Of a stretch of 64,000 nt of DNA, positions 1 to 64,000 are shown piece by piece. Below the pieces are notes generated by a model. It made no database searches and was not told where the DNA came from. It saw only the letters and a list, made by a program, of their open reading frames with translations. The DNA lies in NCBI GenBank assembly GCA_947034885.2, contig OX344758.2:2854501-2918500 (forward strand), read 5' to 3'. Both the position numbers and the translations under genes were made by a program. This DNA comes from Thuidium tamariscinum (lineage: Eukaryota > Streptophyta > Bryopsida > Hypnales > Thuidiaceae). Numbering within the stretch: position 1 is the first letter of the stretch; the number at the start of each line of letters is the position of its first letter.

Positions 1-167
1 CCCGTGGGGCTTTTTCTCCAGACATGGCTCGGGGGCTTTGGATGAGGGCTGAAATGCTCATACTACGTCCCCCAAGTGGTGGGGATGCTCTGATGCATTA
101 GAGAAATTTTGGACTCTGCAAAAGGCCACTACAGTTTGACAAGTCAATCTACTTCTTAAACCCTACC

Positions 168-304
168 AGCATCCCTATGCCTACTCTTCAAAAGTTCAAA
201 TGCCACACTTTAAATATTTTGGACCATTGATCTTCCTTTGATAAGAAAGATCAATGGTTGAAAATATTCAAAGTGTTACTTTAAAGTGCAGGTATGGGGA
301 TGCT
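168..304. repeat. Palindromic MITE-like repeat
   Basis: Two arms of about 60 bp face each other. The left arm runs from AGCATCCCTATGCC to CATTGATCTT and the right arm from AAGATCAATGG to GGGGATGCT, separated by about ten bases. The whole unit could fold into one long hairpin. A further GGGGATGCTCT occurs at about 79-91. No coding capacity is seen, so a small non-autonomous DNA element is the likely identity, but no target duplication could be shown. Confidence 0.5.
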
Positions 305-2764
305 CTAATAAAACAAAATCTCTAAGAGAAACAACTTTCATTTTGTGTGAATTTCGGGACTTACAAATAATATGATCTACAATTGTCTTGAGAAGGGACT
401 TGCCGCACCCTTCTTCCATTTGACTATTGATGTTTGTGATTCAATGCTTTGACAATTGGATGTATTGACAATGAGCAACAATAGGAGAAAAATTACTATG
501 CTTCCAAAATGAAAGTAAGTTGGAGTCTTTTCCAATACTTCTTAGCAGCCCTCAGAGAGTCCAATTTTTTTATAATGGCTTGCCTCTACTTCGATTTTGC
601 ACTCTGTTTTTCTTCCTGGCTTGTAGATTGCATCATTTGCTTGGAAGCAAATGACGTATTTGGTGCATTTCTAAAATACCCACATGAGTAATTTAGACTG
701 CACTTGGAAAATAAAAATTGGTGCATTGGAATTTGTTAAAACATTAAATCTTTAGTGCATGGGGAAAGATTTGAATTTGGACTCATTTTGTACTTCTATT
801 GCATCACTTTTTGCTATGGTGCCTAGTTACTTTTATTATTAGAGGAGTCATTTTTGCAAATTTTCTTGTTGGCAAATGAAAGGATGTTCTATTAGAACAA
901 ATTTTGGAGAATAGACAACCGTTTTAGGTCAATTTATTTTGTTGTTTTTATAGTATTGAGGAACAATTGACTACTATCAGCCCTCATAAATACAAAAATA
1001 AAAATACATAAATGAATAAATGAAATTTGGTCTTGAAATTGAAAAAAGAGTTGGAAACAAAATTTACAAGTTTTTTTTAATTAAAATTTGACTTGGCCAT
1101 CTACCAACTACATTAGATTGCAATAGTGGCACAATTCTTGACGGGTTTTTTTATTGTGCTGGAACTTATAGTCTTCTATACAGCCAAATCTCATCTCATG
1201 ATAGTATATATTTTATTTCAATTGGTGCTTGGGTTATACCGGCAAAAAGTTAATCAGTTTTTTATCTTTAAATTTTTTTTAAGGAGTTTTACAAAAAAAC
1301 TAAGCTCATAGATACTTGTTTGAAATCCATTTTGTCCTTAGAAGGGCAATTGAGGCTAAGGTAAAAACATCCAAAATTGCCATAATAAAAAAATGGACAT
1401 AGTTAGAGCGGTCTTTTTTTAGGGTTTAGGGATTACTTAGATTTTGTCCTAAATTGAACAAAAGGTCAATGTTTTTTGAGTTGTAATTATAATAAAAAAA
1501 ATTGGATTTTAGATGTACAAATTCAAATTAAACATGTTAGAGATTACATGGAAAGAAAATGTAACATCATCACATATGGAGTGAAAGATTGTAATGTTTG
1601 ATTATAAAGGTGTTAAACCATAAAAGTGATATGAAGTTTCAATCTTCTTTTTAGTTTTGTGTATTAAATCTAGAATTGAGTTCACCAAAAACATAACAAA
1701 GTAAAGAACATAACATGTGTAACCACAATTAATTTATAATTTTTCAAAATATATTCTATAATTTTTTTAAATGAATATCTAATGTGATTTTTTCCCCAAG
1801 ATTTAGAGGTATTTGAGTTTGACTTCTAAAACCCAACACTAAATAATAAAGATATGCCATAGATACCCTTGCACAAAATCTAGAATAGAAAAATTATGAA
1901 TACTTATTTTTTAAATCTTATTTTTGATGCAAAAATAGAACTTTAAGATAAACTTGTTTGAAAAATGATTAAAAACAATACTTTAGTAAGGATTTGTTTA
2001 GTATTTTATTTTGGCGATTTGTCATCATTTTACATTGAAATAATGGGCTTTGTACCAAGCCCATAAAACATAAATAGTAAAATCTTAGATGCAATTGCTC
2101 CAAAACTTCAAATCAAAAAAATCTTTGATTCATAAAATTGCCAAGTTAAGGATGAAACATAAAATTGTGGAAATGTAATATATATTAATGTATTATTTTT
2201 TATTCAATATGTAGATGAATGTTGAAATTAGGAGTTCTACTATAACATTTAATATCGCTACTTTGGCACTTCATAAAAAATGAAAAAAAAACCTTGATAT
2301 TGTTTAATTTCAAAGTTTTATTGACATTAAAAAATATGGTGCCTTAGACATTTAGTAATTGACCCCGACAAGATTTAGAACTCCAAATGGAAACTCAAAA
2401 AGCTTTAATAAATTAAACTTCCAAACACAAGTGAAATGGTTGTATTAAAATATTGTTCAAACTATGAAAAATCAATATAAGGTAATGATACATAATAACT
2501 AATTTTTTGAAGGAAAGAAAAAAAGATTAATATGTATTTTATAGCCCATTATTTTGCTACATATTATACAAATCAAATCAATTAGTATTTTGGGAAAACC
2601 ATAGTATAAAGCAATACCATAGACTAACTTATTGATTTTACACGTGTTCAAAGGTCAATCTTTGCCTTTTCTAGAAAAAAAAAATATATGAAATTGGATA
2701 AAATGGCACATATCAAGAATATATGGTACTATCCCTTGTGATGATGCATCCCAAACTTCACCTT
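305..2764. other. AT-rich intergenic DNA, no gene seen
   Basis: This stretch is AT-rich with many homopolymer runs and only short chance reading frames, none with recognisable protein features. At 2211-2290 it holds one copy of a dispersed motif (containing ACTATAACATTTAATATCGC and TTTGGCACTTC) that recurs near 48.3 and 49.4 kb. Confidence 0.6.
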
Positions 2765-4786
2765 GCAATTAAACTCCCCCCCCTTCTTTGTAAAAATCAA
2801 GAGACATTGATCTTATATCCACCCTCCAATGCCGTGGATCTTGAAAATTAAACAATATAAGATATAGATATAGATATGGATGTAGAAGACAAATACATAA
2901 TATAAATATGAATATAAAATACATACAGTATACATATGGAAATGGCATTAAGTCATATTGATTGCTTGACAAATAGATTCTAAAAAATACAAGAATGGAA
3001 GGGGTAATTAAGTCTATTTGAAGTTGGGGTGAATTAACCAACAAAGGGGGTAATTAAAGAAAAAAATTCATCTGAAACTAATTGTTTGAAAACCTTAGTC
3101 TCACTATTCACTCAAAAAATATAGTACATCTTCCTTTTCATATACACTTTAAATATAACAAATAGATTTATTGTTTAACACATTTGACTTTCTTATTTAA
3201 ATAAATTTGATATATGTCATGTAACAATAATATAAGGATTGCATTTTTTAAAATTATTCCTATCACTTAAAGCAACCAAAGTTGAATTTATATAGAATAA
3301 AGTAAAATATAATAATAAATATTTTTTCATCCCAATTATAATATAACTACTATAGTTCTAAAACAAACTTGAATACATATAGTACTTTAAAAAAATAGAA
3401 AATTTGTTCTAGATACAAATCCATATTTGAATGAAGATGGAAGCTCATAATGATTTCAAGTGAAATATTTTGTGGACTTAAAAAATGCCGTTAGAGTGAC
3501 AAAAATAAGGGAAATCCAATTTTTTTTTACATCCTAATATATAAGCCAAAAAAATTGTTAAAATATGACAAAATGACAAAAAGAGGCAATCACTACTGTT
3601 TGATTAATTTCCCTACCCCCTCATCAGAAAAATCAACAACCGTTGGATTTGAATTAAAAAAAATCCCACCCTCCTTTCAAGAAAAATCAACAACTATTGA
3701 ATATGGATATGGATATGGATATGGATACTAAATATTGGTACTAATATTGAATACATATACCAATACTTAAAATTGATGCAAATACAAACACTGATACTGA
3801 ATATGGATACAGTATACAAATTATCATATAATTTATCTCATATCCTTTGTATCCAAGCCCACCTTGTAAGAATTATAAGAGGGGGTGGGGGTGGGGGATT
3901 TACAAGTTAAAAAAATTTTAAATTTTAAAATTTAATATTTATATTAGATTGGGAAGGGAGGGGGGTTAAAAAAATATAAAAAGTTTAATATTTAAAATTT
4001 AATGTTTAAATCAAATTGGGAGGGGGGAAGGTGCAAAATTCTTAAATTTTTAAATTTTTATAGTTTTTGAGCTCATTGTGACACAATTTGTCACACAATG
4101 ACAATAACAATGAGCTCAAAAGAGGTAGTCACTACCTCAATTCAAGTTTACAATAACTTGATCACAACCTGTCTTTCAACCTGTTATTTGGGTGGATAGT
4201 CACAATAACACTACTTTGTATCATGTTATATCTCTAAAAGATGGTTATATGATAAAACATTTGACAGATATATAATTTTTTTTATTGATAATTTTTTATT
4301 GGTGAATACATATTAGTAGAATGAGTTGTGTATATATTCATGTAGTGATTGTGTAAGTAAAGTGCAATGTTTGCTAAATGCAAGGTATTGCATTGTGTCT
4401 TTTTAGTAGATAGTGGGACAAAGGTTTTCAAATAATTAGTTTCAGATGAGTTTTAGGATAATCATCCCCTCCATTGGTTAATTCACCCCAACTTCCACTA
4501 GGCCTAGTTAATCTCCCCATTCTTGTATTTTCTAAAATCCATTTGACGAGCAATTGATATAGGCTATTGCCATTTATGTATATATATTATATATATTTTG
4601 TCTTTGTATTCATATTATGTATATGTCTACTACATCCATATTTATACCTATATCCCAAAGTATTTATATCTGTATTGTTTATTTTTCAAGACCATTGGCA
4701 TTGGAGAGGAAATATAAGATCAATGGCTCTTGATTTTTACAAAGAAGAGGGGGGGGGGGTGAGATTATTTGAAGCTTGAACTTTTA
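2765..4786. repeat. 2-kb element with about 350-bp inverted arms
   Basis: The arm at about 2770-3110 is matched in reverse complement by about 4400-4760. Matching landmarks include TTTTCAAACAATTAGTTTCAG against TTTTCAAATAATTAGTTTCAG, GGTTAATTCACCCCAACTTC in both, and poly-C/poly-G tips next to TTCTTTGTAAAAATCAAGAG. Chance frames in the two arms therefore translate to similar peptides; these are not a gene. The interior (3110-4400) is AT-rich and contains a GGATAT hexamer run near 3698-3728 and a G-rich run at about 3880-3897. It looks like a decayed inverted-repeat transposon or foldback element. No transposase is visible. Confidence 0.6.
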
Positions 4787-5389
4787 GAATGTATCATCTC
4801 AAGAAATAGTTAAACATAATATTCATCATATCCACAAATTACTTAGAAATCATTTATACAATCTTGAATAACTTTATAGATTGCCACCAATAATGTTCAC
4901 AAACATTCTACTTCAATATTCATCAAAGTTTCATTATTTATTTTTTTAAATTGAAAACTTATCATTAATTGACCAACTAAAATTCCATCATAAAATAATC
5001 TCTTCATTTTTCTTTCTATGATTTGTTACCTTCCTTGACATTTCCGATCCAAAGTCATTTCAACTTTGATGTCTACTATGATGTCAAAGCAACTACTTTT
5101 GAGCACCTAGGACCAAAAAAACCAATAAATAAATGATGCAAGTTGAACCACACGATCAAGTTGCTCGTGATAAACAATGCCCTCAACCAATTGAATCAAC
5201 GTAGGAAACTACATGGAAGGTGTGCACGCAGATTAAAAACCAATGCAATTCCGCCACCTGTCCGTAACCGAAGTTACTATCGTAAGTCCCCATTTCTCAA
5301 AGCAATCGACCTTACCAGAGGATAAGCTTAAACACCAACTGAAAACTGACGCGACTTATCCATAACACAGCGGACCCCCTTAGGCGGGT
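4787..5389. other. Intergenic DNA upstream of the fructokinase region
   Basis: Base composition changes from AT-rich to balanced at about 5,100. A short reading frame at 5143-5325 has no recognisable domain, and I regard it as chance. Confidence 0.4.
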
Positions 5390-5443
5390 GGACGGCGTCC
5401 GATTTTTTCAATGTCCTTACGGAGCGTCCTTCGGACGCCGTCC
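5390..5443. repeat. GC-rich perfect hairpin
   Basis: The 13-base arms GGACGGCGTCCGA and TCGGACGCCGTCC are perfect reverse complements around a 28-base loop. The hairpin lies about 660 bases upstream of the fructokinase start codon, in the presumed promoter. It could be a protein-binding palindrome or a transposon relic. Confidence 0.5.
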
Positions 5444-6101
5444 TGACCTTTCTGAAGAATGCGATATCCGAGGGAATGTGCACCCATATCGAAGAATGTG
5501 AGCGAGTATCGAATCATCAAAATGCTTGGCTTAACTGTAGTATTAAGGTTTCACAGGATTCCTTGATACACTCTCGATTCGTTAAGCTTGTTCAACGCTT
5601 GTACTTGGCTGTGTGATTCTTGCGAGCCTCCGGCGCCTGGCCTGGCTGGTTGCCTGTTGCGCATGCCGCTTCACTAGATTCGTATACTCTGTTTGCGCTT
5701 CTCGTATTCGCATTACGTGTTTTGGGTTCAATCAGTAAGTCTGTGTCGAGGATCGTTGGCAAGCAATCATCTCTTGTAACTCACTGAAGGAAGAAGGAGA
5801 GAGGAGGAAGCATTTCCGTCTCGGTTGGGACGCCCGCGGCTACTTTGTGGGTTTTTTTTTTAATTTGGGTTTCCGGAGGGGGTGGAGAGGGACCAGACGG
5901 TAGCCTTCAGCAAACGCGAGCTTTCTCGGGGAGCGGGTCCGACGACGAACGGATGTCCCTAATCAGAGCAGAACACGCTCGTACCTGCTGAAGCTCATTT
6001 GCTAGGGTTAGGAGTGGTTTTGAAGGGGAGGTCAAAGGCTTAGCTTAGAAGGGGAACAGGTAGGGAGACGAAGCAAACGGGGGAGAGAGAGAGAGAGATC
6101 G
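5444..6101 (+). promoter_or_regulatory. Presumed promoter and 5' leader of the fructokinase gene
   Basis: This GC-balanced stretch lies directly upstream of the fructokinase ATG. It includes the plant telo-box-like GCTAGGGTTAGG near 6001-6012 and a GA-repeat at about 6081-6098 just before the start codon. GA-rich leaders are common in plant genes. The transcription start cannot be fixed from the sequence, and no clear TATA box was seen. Confidence 0.4.
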
Positions 6102-9100
6102 ATGGATACCTTGTGTTATAATGTGCAGTCGTCTGCACGAACAGGTTCGACAATGATGTCCTCGAGATCGGGATCGGGATCGGGGTCGAAGTCTGATTTG
6201 ATCTCTTCTACGAGGAGATCGTCGTCGTCATCGTCTCCGTCTCGTCCTTTGGGTACATCGCTTGTGCATCGTGGGTTTGGCATCACCTTGAAGCGAGGGG
6301 CAGTCAAGGCTGTTTCCTCGCGACGGATCCCTCACATTGTGGCTTCAGCAGGTACGAGTGTGTTCTGCTCTGGTTAGGCTTGGTTTTCCTTGCAAGTGTA
6401 TCGTGTTAAGGTTTGGATCCCACGTCTTCTTATGATGCTCACAAGGGGGCGTTTCCACTCGTAGACAGCACTATTTCCGTTAGACACTGCATACGGCATG
6501 AAAAGTTCTTCCGTTTCCCACTTCATGGGCTTTCAAGCTACAGTGTCTAGTAGAAAGAGGAATAGTTGCTTTATCGTTGAATCTGCCACATAGGATGCTC
6601 GAAAACGGAATGAGGGTCTCCTTTTCAGTTCTTGCCATTTCTCGAGTGGGCCAATGTAATAGGCCAATGATATGAGTCCAATTCATTACCTTTCTTTAGC
6701 TGCTGCCCTTTAACCTCGGAAGCCTATGATGCTCCCATCAATTTGAAAGGCGCTTTATTTTGGACATTTGCAGGTAAGTTTTTACTTCCTGAATCGTTTG
6801 TACGGTAGGGGATACTACTTGCTTTACTTTATGCATTTTTGCACATGTGTGTATTGGAGAAGATAAGTAGAGAGCCGTGAATTGATCACTTTGAGTACGA
6901 GAGTCAAATATGTTTGGCATTGTATGAATTTCTGATGCAATCAAGTACAGTGGGCACTCATAGTTCACTCTAAGTGTCAAAGACAACCCCATTTCCATTC
7001 AACAATTCGTAACATAGACATTTAGGCCAAGTCATGCTACCCCACTTACTAATGAGTCCAACAAGTTTAGGGTAGATCTTTTGCTGTTATATCAGGGGAC
7101 GGTTTATACGAAATGGAATCAGATATCGAAGTGCACTTTCCATGTAACTTGACTATATGGGGAATGTAGGAGTGTTCATTAGTATGGGGTAGAGTGTTGC
7201 TCACGAGTCAAACAGTGTGATGCTCAATGGCGAGAATGTACTAGAGTTGTAGATTTTAGGGCGTCATGTTCCCTGAGCTTCAATTTCCTCCAAGCATGGC
7301 TCCTCAATTGGGCAGCGTAATCATGGCAACACTTCTTAAGGAGTGATCTTCAAGTACCGTAATGGAGGTGATGATAACAAGGTGGACTTGTTTGGTGTTG
7401 TGTGCTTGCAGGGAAGAACGACTTGGTCGTCTGCTTCGGGGAGCTTCTGATTGACTTTGTGCCCACGGTGGCAGGCGTCTCCCTAGCTGAAGCTCCTGCA
7501 TTTAAGAAAGCACCGGGAGGTGCGCCTGCTAATGTGGCCTGTGGGGTAGCCAAGCTTGGTGGGAATGCTGCGTTCGTGGGAAAGGTTTGTCACTGTCGCG
7601 TTTCCACGTACTTTGAATGTCTTCCGGAAATTGTGTCCTCTTCCCCCTATTGCAGGTTTTAGGTTTTGCCAGGGCTCTTTTTCTTTGTTGGATTGCACTC
7701 AACCCTCTCTATTGACACACACTAGAATTGCACATTCCTCAGAAACTGTCATAATGACAAACTCTGTAAATGCACATTCCTTGTGTGTACCGTACTCAGA
7801 ATCTGTCGTGCTGTTTTTGCATCTGATTGGATAGCTTGAACACCTGTGAGACTGCGTTGTGAGGCTCCTTTGTACCCTTCTGGCACTGTCATGGGTGAGG
7901 TTGAGTGTGTAAAGTCAAGATTTCTGGCATTTTATTGTTTGTTAAACAAATTAAGAAACACATTTGTCGTTTGTTAAAAGACATTTGCAACAGAATTGTA
8001 GGTGTACTATGGTGAGGTGGCAACTCTTTGTTGCATGTAAGCTTCAATTTCCCTATCACACAACCACCGTTTCCAAGGCTCGTCTTCAATCACTTTTAGT
8101 GCACAATTTGGAGGATTGAGTTGGGAATGATCTCATTGTATTTGATATCCAACTTTCCATATTGAGCATTAAGTTTCCCAAAAACGTATTGTAGGTTTTG
8201 AGTAGGCTTTGAGCTGCAATCATTGAAATCCTCATTGTGAATGAATGTTTGAGAGTTGGAAGGAGCGCTTAGTGGAAACTGAAACGCATTCCTATAAAAT
8301 CGAGTGGTTCTTTCCTTGATTTGTCATTGCTGACATTGCATGAGCTGTTCAGAAATGCACACGACTGCTCTGAACATCACAATTTTGTTGAAAAGATTTA
8401 CTTAGATTGAAGTTCAAGATTGAAGGTTGAAATGAGCGATCTTGGGGCTGTGGTGGGAGAGGGCCTATAGGTGGTGTGTATTGTTTTACTTTAGATTAAG
8501 TGTAACCGGCGTGAATTGATGTTTTGGTTTTACTGTAAACCTAATTCGCTATTTATAATGGTTATATCATTTAGCGGTGCACCATGAGATTCTCGAAGCG
8601 TCTCATCATAGTGAGAGTTTGGGTCTTCTGCAGGTTGGGGATGACGAATTCGGGTACATGCTTCGCGATGTGCTCAAGGACCAGAAGGTGGAAACGAAAG
8701 GTATTCGGTTTGATGCACAAGCCAGAACAGCCCTAGCATTTGTTACATTGCGGGCTGATGGGGAGCGGGAGTTTATGTTTTACCGCAACCCTAGTGCTGA
8801 CATGCTCTTTGATATAACTGAGCTGGATACTGATTTATTAAAGCAGGTACTGCTTACTTGTGTGCACGGAAGGTGCAAATATTTTATCATGTTTTACTGT
8901 TTTGCTGTCTTGTTTTCACTCCTAGATTGGTGTGCGGTTTGTGAATAATTACCACCATGATATAGGTAATTTCTTATGTCAATTTCAGGCGGCCATTTTT
9001 CATTATGGTTCCATAAGCTTGATCACGGAGCCATCTCGATCAACACATTTGGAGGCAATGCGCATTGCCAAGGAAGCAGGCGCAATATTGTCCTATGACC

Positions 9101-10589
9101 CAAATCTTCGACTGCCTTTGTGGCCATCGGCTGCGGCCGCCAAAGAGGGCATTAAGTCTATCTGGGATCAAGCTGACATCATTAAGGTTTTTTGCATGAC
9201 CGTCATACCCAAATTTCTCTTTTGATATCAATAGTATGATATTATAGGAAGCTCACTTTCTTTGAGTTCTGGTTTGAGACATTAAGCCAGCTTCTTATCA
9301 TACCAAGCCAAAACATAAGAAAGACGTTGGTTGCTGCTTCTCGCATTTATTGTTGATTCCAGCTGCTTATGTTCCTCTTCGTTTGCAGTTATCACTATGA
9401 AGGTGTCCTGTGTTTCTAGAACATTTTAAGTTACCCTTTTGACTTGACTTTGAGACATTTTTACATTCTCAGAATGAGCTTATGAGCGATGAGTCGTTTT
9501 TGATTTTGTGAAACTGGAGTTAACGAAGTGACTGTTTGGTTTTGTAGGTCAGCGACGAGGAGGTCATCTTTCTCACCGGTGGCGATCCCAAGGATGATGC
9601 CGGCAACTTAAAGTTGATGCCGCCTGGATGCAAGTTGATGCTGGTGACTGAGGGTGGGGAGGGGTCTCGTTATTACACACCGGTACACATTTGTACTCGA
9701 GATTTCAGTTATTTTAATCGTAGTATGAAGTAATTGCGTGATATGCTGTGAGTATAGTAAGAGTTCATATCACTTCGAGGACTAAGGCTTTGACCGAATG
9801 CTGTTTTAAACTGCCATTAGCATCCGCATCTAACGAAGTTTTTTTTTTAGAATTATAATTTGATGTTTCGGTGACTATGATTGTGAACGTTCGCTATTTT
9901 ATTGATGATTTTGGAAAAGCATCAGCGTTCTGTGTTCATTTCGTTTTTTTCTTATTTTGACACCTACTTCGTGGCTCTGGAAATGCAGAAGTTTCATGGT
10001 CAAGTAGTAGGTCACGATGTACAGGTTGTTGATACCACCGGAGCTGGTGATGCGTTTTGTGCTGGCCTCCTGAGTCTGCTTGCGATATCCCCTGATATTA
10101 TTGAGGTAAGAACCTTGCTTCGTATGTGCAGACTAGTTTAAGTTACGCTCTAACTATTTCAGTTCTAGTGTAATATATATGTTTATTACTCTTAGTTTGC
10201 CTTTTGTGTTAGCCAGAATACCCCGGCACAATTTATGAATGCGGTCATGAATTGACGAACGTGCTAGATCTGATTATCATTGAGTTTAGTTCGGATTTTG
10301 TACATTGTAATCAGTGAACGTTTTTCGTGTCTATTGGTTTCTCGAACCACAGTAGCGTTCCTTGTAATAACCATAGTACGCCATTTCTGGAAGATGAATG
10401 TCGGGCTTTGACATGTTGTGTGCTCTACTGTAACAACGGCCACAGGATGAAGCCAAGTTGCGTGAAGCCCTCGCGTATGCAAACGCTTGCGGAGCCATTA
10501 CGACAACCGAAAGAGGAGCCATTCCATCGCTTCCAGATAAAGAGACTGTCTCAAGGCTCTTAAGTAAAGCTCGTAGGCTCCCTGTGTAG
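6102..10589 (+). CDS. FRK: Plastid-targeted fructokinase (PfkB family), 7 exons, 409 aa
   Basis: It phosphorylates fructose to fructose 6-phosphate with ATP, feeding starch and glycolytic metabolism. Exons: 6102-6351, 7412-7584, 8634-8846, 8989-9186, 9548-9682, 9989-10105 and 10446-10589. All junctions are GT-AG and all phases agree. The first 84 residues are rich in Ser and Arg and poor in acidic residues, as expected of a chloroplast transit peptide. The mature part starts with the nucleotide-fold strand [15 protein letters not shown] (about 85-99). The PfkB sugar-binding motif GGAPANVA is at about 119-126. [10 protein letters not shown] begins exon 3. The C-terminal PfkB signature DTTGAGDAF is at 338-346, with the anion-hole glycines and Asp344 as expected catalytic base. 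The length after transit removal (about 325 residues) is normal for plant fructokinases. An AATAAA lies just after the stop. Family assignment is firm; plastid location is inferred from the N-terminus. Confidence 0.95.
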
Positions 10590-12669
10590 CAAACAAATAA
10601 ACTTCCTTATGTTATAATCCGACGAAAAAAATGCTCTATTTCGTTATTTTACTCTATTTTGTTATATTTATCTGAAAAGCGGAAGGGGCCTGTCCGAGTG
10701 ATGAGTTTATGGGTAGTCATGTTATTATCTTGCCTTGGGCTTTGTATTTTCATGGAAGTTCAGCGTGCTTTGATATATGCGGGAACTGGTCACCTCGGGC
10801 TTGCCAGGGGAATAAAGAGTTCTGAACCATTCAATCGGGTTGTTGGAGGCTAAATCTCTTTTTTTTTGCGAAATCACTAAATAACTGTACTCGTGATTAT
10901 GAAGAGTATTTCTGTTTGGGTGATTGGTACAGCATGATTTTCCTTGCTGAACCTTGTACTGGAGCATGTCATATAATTATGTGTCCTTTGCCTGTATGAA
11001 AGGGTTTCTCCTACTGCCAAGTTGAGAGTGTCCAACTGGTAACGTCATTCTTGGAGCTGGGTATAAGCCATTTTTTTTCCCGCAGTTTTTCTCTTTATAA
11101 TGTTCTCATGTGCGTTGCAATTTCCTTTTTTCCTGGTTCTTCTATTATCCTTCAGTATTATTGTTAAAGGATTACTCCGTGTCCCACTAAAAGCTTCCTA
11201 ATTAGGCTGATTTATAGTCTTTGCAAGAAGAATTTGAGAAGCATTTAGAGGGAGTATTTCTTATTTTGTTATGAGTGCTCAATGTCAGTACAATGGTCTT
11301 AACCTTTAGTCAGAAGGATGCTAGCCTATGATCCAGATAGTCACTCCAAAATGATTTAATTTCTGGACCAGTAGGTGCATTCTTCATTCTTCATTTCTTT
11401 AGTGATCTGAAAAGTCATGTATCACACACTTTTTGACCCACTTTTAGGTCGCTATATTGTTACAAGATTATCAAAGAAGCTCTACTTTTGACATTTCTTA
11501 CTTTCAGTTCATTGCTTTGTTGTAAATTCTTCTGACATGCTACTAATGGGTGTAAAGTCTTTCTGGGTATCTAGGACCGGGTATGGCAAAGTGGTGGCTG
11601 AAGCCCATTAAAATTAAGGTAATGTAACTGCAGTAATTGAACCTGAAGTCCCGTCCTGTCAGCCAAGTTTTACAGTGATTTGACTTTGTTCCCTCCAGGA
11701 AAACCATCCTGTGTGTTGGTGTCAAAGGCGAATCCTTCATGGCAAGGGTATGAAAGATGGAGATTCCGGAACTCCACAACAAGCTTGTGAAGAATCATGG
11801 CTGTGCTTATTGTTCCTTGAAAACAACTGCCGAGGACTGAAGAATCTAGGTGCAGTGAAGAAAGTCTTTGTGAGGTAACACCTAAGATTACACAAATAAG
11901 CAATTTAGCATAGTTCCCATTATTATATTGAAAAGTTTTTTTTGTGGGGTCTTGTTGGTAGTCAATATGGGATTTTAGATTCTCGTAGAATGCAATTTTT
12001 GGGGCACTATCTGAATAAACTACAAATTTTTAAATAAGTACTTTCAAGATTGATGATAGACTCTCATGAATAGTAGGAGTACATTGTAGGCAAGAATTTA
12101 GAGTAAGTGGTTTTAGAAAGCATTCAAAATTAGGTGTAGTTGCCTCAAGTGGAAAACATCTTATTTGGTTGGCCATTGCTCAAAAAAAGTAGACCACAAG
12201 AAAAAATTGAACAAGACAAAATTGAACTAAGACCAATTAACTAATTTTGGACAAATCCATAGTTAGAATTAATATCACATTTATAGTTGAATGATAAAAA
12301 CATGTTCATATAGTCCAAATGTGAACTTCTGAATTAAAATGGATCAAAATCATCATTTTGTATCAAATAGAATTTAAAATAAATGAATACTAAACAAGTA
12401 TTGGTTGCCATCTAATATGTTTTCATTTGTAGAGAATGTCCATAATTAGCAAAAATGTTCTAATTAAATTGAAGTTAATTGTGCTTTCAACTTTGTTATG
12501 CAATTCTATATTTTAATGCAATTTTTTGTACTTGATTGAGTGTAGTTGATTAAGATTTAAGCATCTAATAAAATTTTATTTTGTATGGTTTTGGTGTTGT
12601 TCAATCACAATCTTGTGCATTTCTAGATGTAAGTGTTGTCTTACACATATAGAGATATCTTTTGCTCAA
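10590..12669. other. 3' flank of fructokinase and intergenic DNA
   Basis: The first 1.3 kb has gene-like base composition and probably includes the fructokinase 3' UTR. Beyond about 11.9 kb it becomes AT-rich. Short frames, for example at 11543-11903, show no domain or codon pattern that I would call coding. Confidence 0.5.
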
Positions 12670-12843
12670 TTGATACAATAGTAGTGTGGTTTTGGTAGTC
12701 TTTATAAAGTATATGCCATATCTCAAGTGTGGAATGTGTGCGTACATATATGGTAATGATATAATATTAGTGTGGTTTTGGTAGTCTTTGTAAAGTACGA
12801 GTGACATTTCATGTGTGGAATACGTATGTGTACATGGTATTGT
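12670..12843. repeat. Two-copy tandem repeat, 86-bp period
   Basis: TAGTGTGGTTTTGGTAGTC starts at 12682 and again at 12768. Each copy is followed by a similar tail containing a TGTGGAAT motif. The copies are imperfect, so the duplication is not recent. Confidence 0.7.
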
Positions 12844-13589
12844 TTTGTAGTATAGGTAGAACGTCTTGTAGTGCATCCCTTTGTAGTGCAAAACAATCAA
12901 TAATGGAGTTTGTAGGTGGGGCTAATTTGAAGAACATTTTGTGAAAAATAGTATTGGAAGTTGCACCTCTTTGACAATAAAAAATCTCTCATATTGCATA
13001 GTCCCAATACCATGCACTAGGAGAGGTTCTACTTGCATTCAAAATCACATACATGACATGGTTTGAGATATGATGGATGTTTTTTTACAAATTTGTGAAA
13101 TGACTTTGACTTTGATATTGATGCATATTTTTTGAAATTTTAAGAATGACATACTTTACTATGAGATATGATATTTAAAGAATATTGTGAATAATTGTAA
13201 TGCCTTAGACTATAAAATACAATATTTATAGAATATTGTGAATAATTGTAATTAGACTATTGCCTTGTCTTTAAGATAAGAATTAAGAGCTTGGTCAAGA
13301 AGATTGTAAAAGATTGTAAATATTTGTATTTCAACCTCCTATAGCTTGTAACTTGAAATCCCAATGAACTCTAAATATAAACATAAAACATACTAATTAA
13401 TAAGAATGTTTCACAAGGAATTCAAACCTCTTGATCATAGAGAGAGAGATCAATCTTTAAAGAGAAAGTCTCTTCACTATTGAACTCTCTTATATAATAG
13501 AGACTATCAATAAAAACTATTCAATCTTTGGTTCTATCTAGATACATCTACTAAAGTATAATTCCTTGTTATACTTCTCTAAAATATAT
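12844..13589. other. AT-rich intergenic DNA, nothing recognised
   Basis: No coding signal. ATAGAATATTGTGAATAATTG-type sequence occurs twice in near-tandem at about 13175-13255, which suggests local slippage. Confidence 0.5.
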
Positions 13590-13847
13590 CTTATCCAAAT
13601 CTTGATCGTCTACTTAGAGTTATCTATTTCCAAATTCCAATGTTGACAATCTTATCTTTATGTAGGAGTTGTATAACTCCAATGCACTAGTCATTCAAGT
13701 GGAGCTGTCAAATCATCTCTTATCCAAATCTTTACCTTCCACTTAAAGTTATCTAACTCTAAGTTCCTATTCACTTATCTTTATCTAAGAATTATGTAAC
13801 TCCACCGTATTAGTCATAGTCCACATGGAGTTGTCTAATTCTACTCT
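13590..13847. repeat. Two-copy tandem repeat, 129-bp period
   Basis: CTTATCCAAATCTT occurs at 13590 and 13719. The two units continue with matching blocks (ACTTAGAGTTATCT against ACTTAAAGTTATCT, then GTATAACTCCA against GTAACTCCA). They are diverged and lie in the upstream flank of the villin-like gene. Confidence 0.65.
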
Positions 13848-14297
13848 ATAAAACCATCATTTGGGGATATCTATTTCAATGGCTACTAATTAATATAAAA
13901 ATACATATTGCACTCTTTAATGTTTCAAATAGTATACATTTCAAGGGAATGCTTTTGATGCGTACTACATTCAACTAGTCAAAAATTTGTAACTAACTCC
14001 GCAAAGGTCCAAAAATTATGAAACAACTTGGGTCAGATGTCAATTACATTTTTCTTTCCATGAAAATTTCCTGAAAAAACATTTAAGGAAATTGTGAATC
14101 AGTTGGTAAAGAGTCACTTTAAGAACTTACGCTTACTAATATCAGAGAAAAGGATACTCTACCAAATTTTACTCCTTTTCTAGATCGGGGTCATGGAATC
14201 TTCGTTCCTGTGTAAATTTTGAGATCTTCGTTTTTAATAGTGAAATTAGAGATTATCAGTCGGATTGTAATTCTACGAGTCCCGATATCTTCTGGCT

Positions 14298-16143
14298 ATG
14301 GCAGCGGGCGTCCATTGTCGCAAGAAACCTGTCTCTGTGTCTCTGTCCTCAATGTGGTTGCGGGGAATCGAAACCGGCGTGATCGGGGTTATCGGTAAGT
14401 TCTTTCTCTCCTGATTCGGCTTTTGATTCTCTTTCCGATGAAACTGGTGCGGTAGTGGAGCAGGAAGACGGGAGATGCATGGTCTGGAGAAGGTATGTAC
14501 TAAAGATCTCGCAATTCATCGAAAGACGTCTTGGCTTGACACGTCCTTGTGATTGATCTGAGCTCCTTCACTTGCTTGAAAATTTTACCGTTGAATTTAC
14601 GTGAGATCGATTTGATGAAGTCCTTTTTTCCACGAGGATTTTAAGACAGTGATCTGTCGCCTTGCATCCTGTAGAGGTGCGTTGATGAGTGTCCCTGGGC
14701 TATTTCAAAGGATCTGCTTCATTTCATCTTCTCTCTTGGTTCAGAGCTTGAGAATATTGATATTAGGAAAGACTCGGAGGTGAAGGTAAGAGTATGCGTT
14801 TGGATCTTGAGCTGCACAACCTCTATTTCAGCATATTATTATAAACAGAGCTTCCGATTACTGCCGTTTTATTCGTATTGAAATTTGGATCTCTTGAAAC
14901 GATTCGCTGAGCTTTGTAGCGGTTTTCGATTATTGAGAATCACTGAGATTAACGCCCTTGCTTCTGAATTCCTGTTTGGATTTCTGTGTCTGTACGGTAA
15001 CCTACATATCCTGGCATTTATGGTCTATGAGTTAGTAAAATTTCGGCTTTCGCGGAGGTTGGCATGCTTATTTCTTTGGTGCAGCTTTGCAGAATTCGCT
15101 TTTGGGACTGTAACCAGAAAGTAGTGAAATTTGTGCTCATTATTGGAACTTTGAGCACCGGTACGGAGATTGAAAATAATTGGCATCAAATATTTTATTG
15201 GAACTAGTTGCGGAGCTCTGTAATGCTCAGACCCTTGAAGCAACATCAAGATCCGCGTCAAGAAAGTCATCCATGGCTGCGTTTTTATCCTCGGACTTTG
15301 ATTCGCGGACCTCGAATGCTATGAAGGATGAAGCCCTCCAGGGGAATTCAGAATGCGCAAGTGATGATGGGTTTGTGTACATTCACTTGACCTCGTCACA
15401 AAAAGACTCAGCTATGGCATCCCTATCCACAATATTTCAATCGGAGAAAGCCATTGGTGCGTGTATTTCCCTCCCTACAAGCAAATTTGTTTCTCTTCAT
15501 AATAAAAACATTCAATTCTTTCAAATTTATGTTAAATGTCTTCAGTTGGCACTACATTTGAATTTCAATTAAGCTGTAAATTTTTCTGAGTGAGTTATTT
15601 ACTTTATGCTGACGAGGGTGAGTCTATTTCACGGAAATTCCAAATGTTGTGCATGTCACGAAAACCGCTGAAAGTATCAAGTCGCCTATTCTTGCAGAGG
15701 GCGATTGGGTTGCATTGTCCTCACCTGCCATGAAAGTGCAGGCTCTAGATGTCTCGAATTCTCCCCCGGCAGGTCTGTCTGAAGAGAACCCTGCAAATAC
15801 TGTAGTCAGAGGTTTTGAAGTCTCTAGGACTTTACGTTACAAGAATTTGATAACAACTTCGACAGATCCTGCCCCAGATATTGACCCCACTAAAAGAGAG
15901 GTGAGGATCTTACTATTCCTAATTTTCTATTCAATCTGCATTTTTCATGATTTTTTGCATGAGATGTTATGAGTTGCATGAACTGATGTGACTATTCTCA
16001 TTGCCGTGGTAACTATAACTTTTGTGCAGACGTATTTATCTGAAAAAGAATTTGGATCCTTGTTTGGTATGAGCAAATCACAATTCTACGCCTTACCGAA
16101 ATGGAAGCAAGCACAGCGAAAACTAGACCTTGACCTATTTTGA
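14298..16143 (+). CDS. Villin-type linker plus headpiece protein lacking gelsolin repeats, about 259 aa
   Basis: The last exon encodes a textbook villin headpiece (residues 223-259): TYLSEKEFGSLFGMSKSQF followed by ALPKWKQAQRKLDLDLF and a stop. It has the core Phe residues, the LPKWKQ actin-binding segment and the terminal LF. Proposed exons: 14298-14394, 14464-14492, 14675-14785, 15231-15456, 15698-15900 and 16030-16143, all in agreeing phase. Exons 4 and 5 (80-222) are Ser-rich and contain RKSSMAAF and KDSAMASLSTIF, like the Ala/Ser-rich linker of plant villins, and end DIDPTKRE just before the headpiece, as in plant villins. Full plant villins have six gelsolin repeats and about 900 residues; no gelsolin repeat is seen here. 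Exon 3 (starting RCVDECPWAISKDLLHF) is unrecognised. Headpieces bind F-actin, so an actin-binding role is inferred. Exons 4-6 are well supported; exons 1-3 and the start are tentative. It may instead be a partial duplicate of a villin gene. Confidence 0.65.
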
Positions 16144-16648
16144 TGTACCTTGATGCCTCACCAAGGTGGCCGCGTGTGCGACTTCTACCATCATTATTAA
16201 CCGTAGGACGGAACGGCAGAGGCGTCCTCCAGAAAATGTACATACTTCTTCTATCCAGCGCTTCTGATTTGTGGTGAATAGCAGCACTGCATTTTGAGTC
16301 TGCATGTTCTCGTATAGAATAAGCAGCACCGTTTTGTCTACGGAGGCAGTACTGCGACATTGGCAAAACTCAATAGTATCTTCAGTTGGTCGTTGGTAGA
16401 GAACTATCAAACACGGAGTACAAGTCACTATTCCGATCTTTCGCAAGATTAGGGAGTGCTAGTTGAGTCATGTCCATGTTCTCAATTTCTCATGTGACAA
16501 TACAAAGCTGCGACCTGAGAATCTCAGTTGCAATCACAAGAGTCAAGTTATCAGAAACTATTTCAGTATCTGTTCATCACTAGAAGGCTTCCTGTGAACT
16601 TATAGTTGCGTCATGTGTGCCCTTCCCTGATGTCACTTCGTCGTCTCT
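16144..16648. other. Convergent 3' regions of the villin-like gene and orphan gene A
   Basis: These 505 bases separate two stop codons that face each other, and they must contain both 3' ends. Parts recur downstream of the decayed headpiece exon in copy two: GTCTGGTCGTTGGTAAAGAG near 18431 matches TCAGTTGGTCGTTGGTAGAG near 16383, and TGTTCATCACTA is shared near 16571 and 18678. The duplicated unit therefore includes this spacer. Confidence 0.6.
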
Positions 16649-17656
16649 TCATCTTCTGTATTCTGTATCACGCTTCTTGCGGGGCTTCTTGTGAGCCACG
16701 ACTTCGGTGTCTTCACTTGATACTGCCATGTCCATAGTTTGCGTGCGCTTCCGATTCTGATCGTTCAGGTAGGGTAACGGTGGCGGACTGTCACCTTCGA
16801 GGTTAAAGGACGGATCAATGTGTTCTTTGATGATGGCAATCATTCTGGCAGCTTTCTTGGTCCTATGTGCACCGATGGAGTTTCCACAGCGCATCACCCA
16901 TGCCCTGCAATTAGAACCTTCCTCTACTACCTCGCATTCACATCTATGAACTGACGGTTTGCTGATGTAGAAGTCTCGTATGCGATAGGGCACGTCGTTG
17001 AAAAGAGCCAAGCCCTTCCTTACCTCAATGGTAATCTTCACATCGAGCCGCTTCCAGTACACCAATTTGTGCTTCTCCAGGTGGGCCTTGATGTCCTCCA
17101 AATACTCCTTCTCATGAAACCGCTTCCGATCCAATTCCCCGATGAACTCACACAATTCTGGCGACTTGAATTTCAACATCTCTGTGTTCACGAGTAGGTT
17201 AGGTAGGACCTCCACAAGACCGCGCTTCGTGTCAGGAGTGATCGTCGTCGCCAACGCAACGTGTCTGCTCCATGCCCGAAACGCGGAGAATTGTACACCC
17301 TGAGATGACAACCCAAAGAGAGCCTGAAGCCAACGATCGTCTAGCCAATTCTCTTCGCTAGGCAGCGTTGCGCCAAGAATTTCGGAAACTTTCTGGCAAG
17401 CACCGGATTCTAGTACCTCCTGGCGTGGAGAAGACAAGACTATTGCCGGAGAGACTTGGTGCATATCCTTCTCCTTCTCGAAAATGACGGAGCTTCCGCC
17501 AGTGACCTCTCTGGTCCATGACTGCAACACATGAAACTCTACACCGTGCGTGGACAGCCCGAAAAGAGCCGCAAGCCAATTCTCGTCAAGCCAATTCGTG
17601 ACTGTAGGCAGCCCTTTCCCTAAAACTTTCAACATTTCGTTGCTTTTTGATGCCAT
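16649..17656 (-). CDS. Orphan two-repeat protein A, intronless, 335 aa
   Basis: I do not recognise the family. One uninterrupted frame starts at the ATG at 17656 (MASKSNEM); an in-frame TTG three codons upstream is not a plausible start. Two internal repeats are clear: NWLDENWLAALFGLSTHGVE (21-40, continuing to 51) and NWLDDRWLQALFGLSSQGVQ (103-122, continuing to 133). Each has the pattern NWLD..WL.ALFGLS..GV.F....W. A conserved middle follows (FKSPELCEF, then YLEDIKAHLEKHK and WKRLDVKITI, about 163-210). Next is a Cys-containing stretch (CECEVVEEGSNC, then MRCGNSIGAH) and KKAARMIAIIKEHIDP. Basic clusters NRKR (301-304) and HKKPRKKR (322-329) look like nuclear localisation signals. The gene converges on the villin-like gene and has close relatives at 18.9-19.8 and 21.9-23.0 kb. 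Function is unknown; nuclear location is inferred only. Confidence 0.8.
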   Translation of the reverse strand: MASKSNEMLKVLGKGLPTVTNWLDENWLAALFGLSTHGVEFHVLQSWTREVTGGSSVIFEKEKDMHQVSPAIVLSSPRQEVLESGACQKVSEILGATLPSEENWLDDRWLQALFGLSSQGVQFSAFRAWSRHVALATTITPDTKRGLVEVLPNLLVNTEMLKFKSPELCEFIGELDRKRFHEKEYLEDIKAHLEKHKLVYWKRLDVKITIEVRKGLALFNDVPYRIRDFYISKPSVHRCECEVVEEGSNCRAWVMRCGNSIGAHRTKKAARMIAIIKEHIDPSFNLEGDSPPPLPYLNDQNRKRTQTMDMAVSSEDTEVVAHKKPRKKRDTEYRR

Positions 17657-17790
17657 GGGTTGCAAAATTTAAGAGACTAACGTAACGACCTTGGTGACCA
17701 ACTGCGAGTGCTTTGTGAACAGGCTGAGTAACTTGTTTTTTGAAGGCCAAGGCCACCAAGGTCGACTGCTGGAGAAAGGGGTGGAAAGTA

Positions 17791-17826
17791 GTGGAATTCA
17801 AAGCCGCATTAAGGCCTTGGCGGCAG
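17791..17826 (-). promoter_or_regulatory. Conserved upstream block of orphan gene A
   Basis: GGAATTCAAAGCC followed by AAGGCCTTGGCGGC lies about 135-170 bases upstream of the ATG. Versions of the same block precede the other two family members at 19951-19980 and 23141-23170. It may be a shared core promoter or 5' leader, or simply duplicated flank. Confidence 0.5.
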
Positions 17827-18208
17827 AGTAAATTGCACGATCATAAATCAACGCATTAACTTTGGATGAGGCACTCAAGTGTGGACAAGAAATTATACAA
17901 TAACTGACCAGAAGATATGGAGGCCTCCAATCCTTGGGGCATATACCGAGAAATTGACCTCTCAAAGTTTGAGAGGGAGGTGGAAGGTCAGTAGACTCAT
18001 TACCGCTACTAGAATTCAATGGTATTAGGGGCGGCAGGGTTGAGAGGGTAGGGTGATCAAATCAATTTCCTTAATTTCGGATAAAAACAGAGCTTGTGTA
18101 AGCTTTTCGAGCGCAAGTGTGCGGTCATTTTGAAAACATCCCTATGCCCTCTTCTGCGTGATTTGTAATGTGTTTCAGCTGACCAGACAATCTTCATTAA
18201 CTCTGCAG

Positions 18209-18320
18209 ATGTATTGAATCGAGGAAGAATTTGGATTCTGTCTTATTTAGAATGAGGAAATCACAATTTGATTCTATGCATCACCGAAGTAGAAGCAAAC
18301 AAAATGACAACTGGACCTCT
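18209..18320 (+). pseudogene. Decayed copy of the villin headpiece exon (copy two)
   Basis: After an acceptor-like CTCTGCAG, the sequence follows the headpiece exon at 16030-16143: GAGGAAGAATTTGGATTCTG aligns with GAAAAAGAATTTGGATCCTT, then ATGAGGAAATCACAATTTGA with ATGAGCAAATCACAATTCTA. In-frame stops (TGA as third codon, later TAG) destroy the frame. No upstream villin exons were found next to it. It is a relic of the segment duplication that produced orphan gene B. Confidence 0.75.
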
Positions 18321-18901
18321 CCAGATAAGTAACAAGACTTCCCGATATGTTGAATCTCCATCCGTTTTTCTGTAGAATAAACAGTAGTTTCGTGCCTACA
18401 CTTTACAGTTTTCCAACAATCAATACTATGTCTGGTCGTTGGTAAAGAGCCCATATCAAGAATAAGTAGTAAGCAAAAATCTTTCGCAATTTAGTATGAA
18501 GTCTAGATACTGCCTAGTAAGAAATAATACAAGACTTCCAATTGTGTTAACTGCATTCAAATGATGATGGGACAGAATTCAACGTGAATCCCAAGGAAGA
18601 AAGATTGGCCAGAATGTCATGCCCGAAAAGCTCAATTTCAATCACAAAAGGTGCCATACCAAACCTTCTGAGGAGTGTTCATCACTATAAAGCTCCTCAA
18701 TGAACTAATGTGACACTGAAAACTCCCAAGTAAGAGCAGGGTCGCCGAATGCCAGGAAGAACTGCAGAAAACCTCTGGCACCTAACCTTCTCCTAACTTG
18801 CTAATGTCACTACTAGTATAATACTGGTATTTTCCAACAAGTTAGTACATGTTTTGAACAGTCAATCTGTCTACTTAAGTTCTAATAGTTGCCTTTGTCA
18901 T
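18321..18901. other. Spacer between relic headpiece exon and orphan pseudogene B
   Basis: Non-coding. It aligns in patches with 16144-16648 (the GTCGTTGGTA block, CTTTCGCAA, AATCACAA and TGTTCATCACTA), so it is the duplicated convergent 3' region. Confidence 0.5.
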
Positions 18902-19795
18902 TCAGCTTCGAAAGTAGAACATGCCTCTTATATTCCTCTGGCGAGCTAGCGGTGCCGGGCTGTCGTCGTTGGGGTCAAAGCACGGATCAATGTGTCTCTT
19001 GACGATGGCAGTCATTCTGGCAACTTTCTTGCGCCCATGAACACCGATGGAGTTTCCACATCGCATCACCCGTGGCTTGCAATTAGAACCCTCCTCAACA
19101 ACATCGCAACAACTTCCCTGAAAATATGGACTGACACTGTCGTAGAGCTCTCGGACACGTTGCGGCACGCCACTCACACCCAACCTGGCCTGAATGGTAA
19201 TCGTCACATCCAGTCGCCTCCAGTACAGCAATCGGTGTTTCTCCAAGTGAGCTTTGATATCCTCCAAGTACTTCCTCTCATAGAATCGACTCCGATCCAA
19301 GCCTCCGACATACCTCGCCAACTCTGGCGACTTGAATCTCAATGCTTCATCATCCAGGAGTAGGTTGGGCAGGCTCTCAACAAGACCTCGCGGGACCGAC
19401 ATCCAACCCACCGCAGCTTGGCTCCATGACCGAAACGCACCGAACTGTACACCTGTGGCGGACAATTCAAAGAGAGCCTGAAGCCAGTGATCGTCCAGCC
19501 AATTCTCTCGGGTCGGCATTGTTCTACCAAGCAGATCGTCCAGAAAAGTCCCTCGGGTCAGCACTTCTAAATCACCTACTTTGGAATTCTCCAGGCGAGG
19601 CTTCTTGGACGGCTTCTGTTCCTCGGCGGATGGGGTCCCGCCAGCGACTTCTCTAGCCCATGTCTGAAGCTCATGAAACTCTATACCGATTCTGGACAAC
19701 TCAAACAGAGCCAGCAACCAGTTGGCGTCTTTCCAATTCGCCACTGTCGGTAGCTCCGCTCCCTAGACTCTGGATACACTACGTACTGAAGCCAT
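18902..19795 (-). pseudogene. Orphan family copy B, broken by an early stop
   Basis: This is homologous to orphan genes A and C along its length: repeat one NWKDANWLLALFELSRIGIE, repeat two NWLDDHWLQALFELSATGVQ, then the YLEDIKAHLEKH middle and the CDVVEEGSNC...MRCGNSIG Cys region. The ancestral ATG is at 19793-19795 (MASVRSVSRV), but codon 11 is TAG (19763-19765), where A has a Leu codon. Downstream the frame stays open to a TGA at 18902-18904. The only start-like triplet before repeat one is GTG; the first usable ATG would delete repeat one. The C-terminal tail has also lost the basic cluster seen in A and C. It is most likely a young pseudogene, though a shorter protein or stop readthrough cannot be excluded. 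Confidence 0.75.
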
Positions 19796-19950
19796 TGAGA
19801 GGCAAAAAATTGACAAAGAAAAAGAGTGAAAGTGCGTGTGCAAGCGCTGAAAGAGTGTGTAAGTGCAGTGGATGTGAGTAACTACCTGATACTGTAAACG
19901 TTATGTAGGCCTAGAAGATCGATCGAGATCGAGATGGCGGAGGTACGTCC

Positions 19951-19980
19951 TCGAATTCAAAGCCAAAACGCTTCGGCGGC
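19951..19980 (-). promoter_or_regulatory. Conserved upstream block of orphan copy B
   Basis: CGAATTCAAAGCC followed by CGCTTCGGCGGC matches the blocks upstream of A and C, at a similar distance (about 155-185 bases) from the ancestral ATG. Confidence 0.45.
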
Positions 19981-20523
19981 GCGCGGGGCTGAGGGTGGGC
20001 TGATAAATATGACTGCCTTCAAATTTGGTGATAGTGTTCTCAATTTATAATTTACAATGATGAGAGAATGATGCAGTTACTGAATGGAGAGACGGAGCAT
20101 TTGTGCGAGCGGTCGTGCATTCAGCTATTTCAGACAAGACCAAGGAAGTGGGGTGGTAAATTCAGGCATTCAATGCTTTAATAAGAGTCGCATCACTGAG
20201 AAATCATTCTTTCTTTGCAATCCTGTGGATTGTGATCTTAACTTGTAAGGAGACGGCGGAACCCCTGTGAAATTAAAGACTTCAATTTTATTGAGGTATT
20301 TAGAGATTCAGGTCGGTCTTTCATCAAATCACTAGCCTGCCAGGTACCTTTGGAACGATATGAATTAATATAGCAATGTGTATTAAAGCCTTGTTTGGAG
20401 CTTGTGCAAGTCATCATATTTGAGTGCAATTGTGTGCAGTTAATTGGGAAAGATCTCTTCTGTTTGATGGGTAACTAATTTGTTGAAGTTGATCTGATGA
20501 ATTTGTGGCTTAATCTTGTGCAG

Positions 20524-20640
20524 ACGTGTTTCTGTGGAGAAGAGATTGGATCCCTGTTTTGTATGAGCAAATCATAATTCTTATGCATTATTGAAGTGGA
20601 AGAAAACACTGCGAGTACAGATCTGCTGAACGGTACCTTC
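20524..20640 (+). pseudogene. Decayed copy of the villin headpiece exon (copy three)
   Basis: After CTTGTGCAG, as at the true exon, the sequence aligns with 16030-16143: GAGATTGGATCCCTGTTTTG against GAATTTGGATCCTTGTTTGG, then GTATGAGCAAATCA in both, and TGAAGTGGAAG against CGAAATGGAAG. The frame is lost to a TAA after the AAATCA and to indels. Homology continues into the original 3' flank (CACCATCA...). It sits upstream of, and convergent with, orphan gene C. Confidence 0.8.
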
Positions 20641-21947
20641 ATGCTTCCTCGAGTTCGCTTTGTGTGCCTCCACCATCACTGTATCCTCCCGGGAGTTTTA
20701 TTTTCAATTTTTCAAGGTACGCTACGCTGATTTATTTACCTATTACCGACGGCGCTAAATTAATGTCCCTACAAAAATTTCCTTTTGCGTGAAGATTAGA
20801 GAGTTATATTTTGTAATATTTTAGTCTACACTAGTCTGCACAATGTGAACTAAATAGTGTGACCTAGGTAGATTAGTTTCAAACGCACTACTGTCGGTAA
20901 TAAGACTGGTAAATGAGAGTATAATAACTTGTTGGAGTGAGAGACTTTTTCACATCCATAATTATGGAGACTACTGTAGAAACAAGTCATCCAAATTTAT
21001 GTAAATTCATCCAAATGTGGCAATATTAAGTATCCTTCTTAGGATGATTCTTGGAGATTTCATTGATTAAAACATTGGAAAATGTTTGCAAAATTCTCCA
21101 CAATATTTCTTTGAAAATTGGGTAGTGCAAATATCTGAAAAAAAACACAATCCTTGTAAAATAAGATGTAAGTATCTACGACTAAATTTCTAGACCTCAT
21201 GGCTTTGAAATTTTACAAAACTCCAACCAAAATCTATTAATTTACTTGACACCTTTACATCACTTCAACATGTTTTACATCATCCTTTTGTTGTGTTTCT
21301 TATAGAAAACCACATGTAGCACAAAGGAATTGATCATTTAGTAGTAATGAAGTTGGGGGATATTTGAAGGTTACGGTTGCAACAATGAGAATCCATGGAA
21401 AATATCTGTTGGGTCTGTAACTTACTGTGTCTTGGGAATACATTTGGCCACTTACATGGGGGTTACGTTATTAAATTAATAGTGAACAACCTAATGACTG
21501 GTAAGAGGTTAAATTTTATAACCGAAGTTAAGCTACATTTTTCAATCCAAAGATGAACACCTTTGAAGCAGAAAAGCAAAGAGGATCCATTTCAATGAGC
21601 CAACTCCACGTTCTCATTCACATTACATTACAAAGCTGCCACCAAAAATATTACCTGTTGGCATGAAACCTGCGCCCTAGCTAGACTGATACTGTACAAA
21701 CTTCGATCTCCTGAAAACATTCATCTGAATTCAATGATGTCAACTGAACCCAGGAAGAACCTTTGGCCACATTTCAACATCAAACTCAAAAATCTCATCT
21801 ACAAGAACAAACCTCTTCCAAAACTCTTGCAGACTGTTTCTCCCCAAAACCACGACCTTCACACGAACTGAAAGAACTGGGCTTGCTCAGCTCTGGTGAG
21901 AATCACGTTCAATTCACGTTCAATCTTCGTCAATTCAAGTTCGGTAC
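20641..21947. other. Non-coding spacer between relic exon three and orphan gene C
   Basis: This is AT-rich over 20.75-21.5 kb with no coding signal. The last 400 bases again resemble the 3' flank of orphan gene A (ACAAAGCTGCCACC at about 21630 against ACAAAGCTGCGACC near 16503). The spacer is about 800 bases longer than in the other copies, so extra sequence was probably inserted here. Confidence 0.5.
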
Positions 21948-22964
21948 CTACACACGCCTCTTGACAGCCACGACTTCGGCGTCTTCACTTGAAATTGCGC
22001 TGTTCACCTTCACCGATTGCATTCGTTTCCTCTTCCGATTGTTCAGGTAAGGCGGCGGTGCCGGACTGTCGTCGTCAGGATCAAAGCACGGATCTATGTG
22101 CTCCTTGATGATGGCAATCATTCTGGCAGCTTTCTTGATCCCATGCGCACCAATCGAATTTCCACATCGCATCACCCATGGCTTGCAATTCGAACCTGAT
22201 TCCACAAGTTCGCAATCACGCCCATGAACCAACGGATTGCTGTTGTAAAACTCGCGGATTCGTTGCGGGACGCCGTTGTCTGTCAAGCTCAGCCTGGCCT
22301 GAATGGAAATCGTCACATCCAGTCGCTTCCAGAATAGAAACTTGTGATTCTCCAGGTGAGCCTTGATTTCCTCCAAATACTCTTTGTTGTAGAACCGAGT
22401 GGGGTCCAATCCTGCGACGTAATGAGCAAGCTCGGGCGCCTTGAACTTCAACGCTTCCTTGTTCTGCAGCAGGTTGGGTAGAATCTCCAAAAGGCCACGT
22501 TTCCTGGAAGATGAGGAGTCCACGTTGAGAGTGATGAACGGCTTCCCCTCCATCGCCGCGACGTTGAAGCTCCATGTTCGAAACGCGGAGAATTGTACAC
22601 CCCGAGAGGACAACCCAAAGAGATTCTGCAGCCACTGCTGGTCCAGCCAATTATCTCTGGTAGGGCTCGTTGTGCCAAGAATTTTAGAAATTCCCAACGC
22701 ACCGGACTCCAGTGCCTCCGACGAAGGAAGCTTGACAAGAGGCAGCTCTTGCAAGTGCAAGTCGTGAAGCTCCTGGTCAAGAGGGGTTGGGATCTCACTG
22801 GCAACAGTTCTAGCCCACGACTGGAACGCATGGAATGATACGCCATGTAAGGACAAACCAAAGAGAGCAACCAGCCAATTCTCGTCCAGCCAGTTCGTCT
22901 CTGTCGGTAGCCCTGTGCCAAGAATTCTCCATAAATCCCTGTCGCTACTACTTCCTGAAGCCAT
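21948..22964 (-). CDS. Orphan two-repeat protein C, intronless, 338 aa
   Basis: Close relative of orphan A and also of unrecognised family. Translation starts at the ATG at 22964 (MASGSSSDRD); an upstream in-frame GTG is not a plant start. The repeats are NWLDENWLVALFGLSLHGVS (24-43) and NWLDQQWLQNLFGLSSRGVQ (105-124). The middle block reads FKAPELAHYVAGLDPTRF, then YLEEIKAHLENHK and FWKRLDVTISI. The Cys block is CELVESGSNC...VMRCGNSIGAH (about 251-274), followed by KKAARMIAIIKEHIDPCF and an acidic DPDDDS. Basic tails RKRKR (310-314) and KRRV (end) could direct nuclear import. The most conserved parts in A, B and C are the repeats, the IKAHLE helix and the Cys block, which marks them as the functional core. 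The gene lies head-to-tail with the NAC-beta gene, about 470 bases downstream of that gene's stop. Confidence 0.8.
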   Translation of the reverse strand: MASGSSSDRDLWRILGTGLPTETNWLDENWLVALFGLSLHGVSFHAFQSWARTVASEIPTPLDQELHDLHLQELPLVKLPSSEALESGALGISKILGTTSPTRDNWLDQQWLQNLFGLSSRGVQFSAFRTWSFNVAAMEGKPFITLNVDSSSSRKRGLLEILPNLLQNKEALKFKAPELAHYVAGLDPTRFYNKEYLEEIKAHLENHKFLFWKRLDVTISIQARLSLTDNGVPQRIREFYNSNPLVHGRDCELVESGSNCKPWVMRCGNSIGAHGIKKAARMIAIIKEHIDPCFDPDDDSPAPPPYLNNRKRKRMQSVKVNSAISSEDAEVVAVKRRV

Positions 22965-23140
22965 TGGTTCCACAAAGCTTCCGAAAAAAATTCAGAGGAA
23001 GTGTGGCAATGGATGCCGAAAATATGAAAGGAAGTGAAGGAGGACACCTTTTTTTATACTTGAGAGGGTCAAAAAGTTAATAAGCCTTGGGGAAGGAACT
23101 GAAAGGAGGACGGTCTTGGAAGGTGGACCGTGCCGGCAGT

Positions 23141-23170
23141 GGAATTCAAAGCTACAAAGCCTTGGCGGCG
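23141..23170 (-). promoter_or_regulatory. Conserved upstream block of orphan gene C
   Basis: GGAATTCAAAGC then AAAGCCTTGGCGGCG lies 175-205 bases upstream of the ATG, matching the blocks of A and B. It is the shared part of three otherwise diverged upstream regions. Confidence 0.5.
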
Positions 23171-23436
23171 GGGCAGTAATAAATGCACGCATTAGGTTTG
23201 GATAGTACTGTTATAGCACTCAAAACATAATAAAACATGTTATAATACAAAGAACCATTGTGCATACATTCAATTCGGACAATTCCAGGAAAGTGGGTCT
23301 GGGAAATTCATGCATTAAAATGCATTAATAAGAGTCGCAAAACTGTGCGCACTGACACCAGTTACAGAGCAGTCAAGGGGTTGCTGAATTGGCCTTCGTT
23401 ACTTCGTTACCTAGAGTAAGTTATATCAAATTTTCC

Positions 23437-24277
23437 CTACTTGGTGGCCTCCTGCTTGGCCGCTTCCTCGAATGTCTCTCCTTCTACTAACTCCGGGACG
23501 TCATCGTCTTCCTCCTCGGGAATCTCGCCCAGGTTGTCCTTCTTCTGGAACTGCTGTGCAAGTTTCTTCAGATTCGCCAAGTTGTCAGGGCCTAGCTGGT
23601 TGATAATGCTAGGCAGAATATCCTGAAGCTTCTTCGTTTGCGAAGGTCCGCTCACCACCCACGTGTTCGCCGCAATCGAAGCTTGCACTGCAGCAATCAC
23701 AACCATATCAATAGACCGAATTGATTGAAAAGGATTCGATCAAAATTGAGAAATTGTCTGCCGTGTTACAGAAAAGAAGAAGAGGGGTAACAGTGGATCA
23801 CCTTTGGGGTTCACGAAATGGATCACAGATTCATCCTGGAAGATGTTGACCTCTTCAATCCCTGGAATGACGTTCACTCCAAGTCTCTTCAACGTGCTCT
23901 GCAGCCTCTTGTCATCCGTTGTGGTCGTCTTGTGGACGGCTTTCTTCTTCCTGTCAAACGAAATGAAAGTACATGAGAGACATGCAAGAACATATGCTCT
24001 CACAAGCAAGAATCCATGGCTAAACTTGCAGGCGTGATCACGAGACGTACAGTATAAGGTCTGCGGAGAGAATATACCGGAGTCCCTCACTTATACCAAC
24101 GAAAGAATACAAGGTAGTGAAGGTACGAAGAAGAAGAAGAATCGTGAGGTTGAAGATGGCAGACAAGAAAGTAGAAAAGCTTGCTAAGCATCAAATTATC
24201 AGTACAAACCTCCTGACACTGCCCTTTCCACCAGTGCGCACGGCACTGGCCATCTTCATCAGCTTCTCCCTATTCAT
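23437..24277 (-). CDS. BTF3: Nascent polypeptide-associated complex subunit beta (BTF3), 155 aa
   Basis: It forms the ribosome-bound NAC heterodimer with the alpha subunit, shielding new chains at the exit tunnel; plant BTF3 is also reported in transcription. Coding exons on the minus strand: 24277-24210, 23950-23802 and 23687-23437, with agreeing phases. The protein opens [20 protein letters not shown] and the basic [15 protein letters not shown] ribosome-binding motif follows. The NAC domain contains [34 protein letters not shown] and [12 protein letters not shown]. The [19 protein letters not shown] helix precedes an acidic tail ([10 protein letters not shown]). Length is normal for plant BTF3. 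A donor-like AAG/GTACGT at 24858/24857 upstream suggests a 5' UTR exon spliced to the coding first exon. Confidence 0.95.
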
Positions 24278-24960
24278 CTGCTTCCCCACAACCAAGTGAA
24301 GATGAACAAAGGCAACACATGCTCACTTCCACCACACAAATTCTTAAATACTGTATCCTCAACAGCCTTCACATTGCAGTGCACAGAGTGATTACTAGCG
24401 CAAGGGAACTACGATGAGTATAGTCAAATAGCAACTCCAAAACATAATTCAGTCAACAATGGTGGTTCCAACAAGAGTTGACTCAGTCCCATTGGATTCC
24501 GAAACCCCAAACCTTGGAACAACGAGAAGATAAACACACCGATAACACCGATACACAACGGAGAGGAAATTGTTTGCAAAGCTCTAAAACCTAGCCATGG
24601 ATGCACACACTCAAGGCAGCTACTTAGGAACCCCAGAAAAGCTTGACCTAGGAAAAATTGGAACAGAATTGCCGCCCCAGTGAGCTCCGTCACTTCACGG
24701 CAACTCCATGAAGAAGCTGCAAACCTCAACCTCAATCACAAAACCGGAAGCGTTATCCACGCACTGAAACCCTAATACAAAGCTACCCTTTCCGACGCTA
24801 ACTCTTCCCACTCAAACGCTGATTACAAACCCACTCTAAGCTGTGCGAACGACGTACCTTGAACGAGCGGCGCGTGACCCGCCGAATTCACAGGGCAATG
24901 CAGAGCTGACCTCGGAGCTCCTCAAACGCACAACTGGAGAAGAAGTGAACGGAGACCCCA
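24278..24960 (-). other. 5' UTR intron and leader of the NAC-beta gene
   Basis: No coding potential in frame with the gene. The donor consensus at 24857/24856 (minus strand) implies that a first non-coding exon ends at 24858 and an intron of several hundred bases precedes the ATG exon. Introns in 5' UTRs commonly enhance expression of plant housekeeping genes. Confidence 0.5.
24767..24775. promoter_or_regulatory. Telo-box (AAACCCTAA)
   Basis: A perfect plant telo-box lies within the 5' region of the NAC-beta gene. Telo-boxes are typical of plant genes for translation and ribosome-associated proteins, which fits BTF3. Its use here is inferred. Confidence 0.5.
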
Positions 24961-25806
24961 AGCTAGGGTAAAGCTCGAAGATGACGAAGCTGTCTGGCAA
25001 GCTCAGTCCTGCGGCCGGTCTGTCACCCGTGCTGATAGACTGCCACACCCGTCCGCCGTCCCGGCACGGCAACCACGGCACGGCAACTCTGAAATTCAGT
25101 TTTACGCTTCAGTCAACCGGTCAAAAGGTAAACTCCCTTCTTCTCCGGCCCACCTTTCATTACGATAACGTCGTCGAAAAGTTAGGTTTATTAGTATTCC
25201 ACCGAAACTTTCCATCTCCGAAATTTGGGTTAGGGCAAAGCGTCGGAGAAGGAATTTCGATCGATTCAGCACTCAAATGAGAAGTTCATATGATTATTTG
25301 CAATAGTGAAGAGATGTTCGCATGATCATTTGCGACACTGATCGCGATTTGGTTACCGAAATATGTAATTCGGTATTGGTAGTTGGCGGTTAGAGTTTAT
25401 ACGGGGAATCTGTGGTTCTGATGCACTGTTACGTCGGGACAACACCTGCTTGCCACGCTACATGTACGGCCATGAAGGCACAGTTATAACGGCGGGATCC
25501 ACGGTTCAGTTTAAAGCGGAGACTTCGGCACAATGTGCGGACACCTTTTGATGTGACCAACTCAATGAAAGAATCGGGTTGCTGCTTGCGTATAATGGCG
25601 TTGCGTAACAGTCGAGAGATGTTGCGTGGTTGTTTTCGGATTTCAATTGCTGCCTCGGTGGTGGTGGTGGTTGCTACGTGAGGTGGTGTTCTTGTTTCTG
25701 TTTTGTGTGAATTTTGTGACGAGCGTTGTGAGCGAATGCGTCCTTGTAGCGAGCGGTATATGCTGGTCTATTATGGTCTCGTTGAATTGTTGGGTGCCTT
25801 TTCTGC
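24961..25806. promoter_or_regulatory. Divergent promoter region between NAC-beta and the MFSD12-type gene
   Basis: The two genes diverge from this segment. It has balanced base composition and only short chance frames. No clear TATA box was found. Confidence 0.4.
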
Positions 25807-26560
25807 GGGTTCTTACTCGCCACGCTCTGTCATTGCGGGAGCATGCTCTCAGCTCTTAAATGGTCTCGTTTGTTGCGAATTTGTCTGTGAATTTCTAGGT
25901 TCAAGAACTCTCTCTAGGTGATATTTGCGCTTTATTTGTTTCTTTTTTTCACTTTCAGTTTGCAGGTACACCTCTGGTGTTGAGTGCTTCATCTAAATCC
26001 GTCATTGATGCATCTAGACTAATGCGAATTGGTAATGATGTTACTTGCGACTTTTAAATGTTCGGATTGAAGAGTTTGAGCTGCTCAGGCCTGAAGAGTC
26101 TCCTGTTTTTTGCAACTTCTGTCTGTGAATTTGCTGTTTCAAGGACTCTTGGTGATGTTCGGGCTTCATTAGTTTAGTTTTTTAATTTCGATTTGCAGGT
26201 CGACCTCGGGTGTTGCGTTTTTGACTTTATTCATGGTATAATCAACTGATCTAAGTGAATTGGTAGTGATGTTACCGGCACTTTTAAATGTGGCTCCGCC
26301 ACGCCCGCCATCTCGGGAGACTGCTCCATGCTCGGAGCTCCTGAATTGTCCCGTATATTGTAGATTTTGTTTTTAAATTTTATGCTTCAAAGTTTCTGCT
26401 GATTCTCGGGGGCTTCACCTTTCGTCATTAAAATTTCGGAATTTTAGTTTATAATTCCACCTGGGTTTTGTCTGTTGGCGTTCTCTATCCTTCTTGTACG
26501 CATCTCGACAAAGCGAAGTTGTTGTGATGTTGCTTTGCGCTTTAATATGTTATTCCCTGA
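25807..26560 (+). repeat. Degenerate tandem repeat (three units of about 240 bp) in the leader of the transporter gene
   Basis: Landmarks recur at about 240-base spacing. GCCACGCTCTGTCATTGCGG at 25819 matches GCCACGCCCGCCATCTCGG at 26298 (two periods apart). TTTGCAGGTACACCTC near 25959 matches TTTGCAGGTCGACCTC near 26193. GTGATGTTAC...CACTTTTAAATG recurs near 26035, 26265 and, weaker, 26525. Each unit contains a pyrimidine tract plus CAG, i.e. an acceptor-like site. The array ends about 140 bases before the ATG, so it lies in the promoter or a spliced 5' UTR. Confidence 0.6.
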
Positions 26561-26702
26561 TGATAAGGTATCCAACACTCTTGCTCGTACCTTTACGTGT
26601 TGAGCGCTAAGCATTCATTCTTGGGTGTTTTGGGGACAGACTTGACCGAATTCAAGCAGATGATGCCGACGATTCGGTTTTGACAATTCAATTGTCGCCT
26701 CG

Positions 26703-29700
26703 ATGGGCTTGTTATTAGCGAGGGACGAAGAGCGAGTGATGGAGGATGAAGCCCCAGAGCTTGGACCCTCGCCTGAGCTCATGTCTCGAGGAGCCGTTTT
26801 GTGTTACGGCACAGGCCACATGCTGAATGATCTCACCGCCGCGTGCTGGTTCTCGTATCTCTTGATCTTCCTCACGGACATTGGCCTCTCGCCTCAGTAA
26901 TTATATCCCTCCCTCAAAGCCATAATGTTTCCAAGTGTTAATGGGTTTGCATCTTTCAGGAGAACCTTGCTTCACCTGTTTTGTGGTGGTTAGGGTATTA
27001 GCGTAGCTGGCGGCATGCTTACCATCTATAACACTTTGTGCAATTCATGTCTTGAACACCTAAACAACTGAAAGTTTCGACCTGGACCTTGTGTTTTGTT
27101 TTGCTCCGTCCGTGTGTTGGCAGTGTTGTTGAAAACATTTGAGACCAATTTCATTGATCATATTGTGAAAAGCATAAATTCAGAAGGATCCAAATTTTAT
27201 ATCATCAGAATCAAATTTTATATCAATGAATGCTTGTGGTCATGGCAACCTAAATAAATCTGGACAGGAAAAAGCATTAAGAACCAAAACAACCTTAAGA
27301 AACATGAGGTCTAATCCGGACACTTATTTCGGGACCGAGGGAGTAGTAATTCTGGTCATGTGGAGACTTTTTTTGTCCAATTTTTTTTCGTTTTAGACCA
27401 ACACACGGAGTGCTCTTTCACCGAATTACATTTTTCACAATTTGATAAACATTTGGTGTGTTTAAAGCGATGAATATTTGATTCCTTAGGGATTAATGGT
27501 GTTGATGGTGTGTAGCTTCTCTGCTCAGCTCGCTAAGTTTTACTTGTTGAATTTCGCAGGGAAGCTGCAACTGTCATGCTTTCAGGTCAGGTGGCTGACG
27601 CGATCGCTACCGTCATTGTTGGCCAACTGGTAGGTCTAATGCAGAACTCAATGGTTTTCAAGGATTGATAATCTATTGCTCGTGGATACGTGCTGTTCAG
27701 AAATCAACTGTTCAGTTTAAAACCCACCTTTAATCGTTATTGTTATTAGGTTTCCTGGGCTTTTAGTTAGGTTTTGTTTTCAAAGGATTCAATCTTTGAT
27801 GGGTCTGACTCATTGCTGCGCTTAAGACGCTCTGATGCATTTTGACTTGTCAGAATCACTTCGTTGCTGTGAATAGATAGACACCTTCGGTCATTTCAAG
27901 ATATGGCATGGGGGAGGATCATTGTTGGTGACAGTTTCCTTTTCTTCTGTCTTCGGGGGATGTATGGCGTGTGCACTTCTTGGAAAGAACTACGCCGTTG
28001 CCCATACGATTGGCTACAGCGCATTTGCAGCCATTTTCAATGTTGGATGGGCAGCTACACAAGTCTCTCATATGTAAGTTTTCCCTCCTCATGTGTGCTT
28101 TGTTTCCAATCATGGTGCAAGTGTCGGCGTATTGTTGCTGAAGACTAATCGATCTTGCGTTATTAGATGGATCCTTCCATGAGAAAGTTTTGTAATTTCA
28201 TGCAATATGTTCATCCAGTTTGCTTTGGTTTTCTGTAGGTCCTTGGTCAACTGCATTACTTCGAATCAAAGTAGCCAGGTTTCCCTCAACAGCTGCAGGA
28301 ACGCGTTTACTATGGTACGTTGCCTGCTCATATGGTCTGCAACCGTAAATACCGTCTGTGGAAACTGTTTTGTAGCATTGTCTGACATCACCATATACAT
28401 CCACTTGAGAGTACTTAACTGCATTAGACAATAAAGTTGTTAACATTGTCAAATTGTGGATCAACCATCTTTTTTTGTCCTCTTGTTTTTAGTCCATACT
28501 AACCTTACCCGTGCTTCCAGGTTGCGAATTTAGGCCTCTACGTAATCGCATATGCGGTGTTTCGAATCTTACCTGCTAAGCAAGTCTGCGATGTTGAGAC
28601 CCAGGTACGATCTTTCGAAATGTTCGTCTTAAGATCACTTCGCTTTTGTATATTGCGAGAATTCACTGAATCCTGTAGAACGTACATCATGGCCAGCTTT
28701 CATGACTCGGTGTTAACTCGTTCTTGCTGAAATGAGAGTTTTCTGTTTTCGTTGCAGTTTAAGTGGATTGCGGGGATTGCCATCGCTACGGGATGCTGCT
28801 TCGTGTTAGTGTTTCTTATTGGAGTCAAAGAACCAAGGCTTTCGCACCACAAGCAGGGTAGCGAAGAATGCTCTTCCAAGCAAAGCTTCAAAGTTTGGTT
28901 TGAGAAGTTGCTATATTACCAAGTGGCTGCGGTCTATATGCTTACACGATTGACGACCAATGTCTCACAGGTTAGCTACGTAGTGTTACTAGCTGACCTC
29001 ACATGTGCCTGCATTTTTTTGAAAGGAAGTCTCGTTGGTTGATTTAGAGGAATCTTTTGCAGGGAAATGCAAATGAACCCTGTTTTTAAAGTTTCAGGTG
29101 GCGTTCCTTCGCTACATTAGATGTTTTCGGTGAGTACTATACAAAGAAATTGCCTTTTTTTGTCGAATAATACAATCTTCCTAAACTTTTATACTGGGTT
29201 GAGAACCAGAATCTAGGATTGACATGTTTCCCTTTCGTTGAATGGCAGGCGCTTTTACCCTTCTATCTCATTGATGACCTTGGCATGGAAGAATCGTCTA
29301 AGGCTGTGGTATGCTTTTTTTCTTCTTGCGGACGCACAAGTTTCTCTGTATGCCTAACCACGTGGACTTTACTGCCATTTTCTAGTCTTGGTATGTCGTG
29401 GACTCTATTGTGTCTCTTGGACTCGAGTAAAGTCTAGCCTGAATTTGTATGTGGCAATCATTGCTATGGGGAGTTGATCTCGGTATCATCACCGTCTGAT
29501 TTCAAAACAATAACCCTCGAGAAGTGTTCTCTCGAAGTACACTTGTTTATGTAGAATCTGGTTGGTTTTCAAGCTCACCTGATACGTGTTTGAAATGCAG
29601 GTACCAGCCTTGATATATGCGTGCAGCTTCCTGGCCTCCATTGTTTTACAGGTACATTTGTCCTACGTTTGTCCATATTCACATGCACCGCGTGAGTTCC

Positions 29701-31235
29701 AGTATTGTCGAGGTTTGTCAGTGTTGTACTACTCTCCTATGACAGGTCAGATACTCCTCGAATCATCAGTGAGGTAGTACTGATTTTCGTGATCATCTCG
29801 TCAGGAGTTACGTTGGACCAGCTTCAAGCTGAAGGCTGTGTTCGCAATGGGAGCTGGCCTGTGGATGTTAGCGGGTGCTATCTTCCTTCTTCTTCCCCAA
29901 TCTCTTCACGGCCCAGTTTACTTCCTCGCAGCTCTTGTTGGCATTGGAAATGCTTTCATGCTGGTGTGCATCTTTCCATGAACCAGGCATCTTGTGCATT
30001 TATTTCTCTTTCGCTACACCGATTGTTTCTACAGTGGTAGATTACGTAATCATCATCGAGTGTTAATATCAAGAGGTCTCTTTGTATTACAGGTGACAGC
30101 GACAAGTATGGAGGGACTCTTGGTGAGCACCAACTTAAGCGGCTGCGGATTTGTATACGGTTCCCTCAGCTTTTTGGACAAACTTGCATGCGGAATTGCT
30201 CTGTACTTGATTGAAGGCATGAATGGTAAGAGGACTACTACTTTCACTGGTTTCTTCCACACCCGCAGCACCTTCCTATCTGTCATTTGGATTCCTCTTC
30301 TTGCTACTCATCCTTCTCTTGTATAGCACTACTCATCCAAATTTGAAAATCACTCGTTTTGAAATGAGATTATGAAATACCAACCAAGGGGTCCAAATTT
30401 GAGCTAAATTTTCTAAGCATTTCGAGTGGGGCGAATAAGATTTTGCTTGTCTACTAATATTTTTAGTTTTCGACCCACACTTGCGATTTTCCTCACCGAT
30501 TCTGTATATATAATATGTGGCCCCATCTAAATTGCATTTTTCACAATATGATCGATCGAATTGGACTTTTTCAGTCAACGAAGCCTTGGTTCTTCACAGA
30601 GGTTAAGCAACTGTAGCTTGCTGAAGATCAGATGCATAACCTTCAGCGAAAAGGGATTAATTTCTCTTCTTTGAAATTTCATTTGACTAACAAGCTGTTG
30701 TGTGTTGTATGTTTTTGGTTGTGTTCTAGTTCAAACGCGTTTTTGTCCAGTGGGGGGGGACATTGTGGGCAACAATTTGTTGACCTTTCCTCCCATCTGC
30801 CACTGCTCTCTGATCCGGGTAGCCCTTGCGCTGGTCCCCAGTGGCTGCGCCATGCTGGCCTGGATCATCACCACCACCATGACCTTCGATGAAACCACAG
30901 AAAAGCTCACCTTGCCAGTGGATCCTCTCTCCTCCCTTCAGACCCCTCTCCTGCACGCTGTCGAAGAAGGCTCCCATCCTACACTCAGGTTGCAGGGAGG
31001 CAGTTCCTCGACTCCATGTTCCGGCATAAGAGCATCCAGAAAGGGTGCCGAGAAGCAGGGAATCACGGATTTGGAAGTCCCGGAGGAGCCCGACATCTCC
31101 TCCGAAATTCAAAGTGCCGAACCTGCAGTGCAATCTGACAACGAAGAACACTCGATATGGCAAATGCTAGGCCATGCTATGGTGGGACGCTGGGGCTCCA
31201 TTCGCCCCTCTCGACTGCCTCTCGACTTACAGTAA
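26703..31235 (+). CDS. MFSD12-type major facilitator transporter, 11 exons, 580 aa
   Basis: Membrane transporter of the MFS_2 (glycoside-pentoside-hexuronide:cation) type, closest in motif to MFSD12. Mammalian MFSD12 imports cysteine into lysosomes and melanosomes; the plant substrate is unknown. Exons: 26703-26896, 27560-27629, 27877-28073, 28239-28314, 28521-28604, 28758-28970, 29249-29308, 29601-29651, 29805-29963, 30093-30225 and 30730-31235, all phases agreeing. Diagnostic stretches: YGTGHMLNDLTAACWFSYLL (first membrane helix), VMLSGQVADAIATVIVGQL, FGHFKIWHGGGSLL, SHMSLVNCITSN with SCRNAFTMVANLGLY, VWFEKLLYYQVAAVYMLTRL, and NLSGCGFVYGSLSFLDKLAC. About 12 hydrophobic segments are visible. 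After the last helix comes a hydrophilic tail of about 115 residues (466-580), Ser- and Glu-rich and poorly conserved. A GTAAGT overlaps the stop, so an alternative 3' splice form is possible. Confidence 0.9.
27101..27345. repeat. Possible Stowaway-like MITE in intron 1 of the transporter gene
   Basis: The right end at 27318-27343 reads GGACACTTATTTCGGGACC then GAGGGAG, followed by TA. In reverse complement this is close to the well-known Stowaway tip (CTCCCTCCGTCCC...AATAAGTGTC) with its TA target site. The left end is unclear: GCTCCGTCCG at about 27104 is a weak match. Length and position in an intron fit a Stowaway MITE. Confidence 0.4.
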
Positions 31236-32474
31236 GTACACAACGTTCTTGATCTCACCACGCCAGGTCCCTGATTCTTTTTATTTCAAGATTCAAATTC
31301 AAGCCTTCGACAGGAGAAGAGAGCAAGAAAAGTTGAATTCTTTGGCCTGCAGATGGAATATACTCTCTACAGTCCCGCCATACGGAGTTCAAGAATGTTT
31401 TGTACTTATCCAGAGGATTCCATACCAAGCACAAGATAATTGAACAAAATTTGCAGATGAGACCTTGGGACTTGAGCTGGGTAACTCAGTTATTGTGTCT
31501 GCATTTTGTAATATGTACAGAGTGATTAATTGTTGAAGTCCCTGCCCTCTCGGTAACTGATTCATATTTACTGCAAGACAGTGATGAACTATTGTAGTAT
31601 TGAAGCTGACAACTCCCTTTACAACCTCCGAACGTCAAACTGCCTTGGGGCAAGTTCGGCACTGTCAGTGACAGTGAAAAGGAGCTTGATTATTTTAGGT
31701 AACGCCTTGTTGCCACTGAATTTCTTGTAAACTTTATTATTTGACCTGAATTTATTTGAGTAATTTGCAAGGTTGTTTTTCACTCTTGTGGAACCCGTGC
31801 GTTGAATTCAGCATTTGTGCTCTTGTTGAAAGTTAGAATCATGAGGGGTTGCTATCATAGTGAAACAGTAAATGTATACCTTACTGTGTCTGATCGATCT
31901 CTTAGTTTACATCTCATCCCTTTCGCATCGTATGGTACATGTGTAATAAGTTAACTTATTCATCTTCAAAGTCGTTTATCATTCAAGGAAGGGGATGTGG
32001 AACATTACTGAATGCACGAGGAACTTTCCTATTATAAATGATGGTTTCTTTTAGAAGTTCCTTACGCATTTTTCTGCAAACCAAGTAAAGGAGGAGGCTC
32101 AAAATCGCTCCTATGAAAGTGCCATGAATAGAGGGGAAAAAAAAAGTATGGTCCTTTGTACATGGTCTTAAGGCATGTGAAATAAGTGACTCAAAAGTGT
32201 GAAGAATCATCCTTAATTGAAGTTTATTGGACAATTTAAGTTCATTTAATAGAATTAAGTGCACTTAATGGTAAGTGCATTTAATGGGGTGTACAACATT
32301 CTTTTTGAAAGTATTTAAATAGAATATTTAATTATTAGAAAAGAAATAGAAAGATTTCATAGTTCTAATACTTAGCTTTGGAAATGTAGTTTAGGAAATG
32401 TGTCATAAAATAGAAAGATTCCACAAAATATAGCTTAGGAAATGTGTCAAATTGGCATTGTGCATGCATTTAAA
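31236..32474. other. 3' flank of the transporter gene and intergenic DNA
   Basis: About 700 bases downstream of the stop have gene-like composition and probably contain the 3' UTR. From about 32.2 kb the DNA becomes AT-rich. No gene seen. Confidence 0.45.
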
Positions 32475-32690
32475 ACTAGTGAGAATCATTCCTATTATAC
32501 TTGTAATTACATTTTCAAAATCATTCTTGCCATGCTTGGAATCAAATTTACATTTAGGACTAATGATGAAGAATCATTCCTACCATACTTGTAGTCACAT
32601 TTTCAAAATCATTTTTGCCATGCTTGTAATCAAATTTACATTTAAAACTAATGAAGAATCATTCCTACTATGCTTGTAATCGAATTTTCA
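32475..32690. repeat. Tandem repeat, 85-88 bp period, about 2.5 copies
   Basis: GAATCATTCCTA starts at 32483, 32571 and 32656. Between them CATTTTCAAAATCATT and TGCCATGCTTG...AATCAAATTTACATTT recur. The short frame through it is repeat-derived, not a gene. Confidence 0.75.
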
Positions 32691-33476
32691 ACTCACTCGT
32701 TTTTTTTAAAGTTTGAATAGAATTTATCACAACCAACCTATGGTACTCTAAATTGAACTACCTCAGAATTACTCTTCACTTCTTTTTCTCAAAAAGATCT
32801 CTCCAAATCTTTCCTACAAAGACCTTTTTTTAATTAGATAATCAATTCAACAACCTCTTACCTTATCAATCTATGGTGTAAGATTTTCCTTTGTTAAAAG
32901 ATTCATCATATAGAGTATGTTAACTTTGTATTTTGAACATGTACAACAATGATTTTTTCATTTTAAACCATTTAATTTCATATTTTTGGTGTATCATACC
33001 AAAATTTAAGTTTAAAAATGAAAATTGAAGAATCAATTAAATATTTTTCATATTCATGATCATTTGCTTGGAGAATCACTTTGAGGTATTCAAGAACAAC
33101 TCTCATATATTATTTGTACTCTATACTACCTTAACATAGATGCCAAAATCTCATGTTTACAAAACTTTGAAGTTATATAAAACCTAAACAAGTTGCTATT
33201 TTTAGTAGTTTATATTTTTGAAAACTTCCTTTCAATGTCTAGTTTAAGCATCAAAAATCCAATCTTGAAAATGATTGCTTATGACTTTTCTATTCAAGAA
33301 AGAGTGCAAGGATGTCCATTGCAATCTTGCCTTTCTATAGTGTTAAGGGCTCTTGAAAATGAGCCTCAAATATACTAAATCTTTGAGAAAAAACCACATT
33401 AGAATTTCATTTAAAAATATTTTAGAGTAAATTTTGAGAAGCCATAAATTGATTGGGGTTATGCATTTTAGGCCCT
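32691..33476. other. AT-rich intergenic DNA, nothing recognised
   Basis: No coding signal, RNA gene or clear repeat was seen. Confidence 0.4.
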
Positions 33477-33923
33477 TTAGCCCTTAAATGCCAAGGAGGA
33501 CATTTTGCCAATGAATGATAAAGAATCTTCCCTTGTAGAATAGAAGTACAACTATTCATCCTTGGTATTAGAAATGGAAAGGGAAGACCCACAATACTTT
33601 GACTTCTAATGAATATATTTGGCTTATTCAAAATAGATGATGTCACACAAACTCGAAATGCATGATTTCCACAACCACAAAGCCAATCATTCAAAGGTCA
33701 ACCTTGTTTTTCTTGATGGCCAACTCCTTGGATTTGACATGTGAAAAGAAGATCAAAAGACTTCAAGTTTTCTTTTCCTCACTAATTTATGACATGTCTA
33801 GTTTGAATTTGTACAATTACATTTCAGAAAAAATTGCTTAAGATTATCAAAATGTTGGCTTCTTGTTCAATTTAGAGAAAATTCCTTAAAGCTTGGAACA
33901 AGCCTTGGGCATTTAGGGGTTAA
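33477..33923. mobile_element. TTAA-type non-autonomous DNA element, 447 bp
   Basis: The left end is TTAG/CCCTTAAATGCCAAGG and the right end CCTTGGGCATTTAGGGG/TTAA; the two tips are reverse complements with few mismatches. One flanking TTAA is mutated to TTAG. The internal part (about 33540-33720) matches the elements at 56261-56488 (reverse orientation) and 57293-57523. There is no transposase. Confidence 0.65.
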
Positions 33924-34198
33924 ACCTCAAATTGTACACTACACCAAATGATACTCCACAAAAATTTCCATGACTAACATGTGAAATTAAATTACACAGA
34001 ACTTCATCAGAAATCACAGCAAGTAACTTCAGAAACTACCGTCAATGAAAAACTGCCCTTAGGAACCTGACTTGGGGTCACTAAAAGTTTCTGATCAAAT
34101 CTTGCATGGCTTTGGATGCCAAGGTATACATATATACAACCACATGTATTTCGATACAAATCCTCAGAATTGGCTCAGAGTCAGCATAAAGTAGTAAA

Positions 34199-37100
34199 TC
34201 ATGCAATGTGCGGTTTGGCTACTGATGAAGAATGTAGAGCTCTGCACTGAGGTCGAACAGTAGCACTCCTCATCAGTTTCTCACCATTGGACCAAGAAAA
34301 TTGCACAGATTTTAGGCCTACTGGTTGTAGATTGATCAATGGAAGGCTGTCAGGGAGTTTATGACTGATGAAGTTAGCGTACGATAATAGCCTTGCGGGA
34401 ATGAGTGAGATGATGTTGGAATTTGAGAGTCCAGCGCCCAAGAAAAGTGATAAAATTGCAGCAAATCGGGGCTCGTCCAGTCCAACTTCTTCGTTAAGAT
34501 ATCCTTGCATCTAAGCACACGAGAACGACAACAGTGTTTCCTCATCAACAACTTAAACAACTCATTGTGTTGCTTAGTGTAAAAAACGATGTCTCGGGGA
34601 ACATAGCACACAAGCCCATTGCGTTGAGATAGCCTTAAGGAAACAAGAGAACAGGAAATGAACCCTCTAATGACCACGTCAGGACAGAGAAATTCGTAGC
34701 AACTCGGTAGATCTATCCACCAGCAAGGGCTTCGTCCTAAATCAAGTTTTGAGAGAAATTTTCGTCGATTGAAATTTAATAAGATAAAAAAAAGATAAGC
34801 TAAAACACGAAGCCTACCTCCTGAAGCAACTCTTGAGTAATGCATTCGGTGTAAGTAGGATGAGCCTGACCCAAAACGCTAAAAGTAAGAATAACACCCT
34901 CTTCGTCCTGTAGGAAACAGAAACTAACAAGTAAATTCCTGAAAAAGCGACAGCAATAGACAAATGTCCATAAAACGCACTGAGTTACAAACAAAAAATG
35001 GAGTAAAACCTTGCAATGCGTGAAAGAGAGGTGGCCGCAAAAGGGTAGAAATTCTGCAAATAGATAGAAAATAGGAGGGCAGGTTGTTCAGCAGACCTCA
35101 CGATGCCGCTCTAAGCTGGAAAGGAGTGAGCGCACAATCGAATGGAAAGTGCTGAAGCTTGGCAGTAGGGACGAAGCCAGTAAGTTGCGGCCACCCTTTC
35201 GCATTTCTGGACTTGTATCCTCCAGCACACTTAAAAACTGCAGCCCACCATCCAAAGGAATATTGAGAGACGAAATAAACAAGGAAAATCGTATATAAGA
35301 AAACCGTTAATTCCCTGGGAGCCCTCGTGATACGGTCTGACTGGTCCAGACCTTATCACGCGATGACTGGTTGATAACGGCAGAGAGATGGGACACGCTC
35401 CCTAGATGGCATGCATTAAGAATAATGATAACTGCGCTAGATCAAGATCAATTTTGAAGTTTCCAGTTTGTAAAAATAAAGCCAGATCTTACCAAATGAA
35501 GATGTTGGTCATGCACCGACAGATAACCCGCAGTTGCGAGTTGTGAAAGAGCATGCATAGCTCGCATCCTCACAACTTCCACCTCTTCATTCAGCATATC
35601 GAGGAGAAGACTTGCTGCACCGAAAACCATTTTCTGGCACATGCACGCCAGACTTGCCAAGGCTTCAATCGCAACACATCGTACCTGCAGGAAGGTGAAT
35701 AAGACTAGCTGTCAAGAAGACTTGCAAATATTTAAAACAATACAATGCCCCCTACTGTAGCGTCCCTTCCGATCAAACAGACACGGCTCGGTTTGCACAC
35801 TGGACGATGCGACAACTACGATATTCTACTTCACCATTTCAAGCGTTCAGCAAGCACTCAGTCCACCGTAAGTTGCTAGGGCATTGTGAAAGAATTCACC
35901 TCAAAAAATTCATCTTCCAGGCCGTGCACAAATGCACCAGCAGCACTGGCATCCAAAAGATTGGCACTTTCCTCAAACTTGGGTGAGCCAGTATCACCGT
36001 CTCTCGATGCATTTACAGAAACATCCGTCTCTTTAGGAGCCTTTGCCACTTTCTTGGTCAATGTTTGAAGTAACACGCTCTCAGGTATCCTCGTTGCCTC
36101 GCCAAGGACACGGAAAGCCGACTCCCTCACCCTCATGTTCATGTCTGTCACCGTGGTGCAAACCTGGTAGAATAAAAATTTCCAAAAAAATTCCTGTTAT
36201 TTCCTGAAAAAAAGTTTAAAAGCAGCTGCAGGACATAAACAGAATCCCCATGGAAGGCAACCTGAGCACTGTCTAGCTACGAAAATAAACTAACATATAT
36301 GAACTCTTAATTGATAACAAAGAGTCTCACTGTCAGCATTCAGCGTGTACCGATAACTCCTTATCATCTTCGATAGTGGAGCTATGTTAGGTAACCAAAA
36401 GAGCTATTTTCAAGTCCATCATAAGAACCTGTAAACATTCATGTGTACCTGTAAAAATGCTTCCGTGCGTTGCTTCGACGATGGCTCATCCTTCACGTCC
36501 ACGCGGCTCCTCATCCACAACCCCACCTGCGAGGAGCAAATCGTTTTACCTATGTCCATGGCGTGACAGTGACCAATTCAATTGATCCTTTTGCGAAAGC
36601 AAGAAAACTCAGCCGGGGCCAAATCTAGAACCACCTCAATCAGTGAAGAACATCTCATGTATTGGCCAAAACTTCAAATAAAATTAAACAAAATACCCAT
36701 AATGAGGACCTATTCAAAGCTGCAAATGCAAAAACGAAGCCCAAGAATGCGCCTCTCGGTAGACAGCAATAAAATGACACTTGATTTAGCTGAGAAAACT
36801 GACAAAGCTCAAAGTACAGGTAAACAGATGTGAAAACTCATAAACTAGAGAAAGAAGAAACGGAGCTGACCATTTCTATGGCAGCGATGCGCACAGATTC
36901 GAAGGAATCCCTGAATAAGCTAGTGGCCATCTTGCAACACTCACTTGTCAACTTGTATCCCTTCGTGTGCAGCTTTATCAGCCCCCTTAGAGCCGTCTCT
37001 CTCACAGATGGATACGGATCCTTCATGTAACTCAGTAATGAAGACAGAAGCATTTCCCCTGCTTTCAAGTGATCACCTGATTTCACGTCCAAGTCCACAC

Positions 37101-37893
37101 CACTTCCCTGGACTGAACCAGAGGCTGGTAGACAATAATTTCCAACGCGCCTCCTCTTTGCATTCCCCTCATTCTCATCAGCATTCTCCAAATTCTCCTG
37201 CACGCTCTCCACAAGTAACCGTAGCACCAAAGCTCGCACTTTGGGGTTACTGCTTCTCAGATATCCCCGAACTAACCCTCCAACCGACTCCCATGTCACA
37301 ACAGCCTCCGTATTCTCCCCGATTTTCAACAAAGAATGCAGAACCTGCACTTGCAACGAACTCTCCACACGGTCTTTACCACCAAGATACGCATGAAGCA
37401 CCTCCGCTACCCACTTCGCAATCGCCAGGTTGCCATCCACACACCACTTCTCCTTCTTCCGTTGTAAAGGGCTCGTGGTCGAAGAAACTAAACCATCTCT
37501 TGTCTGCAGATTCGTCCTCTCCTCCGAAACCTTATCAATACAAGCACAAAGCTCATGGTGCAGAACAGAGCCAGTGACAAGCGGGACGAGCGCCACATCG
37601 ACTAAAACCCTAATCAGACTCTGAACAAGAAACGGCTCTTCCTCTTTCCAGAGCCGGAATTTCAAAGCGTGGAAAAGCTCCTCCCTGGACTTCAACTCCC
37701 TCGTCAAATCCAAGTGGGAAGAAATGGAGATAAGAGACTCCCGGCGGATGTTAGGCTGCGGATGCTCAAGGAGCGAGAGCTGGCCTTGCAGAATTGTGAC
37801 GAGAGCGGGGCTTTCTCCTTCGCCGTGAAACCTAAACTTGGCATCCACAGAGCTCACAATCTCTGCAGCGTCGGTGGCATTCTCGATCTCCAT
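34199..37893 (-). CDS. INTS4/SIEL-like HEAT-repeat protein, 7 exons, 699 aa
   Basis: Related to Integrator complex subunit 4 and to Arabidopsis SIEL, an endosome-associated partner of SHORT-ROOT in cell-to-cell movement. Minus-strand exons: 37893-36871, 36526-36449, 36163-35900, 35684-35493, 35237-35097, 34907-34818 and 34510-34199, all in phase. Exon 1 (1-341) contains helical HEAT pairs, including DPYPSVRETALRGLIKLHTK followed by LFRDSFESVRIAAIEM. The family hallmark GAFVHGLEDEFFE is at 443-455, followed by VRCVAIEALASLACM and VRMRAMHALSQLATAGYL. The acidic linker DVSVNASRDGDTGSPKFEES (exon 3) is variable in the family. The protein ends after the EEVGLDEPRFAAILSLFLG region and a tail with WSNGEKLMRSATV, making it some 200 residues shorter than the human and Arabidopsis proteins. 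I see no further coding exon in the 2 kb beyond the stop, so the C-terminal domain appears absent. The last intron boundary is less certain. Confidence 0.88.
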
Positions 37894-38332
37894 TGCAGCA
37901 GCTGCATGGCTAATTGCGGCAAAATGATAATTGTAAGTTCGAAGGCTCTCCAGAAATCATTGCTGATAAAGGAAAAAACCTAGGTTATGATTCTGGAAGT
38001 GGCGAAGCTTTCTGAAATCTTTGCGGAGCTTCGACGATCGGAGCAAGTCGGCGTCGGGGTCGGAGTGACGGAGCTCCAGCCAGTCTCCCTGCACCGACTT
38101 CCATCCAAGGACTTCCTGCAAATACTTTTGAATGTAAGCTTATATTTGAATTTCAGTGGATATTTTCTTATAGTTGAAACTAGATGAATGAAAGGTCGGG
38201 AATTGGATGATATGTCACTCGAAATGGATGAAATTGGTCAGATGGATTGCCATCCAAGGAATATCAGCATCTACAAAAAGGGTGTTGAGTAAAGAGACTG
38301 AGGACTAAAAAAAAAAGTCTATTAATCAATCT
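37894..38332. promoter_or_regulatory. Promoter/leader of the INTS4-like gene and flank
   Basis: This is balanced DNA turning AT-rich after about 38.2 kb. It presumably carries the promoter of the minus-strand INTS4-like gene. No other gene recognised. Confidence 0.4.
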
Positions 38333-38454
38333 TTAACCCCTAATTGTCCAATTGACCATATCGACAGTTAAACTAAAATTCCAAGTTCATTTTTGTCTGG
38401 CCAATTAAATTCCATTGATTGTTTTTAAAAAATTAGTGTAATTTTGAGGGTTAA
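38333..38454. mobile_element. TTAA-type MITE, 122 bp
   Basis: Bounded by TTAA on both sides. The left tip is CCCCTAATTGTCCAATTGACC-like and the right tip ends TTTTGAGGG. In reverse orientation it matches the 122-bp element at 49281-49402 along its whole length, including CCAATTGACCATAT and TTAAATTCC. Confidence 0.65.
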
Positions 38455-39299
38455 CTTTTGAAAATTTTCATTTTTCATCAAAGAAAGGTAAATATTTAAT
38501 TTTTGAAAGGTCTTCTGAGACATATAATTTTAGAGTTTTTTTTCTAACAAAATTTTGCTGAATTTGTGAACGTTTGACCAATGTGGCATTGTCCCTCTAA
38601 AAACTAACCTATGTAGTGAGGCCAAGAAGGGGGAAATTGGTAAAAAAAACGCTAGTTTATTGTGGGCGCTTTATTCCCACCTTTGGAATAAAGTGTACAC
38701 AACCGGGTTCAATAATGTAAAATCTAATTCCTAGTGGGTGTCTACTCACATGCAATCCAGTTCTGCCTTCCAAGCAATGGATATTTCTACTGCTACTCCT
38801 ACTTTGTCTTTTTAATTGGCTAATTTATGTTGTAGGGGACGGTTACCCACTGGCTTGGCCACTATTTATCTACTTTGGAATAATTCTTGTAAATATTTTG
38901 GAGATAATTATCATTAATTTGTAATTTCTTAGGTAACTCTATTTTATTCTAATTATTTTGGCTTATTGTTTCCAGACTTAATTGAGCGGTTTTATGGAAG
39001 AATAACAACCCGGTCTTTTACCCTTCTTTGAAATCGAAGTCCTAATTCTTGTTGATTGGTAATATTTTCTAACTTGCTTGGCTTCTACTCTTACTCTAAA
39101 AAGTCATGATTTGTCTATTGTTTCTAGGTTGTGAGTTCTTACTAATTGTAGACAATTTTTGGTGTAAATCTAATTTTGAAAGAATAATGAAAAAGAGAGT
39201 TTAGAGACTTATTTCGAGCATGTTGACCACGAATTCTTCATGTCCATCGAATAATTCCTCCCGTTGTGTGAGCTCTACCTCCATCTTGATGATCTTGCA
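38455..39299. other. Intergenic DNA, nothing recognised
   Basis: AT-rich to balanced, no coding signal. The distal boundary of the LTR-type element at 39.3-42.8 kb could lie somewhere inside this stretch. Confidence 0.4.
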
Positions 39300-40559
39300 C
39301 CCTTCTAAGTGGTGTTTGGCATGTCCTTGGAACCTCAAGGCTTCCTTAATTCCTCCCTTTTCTTGATATTTTCTTCTTTTTGGATATTTTCTTTATCTTT
39401 TAAATTTCCTTCCTTATCTTTTGATAAGGGCTAAAGTCAACACATAGAAAATCCTAATAAAATCTAATTTTTTGGTTACTAACTAAATGGCTTATAAAGT
39501 CAAACCTTCCTACAACTAGGTGTTTCTAAACTTTTCCCTAAATTGGAAAACCTCTAAGTTGTCCCTAAATCAACTATTCTTTTTCTTGTCTTTTCTATTT
39601 GTTTACTTGTCAAACTAAAACGTGGTCATCAAAGTCAAATGGCTCCAAGATTCCTTCATCTCTCTCTCTCTCTCCCTTCTAAATCACAATTGTATTTTCC
39701 ACTCCCAATTATGTGAGACTTGTAGTTAGAAGCTTGAGTTGGGTGCAACTAGAATCCAGGTCGTGTGTGCAGGTTGTGAGTTCCAAACACCAGATCCAGA
39801 GCTTCAGAATCAAGTCCAAATCATTCAAAACCAGGTCCAGAGCCTTTCCAACCAGATGTTGAGGTCCAGCAGGGGCTGACTTTGCTTGAGGTTCTGTAAA
39901 TTGAGAATGTTCTGATGTTTTGATAGGGACCAGGTGGCTCTCAGTGGTGAGAGGGCTGGTCAACTAGTGTTGACTTCAGATTTCCGAATTTGAGTGAGCC
40001 CTGGTTTAGACCCCTGGTGGGAAGTCAGGGTCCTTGTTAGAAATTTAGTTTTCTAATTGATAGAAAGATTCAGTCTTCTAATAGGAAGCTCGGGTCATCT
40101 GACTTCAATATGGGACTCTGAGTGATGGAAGGGCTGGTCAACGCAGTTTGACTGGCCTCCTTTGTAATTAGGATGGCTAACAAGCCCTTTCCTCTCTGAA
40201 ATTAAACTTTGCAGTTAAATTCGCAATGATGTGCAACTACTGGAATGGGTATGGAAGCTTTAACTGGTTGATCCTAGTACTACCAAGGATGTATGAGGGC
40301 TGGTCAACGCAGGTTGACTGCTGATTTTGGTATATTAGACCCTATTATCTATTAGTGTGAAAAATGGGAATTTTCCTAGTTTCCTCTTTCTGTCTTTTTT
40401 CTACGGAAAAAATCAATCCTTCCTACTTGCTAAATTTCAATCTCTAGGTTCAAAGGTCTAATTTATAATTTTATAATTGTAAATTTGGGGAAAACTAAAA
40501 CAAAACAAAGAATCAGTGTTCAAAAACTCACAAATCTAGATGGCATGGCATGATGGCCT

Positions 40560-40760
40560 TCCCTTGTGAATTTTGCCTCGGAACCAGGACCTGCTGAGAA
40601 CTGGCAAGGATCGCTGAGGACCGACCAAGAACCGGCAAGGAACCGCTAAGAGGGAGAGACCGCTGGGGCAGCCCCGTACTGAGAGGGAGAGCCCGCTGAG
40701 CTGGCCCCTTACTGAGAGAGAGAGACCGGCTGCTGGAGCCTGGCTGCCTGGCGTCCTGGA
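40560..40760. repeat. GC-rich degenerate minisatellite in element leader
   Basis: CTGAGAGGGAGAGACCGCTG-type units recur (CTAAGAGGGAGAGACCGCTG, CTGAGAGGGAGAGCCCGCTG, CTGAGAGAGAGAGACCGGCTG), and AACCGGCAAGGA repeats just before them. The GC content contrasts sharply with the surroundings. Confidence 0.55.
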
Positions 40761-40822
40761 CTGCTGGCTGGGCTAGTTCGGCCTGGACTCAAAAACAAAT
40801 ACTAATAACTTAATTTTGGCGG

Positions 40823-42755
40823 TGGTTGCCACAATATTTAAACAACTCTAGGGTCTCCTTTGGGGGACCCTTTAGTGAAACTCAAATTGGAATAACAAAT
40901 AAATTAAACCAAGGCTAGGGGGGCAATTTCCACACCACTTTTCCTTTGAGGATCTGTTGTTTGAGTTGTGAGATCTAGGACGAAAGCTTCGCCGTCTTGG
41001 AGGGTTATCCTCAAATTCTGGCAAAATTTTGCAAGAACTTGTTAATGATGAGTTTCCGGAGCTCAAATCAACTCCCAAAAGATCCTCACTTGGGTCACAA
41101 TTCAATGGCTAGGCCTGAGGGGGATTTTCGATAAACCAATCCAGGTTGTAAATCCACCCGAAGAGACTAGTCACAAAGAATTATGATATCACAGATTGCA
41201 AAAGACGCTTACTTGAACTCCAAGAGACTAGCAATGTCTTAAATAATGAGTTTTAAACACCAAGAGCGGTTTTAAAGCACACCATCCAAACAATTGCAAA
41301 TATGGAAAAAAGCCTTGAAGGTGTACCCGCAAGGTTGTTGAAGATCTTGAACCTTGAATGCCAAAGGAGCCCAAGGGTGGTTGTAAGATGGTGTAGACTA
41401 GAAGAAAATGGACTAGAATGAGAATGATGTAGAATGGTATTGAGAAAAATGGTGCGAAATGATAATAATGATGGTGTTGGTATTGAATTGTGTAGTTGTA
41501 ATGGTGTAATGGTAGTGGTAAGGGTTGTAAAGTGAAGGGAGGGGGAGGCCTTTTATACATTTCCAAGGCCTCCTCCCCCCTCAAATTACTTGCTAAGTAA
41601 ACTAAAAAGTCAACTTTAACCTTAAAAATTCTACACTACTGCTGTGATTACTCTATCTTTTGGAGAATAGGTCCGATTGCCAAACAGACAGCGCCAATGG
41701 CTTCAGAAGACCCAAATTAGTCTAAAGGAACCCCAACCCCTTACTCTCGAAACCTAAATGCGCCCAAAAGCTAACACTTACGACCTGGTAAAAAGAGTGG
41801 AAAATCTATCTTTTGGAATTGATTTTTCCCAAAGGTTTTGACTAGCCAGAGTTGTCGGGAATGTCCAAGAATGTTAGGAAAGAATCCAAGTTGACTCAAA
41901 TCAGACACAGTATGTCCTCTGCACGCCGGTCAACCTACCAAGATTTCAGTAAAACCTTGGAAAGTCATTGCCGCTGCTGATTCTGGTACTTGCCGCTGTC
42001 AGAATGTCTTGAAATTTGGCGAGACGCTTATTTATGCTAAAACATGTTATCCTAATTTTTAGTGGGATTTTACCATCACTGTGGAATTTTCTATGAATTT
42101 CCAATTGCCGGTAAAAGTAGTTGACTTCCCATGGAGTCATTTCCGTAATCCAAAAAATTACAAAACTTTTAGGGGATCTTCTAGGAAGCCCCCTAATGAC
42201 AAGTGCAAAGTTTTGCTAGAAACATATACTGTCTGGTTAAAGTAGAAATTGCACTAGGGCGGAATTAATTCCTCCGGGGAGGAATCATTCCCGTACCAGA
42301 GAATCTCCACGAGTTGAGTGAATTCCTCCGGGGAGGAATCATTCCCGTACAAGGGAATCTCTATGAGTTAGCTTCGCTGTGACGCTCTTGAGTGACTACC
42401 GGAATCCCATGACTTTCACTTAGCCAAATTCTGCTAAGATTCTTCTTGAAAAGTCCGATAGGGCTTGTCTTGACACTTTTGCACTAAATTGTCTTTCAAA
42501 TATTAGTTCGTGCTATCTCATGGTAACCGTGTAATATTATGCCTAATCACCTGATAAGATGTAGAACTTGGCTCTAAAGAGTCTTTTAAGGTACTCTGGC
42601 GTAATTCTAACCAATTCCTCATCATTACCGGGAATTGTACCAATCCTACTACAAACACTCTTTTTAGTTGATTTTTAACCATAATAACCCTAAATATGAG
42701 CAATAAGCGAAAAAAAGAAAAATCCGAGGCATGAGTGACAATGACGGGGCTCACA
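40823..42755 (-). repeat. LTR (about 1.93 kb), minus orientation
   Basis: Starts TGTGAGCCCCGTCATTGTC (reading the minus strand from 42755) and ends near ...GGCAACCA at 40823, giving TG...CA ends. It matches 61037-62899 through most of its length, for example the segment translating as TPWEVN.FYRQLEIHRKFH, which is LTR DNA rather than a gene. At 42264-42360 a 54-bp unit with the near-palindrome TTCCTCCGGGGAGGAA is duplicated; the other LTR has it once. Confidence 0.6.
41552..41557 (-). promoter_or_regulatory. LTR TATA box inside an inverted repeat
   Basis: On the minus strand ATGTATAAAAGG is bracketed by GGAGGCCT upstream and AGGCCTCC downstream. The arrangement is identical in the LTR at 61.0-62.9 kb. 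It probably marks the U3 promoter, with transcription starting 25-35 bases downstream. Confidence 0.5.
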
Positions 42756-45700
42756 TTTATATGTACTACTAGTGAAAGAATAAATTGCTTGCAAATTTCA
42801 CTTTATTTGAGATTTAAAAAATTGCACTTATCCATTTATATGATCCTAATAGAAAAGTGAATAAGTGTTATCATGCCTTTCACCATTAAAAATTGAAACT
42901 TGCAAGTGTTGATTTGGAACTATTTGCAATTTCTTCTTATAAAAGAAATTACATTTCAACACTTGCAAAGTGGATTATATAATGAGTTTGATAGCTTTTC
43001 ATTTGAAATCAACTCCTTTCATGTGAAAGACCCAAGGCTTTTTGAGGGTTAAATACACCATTGCTTTTGAAGTGTTGTAGGTGTAAATTTTATTAAGGTA
43101 TGCAAATTTCAACCATACAATCTTATAGTGTACATGTTGTGGATGACATGTATCAAATTTGGAGTCATTTGGTCACATAGATTGAGAGATTACAATGTTT
43201 TAATGTTGAAAAAGGATGGAGAAATATATTTTCCTGGAACCACAATTGGAGGTCAAATTTGATTTCTAAACCTACTCAAATGAAAAAACTTTGAACTACA
43301 AAGTCATTCAAAACTAGCATATAAATACATTGGTGAAAGAAAATATCTTTCAATTGATTCATTGTGTCTGCAAACTAGCTTTGAAAAGTCAAAAAATAAT
43401 TGAAAAAAACATATTTAGGGCTTAATCTCCTTCTACTAAAATGATTTTCAATCACTCATAACTTTTTGGCTTGACATGAAATTTTAGCTACACAAACTAG
43501 ACTATTATCTGCAACTTATCCCAAAAAAATAATTCAAAATGGATACAATTTGAAGAAGAAACAAGCCACCAAAGTTCACTCTATTCCAAAAATGTTTGGT
43601 TTTTGAACTTTAAATTGCTCCCAAACATTCAAAACAACTTGGATTGACTTGAAAATTTGACTACAATAACTAAACTTCTAAGCAAATATAATACAACAAA
43701 TTTTTATTGAAACAAACATTGAATGAAGGAGATACAAGCTCCAAAAATTGCAAATATCAAGAGTAATTTGGTGAGCTCAAATTGAACCTATGAACTTTGA
43801 TTGGCTTCCAAAAACTCAATACATCTTGGATCAATTTAAGAATCTTATTATGCAAATTAGGAAAAAGAGTACAAATTTCCAACAAGTTTTATTGAATTTG
43901 GACATGAGATACAAAAATTACATCACTTCAATTGGACTTATAGACTATGAGGATATATTTGGTTCCCTAGGAAGTTTAGGCATTTTTTGGAAGTGCATTC
44001 ACTTTATAGTCATGTATCCGAATTAATTGAGTTCAAGATTTCCATATAAAAAACATATGAACTATGAGAAAAGAAATTTAAAAAATTGATTTCAATTTTT
44101 TTTAATTTTATATTTTTCTTGCAATAACTAAGTTTGATTATTTTAAAATTTGATAGTATAATATTTTCTTCTAAACATTAATTTAAATAAAAATTAAATC
44201 CTTAGAACGGTAATATGACTGTGCATTTCAAAAATATTGCAAAAAATTGCACAAAAATTTGAGATTGTATAATGTAAGAGTTAAGAAGTTAAATCACCAA
44301 GTACTACTATAAATAATGTATAATGGAGTGCACTTTTGTATAGAGTACTGATGTAGAATTTATATTAGATGTTGTATGCAATACAATATTATATGAAACT
44401 ATAATATTGTGTACAAAATATTATATTATATAATAATAAATTAAATAATCATAAATTATACCAATATAACCTCATATATATAAATATGCTTGAAGAATAG
44501 AATATCATTGAAATTTGAAAGAATTCCATACAAGATAAGAACAAATATTTCTTGTGTAAGATTCAAAGGTTGTAAAAGCAAATCTACAAATGATGCTAAA
44601 TTAGTAGAATGCTAAAACAACCTTATAAGGAATAGTTGCTAAGCTTGGTTTTGAAATTCTTGTAGTTCCTTAAAGTAATATTTAAGTAATAGCTAAATTC
44701 TTCTAGATGTAGTAATGATTTTCATATATTCAATAATAGGATCTTGAACTAAACTATTATGAGAATATATAGAAGAAATTTTGAAAATTTTGACTATATT
44801 GATTGCAAGATATTGTCGTTTCAACTTTGAAGTGACAAAAGCATTTTTTTCTCTCAATCACACTAAAGTAAATTATTAAGACTTTCAATCTCTTGAACTT
44901 GAAATTTTGCACTACTAGTCTACAACATTCTAATGAAAAAAATTTATAGTGATAGATTAAGTTGAGAATTTAGGAGGATAATTTCAAAAATTAAAAGTTA
45001 ATACAAAATACAAAATAGAAAGACAATCTAAATTCTTAATAAGAATAATAAAATATGGAATCAAATTCTGTCAATTCTAACCAAAAAAATTATTCTAATA
45101 GAGAATCTACACCAAGTAGACCCTTTAATATTGAAATTTTTTAAAAATTGAGTTAAGAAATATATCCTATACGTTTTTAAAATAATTTTTAGTTTCTTTT
45201 AATACTTTTTGAAATTTTTGAAGGAAAAAAAAATTGAAAATTGAAAATTGAGACCAATAGAGATTATTTCAAAGTTGTTCCTTAGTACAGTCTCTCCAAG
45301 GCCCAAAAACTCCCCTAATCCTCAAATAGCCTAATAAGCAACTAGTCGACAATTCTTTTGAGCTTTCACATCAATAATTCAAGTAGAAAATTTCACAGAT
45401 TTTTTTGTAGAGAAAAACATTTATTGTAAGGAGAATTTTTTTTAAATATTTAATTAATTTTTTAGAGATTTTTTTGCCACCTAAGATTAGGTGTTTTTAC
45501 TATGAGTGGCAAAATTAGATGAAAGTAGGAAACACTTAATAATTATATGTTGCATTTTATAGTTTGTACCAACAATAATAGTGATTTTAGAAAAAACATT
45601 TCAAAATAAAATAAAATGTGAATGATTAGTGGAAGATTGCAAATAATATATTTTCAAGAGTATATAGTATCAATTCACTTAATACAATTAAAAATCAATA

Positions 45701-46468
45701 CATTCAAATAAGTACACTTTTGTAACTTTTGCAATGACACATTCAAATTTAGAAATTAATATGAAATCCTAAAGAACCCACATATGCACTATATAGATAG
45801 AAGTGATCTTCATAGCCAAATTTTGAAGTAGTTTCTCTTAAAAATTCACCAAATTTATCAAAACTATGGTTTAATACTTTGAATGGAGACTTGTAGTTTA
45901 CACTTCTCAATTTGGTCCCAATATTGATCATTAGTAGGTTGACACAATATATGATTGGGAGTGTAGGATGAAAAAAATTTCAATTTGAGAAAAATATGTC
46001 AAAAAATAGTCATTTTCTAAGCCAATGAACTAAAAAAATTGTAAAATATGGAATATGGTTTATGGTCTTTGCAACCAAGAACCAAGAAATACCAAAGTAT
46101 TTTCAAAATTTTGACATGAATTTCCAAATTTTGGAATGATTGTTTTACAATTGGGGCCAAGCCAATAGAATTTAAAGTTAGAAACACTCTCATTGTCCAA
46201 GGCTTAGAAATGATATAGCTTGGCTAATGAAAGTGCTAAGAGGTTTTGGTTTTTTATTTGATTTTAAGTATAATCCAACACTTAATATCTTCTATATGAA
46301 GATTAACTTTGATACCTTGTTACAACCCAAATTTTTTGGAGTTTTCTGGATCAAAGTTGCTTTCATCAAATTTTATAATACCCATTTTGATATGAATAGG
46401 AAGAAACTACATGTAAGGGATAGCTTTGCTTTTAAAAGCAATGAAAATGCTAAAGTCCAATTATAACC
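42756..46468. other. AT-rich repeat desert with degraded element copies
   Basis: No gene. 43052 down to about 42770 is a reverse-orientation partial copy of the element that begins at 48589 (right tip GGGTTAA at 43046-43052; shared AAAAGCTAT and TTTCAATTTTTAATGGTGAA-like blocks). The LTR element start at 42755 cuts it short, so the LTR element inserted after it. Around 44.73-45.3 kb the DNA resembles the interior of the 46469-47416 element (ATAGGATCTT, GATTGCAAGATATTGTCGTTT), suggesting a third, decayed member. Confidence 0.5.
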
Positions 46469-47416
46469 TTAACCCCTAAATGTATTTGACTATAATTTGC
46501 AAAAAACACTCCAAAACTGCCACTTCTAGTACAAGACCAAAATCTTTTTAAAAAAAACATCTTAAGACAAATGTAACCATAGGATCTTATAGTAAACTAG
46601 TTTGAGAATATGTGAAAAAAATTTCAGAAATTTCCACCATGTAGATTGCAAGATAATAGTGTTTGAATCATCAAAAATGTATTTTTTTGTCCCTGCAAAA
46701 ATCCGGGCAGCTGCACTTCAGTAGCTCAATTTTGTATGAAAAAAAGTCCAAAATGGTTGTTACTCTTTCAATTCATTCTTTTAGTCAAGTTAGCTACATG
46801 CCTAAAAAATTTCAAATCATTTGGAGTTGTACAACATGTAGAAAACAATTAGTAACTAGAAAGAGGTAGAAAATGAATCAAAATATTAAAATAGTAATAA
46901 TTAATTTTTGAAATTGAAAAACTTCCAATCTCAATGGTTGTAATGTTGTAATAGAAAATCTTCACCTAATGTGTTGATTTTTTTTCAGAAATATTAAAAA
47001 TTGAGTAAAATAATGGACTTCAAAGTTTATTTTGGAGTAGAGATTCCATAACTTCCCACAAACTACCTTCACCCTAAAACTCCTATAACTTTCATTTCAC
47101 AAATCAAAATGGAATAATTAAAAGCTTTCCAAGTAGATAAAAATCTAAAGAAAGAATTTCAAATTTTAGAAAAAGTGATTTTTGAAGAAGTTTTTTCAGT
47201 TGCCCGGGCTGCCCGCCGAGCAAAAGAAATCACATATCATGCAATAACTTTTTATTCATGTTGTCAAAAGTTATGAAAATTGTTGGGCCTTAAAGCTACT
47301 CCTTGGACACACGTTTTGTGAAAATTTCAAAGAAAAAAAATAAAAACTCCATTCGTAGTGAGCTGCCCAAAATCGCTATGTTGCCAAAAAACACAGTTTG
47401 GTCCTTTAGGGGTTAA
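46469..47416. mobile_element. TTAA-type non-autonomous DNA element, 948 bp
   Basis: Left end TTAA/CCCCTAAATG at 46469; right end GGTCCTTTAGGGG/TTAA at 47416. It matches the element at 58393-59330 in reverse orientation throughout, for example GTAGATTGCAAGATAATAGTG against the complement of 59140s, GGCAGCTGCACTT, and TTGGCAACATAGCGATTTTG at the right end against TTGGCAACATAACAATTTTG. No transposase frame is present, so it would need one supplied in trans. Confidence 0.7.
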
Positions 47417-48588
47417 AACACTCTGAAGAATGTAAAATACCATTTGGATTCATGATTTCATCTAAATTTGTAGTATAGAAAAATATGATTTTTCATCCAA
47501 TCAACAAAAATTGAGTACATTTTCAAAGAATAGTATTGCAAATTCCTTCATTACAATAATATTGACCTTTTAAAGTGGTAGAGGCTTGGCTAAACCATGG
47601 ATCATCCTTGCAATGCATTTTGGCCATCTATGTATAAAATTTAAGAATTTCCAAGTATACGTTTTATTTGATATGAATTTTCTTCATTTTTTCTTAAAAA
47701 AGTCATCGTAAATTTCAAATTCTCCCCCATAAAATTGAAAATTTATAGCTTAAAGTAGACATATGATTTCATTTCTACAAAATAAATATAAATTTTTTCA
47801 TTGATATCTAGTTGCAAAATAGAAGCAAAGAAAGTGATGGACACTAAACTAGTGGTTATAGGCTTATTGCCTTTTCCCTATTAACATACATTGTACAAAA
47901 AGGTCTAATTCAATACTTAGGTGCCAAAATTGAATTTCTACATCATATTTGTAAGAATCCACATCACCTCATACCATTCACATGGCATTTTTCATGTAGC
48001 ATAAAATGACTTTTTATTGAATTTGACCTTCACATAGGGTATAATTTAAGGTTTTGTTGATTTAAATATATACTAGAAGCAAGGCCTTTTTTTTTTCTTT
48101 CTCATGTTGGATTGCTTAAAAAAATAATTTGGCAAAAAAATGAGAACAAATTGTAAAGTTTTTTTCAAGAAAACTTTGAATTAAAAAATACCCAGATTAA
48201 TCTACTAGATTGGGGATGAAAAAAAAAATCTTAGAAATGTGATATGTGCCAGGATAATTTGATATTTTCTATCCATTGTGTAGGTGAATGTTGAAATTTG
48301 GGGTAGCACTATAACATTTTACATTATCACTTTGGCACTTCATAAAAAATGAAAAAAAAACTCTGATTTGCAGAATGAGACCCCCCGTCTCCCAAAACTA
48401 AAAGATTGTGGCTGGGGACATACCAAAATAGGGCTTTTTTTTTGGCTTTTTAGTGCTAGATTGCACCAGAGAAAATAATCTGGTTTAAAAACACTGCAAA
48501 AAATGCCAAAAAAATTGGATGAAATCACTACACAACTTTGAAGTAAAAGAAAATATTAAATAAAATCGCCTAATTGTGGATGAAAACT
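47417..48588. other. AT-rich DNA with dispersed repeat motif
   Basis: No gene. At 48286-48362 lies the second copy of the motif also found at 2211-2290 and 49429-49503 (GTGAATGTTGAAATTTGG, CACTATAACATTTTACATTA, TTTGGCACTTCATAAAAAATG). It looks like the conserved end of another element family. Confidence 0.45.
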
Positions 48589-49170
48589 TTAACCCGTAAA
48601 TGCCCAAGCCTTTTCAAGTGTGTTTTGACTATGAAAAAAGTGCATGAGCTTGTAGTCATCCCTAGTGAAGCAAATTGATTTTTTTCCAAAATCTAACCAC
48701 ATAGATGTTTAAAGAGCTTGTTTATTAGTAAGTACACAAATTTTGAGTACAAAATTGCATAGGAGTTGTGAGATTATAACAAGAGAAGAGTACATTTTCT
48801 ATATCTAGTATATTGTCTTTTCCCACAATGTTTCTCAAATTTGCATATAAATTTTTTGGGGGATTGGAGGTGACATAAACAACTACAAAGAGTGTTAGCA
48901 CACTAAAATGCATTTCTAAAAAACTTAATTTCACATGAAAAGCTATTAAATTAATTACACAATTCACCTTGCAATTGTTGAAATGCAATTACTTTTTATA
49001 AGTAGAAATTGAAAATAACTCCAAATCAATAGTTGTATGTTTAAATTTTCAATGGTGAATATCATGAAAACACTTTCTTCTTTCCATTGGAATCATTCTC
49101 AAAGCAAATGGATATGTACAATTTCTTAGATCTCAAATCAAGTGAAATTGCATAAAACTAGGAAATGAAG
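48589..49170. mobile_element. TTAA-type element copy, right end not resolved
   Basis: Starts TTAA/CCCGTAAATGCCCAAGCC at 48589, a tip shared with 33477-33923. From about 48880 to 49160 it matches 43030-42780 in reverse orientation. I could not find a matching right tip; it may be truncated or end near 49280. Confidence 0.45.
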
Positions 49171-49280
49171 TAAAATTGGCAAGCTTTACACTTGAACACT
49201 TATGGTACATGTATGCCTTTGAAGACCTCTCAATAATAAAACATGTACTTTTTTACAGTGAAAAATGAAAGTTTCAATAG

Positions 49281-49402
49281 TTAACCCTTAAAACTGCCCC
49301 CCAAAAAATTTTAAACGGTCAAAGGAATTTAACTGCCCATTCAAAAATGGGCCTAAAATTTCAGATCGACCATATATGGTCAATTGGGCAGTTAGGGGTT
49401 AA
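49281..49402. mobile_element. TTAA-type MITE, 122 bp
   Basis: TTAA/CCCTTAAAACTGCCC at the left and GGGCAGTTAGGGG/TTAA at the right. It has the same length as the element at 38333-38454 and is its reverse-orientation relative. The internal GACCATATATGGTC palindrome is conspicuous. Confidence 0.7.
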
Positions 49403-49428
49403 TATTCTATACATCCAATAAGTAAATG

Positions 49429-49503
49429 AATATTGCAATTTGGAACACCACTATAACATTTTATATCGCCACTATGGCACTCCTTCAAATATGAAAAAAA
49501 AAT
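49429..49503. repeat. Third copy of a dispersed AT-rich motif
   Basis: AATGAATATTGCAATTTGG, CACTATAACATTTTATATCG and CTATGGCACTCC match the copies at 2211-2290 and 48286-48362. All three end in a long A run. Confidence 0.5.
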
Positions 49504-49599
49504 CCGTGTACCAAACCTAATTACCCAACCGAAGCTCAAGCTAGTATAAGCTTACCTGTGCCTGAAAGCACTTCATTCCCAACTTTCTCCAGACCTCGT

Positions 49600-50090
49600 C
49601 TCCAGCCAGCCTCGAGTTCGAGGGAGGGCTCCCTTCATCGAGGCCCGTTAGGGCATTGATGGACCAGATGCAAGGGTGGGTTGCTTGGGTGTCAGGCTTG
49701 GCAGGTCGGGCTTGGTTCATGGGAATCAAAACTTAATTCAATAAATGGTGATATGATACAATTTTGAGGAGCGTGTTAAATAATACCATCAAAACCCTCA
49801 AGGAAAACGCTGAAATTTTTATTTTTCACATTTTTTATTTTTATCAAATTCTGAATTCAGATTCAAAATCAGAGACCCCAAATTACTAACGAGACCCCAA
49901 ACATACCAAAAAAACCCAACACAAATATAAACCCCAAACCCTTGTCAACCCGTAGTAAAATGAGATTTACCCCGTTGGACCCAAGACCCAAGCAACTTGT
50001 CCTTCCATCTGGTCCGTCAATGCCTTGAAGGGCCCCGATGAAGGGAGCCCTTCCTGAAACTCGAGGCTGCCTGGTTGCTTGGCTCTCCAG
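49600..50090. repeat. Long GC-rich inverted repeat upstream of the kinase gene
   Basis: The arm at about 49600-49740 and the arm at about 49975-50085 are reverse complements with some mismatches. Shared blocks include GGGCTCCCTTCATCG, GGCATTGATGGACCAGATG against GGCATTGACGGACCAGATG, and TTGCTTGGGT. The arms are GC-rich in an AT-rich desert. Transcribed, it would form a long hairpin RNA. It could also be a foldback element. Confidence 0.6.
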
Positions 50091-50093
50091 ACT

Positions 50094-50127
50094 CAGATTT
50101 GATGGAAGATTTCTTCCATCAAATCTG
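50094..50127. repeat. Perfect 34-bp palindrome
   Basis: CAGATTTGATGGAAGA followed by TT and then TCTTCCATCAAATCTG. The arms are 16 bases and perfectly complementary. It lies directly after the larger inverted repeat. Confidence 0.75.
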
Positions 50128-50319
50128 GTCTCCTTCCTAGAGCGGGAGCGCATTACAGTCTGCAGCAATTCAAGAATCTTCGGAGGCCTTCGTCAGAGGC
50201 CTTACTCATTCGTTCATTCACTGGCTGCCGAAGTTTTCTGCGGGAGGATCTGTCAGTAGTGTTGCAGAGGATCCAACGTCTTGCTCTCTACTGCACACGG
50301 CAAGAGGTTGAAATGGTTG

Positions 50320-51400
50320 TGGCTTGCAGCTGCTTTGTGGTGAAGAAGCTTTCCTTTCTTTGAGACAAACGCCTCGGATTGAAGGTGCTGCTCAGCTCCC
50401 TATCTCTGTCTGCTCTGTTGGTGGAAGTTTAATTGAGATATTTAGGGTTCATTAGATCGATCATTTGTGTCTTGTTTGAAAGTCGAATGGAGGAGAATTA
50501 GTAGTAGTTGATGGAATTTTTGCTTCGCTTTCTCTGAAATAGTCAGATCTGAAGTCTTCCTTAGCTCCCAGTCTATGTGCTTTGTCGGTAGTACCCTAGT
50601 TGAGCTATTTAGGGTTCATTGGATTTATGAGATGAAGCTTGTTTGAACGACAATGGAGAACTGTCATCTTGGTTGATAATTCATGGAATTTCTTGTCACG
50701 TTTCCTGAAACCATCTGAAGTCTTGCTGAGCTCCCAATCTATGTACACTGTTGGTGGTACCATATCTGAGCTATTTAGGACTTATTAGAATGGTCACATG
50801 GATCTGGCTTGAAAGCCAAATGATGGAGAATTATCCGCTTGGTTGATCACGGTATTTCTTCTTTGCATTTTCTGAAACCGTTGGAATCTGAAGTCCTACT
50901 TGTAGCCAAAGACCGTCACAATGCCATTAGAGTCGTGTTATTGTAAAATTTTGAAGCCAGCAATTGACTCTTTCATCGTGTGTTCATTTAAGTAGTAGCG
51001 GAGTGCACCACATTAGCTGCATTTTTGGAGACAATTTCTCGAGTTCTAGAGTGCAGCTGCTTGCGAAAAAGGAGCTTTTCCTTGAGCCAATTCATGACGT
51101 CTCGGTTTGATGGTGCTGCTCAGCCCCGAATGTATCTACACTGTCGGTGGTCCTGTAATTGAGTTGTTTAGGTTTTGTTTGAATGATCTCTTGTGTCTTG
51201 CTTGAAACCTAAATGAATGAACCGCCTATCCGGGGTGACAATGAAATTCTTTGTGTGCATTTTCTGAAACTGATGGATCTGATGTCTTACCTGCTTGTTG
51301 CGAATGGCCGTGACTGTGCCACTGGAGTCTTGTTATTGTGGAATTTTAAAGGTTTTCACCTGTTTAGTTTCTTTTTCTGAATTTTTTGGGTTCTCAACGT
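50320..51400 (+). repeat. Degenerate tandem repeats in the promoter/leader of the kinase gene
   Basis: The block AGCTCCC..TCTATGT.C.CTGTTGGTGGTACC..TTGAGCTATTTAGG starts at about 50394, 50563, 50729 and 51122. The first three are 166-169 bases apart. The fourth begins a second, longer unit that also repeats the flanks: GCAGCTGCTT...AAGGTGCTGCTCAGC at 50323-50395 against 51053-51122, and GTTATTGTAAAATTTTGAAG against GTTATTGTGGAATTTTAAAG. Confidence 0.65.
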
Positions 51401-51802
51401 TCATGCCTCCATCATTTGTCCAGATCTTCAAAATTATCAAACTTCTTTTACACTTGCTCAGAGTTTAATGTGTGGAATTTCGAAACCTGCTATTGCCTCT
51501 TTTCTTCGTATGATTTCTTCGTGTTGCGTCGGATTTCATCTGTTTATCTGCTTGCATCGATTTTGTCTTAATATAGTGAAACCATTTTTCAAGTTTGCGA
51601 TGTTCAGTTCTCCTTTTCATTTATCTGGATTCCACAACGTCAATTCCTCTGCATTTGCGCAGAAGCTGGGGTTGCAAGCCAAACCTTGCCGAAGCTACCA
51701 TCTAGTCATACTTAACTGTAAGCTCTGTTGGAAAGTCCTACTCTGAGCCGAGGCAGACGTACAATTGAGAAGGCAGGAAAGTAGAAAGACGGTTTCGTGA
51801 GA
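51401..51802 (+). promoter_or_regulatory. Presumed 5' UTR of the kinase gene
   Basis: T-rich, gene-like DNA between the tandem repeats and the ATG. The short frames here show no domain. The transcription start was not identified. Confidence 0.35.
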
Positions 51803-54800
51803 ATGGATTCTATCCAGAGCATGGCGAGTTGCTCTTCATCAACTGTGCCTTCCTCTGAACAGGCAAGCCCTTTCATTTCTCAGACTGAAATAGAGATGGA
51901 GTCCTCGAAAGCTCGTCACTGGAGCCAACTGGGTTATCCCACAACTGATTCGGAGTTGTCAGCGGCGACCAACCTTAGTTACTTTGCTTTGCTAAAAGAA
52001 GATCCTCAATGGGGTCGTTTCTTCACGGACTTTGAGACACTTGAGGTGGGTGCGAAAATCAGCGGAGGGGCTCAAGCTGACATTTATGAAGCTCGCAACA
52101 CACCCGCTGGTCCTTTCAATTTGGTGGTGAAGGTGATGAAGGGAGATGCTCCTCTCAAAGCTTTTCAAGCGCAGTGGCCCATTGGAATGTTGTCTGCTCG
52201 TTCCAAGCATAAACATTTATATGATTTGCCGTTGATAACAATTTTGGGAGGAACGGTGTTACGTGATGAGAGGTTGCGTGGTCGATTTGCGTTTGTAATG
52301 TATCGGCGTTGGGGAGATTTGCGTCTGTTGATTGATCGGCGAATGAAACAAGAGCACGGTACACATGGTCCTTTCCCAATCGACGAAGCCATTCACTTGA
52401 TGTTGAGTATAGCTGAGCATATGGAGATGCTCCACAATAAGCATGATATAATTCATCGTGATTTGAAAGCATCAAATGTGCTTGTATGGGGAGAATTCGG
52501 AGAGGACATAAGCCTTGCTGCTCCTCCTAACCAAGTGGCGAGGATAGGATCAGTTGTTGCTGATTTTGAGTGCTCTGTGGGAGTTTTGGGGACCGGGTTT
52601 TGGAGGGCACCTGAAATATTGGAGCAGTTGAAGGCTAAAGTGCCTAGGTCAGAAGTTCAGTTTACACGTGCATCAGATGTGTATAGCTATGGCATGACTT
52701 GCTTTGAGATTCTCACAGGTTGCATTCCATATGATGGCCTTGAAGGTGAAGATATGATATCTCAAATTTTGAAAGGTCGACGCCCAACTTTGCCACATAA
52801 ATTGCCCGAGTTCGTTAAATACATCATAGTTGGTTGTTGGCATTCTGATCCATTAGAGAGGCCGACCTTTTCAGACATATTCATGGCTCTAAAGCTGAAG
52901 AGAGGGCCTAATCCAGTGAGTGTTGTGATGGACAACACATGTGAAGGAGGTACAAGTATTGTGAAGGTATGCAAGTGACAAGCCTTTGCAGTTTAGTAGG
53001 GCTTCATGTGAAGAGGACATTGTTGATTGAATATTTTGAGATTTATTACTGGATTGTTCATATTCAAATCTTTAATTGATTAATGTTTTCAATGTTTCAA
53101 ACTTTTGTAATTAGGTTTCAGGATCCTTAGGGGAAGTTTTTTTTCCTATTTTTTACTTAGAGTAGAGTTGGACTAAGTCCTATTGTTTGAATTTACTTTG
53201 TAATGACTTTGTGAGGAATCAATGGTATAGAGTTTGTTTTGTTTTAGTTTGGGACTTGTGCATTTACCTTCATTGTATATTTTGCCTTGTCTTGGAGTTT
53301 TAGTTTGGGCAAACTTGGACTCTTTATTGTTTAGCTTGTATTTCCTTTTTTTAAAATAAATCCATGGTACTTTGTCTTGTTTCCCACTAGAGACTACAAA
53401 TTTATTTGAAATAAAGGTAGTATGTTTTATCTCATCACTATCTCTTTGGAGCATACAATATTTTTGTACATTTTTATTTTGTTGTAGAGAGTTACAGATA
53501 GTGTGACAATCTCCCTAATTGTTGATATTTTAATATTGTGACTTACAAAATATTGTGGTAGACATTTGGAATTCATTTGTTGGATTCTCTATAGTGTCAT
53601 TATAGTGACAAATTGATTGTAACTTCATTGTTTCTTTTGTCACCAACATATTTTGTGAGACATTCTATGGCTTGTAAATTAGTGTACCCTATTTTAATAT
53701 TTACGTAAATGTAGATTTTTTTTAATAGAGTAATGGAAGTAAAGTGTTCTAACATGTCTTCTAATATAAGGAACATATTTTATTCTAATCAAGTTTATAA
53801 CTAAACATGTTTTGTTGAACATAACCCAATATGGATGCAGGTAGAACAATGGATCAATCCTCAACCGTTGACTTTGTTTGAAGTCATACAAAAATTGATG
53901 GATATGGACCTATTAGTCTTGAAGGCTTCTGACTCCTCTTCAACAACAATGATTATGCAATGTGAGTTGAGTTTTTGACTGTCGTGCTAATTGCTAATAC
54001 CATGAGCTTGAAAATCTATTGTTGTTGCCTTATCATTACATTAGTGAGGATTCTTTGCAGTAGATATATTCTTTGAATCTTGTATCTTGACATTTGTCAT
54101 TGATATGTTGAGCCACAGGTTTTGAGGTGACTGATCGCAAAGGAAAGAAAGTTGTGAATGACAAGTCTATTGCAAAAATCACAAAGGTCAACATCAAGAT
54201 TGTACAATCTTACGTTTCTTGTTTGTACTGGTATGCTTTAGACTTTGTAGAATGTTTATGAGTTGTTTGGAATGATAGATCAAGGATTACTAATTAGAAT
54301 ATTGTCTATTGTGCAGGTTTTAATTTTACCAGTAAAGATGAAATGGATCAATGAGAGTGTGGGGATTTCTATCAATAGAAATCCTGGTTTGCAGGTGCAT
54401 GTCATAGAGGGCATTGCTGAGCCAAGCACAATTCTTCTTAGGAACCTCTTTTTACTCTTGGTTGCGATTAATTTTCGAGTTCACTCAGCTGGATGTTGGA
54501 CTTGTGAGGGTCGATTGGAGTTTGTCATATTTGTGGAAGGCCTAAGAACAGATACCTTGTTGTGGAAACTTGGACGTGAATTTGGTTGTGAACTTGGATG
54601 TGAACTTGGACGTGAATTTGGATGTGAACTTGGACCTTCTTCAAGATCTTCTGGACGTTTCAAGATAGTTGTTGACAGAGTTGCAGTTGAAGAAATTTCC
54701 CACTTGAGTAAGCGTTTGCAAAATTTGAAGTCTATGAATTTGACCCTTCCTCGCAGCTCATCAAGCATTCGTGTTTATCAACAAAAGAAACGTTCTTTTT

Positions 54801-55645
54801 CTAAAATTCCTGCTACTGGAGTTGTGTGTTTTTCGAAATCAGAGCCATTGATCCATGTATCTAGCACCTTGGCGGATATGGACTACAAAATTTGGCAAGC
54901 AAGCATTGAATACCCTGGTCCGTTATATAAATTCCTGGTAGTCCACAACTTTGACCTTGACCCTTGGAATTGGTTTTTCCTCTAAGATGTTTATAATTTA
55001 TGAAGTCGCCATTGGTGTAAACCTCTAAACAGAAGTTGTACTTGTGAGTACATTGAATGGAGTGAATACTAGGAGCGATCCAGATTTGTCTTTGGATGAA
55101 CCTTATTGGTAGTTATATATTGTCAAAATTGATGTTATTTGCAAGTCTATTCTTAGATGTTTTGAGTGTGTTTATTGTACAGAAGAGCAAAGGCATGAAG
55201 AGCGAAGTTATCAAGTTTATACCTATTGAGGGTGAAGAAATGGGGAACATGAAAGAAATTCTGGATGTTGCTATTGAACGTAGGTGCCTTGAAGTAAGAC
55301 CTAATTCTCCTCCTTTTGATGATTCCTTGTGATTTACATTTGAGGTCTCATGGTTCTAGCCCTTCCAATTTATGTGCCATGATGACTTTGTTGACCATTT
55401 GCACTTGAGTTGGTCACAATTTTGAATTTTTTTATTGATTCATTTTTAACTATGTTTTTTGAAAATAGGGTAACAAGCAACTAACCATACAAGGACCCTA
55501 TGAAGAGTTGCATGATGATTTGATGAGGAGCCTTCAGGAAAATGGTCTCTTTGTTACTCGCGGCGAAGTTCATCTTGTATCTAATATGTACAATCCTAGG
55601 ATTGAGTTCTTCATCACTGAAAACCCAATAGCAAGAACTAGCTAA
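51803..55645 (+). CDS. Atypical TKL-like protein kinase with a long multi-exon C-terminal part
   Basis: Exon 1 (51803-52966, 388 codons, start MDSIQSM) encodes a complete kinase domain: Lys110 in LVVKVMK, HRDLKASN at 218-225, the metal-binding motif as DFE (254-256) instead of DFG, RAPEIL at 268-273, SDVYSYGMTCFEIL at 291-304, and a subdomain XI Arg in DPLERPTFSDIF. The glycine loop (ISGGAQADIYEA) is degenerate. Further exons fit splice rules and phase: 53841-53961, 54119-54186, 54317-?, 55183-55293 and 55469-55645. Exon 4 could end at 54394 (total 572 aa) or about 54937 (753 aa); both keep phase. The 54395-54985 stretch is open in this frame, which favours the longer form, and carries a GREFGCELGCEL repeat. 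The C-terminal part (SKGMKSEVIKFIPIEGEE, IERRCLE, ELHDDLMRSLQENGLF) is unrecognised. Cytosolic signalling is inferred. The kinase call is firm; the tail model is tentative. Confidence 0.75.
54563..54640 (+). repeat. In-frame minisatellite in the kinase gene tail
   Basis: GAATTTGG.TGTGAACTTGGA units repeat in the reading frame, with CGTGAATTTGG and TGTGAACTTGGA alternating. They encode GREFGCEL / GCEL / GREFGCEL, a short acidic-Cys repeat. The repeat number is probably variable. Confidence 0.65.
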
Positions 55646-56260
55646 ATACATTTTTTCCAGGTTGCTTAGATAGGTCTAAAGTATGTACACTTCAAATAGT
55701 TTGTACTTACAACTAAGCATAATTACTACCTTATTATGAAACATAAATTATCTTTATGGATCTTAATGGTCAATGAAGGAGGTTTCCAGAGGACTTCAAC
55801 ATGCATTATATGCATTCTTTGAATCCTTTATGAATAAATTATGAATATTCAAAGTAATGTCTTTAGATTTATCAAATATTATCACTAAGTTCTCATCTAC
55901 TCCCATGTTTTGATTTGGATTTTGTACATCTTGTGCAATCAAAATCTAGGAGTTTGTGACACTTTTTGATGCAAATGTAGATCACATTTGGGATAATATT
56001 GATTCTAGATATCCAATTTTTTCCTTTAATCTTGTATCCTTCACCCAATGTGTTGAGTATTGTGAATTTAGCTTCAATTTCCAGAAGTCAGTAGTTTGAG
56101 CTTGCATTGAAGCCAAGTGCCCAATAGGGCAAAAAATAGGTACCCTTGGGTATGAAGTACTAACTAATAAATATCTCAGACATTATTGAGTTTCCATGTC
56201 CTATGTAAAAGAAGTCTCATGGTATGAGAGCAACAATGGATTTTGAGTACATTTTCTTTT
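55646..56260. other. 3' flank of the kinase gene, AT-rich
   Basis: Probably includes the kinase gene 3' UTR. No other gene seen. Confidence 0.4.
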
Positions 56261-56488
56261 TTAACCCTTGAAGGATGGACTAGTGGTTGTGGAAATGATG
56301 CATTTTGATATTGTGTGACATTTACTTTGAAAAAGCCAGAAATACTCATTGGAAGACAAAGTAGTGTAAAAGATCTTGCATTTTCCACCCCTAATACCAA
56401 GGATGAAAAGTTGCATTCCTATCCAACAAGGAAAGATTATTTGTCATTGAAATGACACCAAATGTCCGCGGCAATGTTCAAGAGTTAA
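56261..56488. mobile_element. TTAA-type MITE, 228 bp
   Basis: TTAA/CCCTTGAAGGATGG at the left; GTTCAAGAG/TTAA at the right. In reverse orientation the inside matches 33540-33720 (CCACAACCACTAG against CCACAACCACAAAG; GTCACACAATATC against GTCACACAAACTC; CTAATACCAAGGATGA). Confidence 0.65.
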
Positions 56489-57292
56489 CAACATGATTGA
56501 TAATCCCAATTTTTTCACATTTATGTTTTATCAAAAAAATATTCAAAATCTACCTTTTTTAAAACAAAGAGCAACATTGAAAAAATTATTTTTTTGCATA
56601 TCCTACTACAAGACCTACATTATACTTGCATGATTGTATGACTAAAAAATTAAAAAACTTTGATTTAATGAATTGTACAATACTTCAAGCTTCAAGTAGG
56701 CAACAAATGCCGATAAAAGTGGCTTCTTTTGCACCTTGTCATACTAGGTTTTTAGAGTAATAATCTTCCAATCTTAAAATTCTTGTACTATTTGAATCTA
56801 TTTAGTAGAGAATTGAGGAAAATCTACAATAATAAGTTTTTCATAGATGAAAATTGATTTTTAGCCTTAAATTTGTCAAACAGAAGTATAGTAGGTTCAA
56901 GGTGGAAGGGAAAGTGAACTTGATAATAATTTTAAAATAGAATTGATATGTATCAATTCTAAAGCTAAAAAAATTTATTTATCTTTCTTTTTGTTCTACT
57001 CTTATTATTTGGATTCAATCATTATGTATTTACATTAAAAGGCAAATTTGATATCTTCCATGCACCAATTGAAATAAAAATATATTTTTAGAAAGTTAGT
57101 ACATTCTCTTATCGTAAGTTAAGAAAAGAAGAGACAACATCAAGATTTGACATTGCAAGAATCTATCTAAAATCTCAAAAAAACAAAACATCACAAGACT
57201 TTAAACCTTTAGAAGTTAAATTATTTTTTCAACTTAGATGCCTTGAGCCATGATGGTCATTTATATAAAAATAAAAAATTTCTCACTTTTTA
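56489..57292. other. AT-rich intergenic DNA
   Basis: No coding signal. ACTACAAGACCTACATTATA and nearby sequence faintly resembles the TTAA-element interiors, so a decayed copy is possible. Confidence 0.35.
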
Positions 57293-57523
57293 TTAACCCA
57301 TAAACGACATGAGGGCCGTTTTTGGTCAATGAACAAGAGAGATTCTTTTTGTGTAGGACAAAATTGCAATTATTCATCCTTGTAATTGGGGGTGGAAAGG
57401 GAATATCTTCTACAATGTTTTGACTTCCAACAAGTGCTTTTGAATTTTTTTTTTTTAACCAATGATTCCCTCGGTATCAAAATTCTTGATTTCTATAGCC
57501 ACCGGCTCGTTGTATAGGGTTAA
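57293..57523. mobile_element. TTAA-type MITE, 231 bp
   Basis: TTAA/CCCATAAACGACATGAGGG at the left; CCGGCTCGTTGTATAGGG/TTAA at the right. The tips are imperfect reverse complements. Internal TTATTCATCCTTG...GGTGGAAAGGGAA and TTTTGACTTCCAA match the elements at 33477-33923 and 56261-56488. Confidence 0.7.
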
Positions 57524-58392
57524 AGATGAAGCAAGAGTTTTTGTACAACCTTGTTTCCTTCAATCTAGAACCAACCAATCAAATGGCAATTGCAAAGAAA
57601 TTATCCTTATAATCTTCTACTATGTAGTTTGAGTATAGCATTGGATTCGATCATTATTAAAACCTTCCTAAAGCTAGTATTTCATAGAGTTATTAACTTG
57701 ATAAAGACAATTGCCCCTACAAAGTCAAATTGATTCTATGAAGCCATTTTGAATGAACCGCTTTTCAAAATTTTGATGCAAGGTGCACAAAAATATCCTC
57801 TTACAAGAACCTTAAATAAGAGAGAATAAATGAATGATATTAAACATTATGAGAGATATCGTGGAAAAATTATTAAAACAAATAAGAGTCACAATATATA
57901 TAATAGCAATCAAAATGCAGTTCTACTTCTTTACATCTTAATTTCCAAAACAATTAGTTGCATCCCTATCTATAGTAGTCCAACATTCCATTCATATATA
58001 TATAACAAATATATTAAGATTGTATTAAAATTATAATATATGATTTCTATATTTAAGATCATTCAACCATTTATAGGAACAAAATATAATAAAATAACAT
58101 TTTCAAGATGTATTCTTTTTATTCAATGTGTACAAACTTTTTGACTCAATGTCCTACTTGCAAGAATTTTTTAGCATAATATGCTATACTAAAAAAATTA
58201 TCAAATTTACCTCCAAAGACATTACAATTCATAATCCCTTAAAGACCAAGGATTGTCTAGATTTCCAAAATTATAGAGATTTATTATAAAATAAAATATG
58301 TAATAATAATTTATTCATGACTCTCAAACAGTAGGTGGAAAATGAAATTCATAAACCATGTCCACTTGCTAAATTAACTAACAAACAGTCCA
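57524..58392. other. AT-rich intergenic DNA, nothing recognised
   Basis: No gene or defined repeat was seen; there are only short chance frames such as 57830-58036. Confidence 0.4.
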
Positions 58393-59330
58393 TTAACCCC
58401 TAAAGGACCGACCTGCCAAATTTGGCAACATAACAATTTTGGGCAAGTATGTTGAGTGGAGATTTCCATATTTTTGGCCCAAATTTTAATAGAAGGTGAA
58501 GATTAGGAATATCTTTTATATGTACAAAAAATCAGGACATTTGAAAATATGAGTCCAAAAGATATGGCCAATATGTTACTTTTTTTTGTAACTAGGCAAT
58601 TTGAGCATTTTGGAAAAAATCACTTTTTCAAAAACAAAAATTTGAAATTAGTTTTCTTCATTTATATATGTATGGAAAGCTTTGAATCATTCCATTTTAA
58701 TCAATGAGTCAAAAGTTATGAGATTTTTTTGTTTGCAGGCAGTTATGAATTCTCTACTCTAAAATAAACTTTGAAGTTCTTTATTTTACTCAACTTTCAG
58801 TATTTATTGAAAAAAATTAAACTATACAATGTAGATTGTTTATTACAACAATCCAATCATTGGGATTGGCATTTTTCAATTCCACAATTAAATTCTTAAC
58901 AATTTTGTATTTTAAATCATTTGCTACTTCTTTTTACTTCCTATTTTTTTCCTATATGTTGTACAATTCTAAACAATTTTGAATTTTTTTTAAGTAAGTA
59001 CCCTACTTGGCCTCAACAATGAATCCAAAGAGGCACAACTATTTTAGACCATTTTTCATATGATTGTTGCCATCTAAAGTGCAGCTGCCTTGTCTTTCAC
59101 AAGGTGAAAAAAGTGATTTTTAAAGCATTCAAACGCTAATATCTTGCAATCTACATAGTGAAAAACCCTCAAAAAATTTTGTTCATGTTTTCAAACTAAT
59201 TCACTACAAGATCCTATGGTTATAAAATATAAATCTCAAAAAATGTTTAAAAAAAATTAGTATTGGTATTATAAATGACCATTTTTGACCATTTTTGAAG
59301 TAAACATTGTCAAAGAACTTAAGGGGTTAA
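58393..59330. mobile_element. TTAA-type non-autonomous DNA element, 938 bp
   Basis: TTAA/CCCCTAAAGGACCG at the left; AACTTAAGGGG/TTAA at the right. It is the reverse-orientation relative of 46469-47416, nearly the same length and similar throughout. No transposase. Confidence 0.7.
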
Positions 59331-59785
59331 TCTTTACTAAAGTATGAAGCCAAAAATTGAAAATTCCTTCTAAAATAAATTACAAATTGAGTTCTTGTGA
59401 TTTTATAAAGAATTTTTTTCCTTTATGTTCAAAATGCTCAATTCTAATCATAATGATAATCGAAGAGTTTCATTTTATTTTTTTATTCAAGTTGTTCATG
59501 CATGGACCTTTTTTTGAACTAAAAAGGTTATTTTTTTAAGACTAGACCTACTAATATTCTTTGAATTATAGAATATTTGCAAATGAAAGTCTTCACTAAT
59601 TGTATTGTACAAATGTTGAAGAACTAGTAAATGAATTTTCAAAAAAAATGATGGATGAAAAAATGATATTAAATTTCATGTACTTGAGATGTATTTGCAT
59701 TCATCCATTGTTCAAAATTTGGACTCCTCATCTTGAAGGGATTAAGAAATAGTTCAATCTACCCTTTGTAATACACTAATCCATA
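59331..59785. other. AT-rich intergenic DNA, nothing recognised
   Basis: No coding signal or defined repeat seen. Confidence 0.4.
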
Positions 59786-59936
59786 AGACTATAAATGGGG
59801 GTATAAATGACTTGTTTACAATGACTACACCAACAACAAATAACTTCAAAACAATCATTTTGTAGTCATTTTGCAATCACTATTGTCAATTTAGTCATTG
59901 TGAATAAATCATTTATAGCCCCATTTTCTTGTAGTA
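59786..59936. repeat. Palindromic MITE-like repeat, about 150 bp
   Basis: ACTATAAATGGGGGTATAAA...ACAATGAC at the left is matched by GTCATTGTGAATAAATC...TATAGCCCCATTTTCTTGTAG at the right, in reverse complement. It would fold into one hairpin. The tips lack the TTAA/CCC signature, so it is a different family. Confidence 0.55.
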
Positions 59937-61036
59937 TAATATGACAATAAGATAAATGCACCTAATTACAATAATCCTTTGTTTCAAAACCTAAATTTGA
60001 TATAGTCATTCTTGTTTAATCAAATTTGAGCCATAATGGAAGAATGACAACTCTAGATTTAAATTTTGAAATGAAGATGGGATATAGATAGTAATGCAAT
60101 AAGATAGGGATTGCAATGAAGTGCGTGTACCTTATTATTATTTAAAGGAATGAAAGAGGTATGTTAGGACTAGCCTACAAAAGAAATAAAAGATAACTTG
60201 AATATTACATTTCCAAATCCTTGTAATGTGGGTACACCCAAAATCACATTGTCTCTAAAACTGCCATCATCACTTTGTATATATCTGTAAAATCTATACA
60301 TACCCAAGTACAAGGAAGAAACAATTTTAGAGCATTTACCAAAATTTTTTGAGCCTTCATAAATTTTGCATAGGATATCCAAATGCCACACTCTTTTGTG
60401 TGTTGGAGATTCCTTTCATTTTCCAACAAGAAAATATGAAAATGTAGCCCATCTAATAATAGTAATTATGAGGTGACTTTCTAATAGCTAATGGCCATTT
60501 GTATTTTATTGATAAGGATGTGTTTCCTCATGCCATGAAGTAAAATTAATGAGCTCTCCAAGGGTATATTTCATTTTTGAACAGCAATTGATGAAGATTG
60601 TCTGATTTTTGAGAATAATTTTTCATGTGCTTATTCTGTGTCTGAGGATTTCAAAATATGCTATTTTTTAGTTCAATTAGAAAATAAAATTGCATGAAAG
60701 TGAAGCAAATGGTAATTTGTATTACAAAAATGTGCATTAACTTACAACACCTAAATGGATGATCTACTGAGTTGATTTAAATACTCCACCCATAATAAGT
60801 TGAACTGTCACAATTTTGCATACGGCATCAAAATGATGTACATTATTCTTCAGTGCATTGGAAAAATCCTTAATTTGGTAACAGGAATATGTAAAGATTA
60901 GAACATGGTGAAAATGAATACTAAGAGTATCTTCACACTAGGAGAGCAGTGCGTTAGTAGTAGTGGGAGGAAGAGTGCTTTCATAACGTGCATTCAGACC
61001 AACAATGTTTTGTATTTTCCGATCCTCATTGGCAGC
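59937..61036. other. AT-rich intergenic DNA, nothing recognised
   Basis: No gene. Only short chance frames (e.g. 60170-60429 on the minus strand) without domains. Confidence 0.4.
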
Positions 61037-62899
61037 TGTGAGTCCCGTCATTGTCACTCAGGCCTTAGATTTTTCTTTTTTTCACTTATTGCTCATATTT
61101 AGGGTCATTATGGTTAAAAATCAACTAAAAAGAGTGCTCAAAGTAGGATTGATACAATTTCCGCTAATGATGGAGAATTGGGTATAATTATTCTGGAGTA
61201 TCTTAAAAGACTCCTTAGAGCCAATTTCTACGTCTTATTAGGGGATTAGACATGATATTACGCAATTACCAAGAAATTGCACTAGCAAATATTCAAGATG
61301 CAACTTAGCACAAAAGCATTAAGGCAACCCTTATCGGAATACTTGACAAGGGTCCAGGAAGATTGGGCTCCGATTGGCAACCACGGGAGTCCGACAGTCT
61401 CCTACGAGCATCACGGCGAAGCCAACTGGTGGAGATTCCCTTGTACAGGAATGATTCCTCCCCGGAGGAATTAATTCCGCTATAGTACAATTTTTACTTC
61501 GTTTAGACAGTGTAGGTTTTTAGCGAAACTTTGCACTTGTCATTAGGGGAATTCCTAGAAGATCCCCTAATAGTTTCATAATTTTCTGGATTACGGAATT
61601 GACTCCATGGGAAGTCAACCGCTTTTACCGGCAATTGGAAATTCATAGAAAATTCCACGGTGATGGTAAAATCCCACTAAAAATTAGGATAGTATGTTTT
61701 AGCATAAATAAGCGTCCCGCCAAATTTCAAGACATTCTGACATTGACAAGTACCAGAATTGGCAACGGCAACAAGTTTGAATGGTTTTACCAAAATTCTT
61801 GCGAGTTGACCGGCGTACGGGGAGTATACGGAGTCTGATTTGAGTCAACTTAGACTCTTTTCCAATGTTCTTGGACCTTCCCGACAACCCTGGATAGTCA
61901 AAACCTTTGGGAAAAATCAATTCCAAAAGATAGATTTTCCACCCTTTTTACCGGTTCGTAAATGTTAGCTTTTAAGCGCAATTAGGCTCTGGGAGTAAGG
62001 GATAGGGGTTCCCTTAGGCTAATTTGGGTCTTCTGGAGCTAATGACGCTGTCCGTTTTGTAATCGAGCCATTTCTCCAAAAGTTAGAGTAGCCACAGTAG
62101 TAGGGTAGATTTTTGAATTGTTAAATTGGGTTTATCTTAGTTAGTTTAGAACGTAACTTGAGGGGGGAGGAGGCCTTGGAAATGTATAAAAGGCCTCCCC
62201 CTCCCCTCATTTCACACCTCTTATCATTTTCATATCTCAAACTTCTATTCCATTTTCTCTAAAATCTCATTTCATACATCAAACACTCACAATCATTACC
62301 ATCTTCTATTGCCATTTCAAACCTTCTTTTATTGTCATTGATTGCTATATTGCAAGTTTAAGGACGTGTGTTGCTACCTTCACTCTATTCCAACCTTGTT
62401 GGTATTTTCTAAACCTCCTTTGCTATTACAAGTCTTCAATTATTGAAGCATTTGTTGTGGTTTTATTGGAAATCCTTGTGTCCTCTTGGGGGTCCTCCTA
62501 ACTCCTTCCAGGGTCTTTTGTACTAGTCATCTTTGTGATTCTTGTGAGATTGAAATCATAATCCTTCGTGATTAGTCTCTTCGGGGAATTTACAGTTTAG
62601 ATAGGCTTATTGAGAATTCCCCCCGGGCCTAACCGTTGAATTGTGATCCACAAGAAACCGTGTTTAGTGGAAACTCTAACTCCTTAGAACTCCTTGGAAG
62701 GCAACCCCTTGCCAAATTTTCCAGGAATCAAGGGTAAAATTCCTTAGACGGCGAAGCTATCTCCAATTTTTTAAGGATTTTAATAATTTTTTATCAATTA
62801 TTCGCTCAACGGCGGAGCTTTGACTTTCCTAAGAATAATTCCGTGTTTGTTTTGTTAAAAGGGTCCCCAATTGGAGACCCAAAGTATTGGCGAGCAACA
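61037..62899 (+). repeat. LTR (about 1.86 kb), plus orientation
   Basis: Starts TGTGAGTCCCGTCATTGTC and ends near GGCGAGCAACA, i.e. TG...CA. It is aligned with the minus-strand LTR 40823-42755. Both end with AAGGGTCCCC..GGAGACCC before the final block. Confidence 0.6.
62185..62190 (+). promoter_or_regulatory. LTR TATA box
   Basis: GTATAAAAGG sits inside GGAGGCCT...AGGCCTCC, exactly as in the other LTR, which supports a real U3 promoter. Confidence 0.5.
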
Positions 62900-63189
62900 C
62901 CCAAAAATTTGGTAACAAAGCAGCCAGCTCGGCAGCAGTCAGAGCCGGTTATCGAGACTAATCAAGCCAGGCCATGAAGCCAATTTCTCACATCACACCA
63001 TCACTTACTGGGGATGATGCTTGAGGGCCCCCTTTTTGTTTTTTTAGGGTTTTTTTGAACACTAGGTGTCAACTGGCTGAGAGTGAAGAAAGGGAAAAAC
63101 TACTTAGTGATAATTTTTGTTTGGGAAAGAATTAGATCAAATTACAGAGAGAGTTTTGAAAAGAAGAATAGTTTGTTGGAGAAATCATA

Positions 63190-63370
63190 GGACTCCATTG
63201 TTCCTCCCAAAATTCAGATTTCCAAGTCCAGACCTCACCAAAATTCCAGTTTCAAAAGCCAGAGCTTTCCAAAGTCAGTTTCAAAAGCCAGAGCCTCACC
63301 AAAAATTCAGATTTCCAAGCTAGAGCCTCACATCAGGTAGACTTCACTAAATTCTAGTTTCAAAAGTCAC
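63190..63370. repeat. Degenerate minisatellite in the element leader
   Basis: Units built from CAGATTTCCAAG, TTCAAAAGCCAGAGC and CTCACCAAAATTC recur four to five times. The homologous leader at 39.78-39.87 kb also contains CCAGAGC units. Confidence 0.55.
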
Positions 63371-64000
63371 CCCCTCCCCTCAAGCAACCAGGGGGGTGAT
63401 CACCATCCAAAGGGTGGTTGAAAGAACCAGTAACCAAGTCAAACTGAGTGAGGCCTCAAGCCACTCGAGCACTCTAGCACCCAGCACTTGGTTGAAGGTC
63501 CAACACTCCAGAGCTCTAGATTTGCAAACAATTTGAATTCACTCTTTGAAGAACTCACTCACACTCCAATCTCACCTAGAATACTAAGACAATTGGAAGT
63601 GACAAGCATTATTAATGATTGAAGAAAGGAGGGAGATGAAGGAATCTTTGAGCCATATTGACTTTGTTGGACACAATTTAGCTTGACAAAAAACAAATAG
63701 AAAAGAATAAGTTGATTTTAAGTAGTTTAGAGGATTGCCAAATTAGAGAAAAGTTAGAAAACCTTAGTTGTAGTGGATTTGACTTTTGAAACCATTTAGT
63801 GATTAATTTCAAAAATTAGATTATATTAGGATATTTTATAGGTTGACCTTGGAGGCCATTTGAAAGAAAAGGAAGGAGCCCAAAAGATAAAGAAAATTAC
63901 AAAAAAGAGGTGAAAGAAAGAATGGGGCTTTAAAGGAAAGTACCCCATTCAAGAGTTTATGAGTGTACCAACCATCACAATCAATTACAAGAATGTCAAG

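Follow-up and report, generated by a model that had tools for sequence, protein, structure and literature searches.

A small, apparently lineage-restricted family of intron-free tandem genes in the moss Thuidium tamariscinum

Introduction

Taxon-restricted (orphan) genes arranged in tandem clusters form a known general class. Among cysteine- and histidine-containing motifs, the CCCH zinc finger has the spacing C-x8-C-x5-C-x3-H. Here we describe three genes, A, B and C, on the minus strand of a 64-kb window (the whole stretch of DNA that was analysed), whose proteins can be set beside both. With the host assembly as the sole plant genome compared, they apparently constitute a small, intron-free and lineage-restricted family at one locus.

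Results

Genes A (16649–17656; 335 codons plus stop) and C (21948–22964; 338 codons plus stop; the copy adjoining the NAC gene) are intact and lack introns, each reading stop-free from a common ATG (MAS...), in agreement with a preliminary description of both as full length and intronless. Their proteins are 59% identical. Gene B (18902–19795) lies between them, with its ATG at 19795 and a single in-frame TAG early in the frame, at codon 11 (19765–19763), and is otherwise open to 18902; one TAG within B was also returned by the whole-genome search. Removal of this stop by splicing was rejected by eye, as the intron would be only some 40 bases long and would shift the frame. The basic C-terminal tails attributed earlier to A and C are indeed present, as KKPR and KKR in A and RKRK and KRR in C. 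The tail of B is shortened and differs from these, carrying no basic cluster, and KKPR is found in the B linker instead.

One upstream element, also on the minus strand, is common to all three genes. In A it reads GCCGCCRARGC-N9-GCTTTGAATTC (17794–17824, starting 168 bp before the ATG), and it has an N6 spacer in B (19953–19980, starting 185 bp before the ATG) and C (23142–23169, starting 205 bp before the ATG). The whole assembly contains three exact matches, all at this locus, and none to the reversed control.

Each protein contains two copies, R1 and R2, of a 37-residue W/ALFGLS repeat, encoded on the minus strand at 17501–17611 (beginning LPTVTNWLDENWLAALFGLS) and 17255–17365 in A, 19643–19753 and 19409–19519 in B, and 22800–22910 and 22557–22667 in C. 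The duplication of this motif, already remarked upon in the preliminary description, is clear from local alignment of R1 with R2, with scores of 133 in A, 106 in B and 135 in C; the best values in 500 shuffles each were 45, 48 and 45, respectively. Out of 37 residues, 23–28 are identical in R1-R1 pairs and 23–26 in R2-R2 pairs, compared with 16–21 between R1 and R2 of the same gene; because the equivalent repeats are closer across genes than within them, the repeat duplication looks to predate the gene duplication. The exception is the pairing of C R1 with A R2, at 24/37, as close as some R1-R1 pairs.

Conservation is strong in the C-terminal domain (A, 16784–17224; B, 18956–19390; C, 22062–22499; all minus strand), with a mean column identity of 81% versus 69% across the entire three-sequence alignment. 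Within it lies a block of spacing C-x8-C-x6-C-x6-H (A, CEVVEEGSNCRAWVMRCGNSIGAH, 16865–16936; B, 19037–19108; C, 22143–22214; minus strand) that is invariant in all three proteins. The motifs IKAHLE and MRCGNSIG, picked out in the preliminary description, are likewise invariant in the three genes; the WKRLDV strand named alongside them holds for A and C, but B reads WRRLDV. A stretch H..KK.AR is also conserved in 3/3. The domain has a calculated pI of 8.6 in A, 9.0 in B and 7.2 in C and is hence not strongly basic. An AlphaFold2 model from the three sequences, of low confidence (mean pLDDT 39.9, pTM 0.26, every residue below 70), places two helices in each repeat and a strand-strand-helix arrangement at the end.

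Sequence from the neighbouring genes was copied together with the units. The adjacent, convergent villin gene ends in a villin headpiece exon (last coding exon, 16030–16140, plus strand; Pfam VHP, E 7.6e-16), of which decayed copies lie downstream of B (18204–18318, plus strand; 72% identity to the living exon) and of C (20516–20614, plus strand; 81% identity). The 3' flank of the NAC-domain gene (23260–23345, minus strand) was carried along at B only, where a copy lies upstream (20115–20198, minus strand; 78% identity). These remnants show that the three copies arose by DNA-level tandem duplication of the interval between the villin gene and the NAC-domain gene; the founder in this interval apparently already had the doubled W/ALFGLS repeat. 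The arrangement of the remnants suggests that C occupies the NAC side of the original interval. By marking the stretch that was duplicated, the remnants of the villin exon and the NAC flank make the history of the locus legible.

The dN/dS ratio between A and C is about 0.37 (95% bootstrap 0.27–0.52), well below the value near 1 that drift would give, a possibility raised in the preliminary description. The corresponding ratios are 0.43 for A-B and 0.40 for B-C, and each pair falls below all 200 neutral simulations for that pair. YN00 gives a higher ratio for A-B (0.41/0.68 = 0.60), and the maximum-likelihood dS for this pair did not settle (11.5); dS between copies is about 0.8. A and C are under purifying selection, and drift is unlikely for them.

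HMMER searches of Pfam, NCBIfam, PHROGs and PDB sequences (the last with protein C and with family, C-terminal and repeat profiles) returned only chance-level matches and matched no known domain significantly, consistent with the earlier impression that the proteins belong to no recognised family; the Pfam scan had an E limit of 10, with HMMER filters that discard most matches above about 0.1. No nucleic-acid-binding family was found by the Pfam, NCBIfam and PDB profile searches, and the whole-family profile found nothing among PDB sequences. The strongest of these chance-level matches, seen with A alone, were to EnfR (E 0.05), a DUF1233 excisionase falling on R1 (E 0.076), a putative transcriptional regulator (E 0.092), NpwBP (E 0.096) and a PHROG HNH endonuclease (E 0.16). 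Protein C gave Med11 (E 0.15), and the C-terminal and repeat profiles gave TIM54 (E 0.24) and Irc6 (E 0.25), respectively. None of A's weak Pfam or NCBIfam matches was repeated in B or C.

In contig scans gated by short exact peptide patterns, three of IMG/VR yielded 37, 2 and 71 pattern stretches and two of GTDB yielded 93 and 592, with none confirmed in any scan. A phage tblastn search gave one record (E 0.6, 34% covered), not a relative. Within these pattern-gated and phage searches, no homologue turned up in bacteria, archaea or viruses. Further members were sought by tblastn in the window (best E 0.31) and by a six-frame search of the 363-Mb host assembly that scores best candidates only, in which only A, B and C match. 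A match to contig C7 at two places (E 1.31) was judged to be chance, one place being a frame with stops that we take to be cullin-like. A literature search with five peptide strings from the proteins found no paper, and none on this family was among the matches listed in general searches.

Discussion

Our best guess, held tentatively, is that the family acts as a nuclear regulator, nucleic-acid-binding or chromatin-associated. The A and C proteins would enter the nucleus via the basic tail, an import that is plausible as a prediction from these tails. The two W-repeats may fold into helical hairpins with a partner or DNA as their binding target, and the C-terminal alpha/beta domain, possibly organised by a metal at its CCCH residues, would contact nucleic acid or chromatin, and through this contact the family would regulate. 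For this reading we counted the basic A and C tails, the invariant C-x8-C-x6-C-x6-H, the dN/dS ratios, the upstream element, the finding of only three members in the assembly, the villin and NAC duplication remnants, the older internal repeat and the helices of the low-confidence model. Counted against it were the failure to find nucleic-acid-binding homology, the unreliable AlphaFold2 model, the lack of a basic tail in B, the domain pI values, the one cross pair at 24/37 and the YN00 ratio for A-B.

The W-repeats and C-terminal domain could instead bind protein partners only, as a nuclear or cytoplasmic adaptor. The conserved repeats are hydrophobic and tryptophan-rich, and the C-terminal domain of C is near-neutral, as such a role would have it, but H..KK.AR is kept in 3/3 and the A and C tails are basic. 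We regard an adaptor as possible, if doubtful.

With regard to origin, the preliminary description proposed retroposition or transfer before local amplification. This is unsupported: amplification proceeded by tandem duplication at the DNA level, which took along the last villin exon and, for B, the NAC 3' flank, and because the remnants mark the duplicated interval, this model can replace retroposition for amplification. The founder itself might still have been retroposed from a parent with introns, or horizontally transferred, which we consider unlikely. A, B and C are intron-free beside a NAC domain split over two open frames (the second piece, at E 0.046, fails the Pfam cut-off) and a villin headpiece exon preceded by in-frame stops. 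However, the 363-Mb assembly (six-frame search, best candidates scored) yielded no parent with introns, the pattern-gated contig scans yielded no prokaryotic or viral donor, and GC3 in A, B and C (0.58–0.61) falls between the values for coding stretches nearby (NAC exon 0.65, HEAT ORF 0.56, kinase 0.43). An old event may leave no marks, since decay is expected at dS of about 0.8; the poly(A) remnant and target-site duplication of a retrogene are expected to have decayed at this distance.

A domesticated viral or mobile-element gene, intron-free, at one locus and with no cellular relatives found, is less probable still: the 363 Mb yielded no other, dispersed copies, no PHROG, IMG/VR or phage relative was found, GC3 is inside the neighbours' range, and tandem duplication accounts for the copying.

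A much-diverged double-stranded-RNA-binding domain (dsRBD) is a very improbable identity for the C-terminal domain, with CELVESGSNC.PWVMRC...IGAH..KKAARMIAIIKEH read as beta-beta-beta-alpha. The likeness was seen by eye, and in an hhalign comparison with five dsRBDs, G.H..KK.AR falls on their G.G.SKK.AK motif in the expected register, but with a probability of only 0.3–0.6% and with column-shuffled controls scoring as high in 50/200 (whole domain) and 16/200 (C-terminal part). PF00035 is absent from the Pfam output at an E limit of 10 with HMMER filters on. Model pLDDT is below 50 across residues 207–338, too low to weigh either way on an alpha-beta-beta-beta-alpha fold. As the comparison with the five dsRBDs was not above shuffles, we dropped dsRBD as a claim.

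That the genes are non-functional, drifting frames is scarcely credible for A and C, given dN/dS lower than in every neutral simulation and 335 and 338 codons still open at dS of about 0.8; B, with its premature stop, may be such a frame.

Going beyond the regulator reading, and with little expectation of being right, one could imagine a C-terminal domain whose metal-stabilised, nucleic-acid-binding fold is new and was born within a single bryophyte lineage, beside a doubled W/ALFGLS hairpin that is a new helix-turn-helix-like module; the two would make up a family of transcription or chromatin factors specific to its lineage and early in its expansion. If the fold of the domain is new, the locus would be a clean test case for lineage-restricted genes gaining structured, selected domains; if not, it adds one plant gene family to those still to be annotated.

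Three known systems invite comparison. With the dsRBD (PF00035) the family would share the position and pattern of G.H..KK.AR beside a predicted C-terminal helix, but Pfam does not list this domain and profile comparison is no better than shuffles. With CCCH zinc fingers it shares three cysteines followed by one histidine and the first spacing of 8, but the later spacings are 6 and 6 and the finger is absent from the Pfam scan output for the three proteins. With orphan tandem clusters it shares few copies at one locus, tandem amplification, relatives not found and one stop-bearing copy. Lineage-restricted families are a familiar kind, and the interesting part here is a C-terminal domain without recognised identity: what sets this cluster apart is a well-conserved domain, an internal duplication that looks older than the gene copies, and a Cys/His block without variation.

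Open frames and constraint

The three neighbouring intron-free genes A, B and C encode one protein family with W/ALFGLS repeats, and the open frames that the preliminary description had listed are real and correctly described. On the minus strand, A (16649-17656) and C (21948-22964) run without interruption from a shared ATG (MAS...) for 335 and 338 codons, respectively, and are 59% identical. B (18902-19795, minus strand) begins, in that frame too, with an ATG at 19795; its codon 11 is a TAG (19765-19763), after which the frame stays open as far as 18902. This single TAG was also returned by the whole-genome search. No further family member was found in the window by tblastn, the remaining matches having E 0.31 or worse.

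Comparison of A and C gave dN 0.31 and dS 0.83 (NG86). In a separate NG86 count with bootstrap, omega was 0.37 (0.27-0.52) for A-C, 0.43 (0.31-0.60) for A-B and 0.40 (0.29-0.55) for B-C, each value falling under all 200 of its pair's neutral simulations (lowest 0.48, 0.51 and 0.58, respectively), which follow a simple model with a mean of 0.80-0.81 instead of 1. Other methods agree for A-C (YN00 0.40, ML 0.38) and B-C (YN00 0.29, ML 0.39); for A-B, the YN00 ratio is 0.60 and the ML estimate was unstable (dS 11.5). The C-terminal domain has ratios of 0.22-0.47, and the linker between the first and second repeat copies (R1 and R2) is unconstrained (1.1 and 1.05 in the two computable pairs, the third yielding no dS). 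Since constraint on B is not clearly weaker, its stop may be recent, or a product may still be made from a later start. Separately, dS between A and C is 0.30 in R2 vs 2.5 in R1 (~40 codons), a difference that could reflect either gene conversion or chance.

How the three copies arose

A villin gene converges on A, its headpiece exon lying at 16030-16140 on the plus strand (Pfam E 7.6e-16, with villin matches in PDB); the two open frames preceding this exon gave no Pfam line. Decayed copies of the exon, with the CAG acceptor still legible, lie downstream of B (18204-18318, 72% identity) and of C (20516-20614, 81% identity). Directly upstream of C is a NAC-domain gene (23437-24090, minus strand), presumably NAC-beta, with its domain divided between a pair of open frames, one matching at E 9.7e-12 and the other, at 0.046, missing the Pfam cut-off. 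Its 3' flank (23260-23345) recurs upstream of B at 20115-20198 with 78% identity. From these flanking copies we conclude that a chromosome segment, running from the last villin exon towards the 3' flank of the NAC gene, was duplicated in tandem, which now explains the amplification of A, B and C. The retroposition or transfer proposed earlier to precede amplification is unsupported, and retains a low probability for the founder gene alone.

No copy of the NAC flank was found upstream of A, where the same comparison gave only a short element, GCCGCCRARGC-N6..9-GCTTTGAATTC, that begins 168, 185 and 205 bp ahead of the A, B and C ATGs. Its pattern, derived from these three sites, matches the assembly exactly three times, all here (reversed control 0), so its uniqueness says no more than that the element is no common repeat. 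That it is unchanged despite a dS of about 0.8 suggests a function.

Elsewhere in the window are an uninterrupted protein kinase frame (51785-52978, plus strand, 397 codons stop to stop; Pfam PK_Tyr_Ser-Thr, E 9.3e-29), a HEAT-repeat frame (36838-37956, minus strand, 372 codons stop to stop) that we take to resemble an INTS4/SIEL-type protein, and an inverted pair, perhaps a transposable element (41519-42755 and 61037-62223, ~1.2 kb, two pieces of 86% and 80% identity).

Protein architecture and relatives

The duplicated motif noted earlier is borne out: in each protein a 37-residue repeat, LPT..NWLD.NWL.ALFGLS..GV.F..F..W, occurs twice, scoring 133, 106 and 135 in A, B and C vs 45, 48 and 45 for the best of 500 shuffles, with 13 of 37 positions invariant across all six copies. 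R1-R1 pairs (23-28 residues in common) and R2-R2 pairs (23-26) are closer than R1 and R2 within one protein (16-21). The internal duplication thus seems to predate the copying of the genes, although one cross pair, R1 of C against R2 of A, reaches 24/37. The best-conserved region is the C-terminal domain of ~145 residues that follows (mean column identity 81% vs 69% overall), which contains an invariant C-x8-C-x6-C-x6-H block. A and C end in basic clusters; B is without such a tail, but KKPR occurs in its linker.

A six-frame search of the host assembly (363,211,507 bases, 19 contigs) with C and its C-terminal domain, best candidates scored, gave no member beyond this locus. With R2 of A as query, the best candidates scored comprised all six repeat copies plus two sites at chance level on one contig, C7 (E 1.31). 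One, L013, is a fragment with in-frame stops in which nine residues, FSAFRAWSR, lie beside a presumably cullin-like stretch, and was judged a chance match; the other is L014. As the preliminary description had held, no known family was recognised, the domain and relative searches being without match in Pfam, NCBIfam, PHROGs and PDB, and likewise in IMG/VR, GTDB contigs and phages. The family is 'lineage-restricted' only in being absent from these databases, which apart from Pfam and PDB are prokaryotic and viral.

Structure and function

AlphaFold2 with the three sequences as input gave an unusable model (mean pLDDT 39.9, pTM 0.26), in which two helices per repeat and a terminal strand-strand-helix are predicted at low confidence. 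We tentatively regard the family as a putative nuclear regulator that might bind nucleic acid or chromatin, and an adaptor making no contact with nucleic acid is nearly as likely. A reading of the C-terminal domain as a diverged dsRBD is not upheld, 50/200 and 16/200 shuffles scoring equally well.
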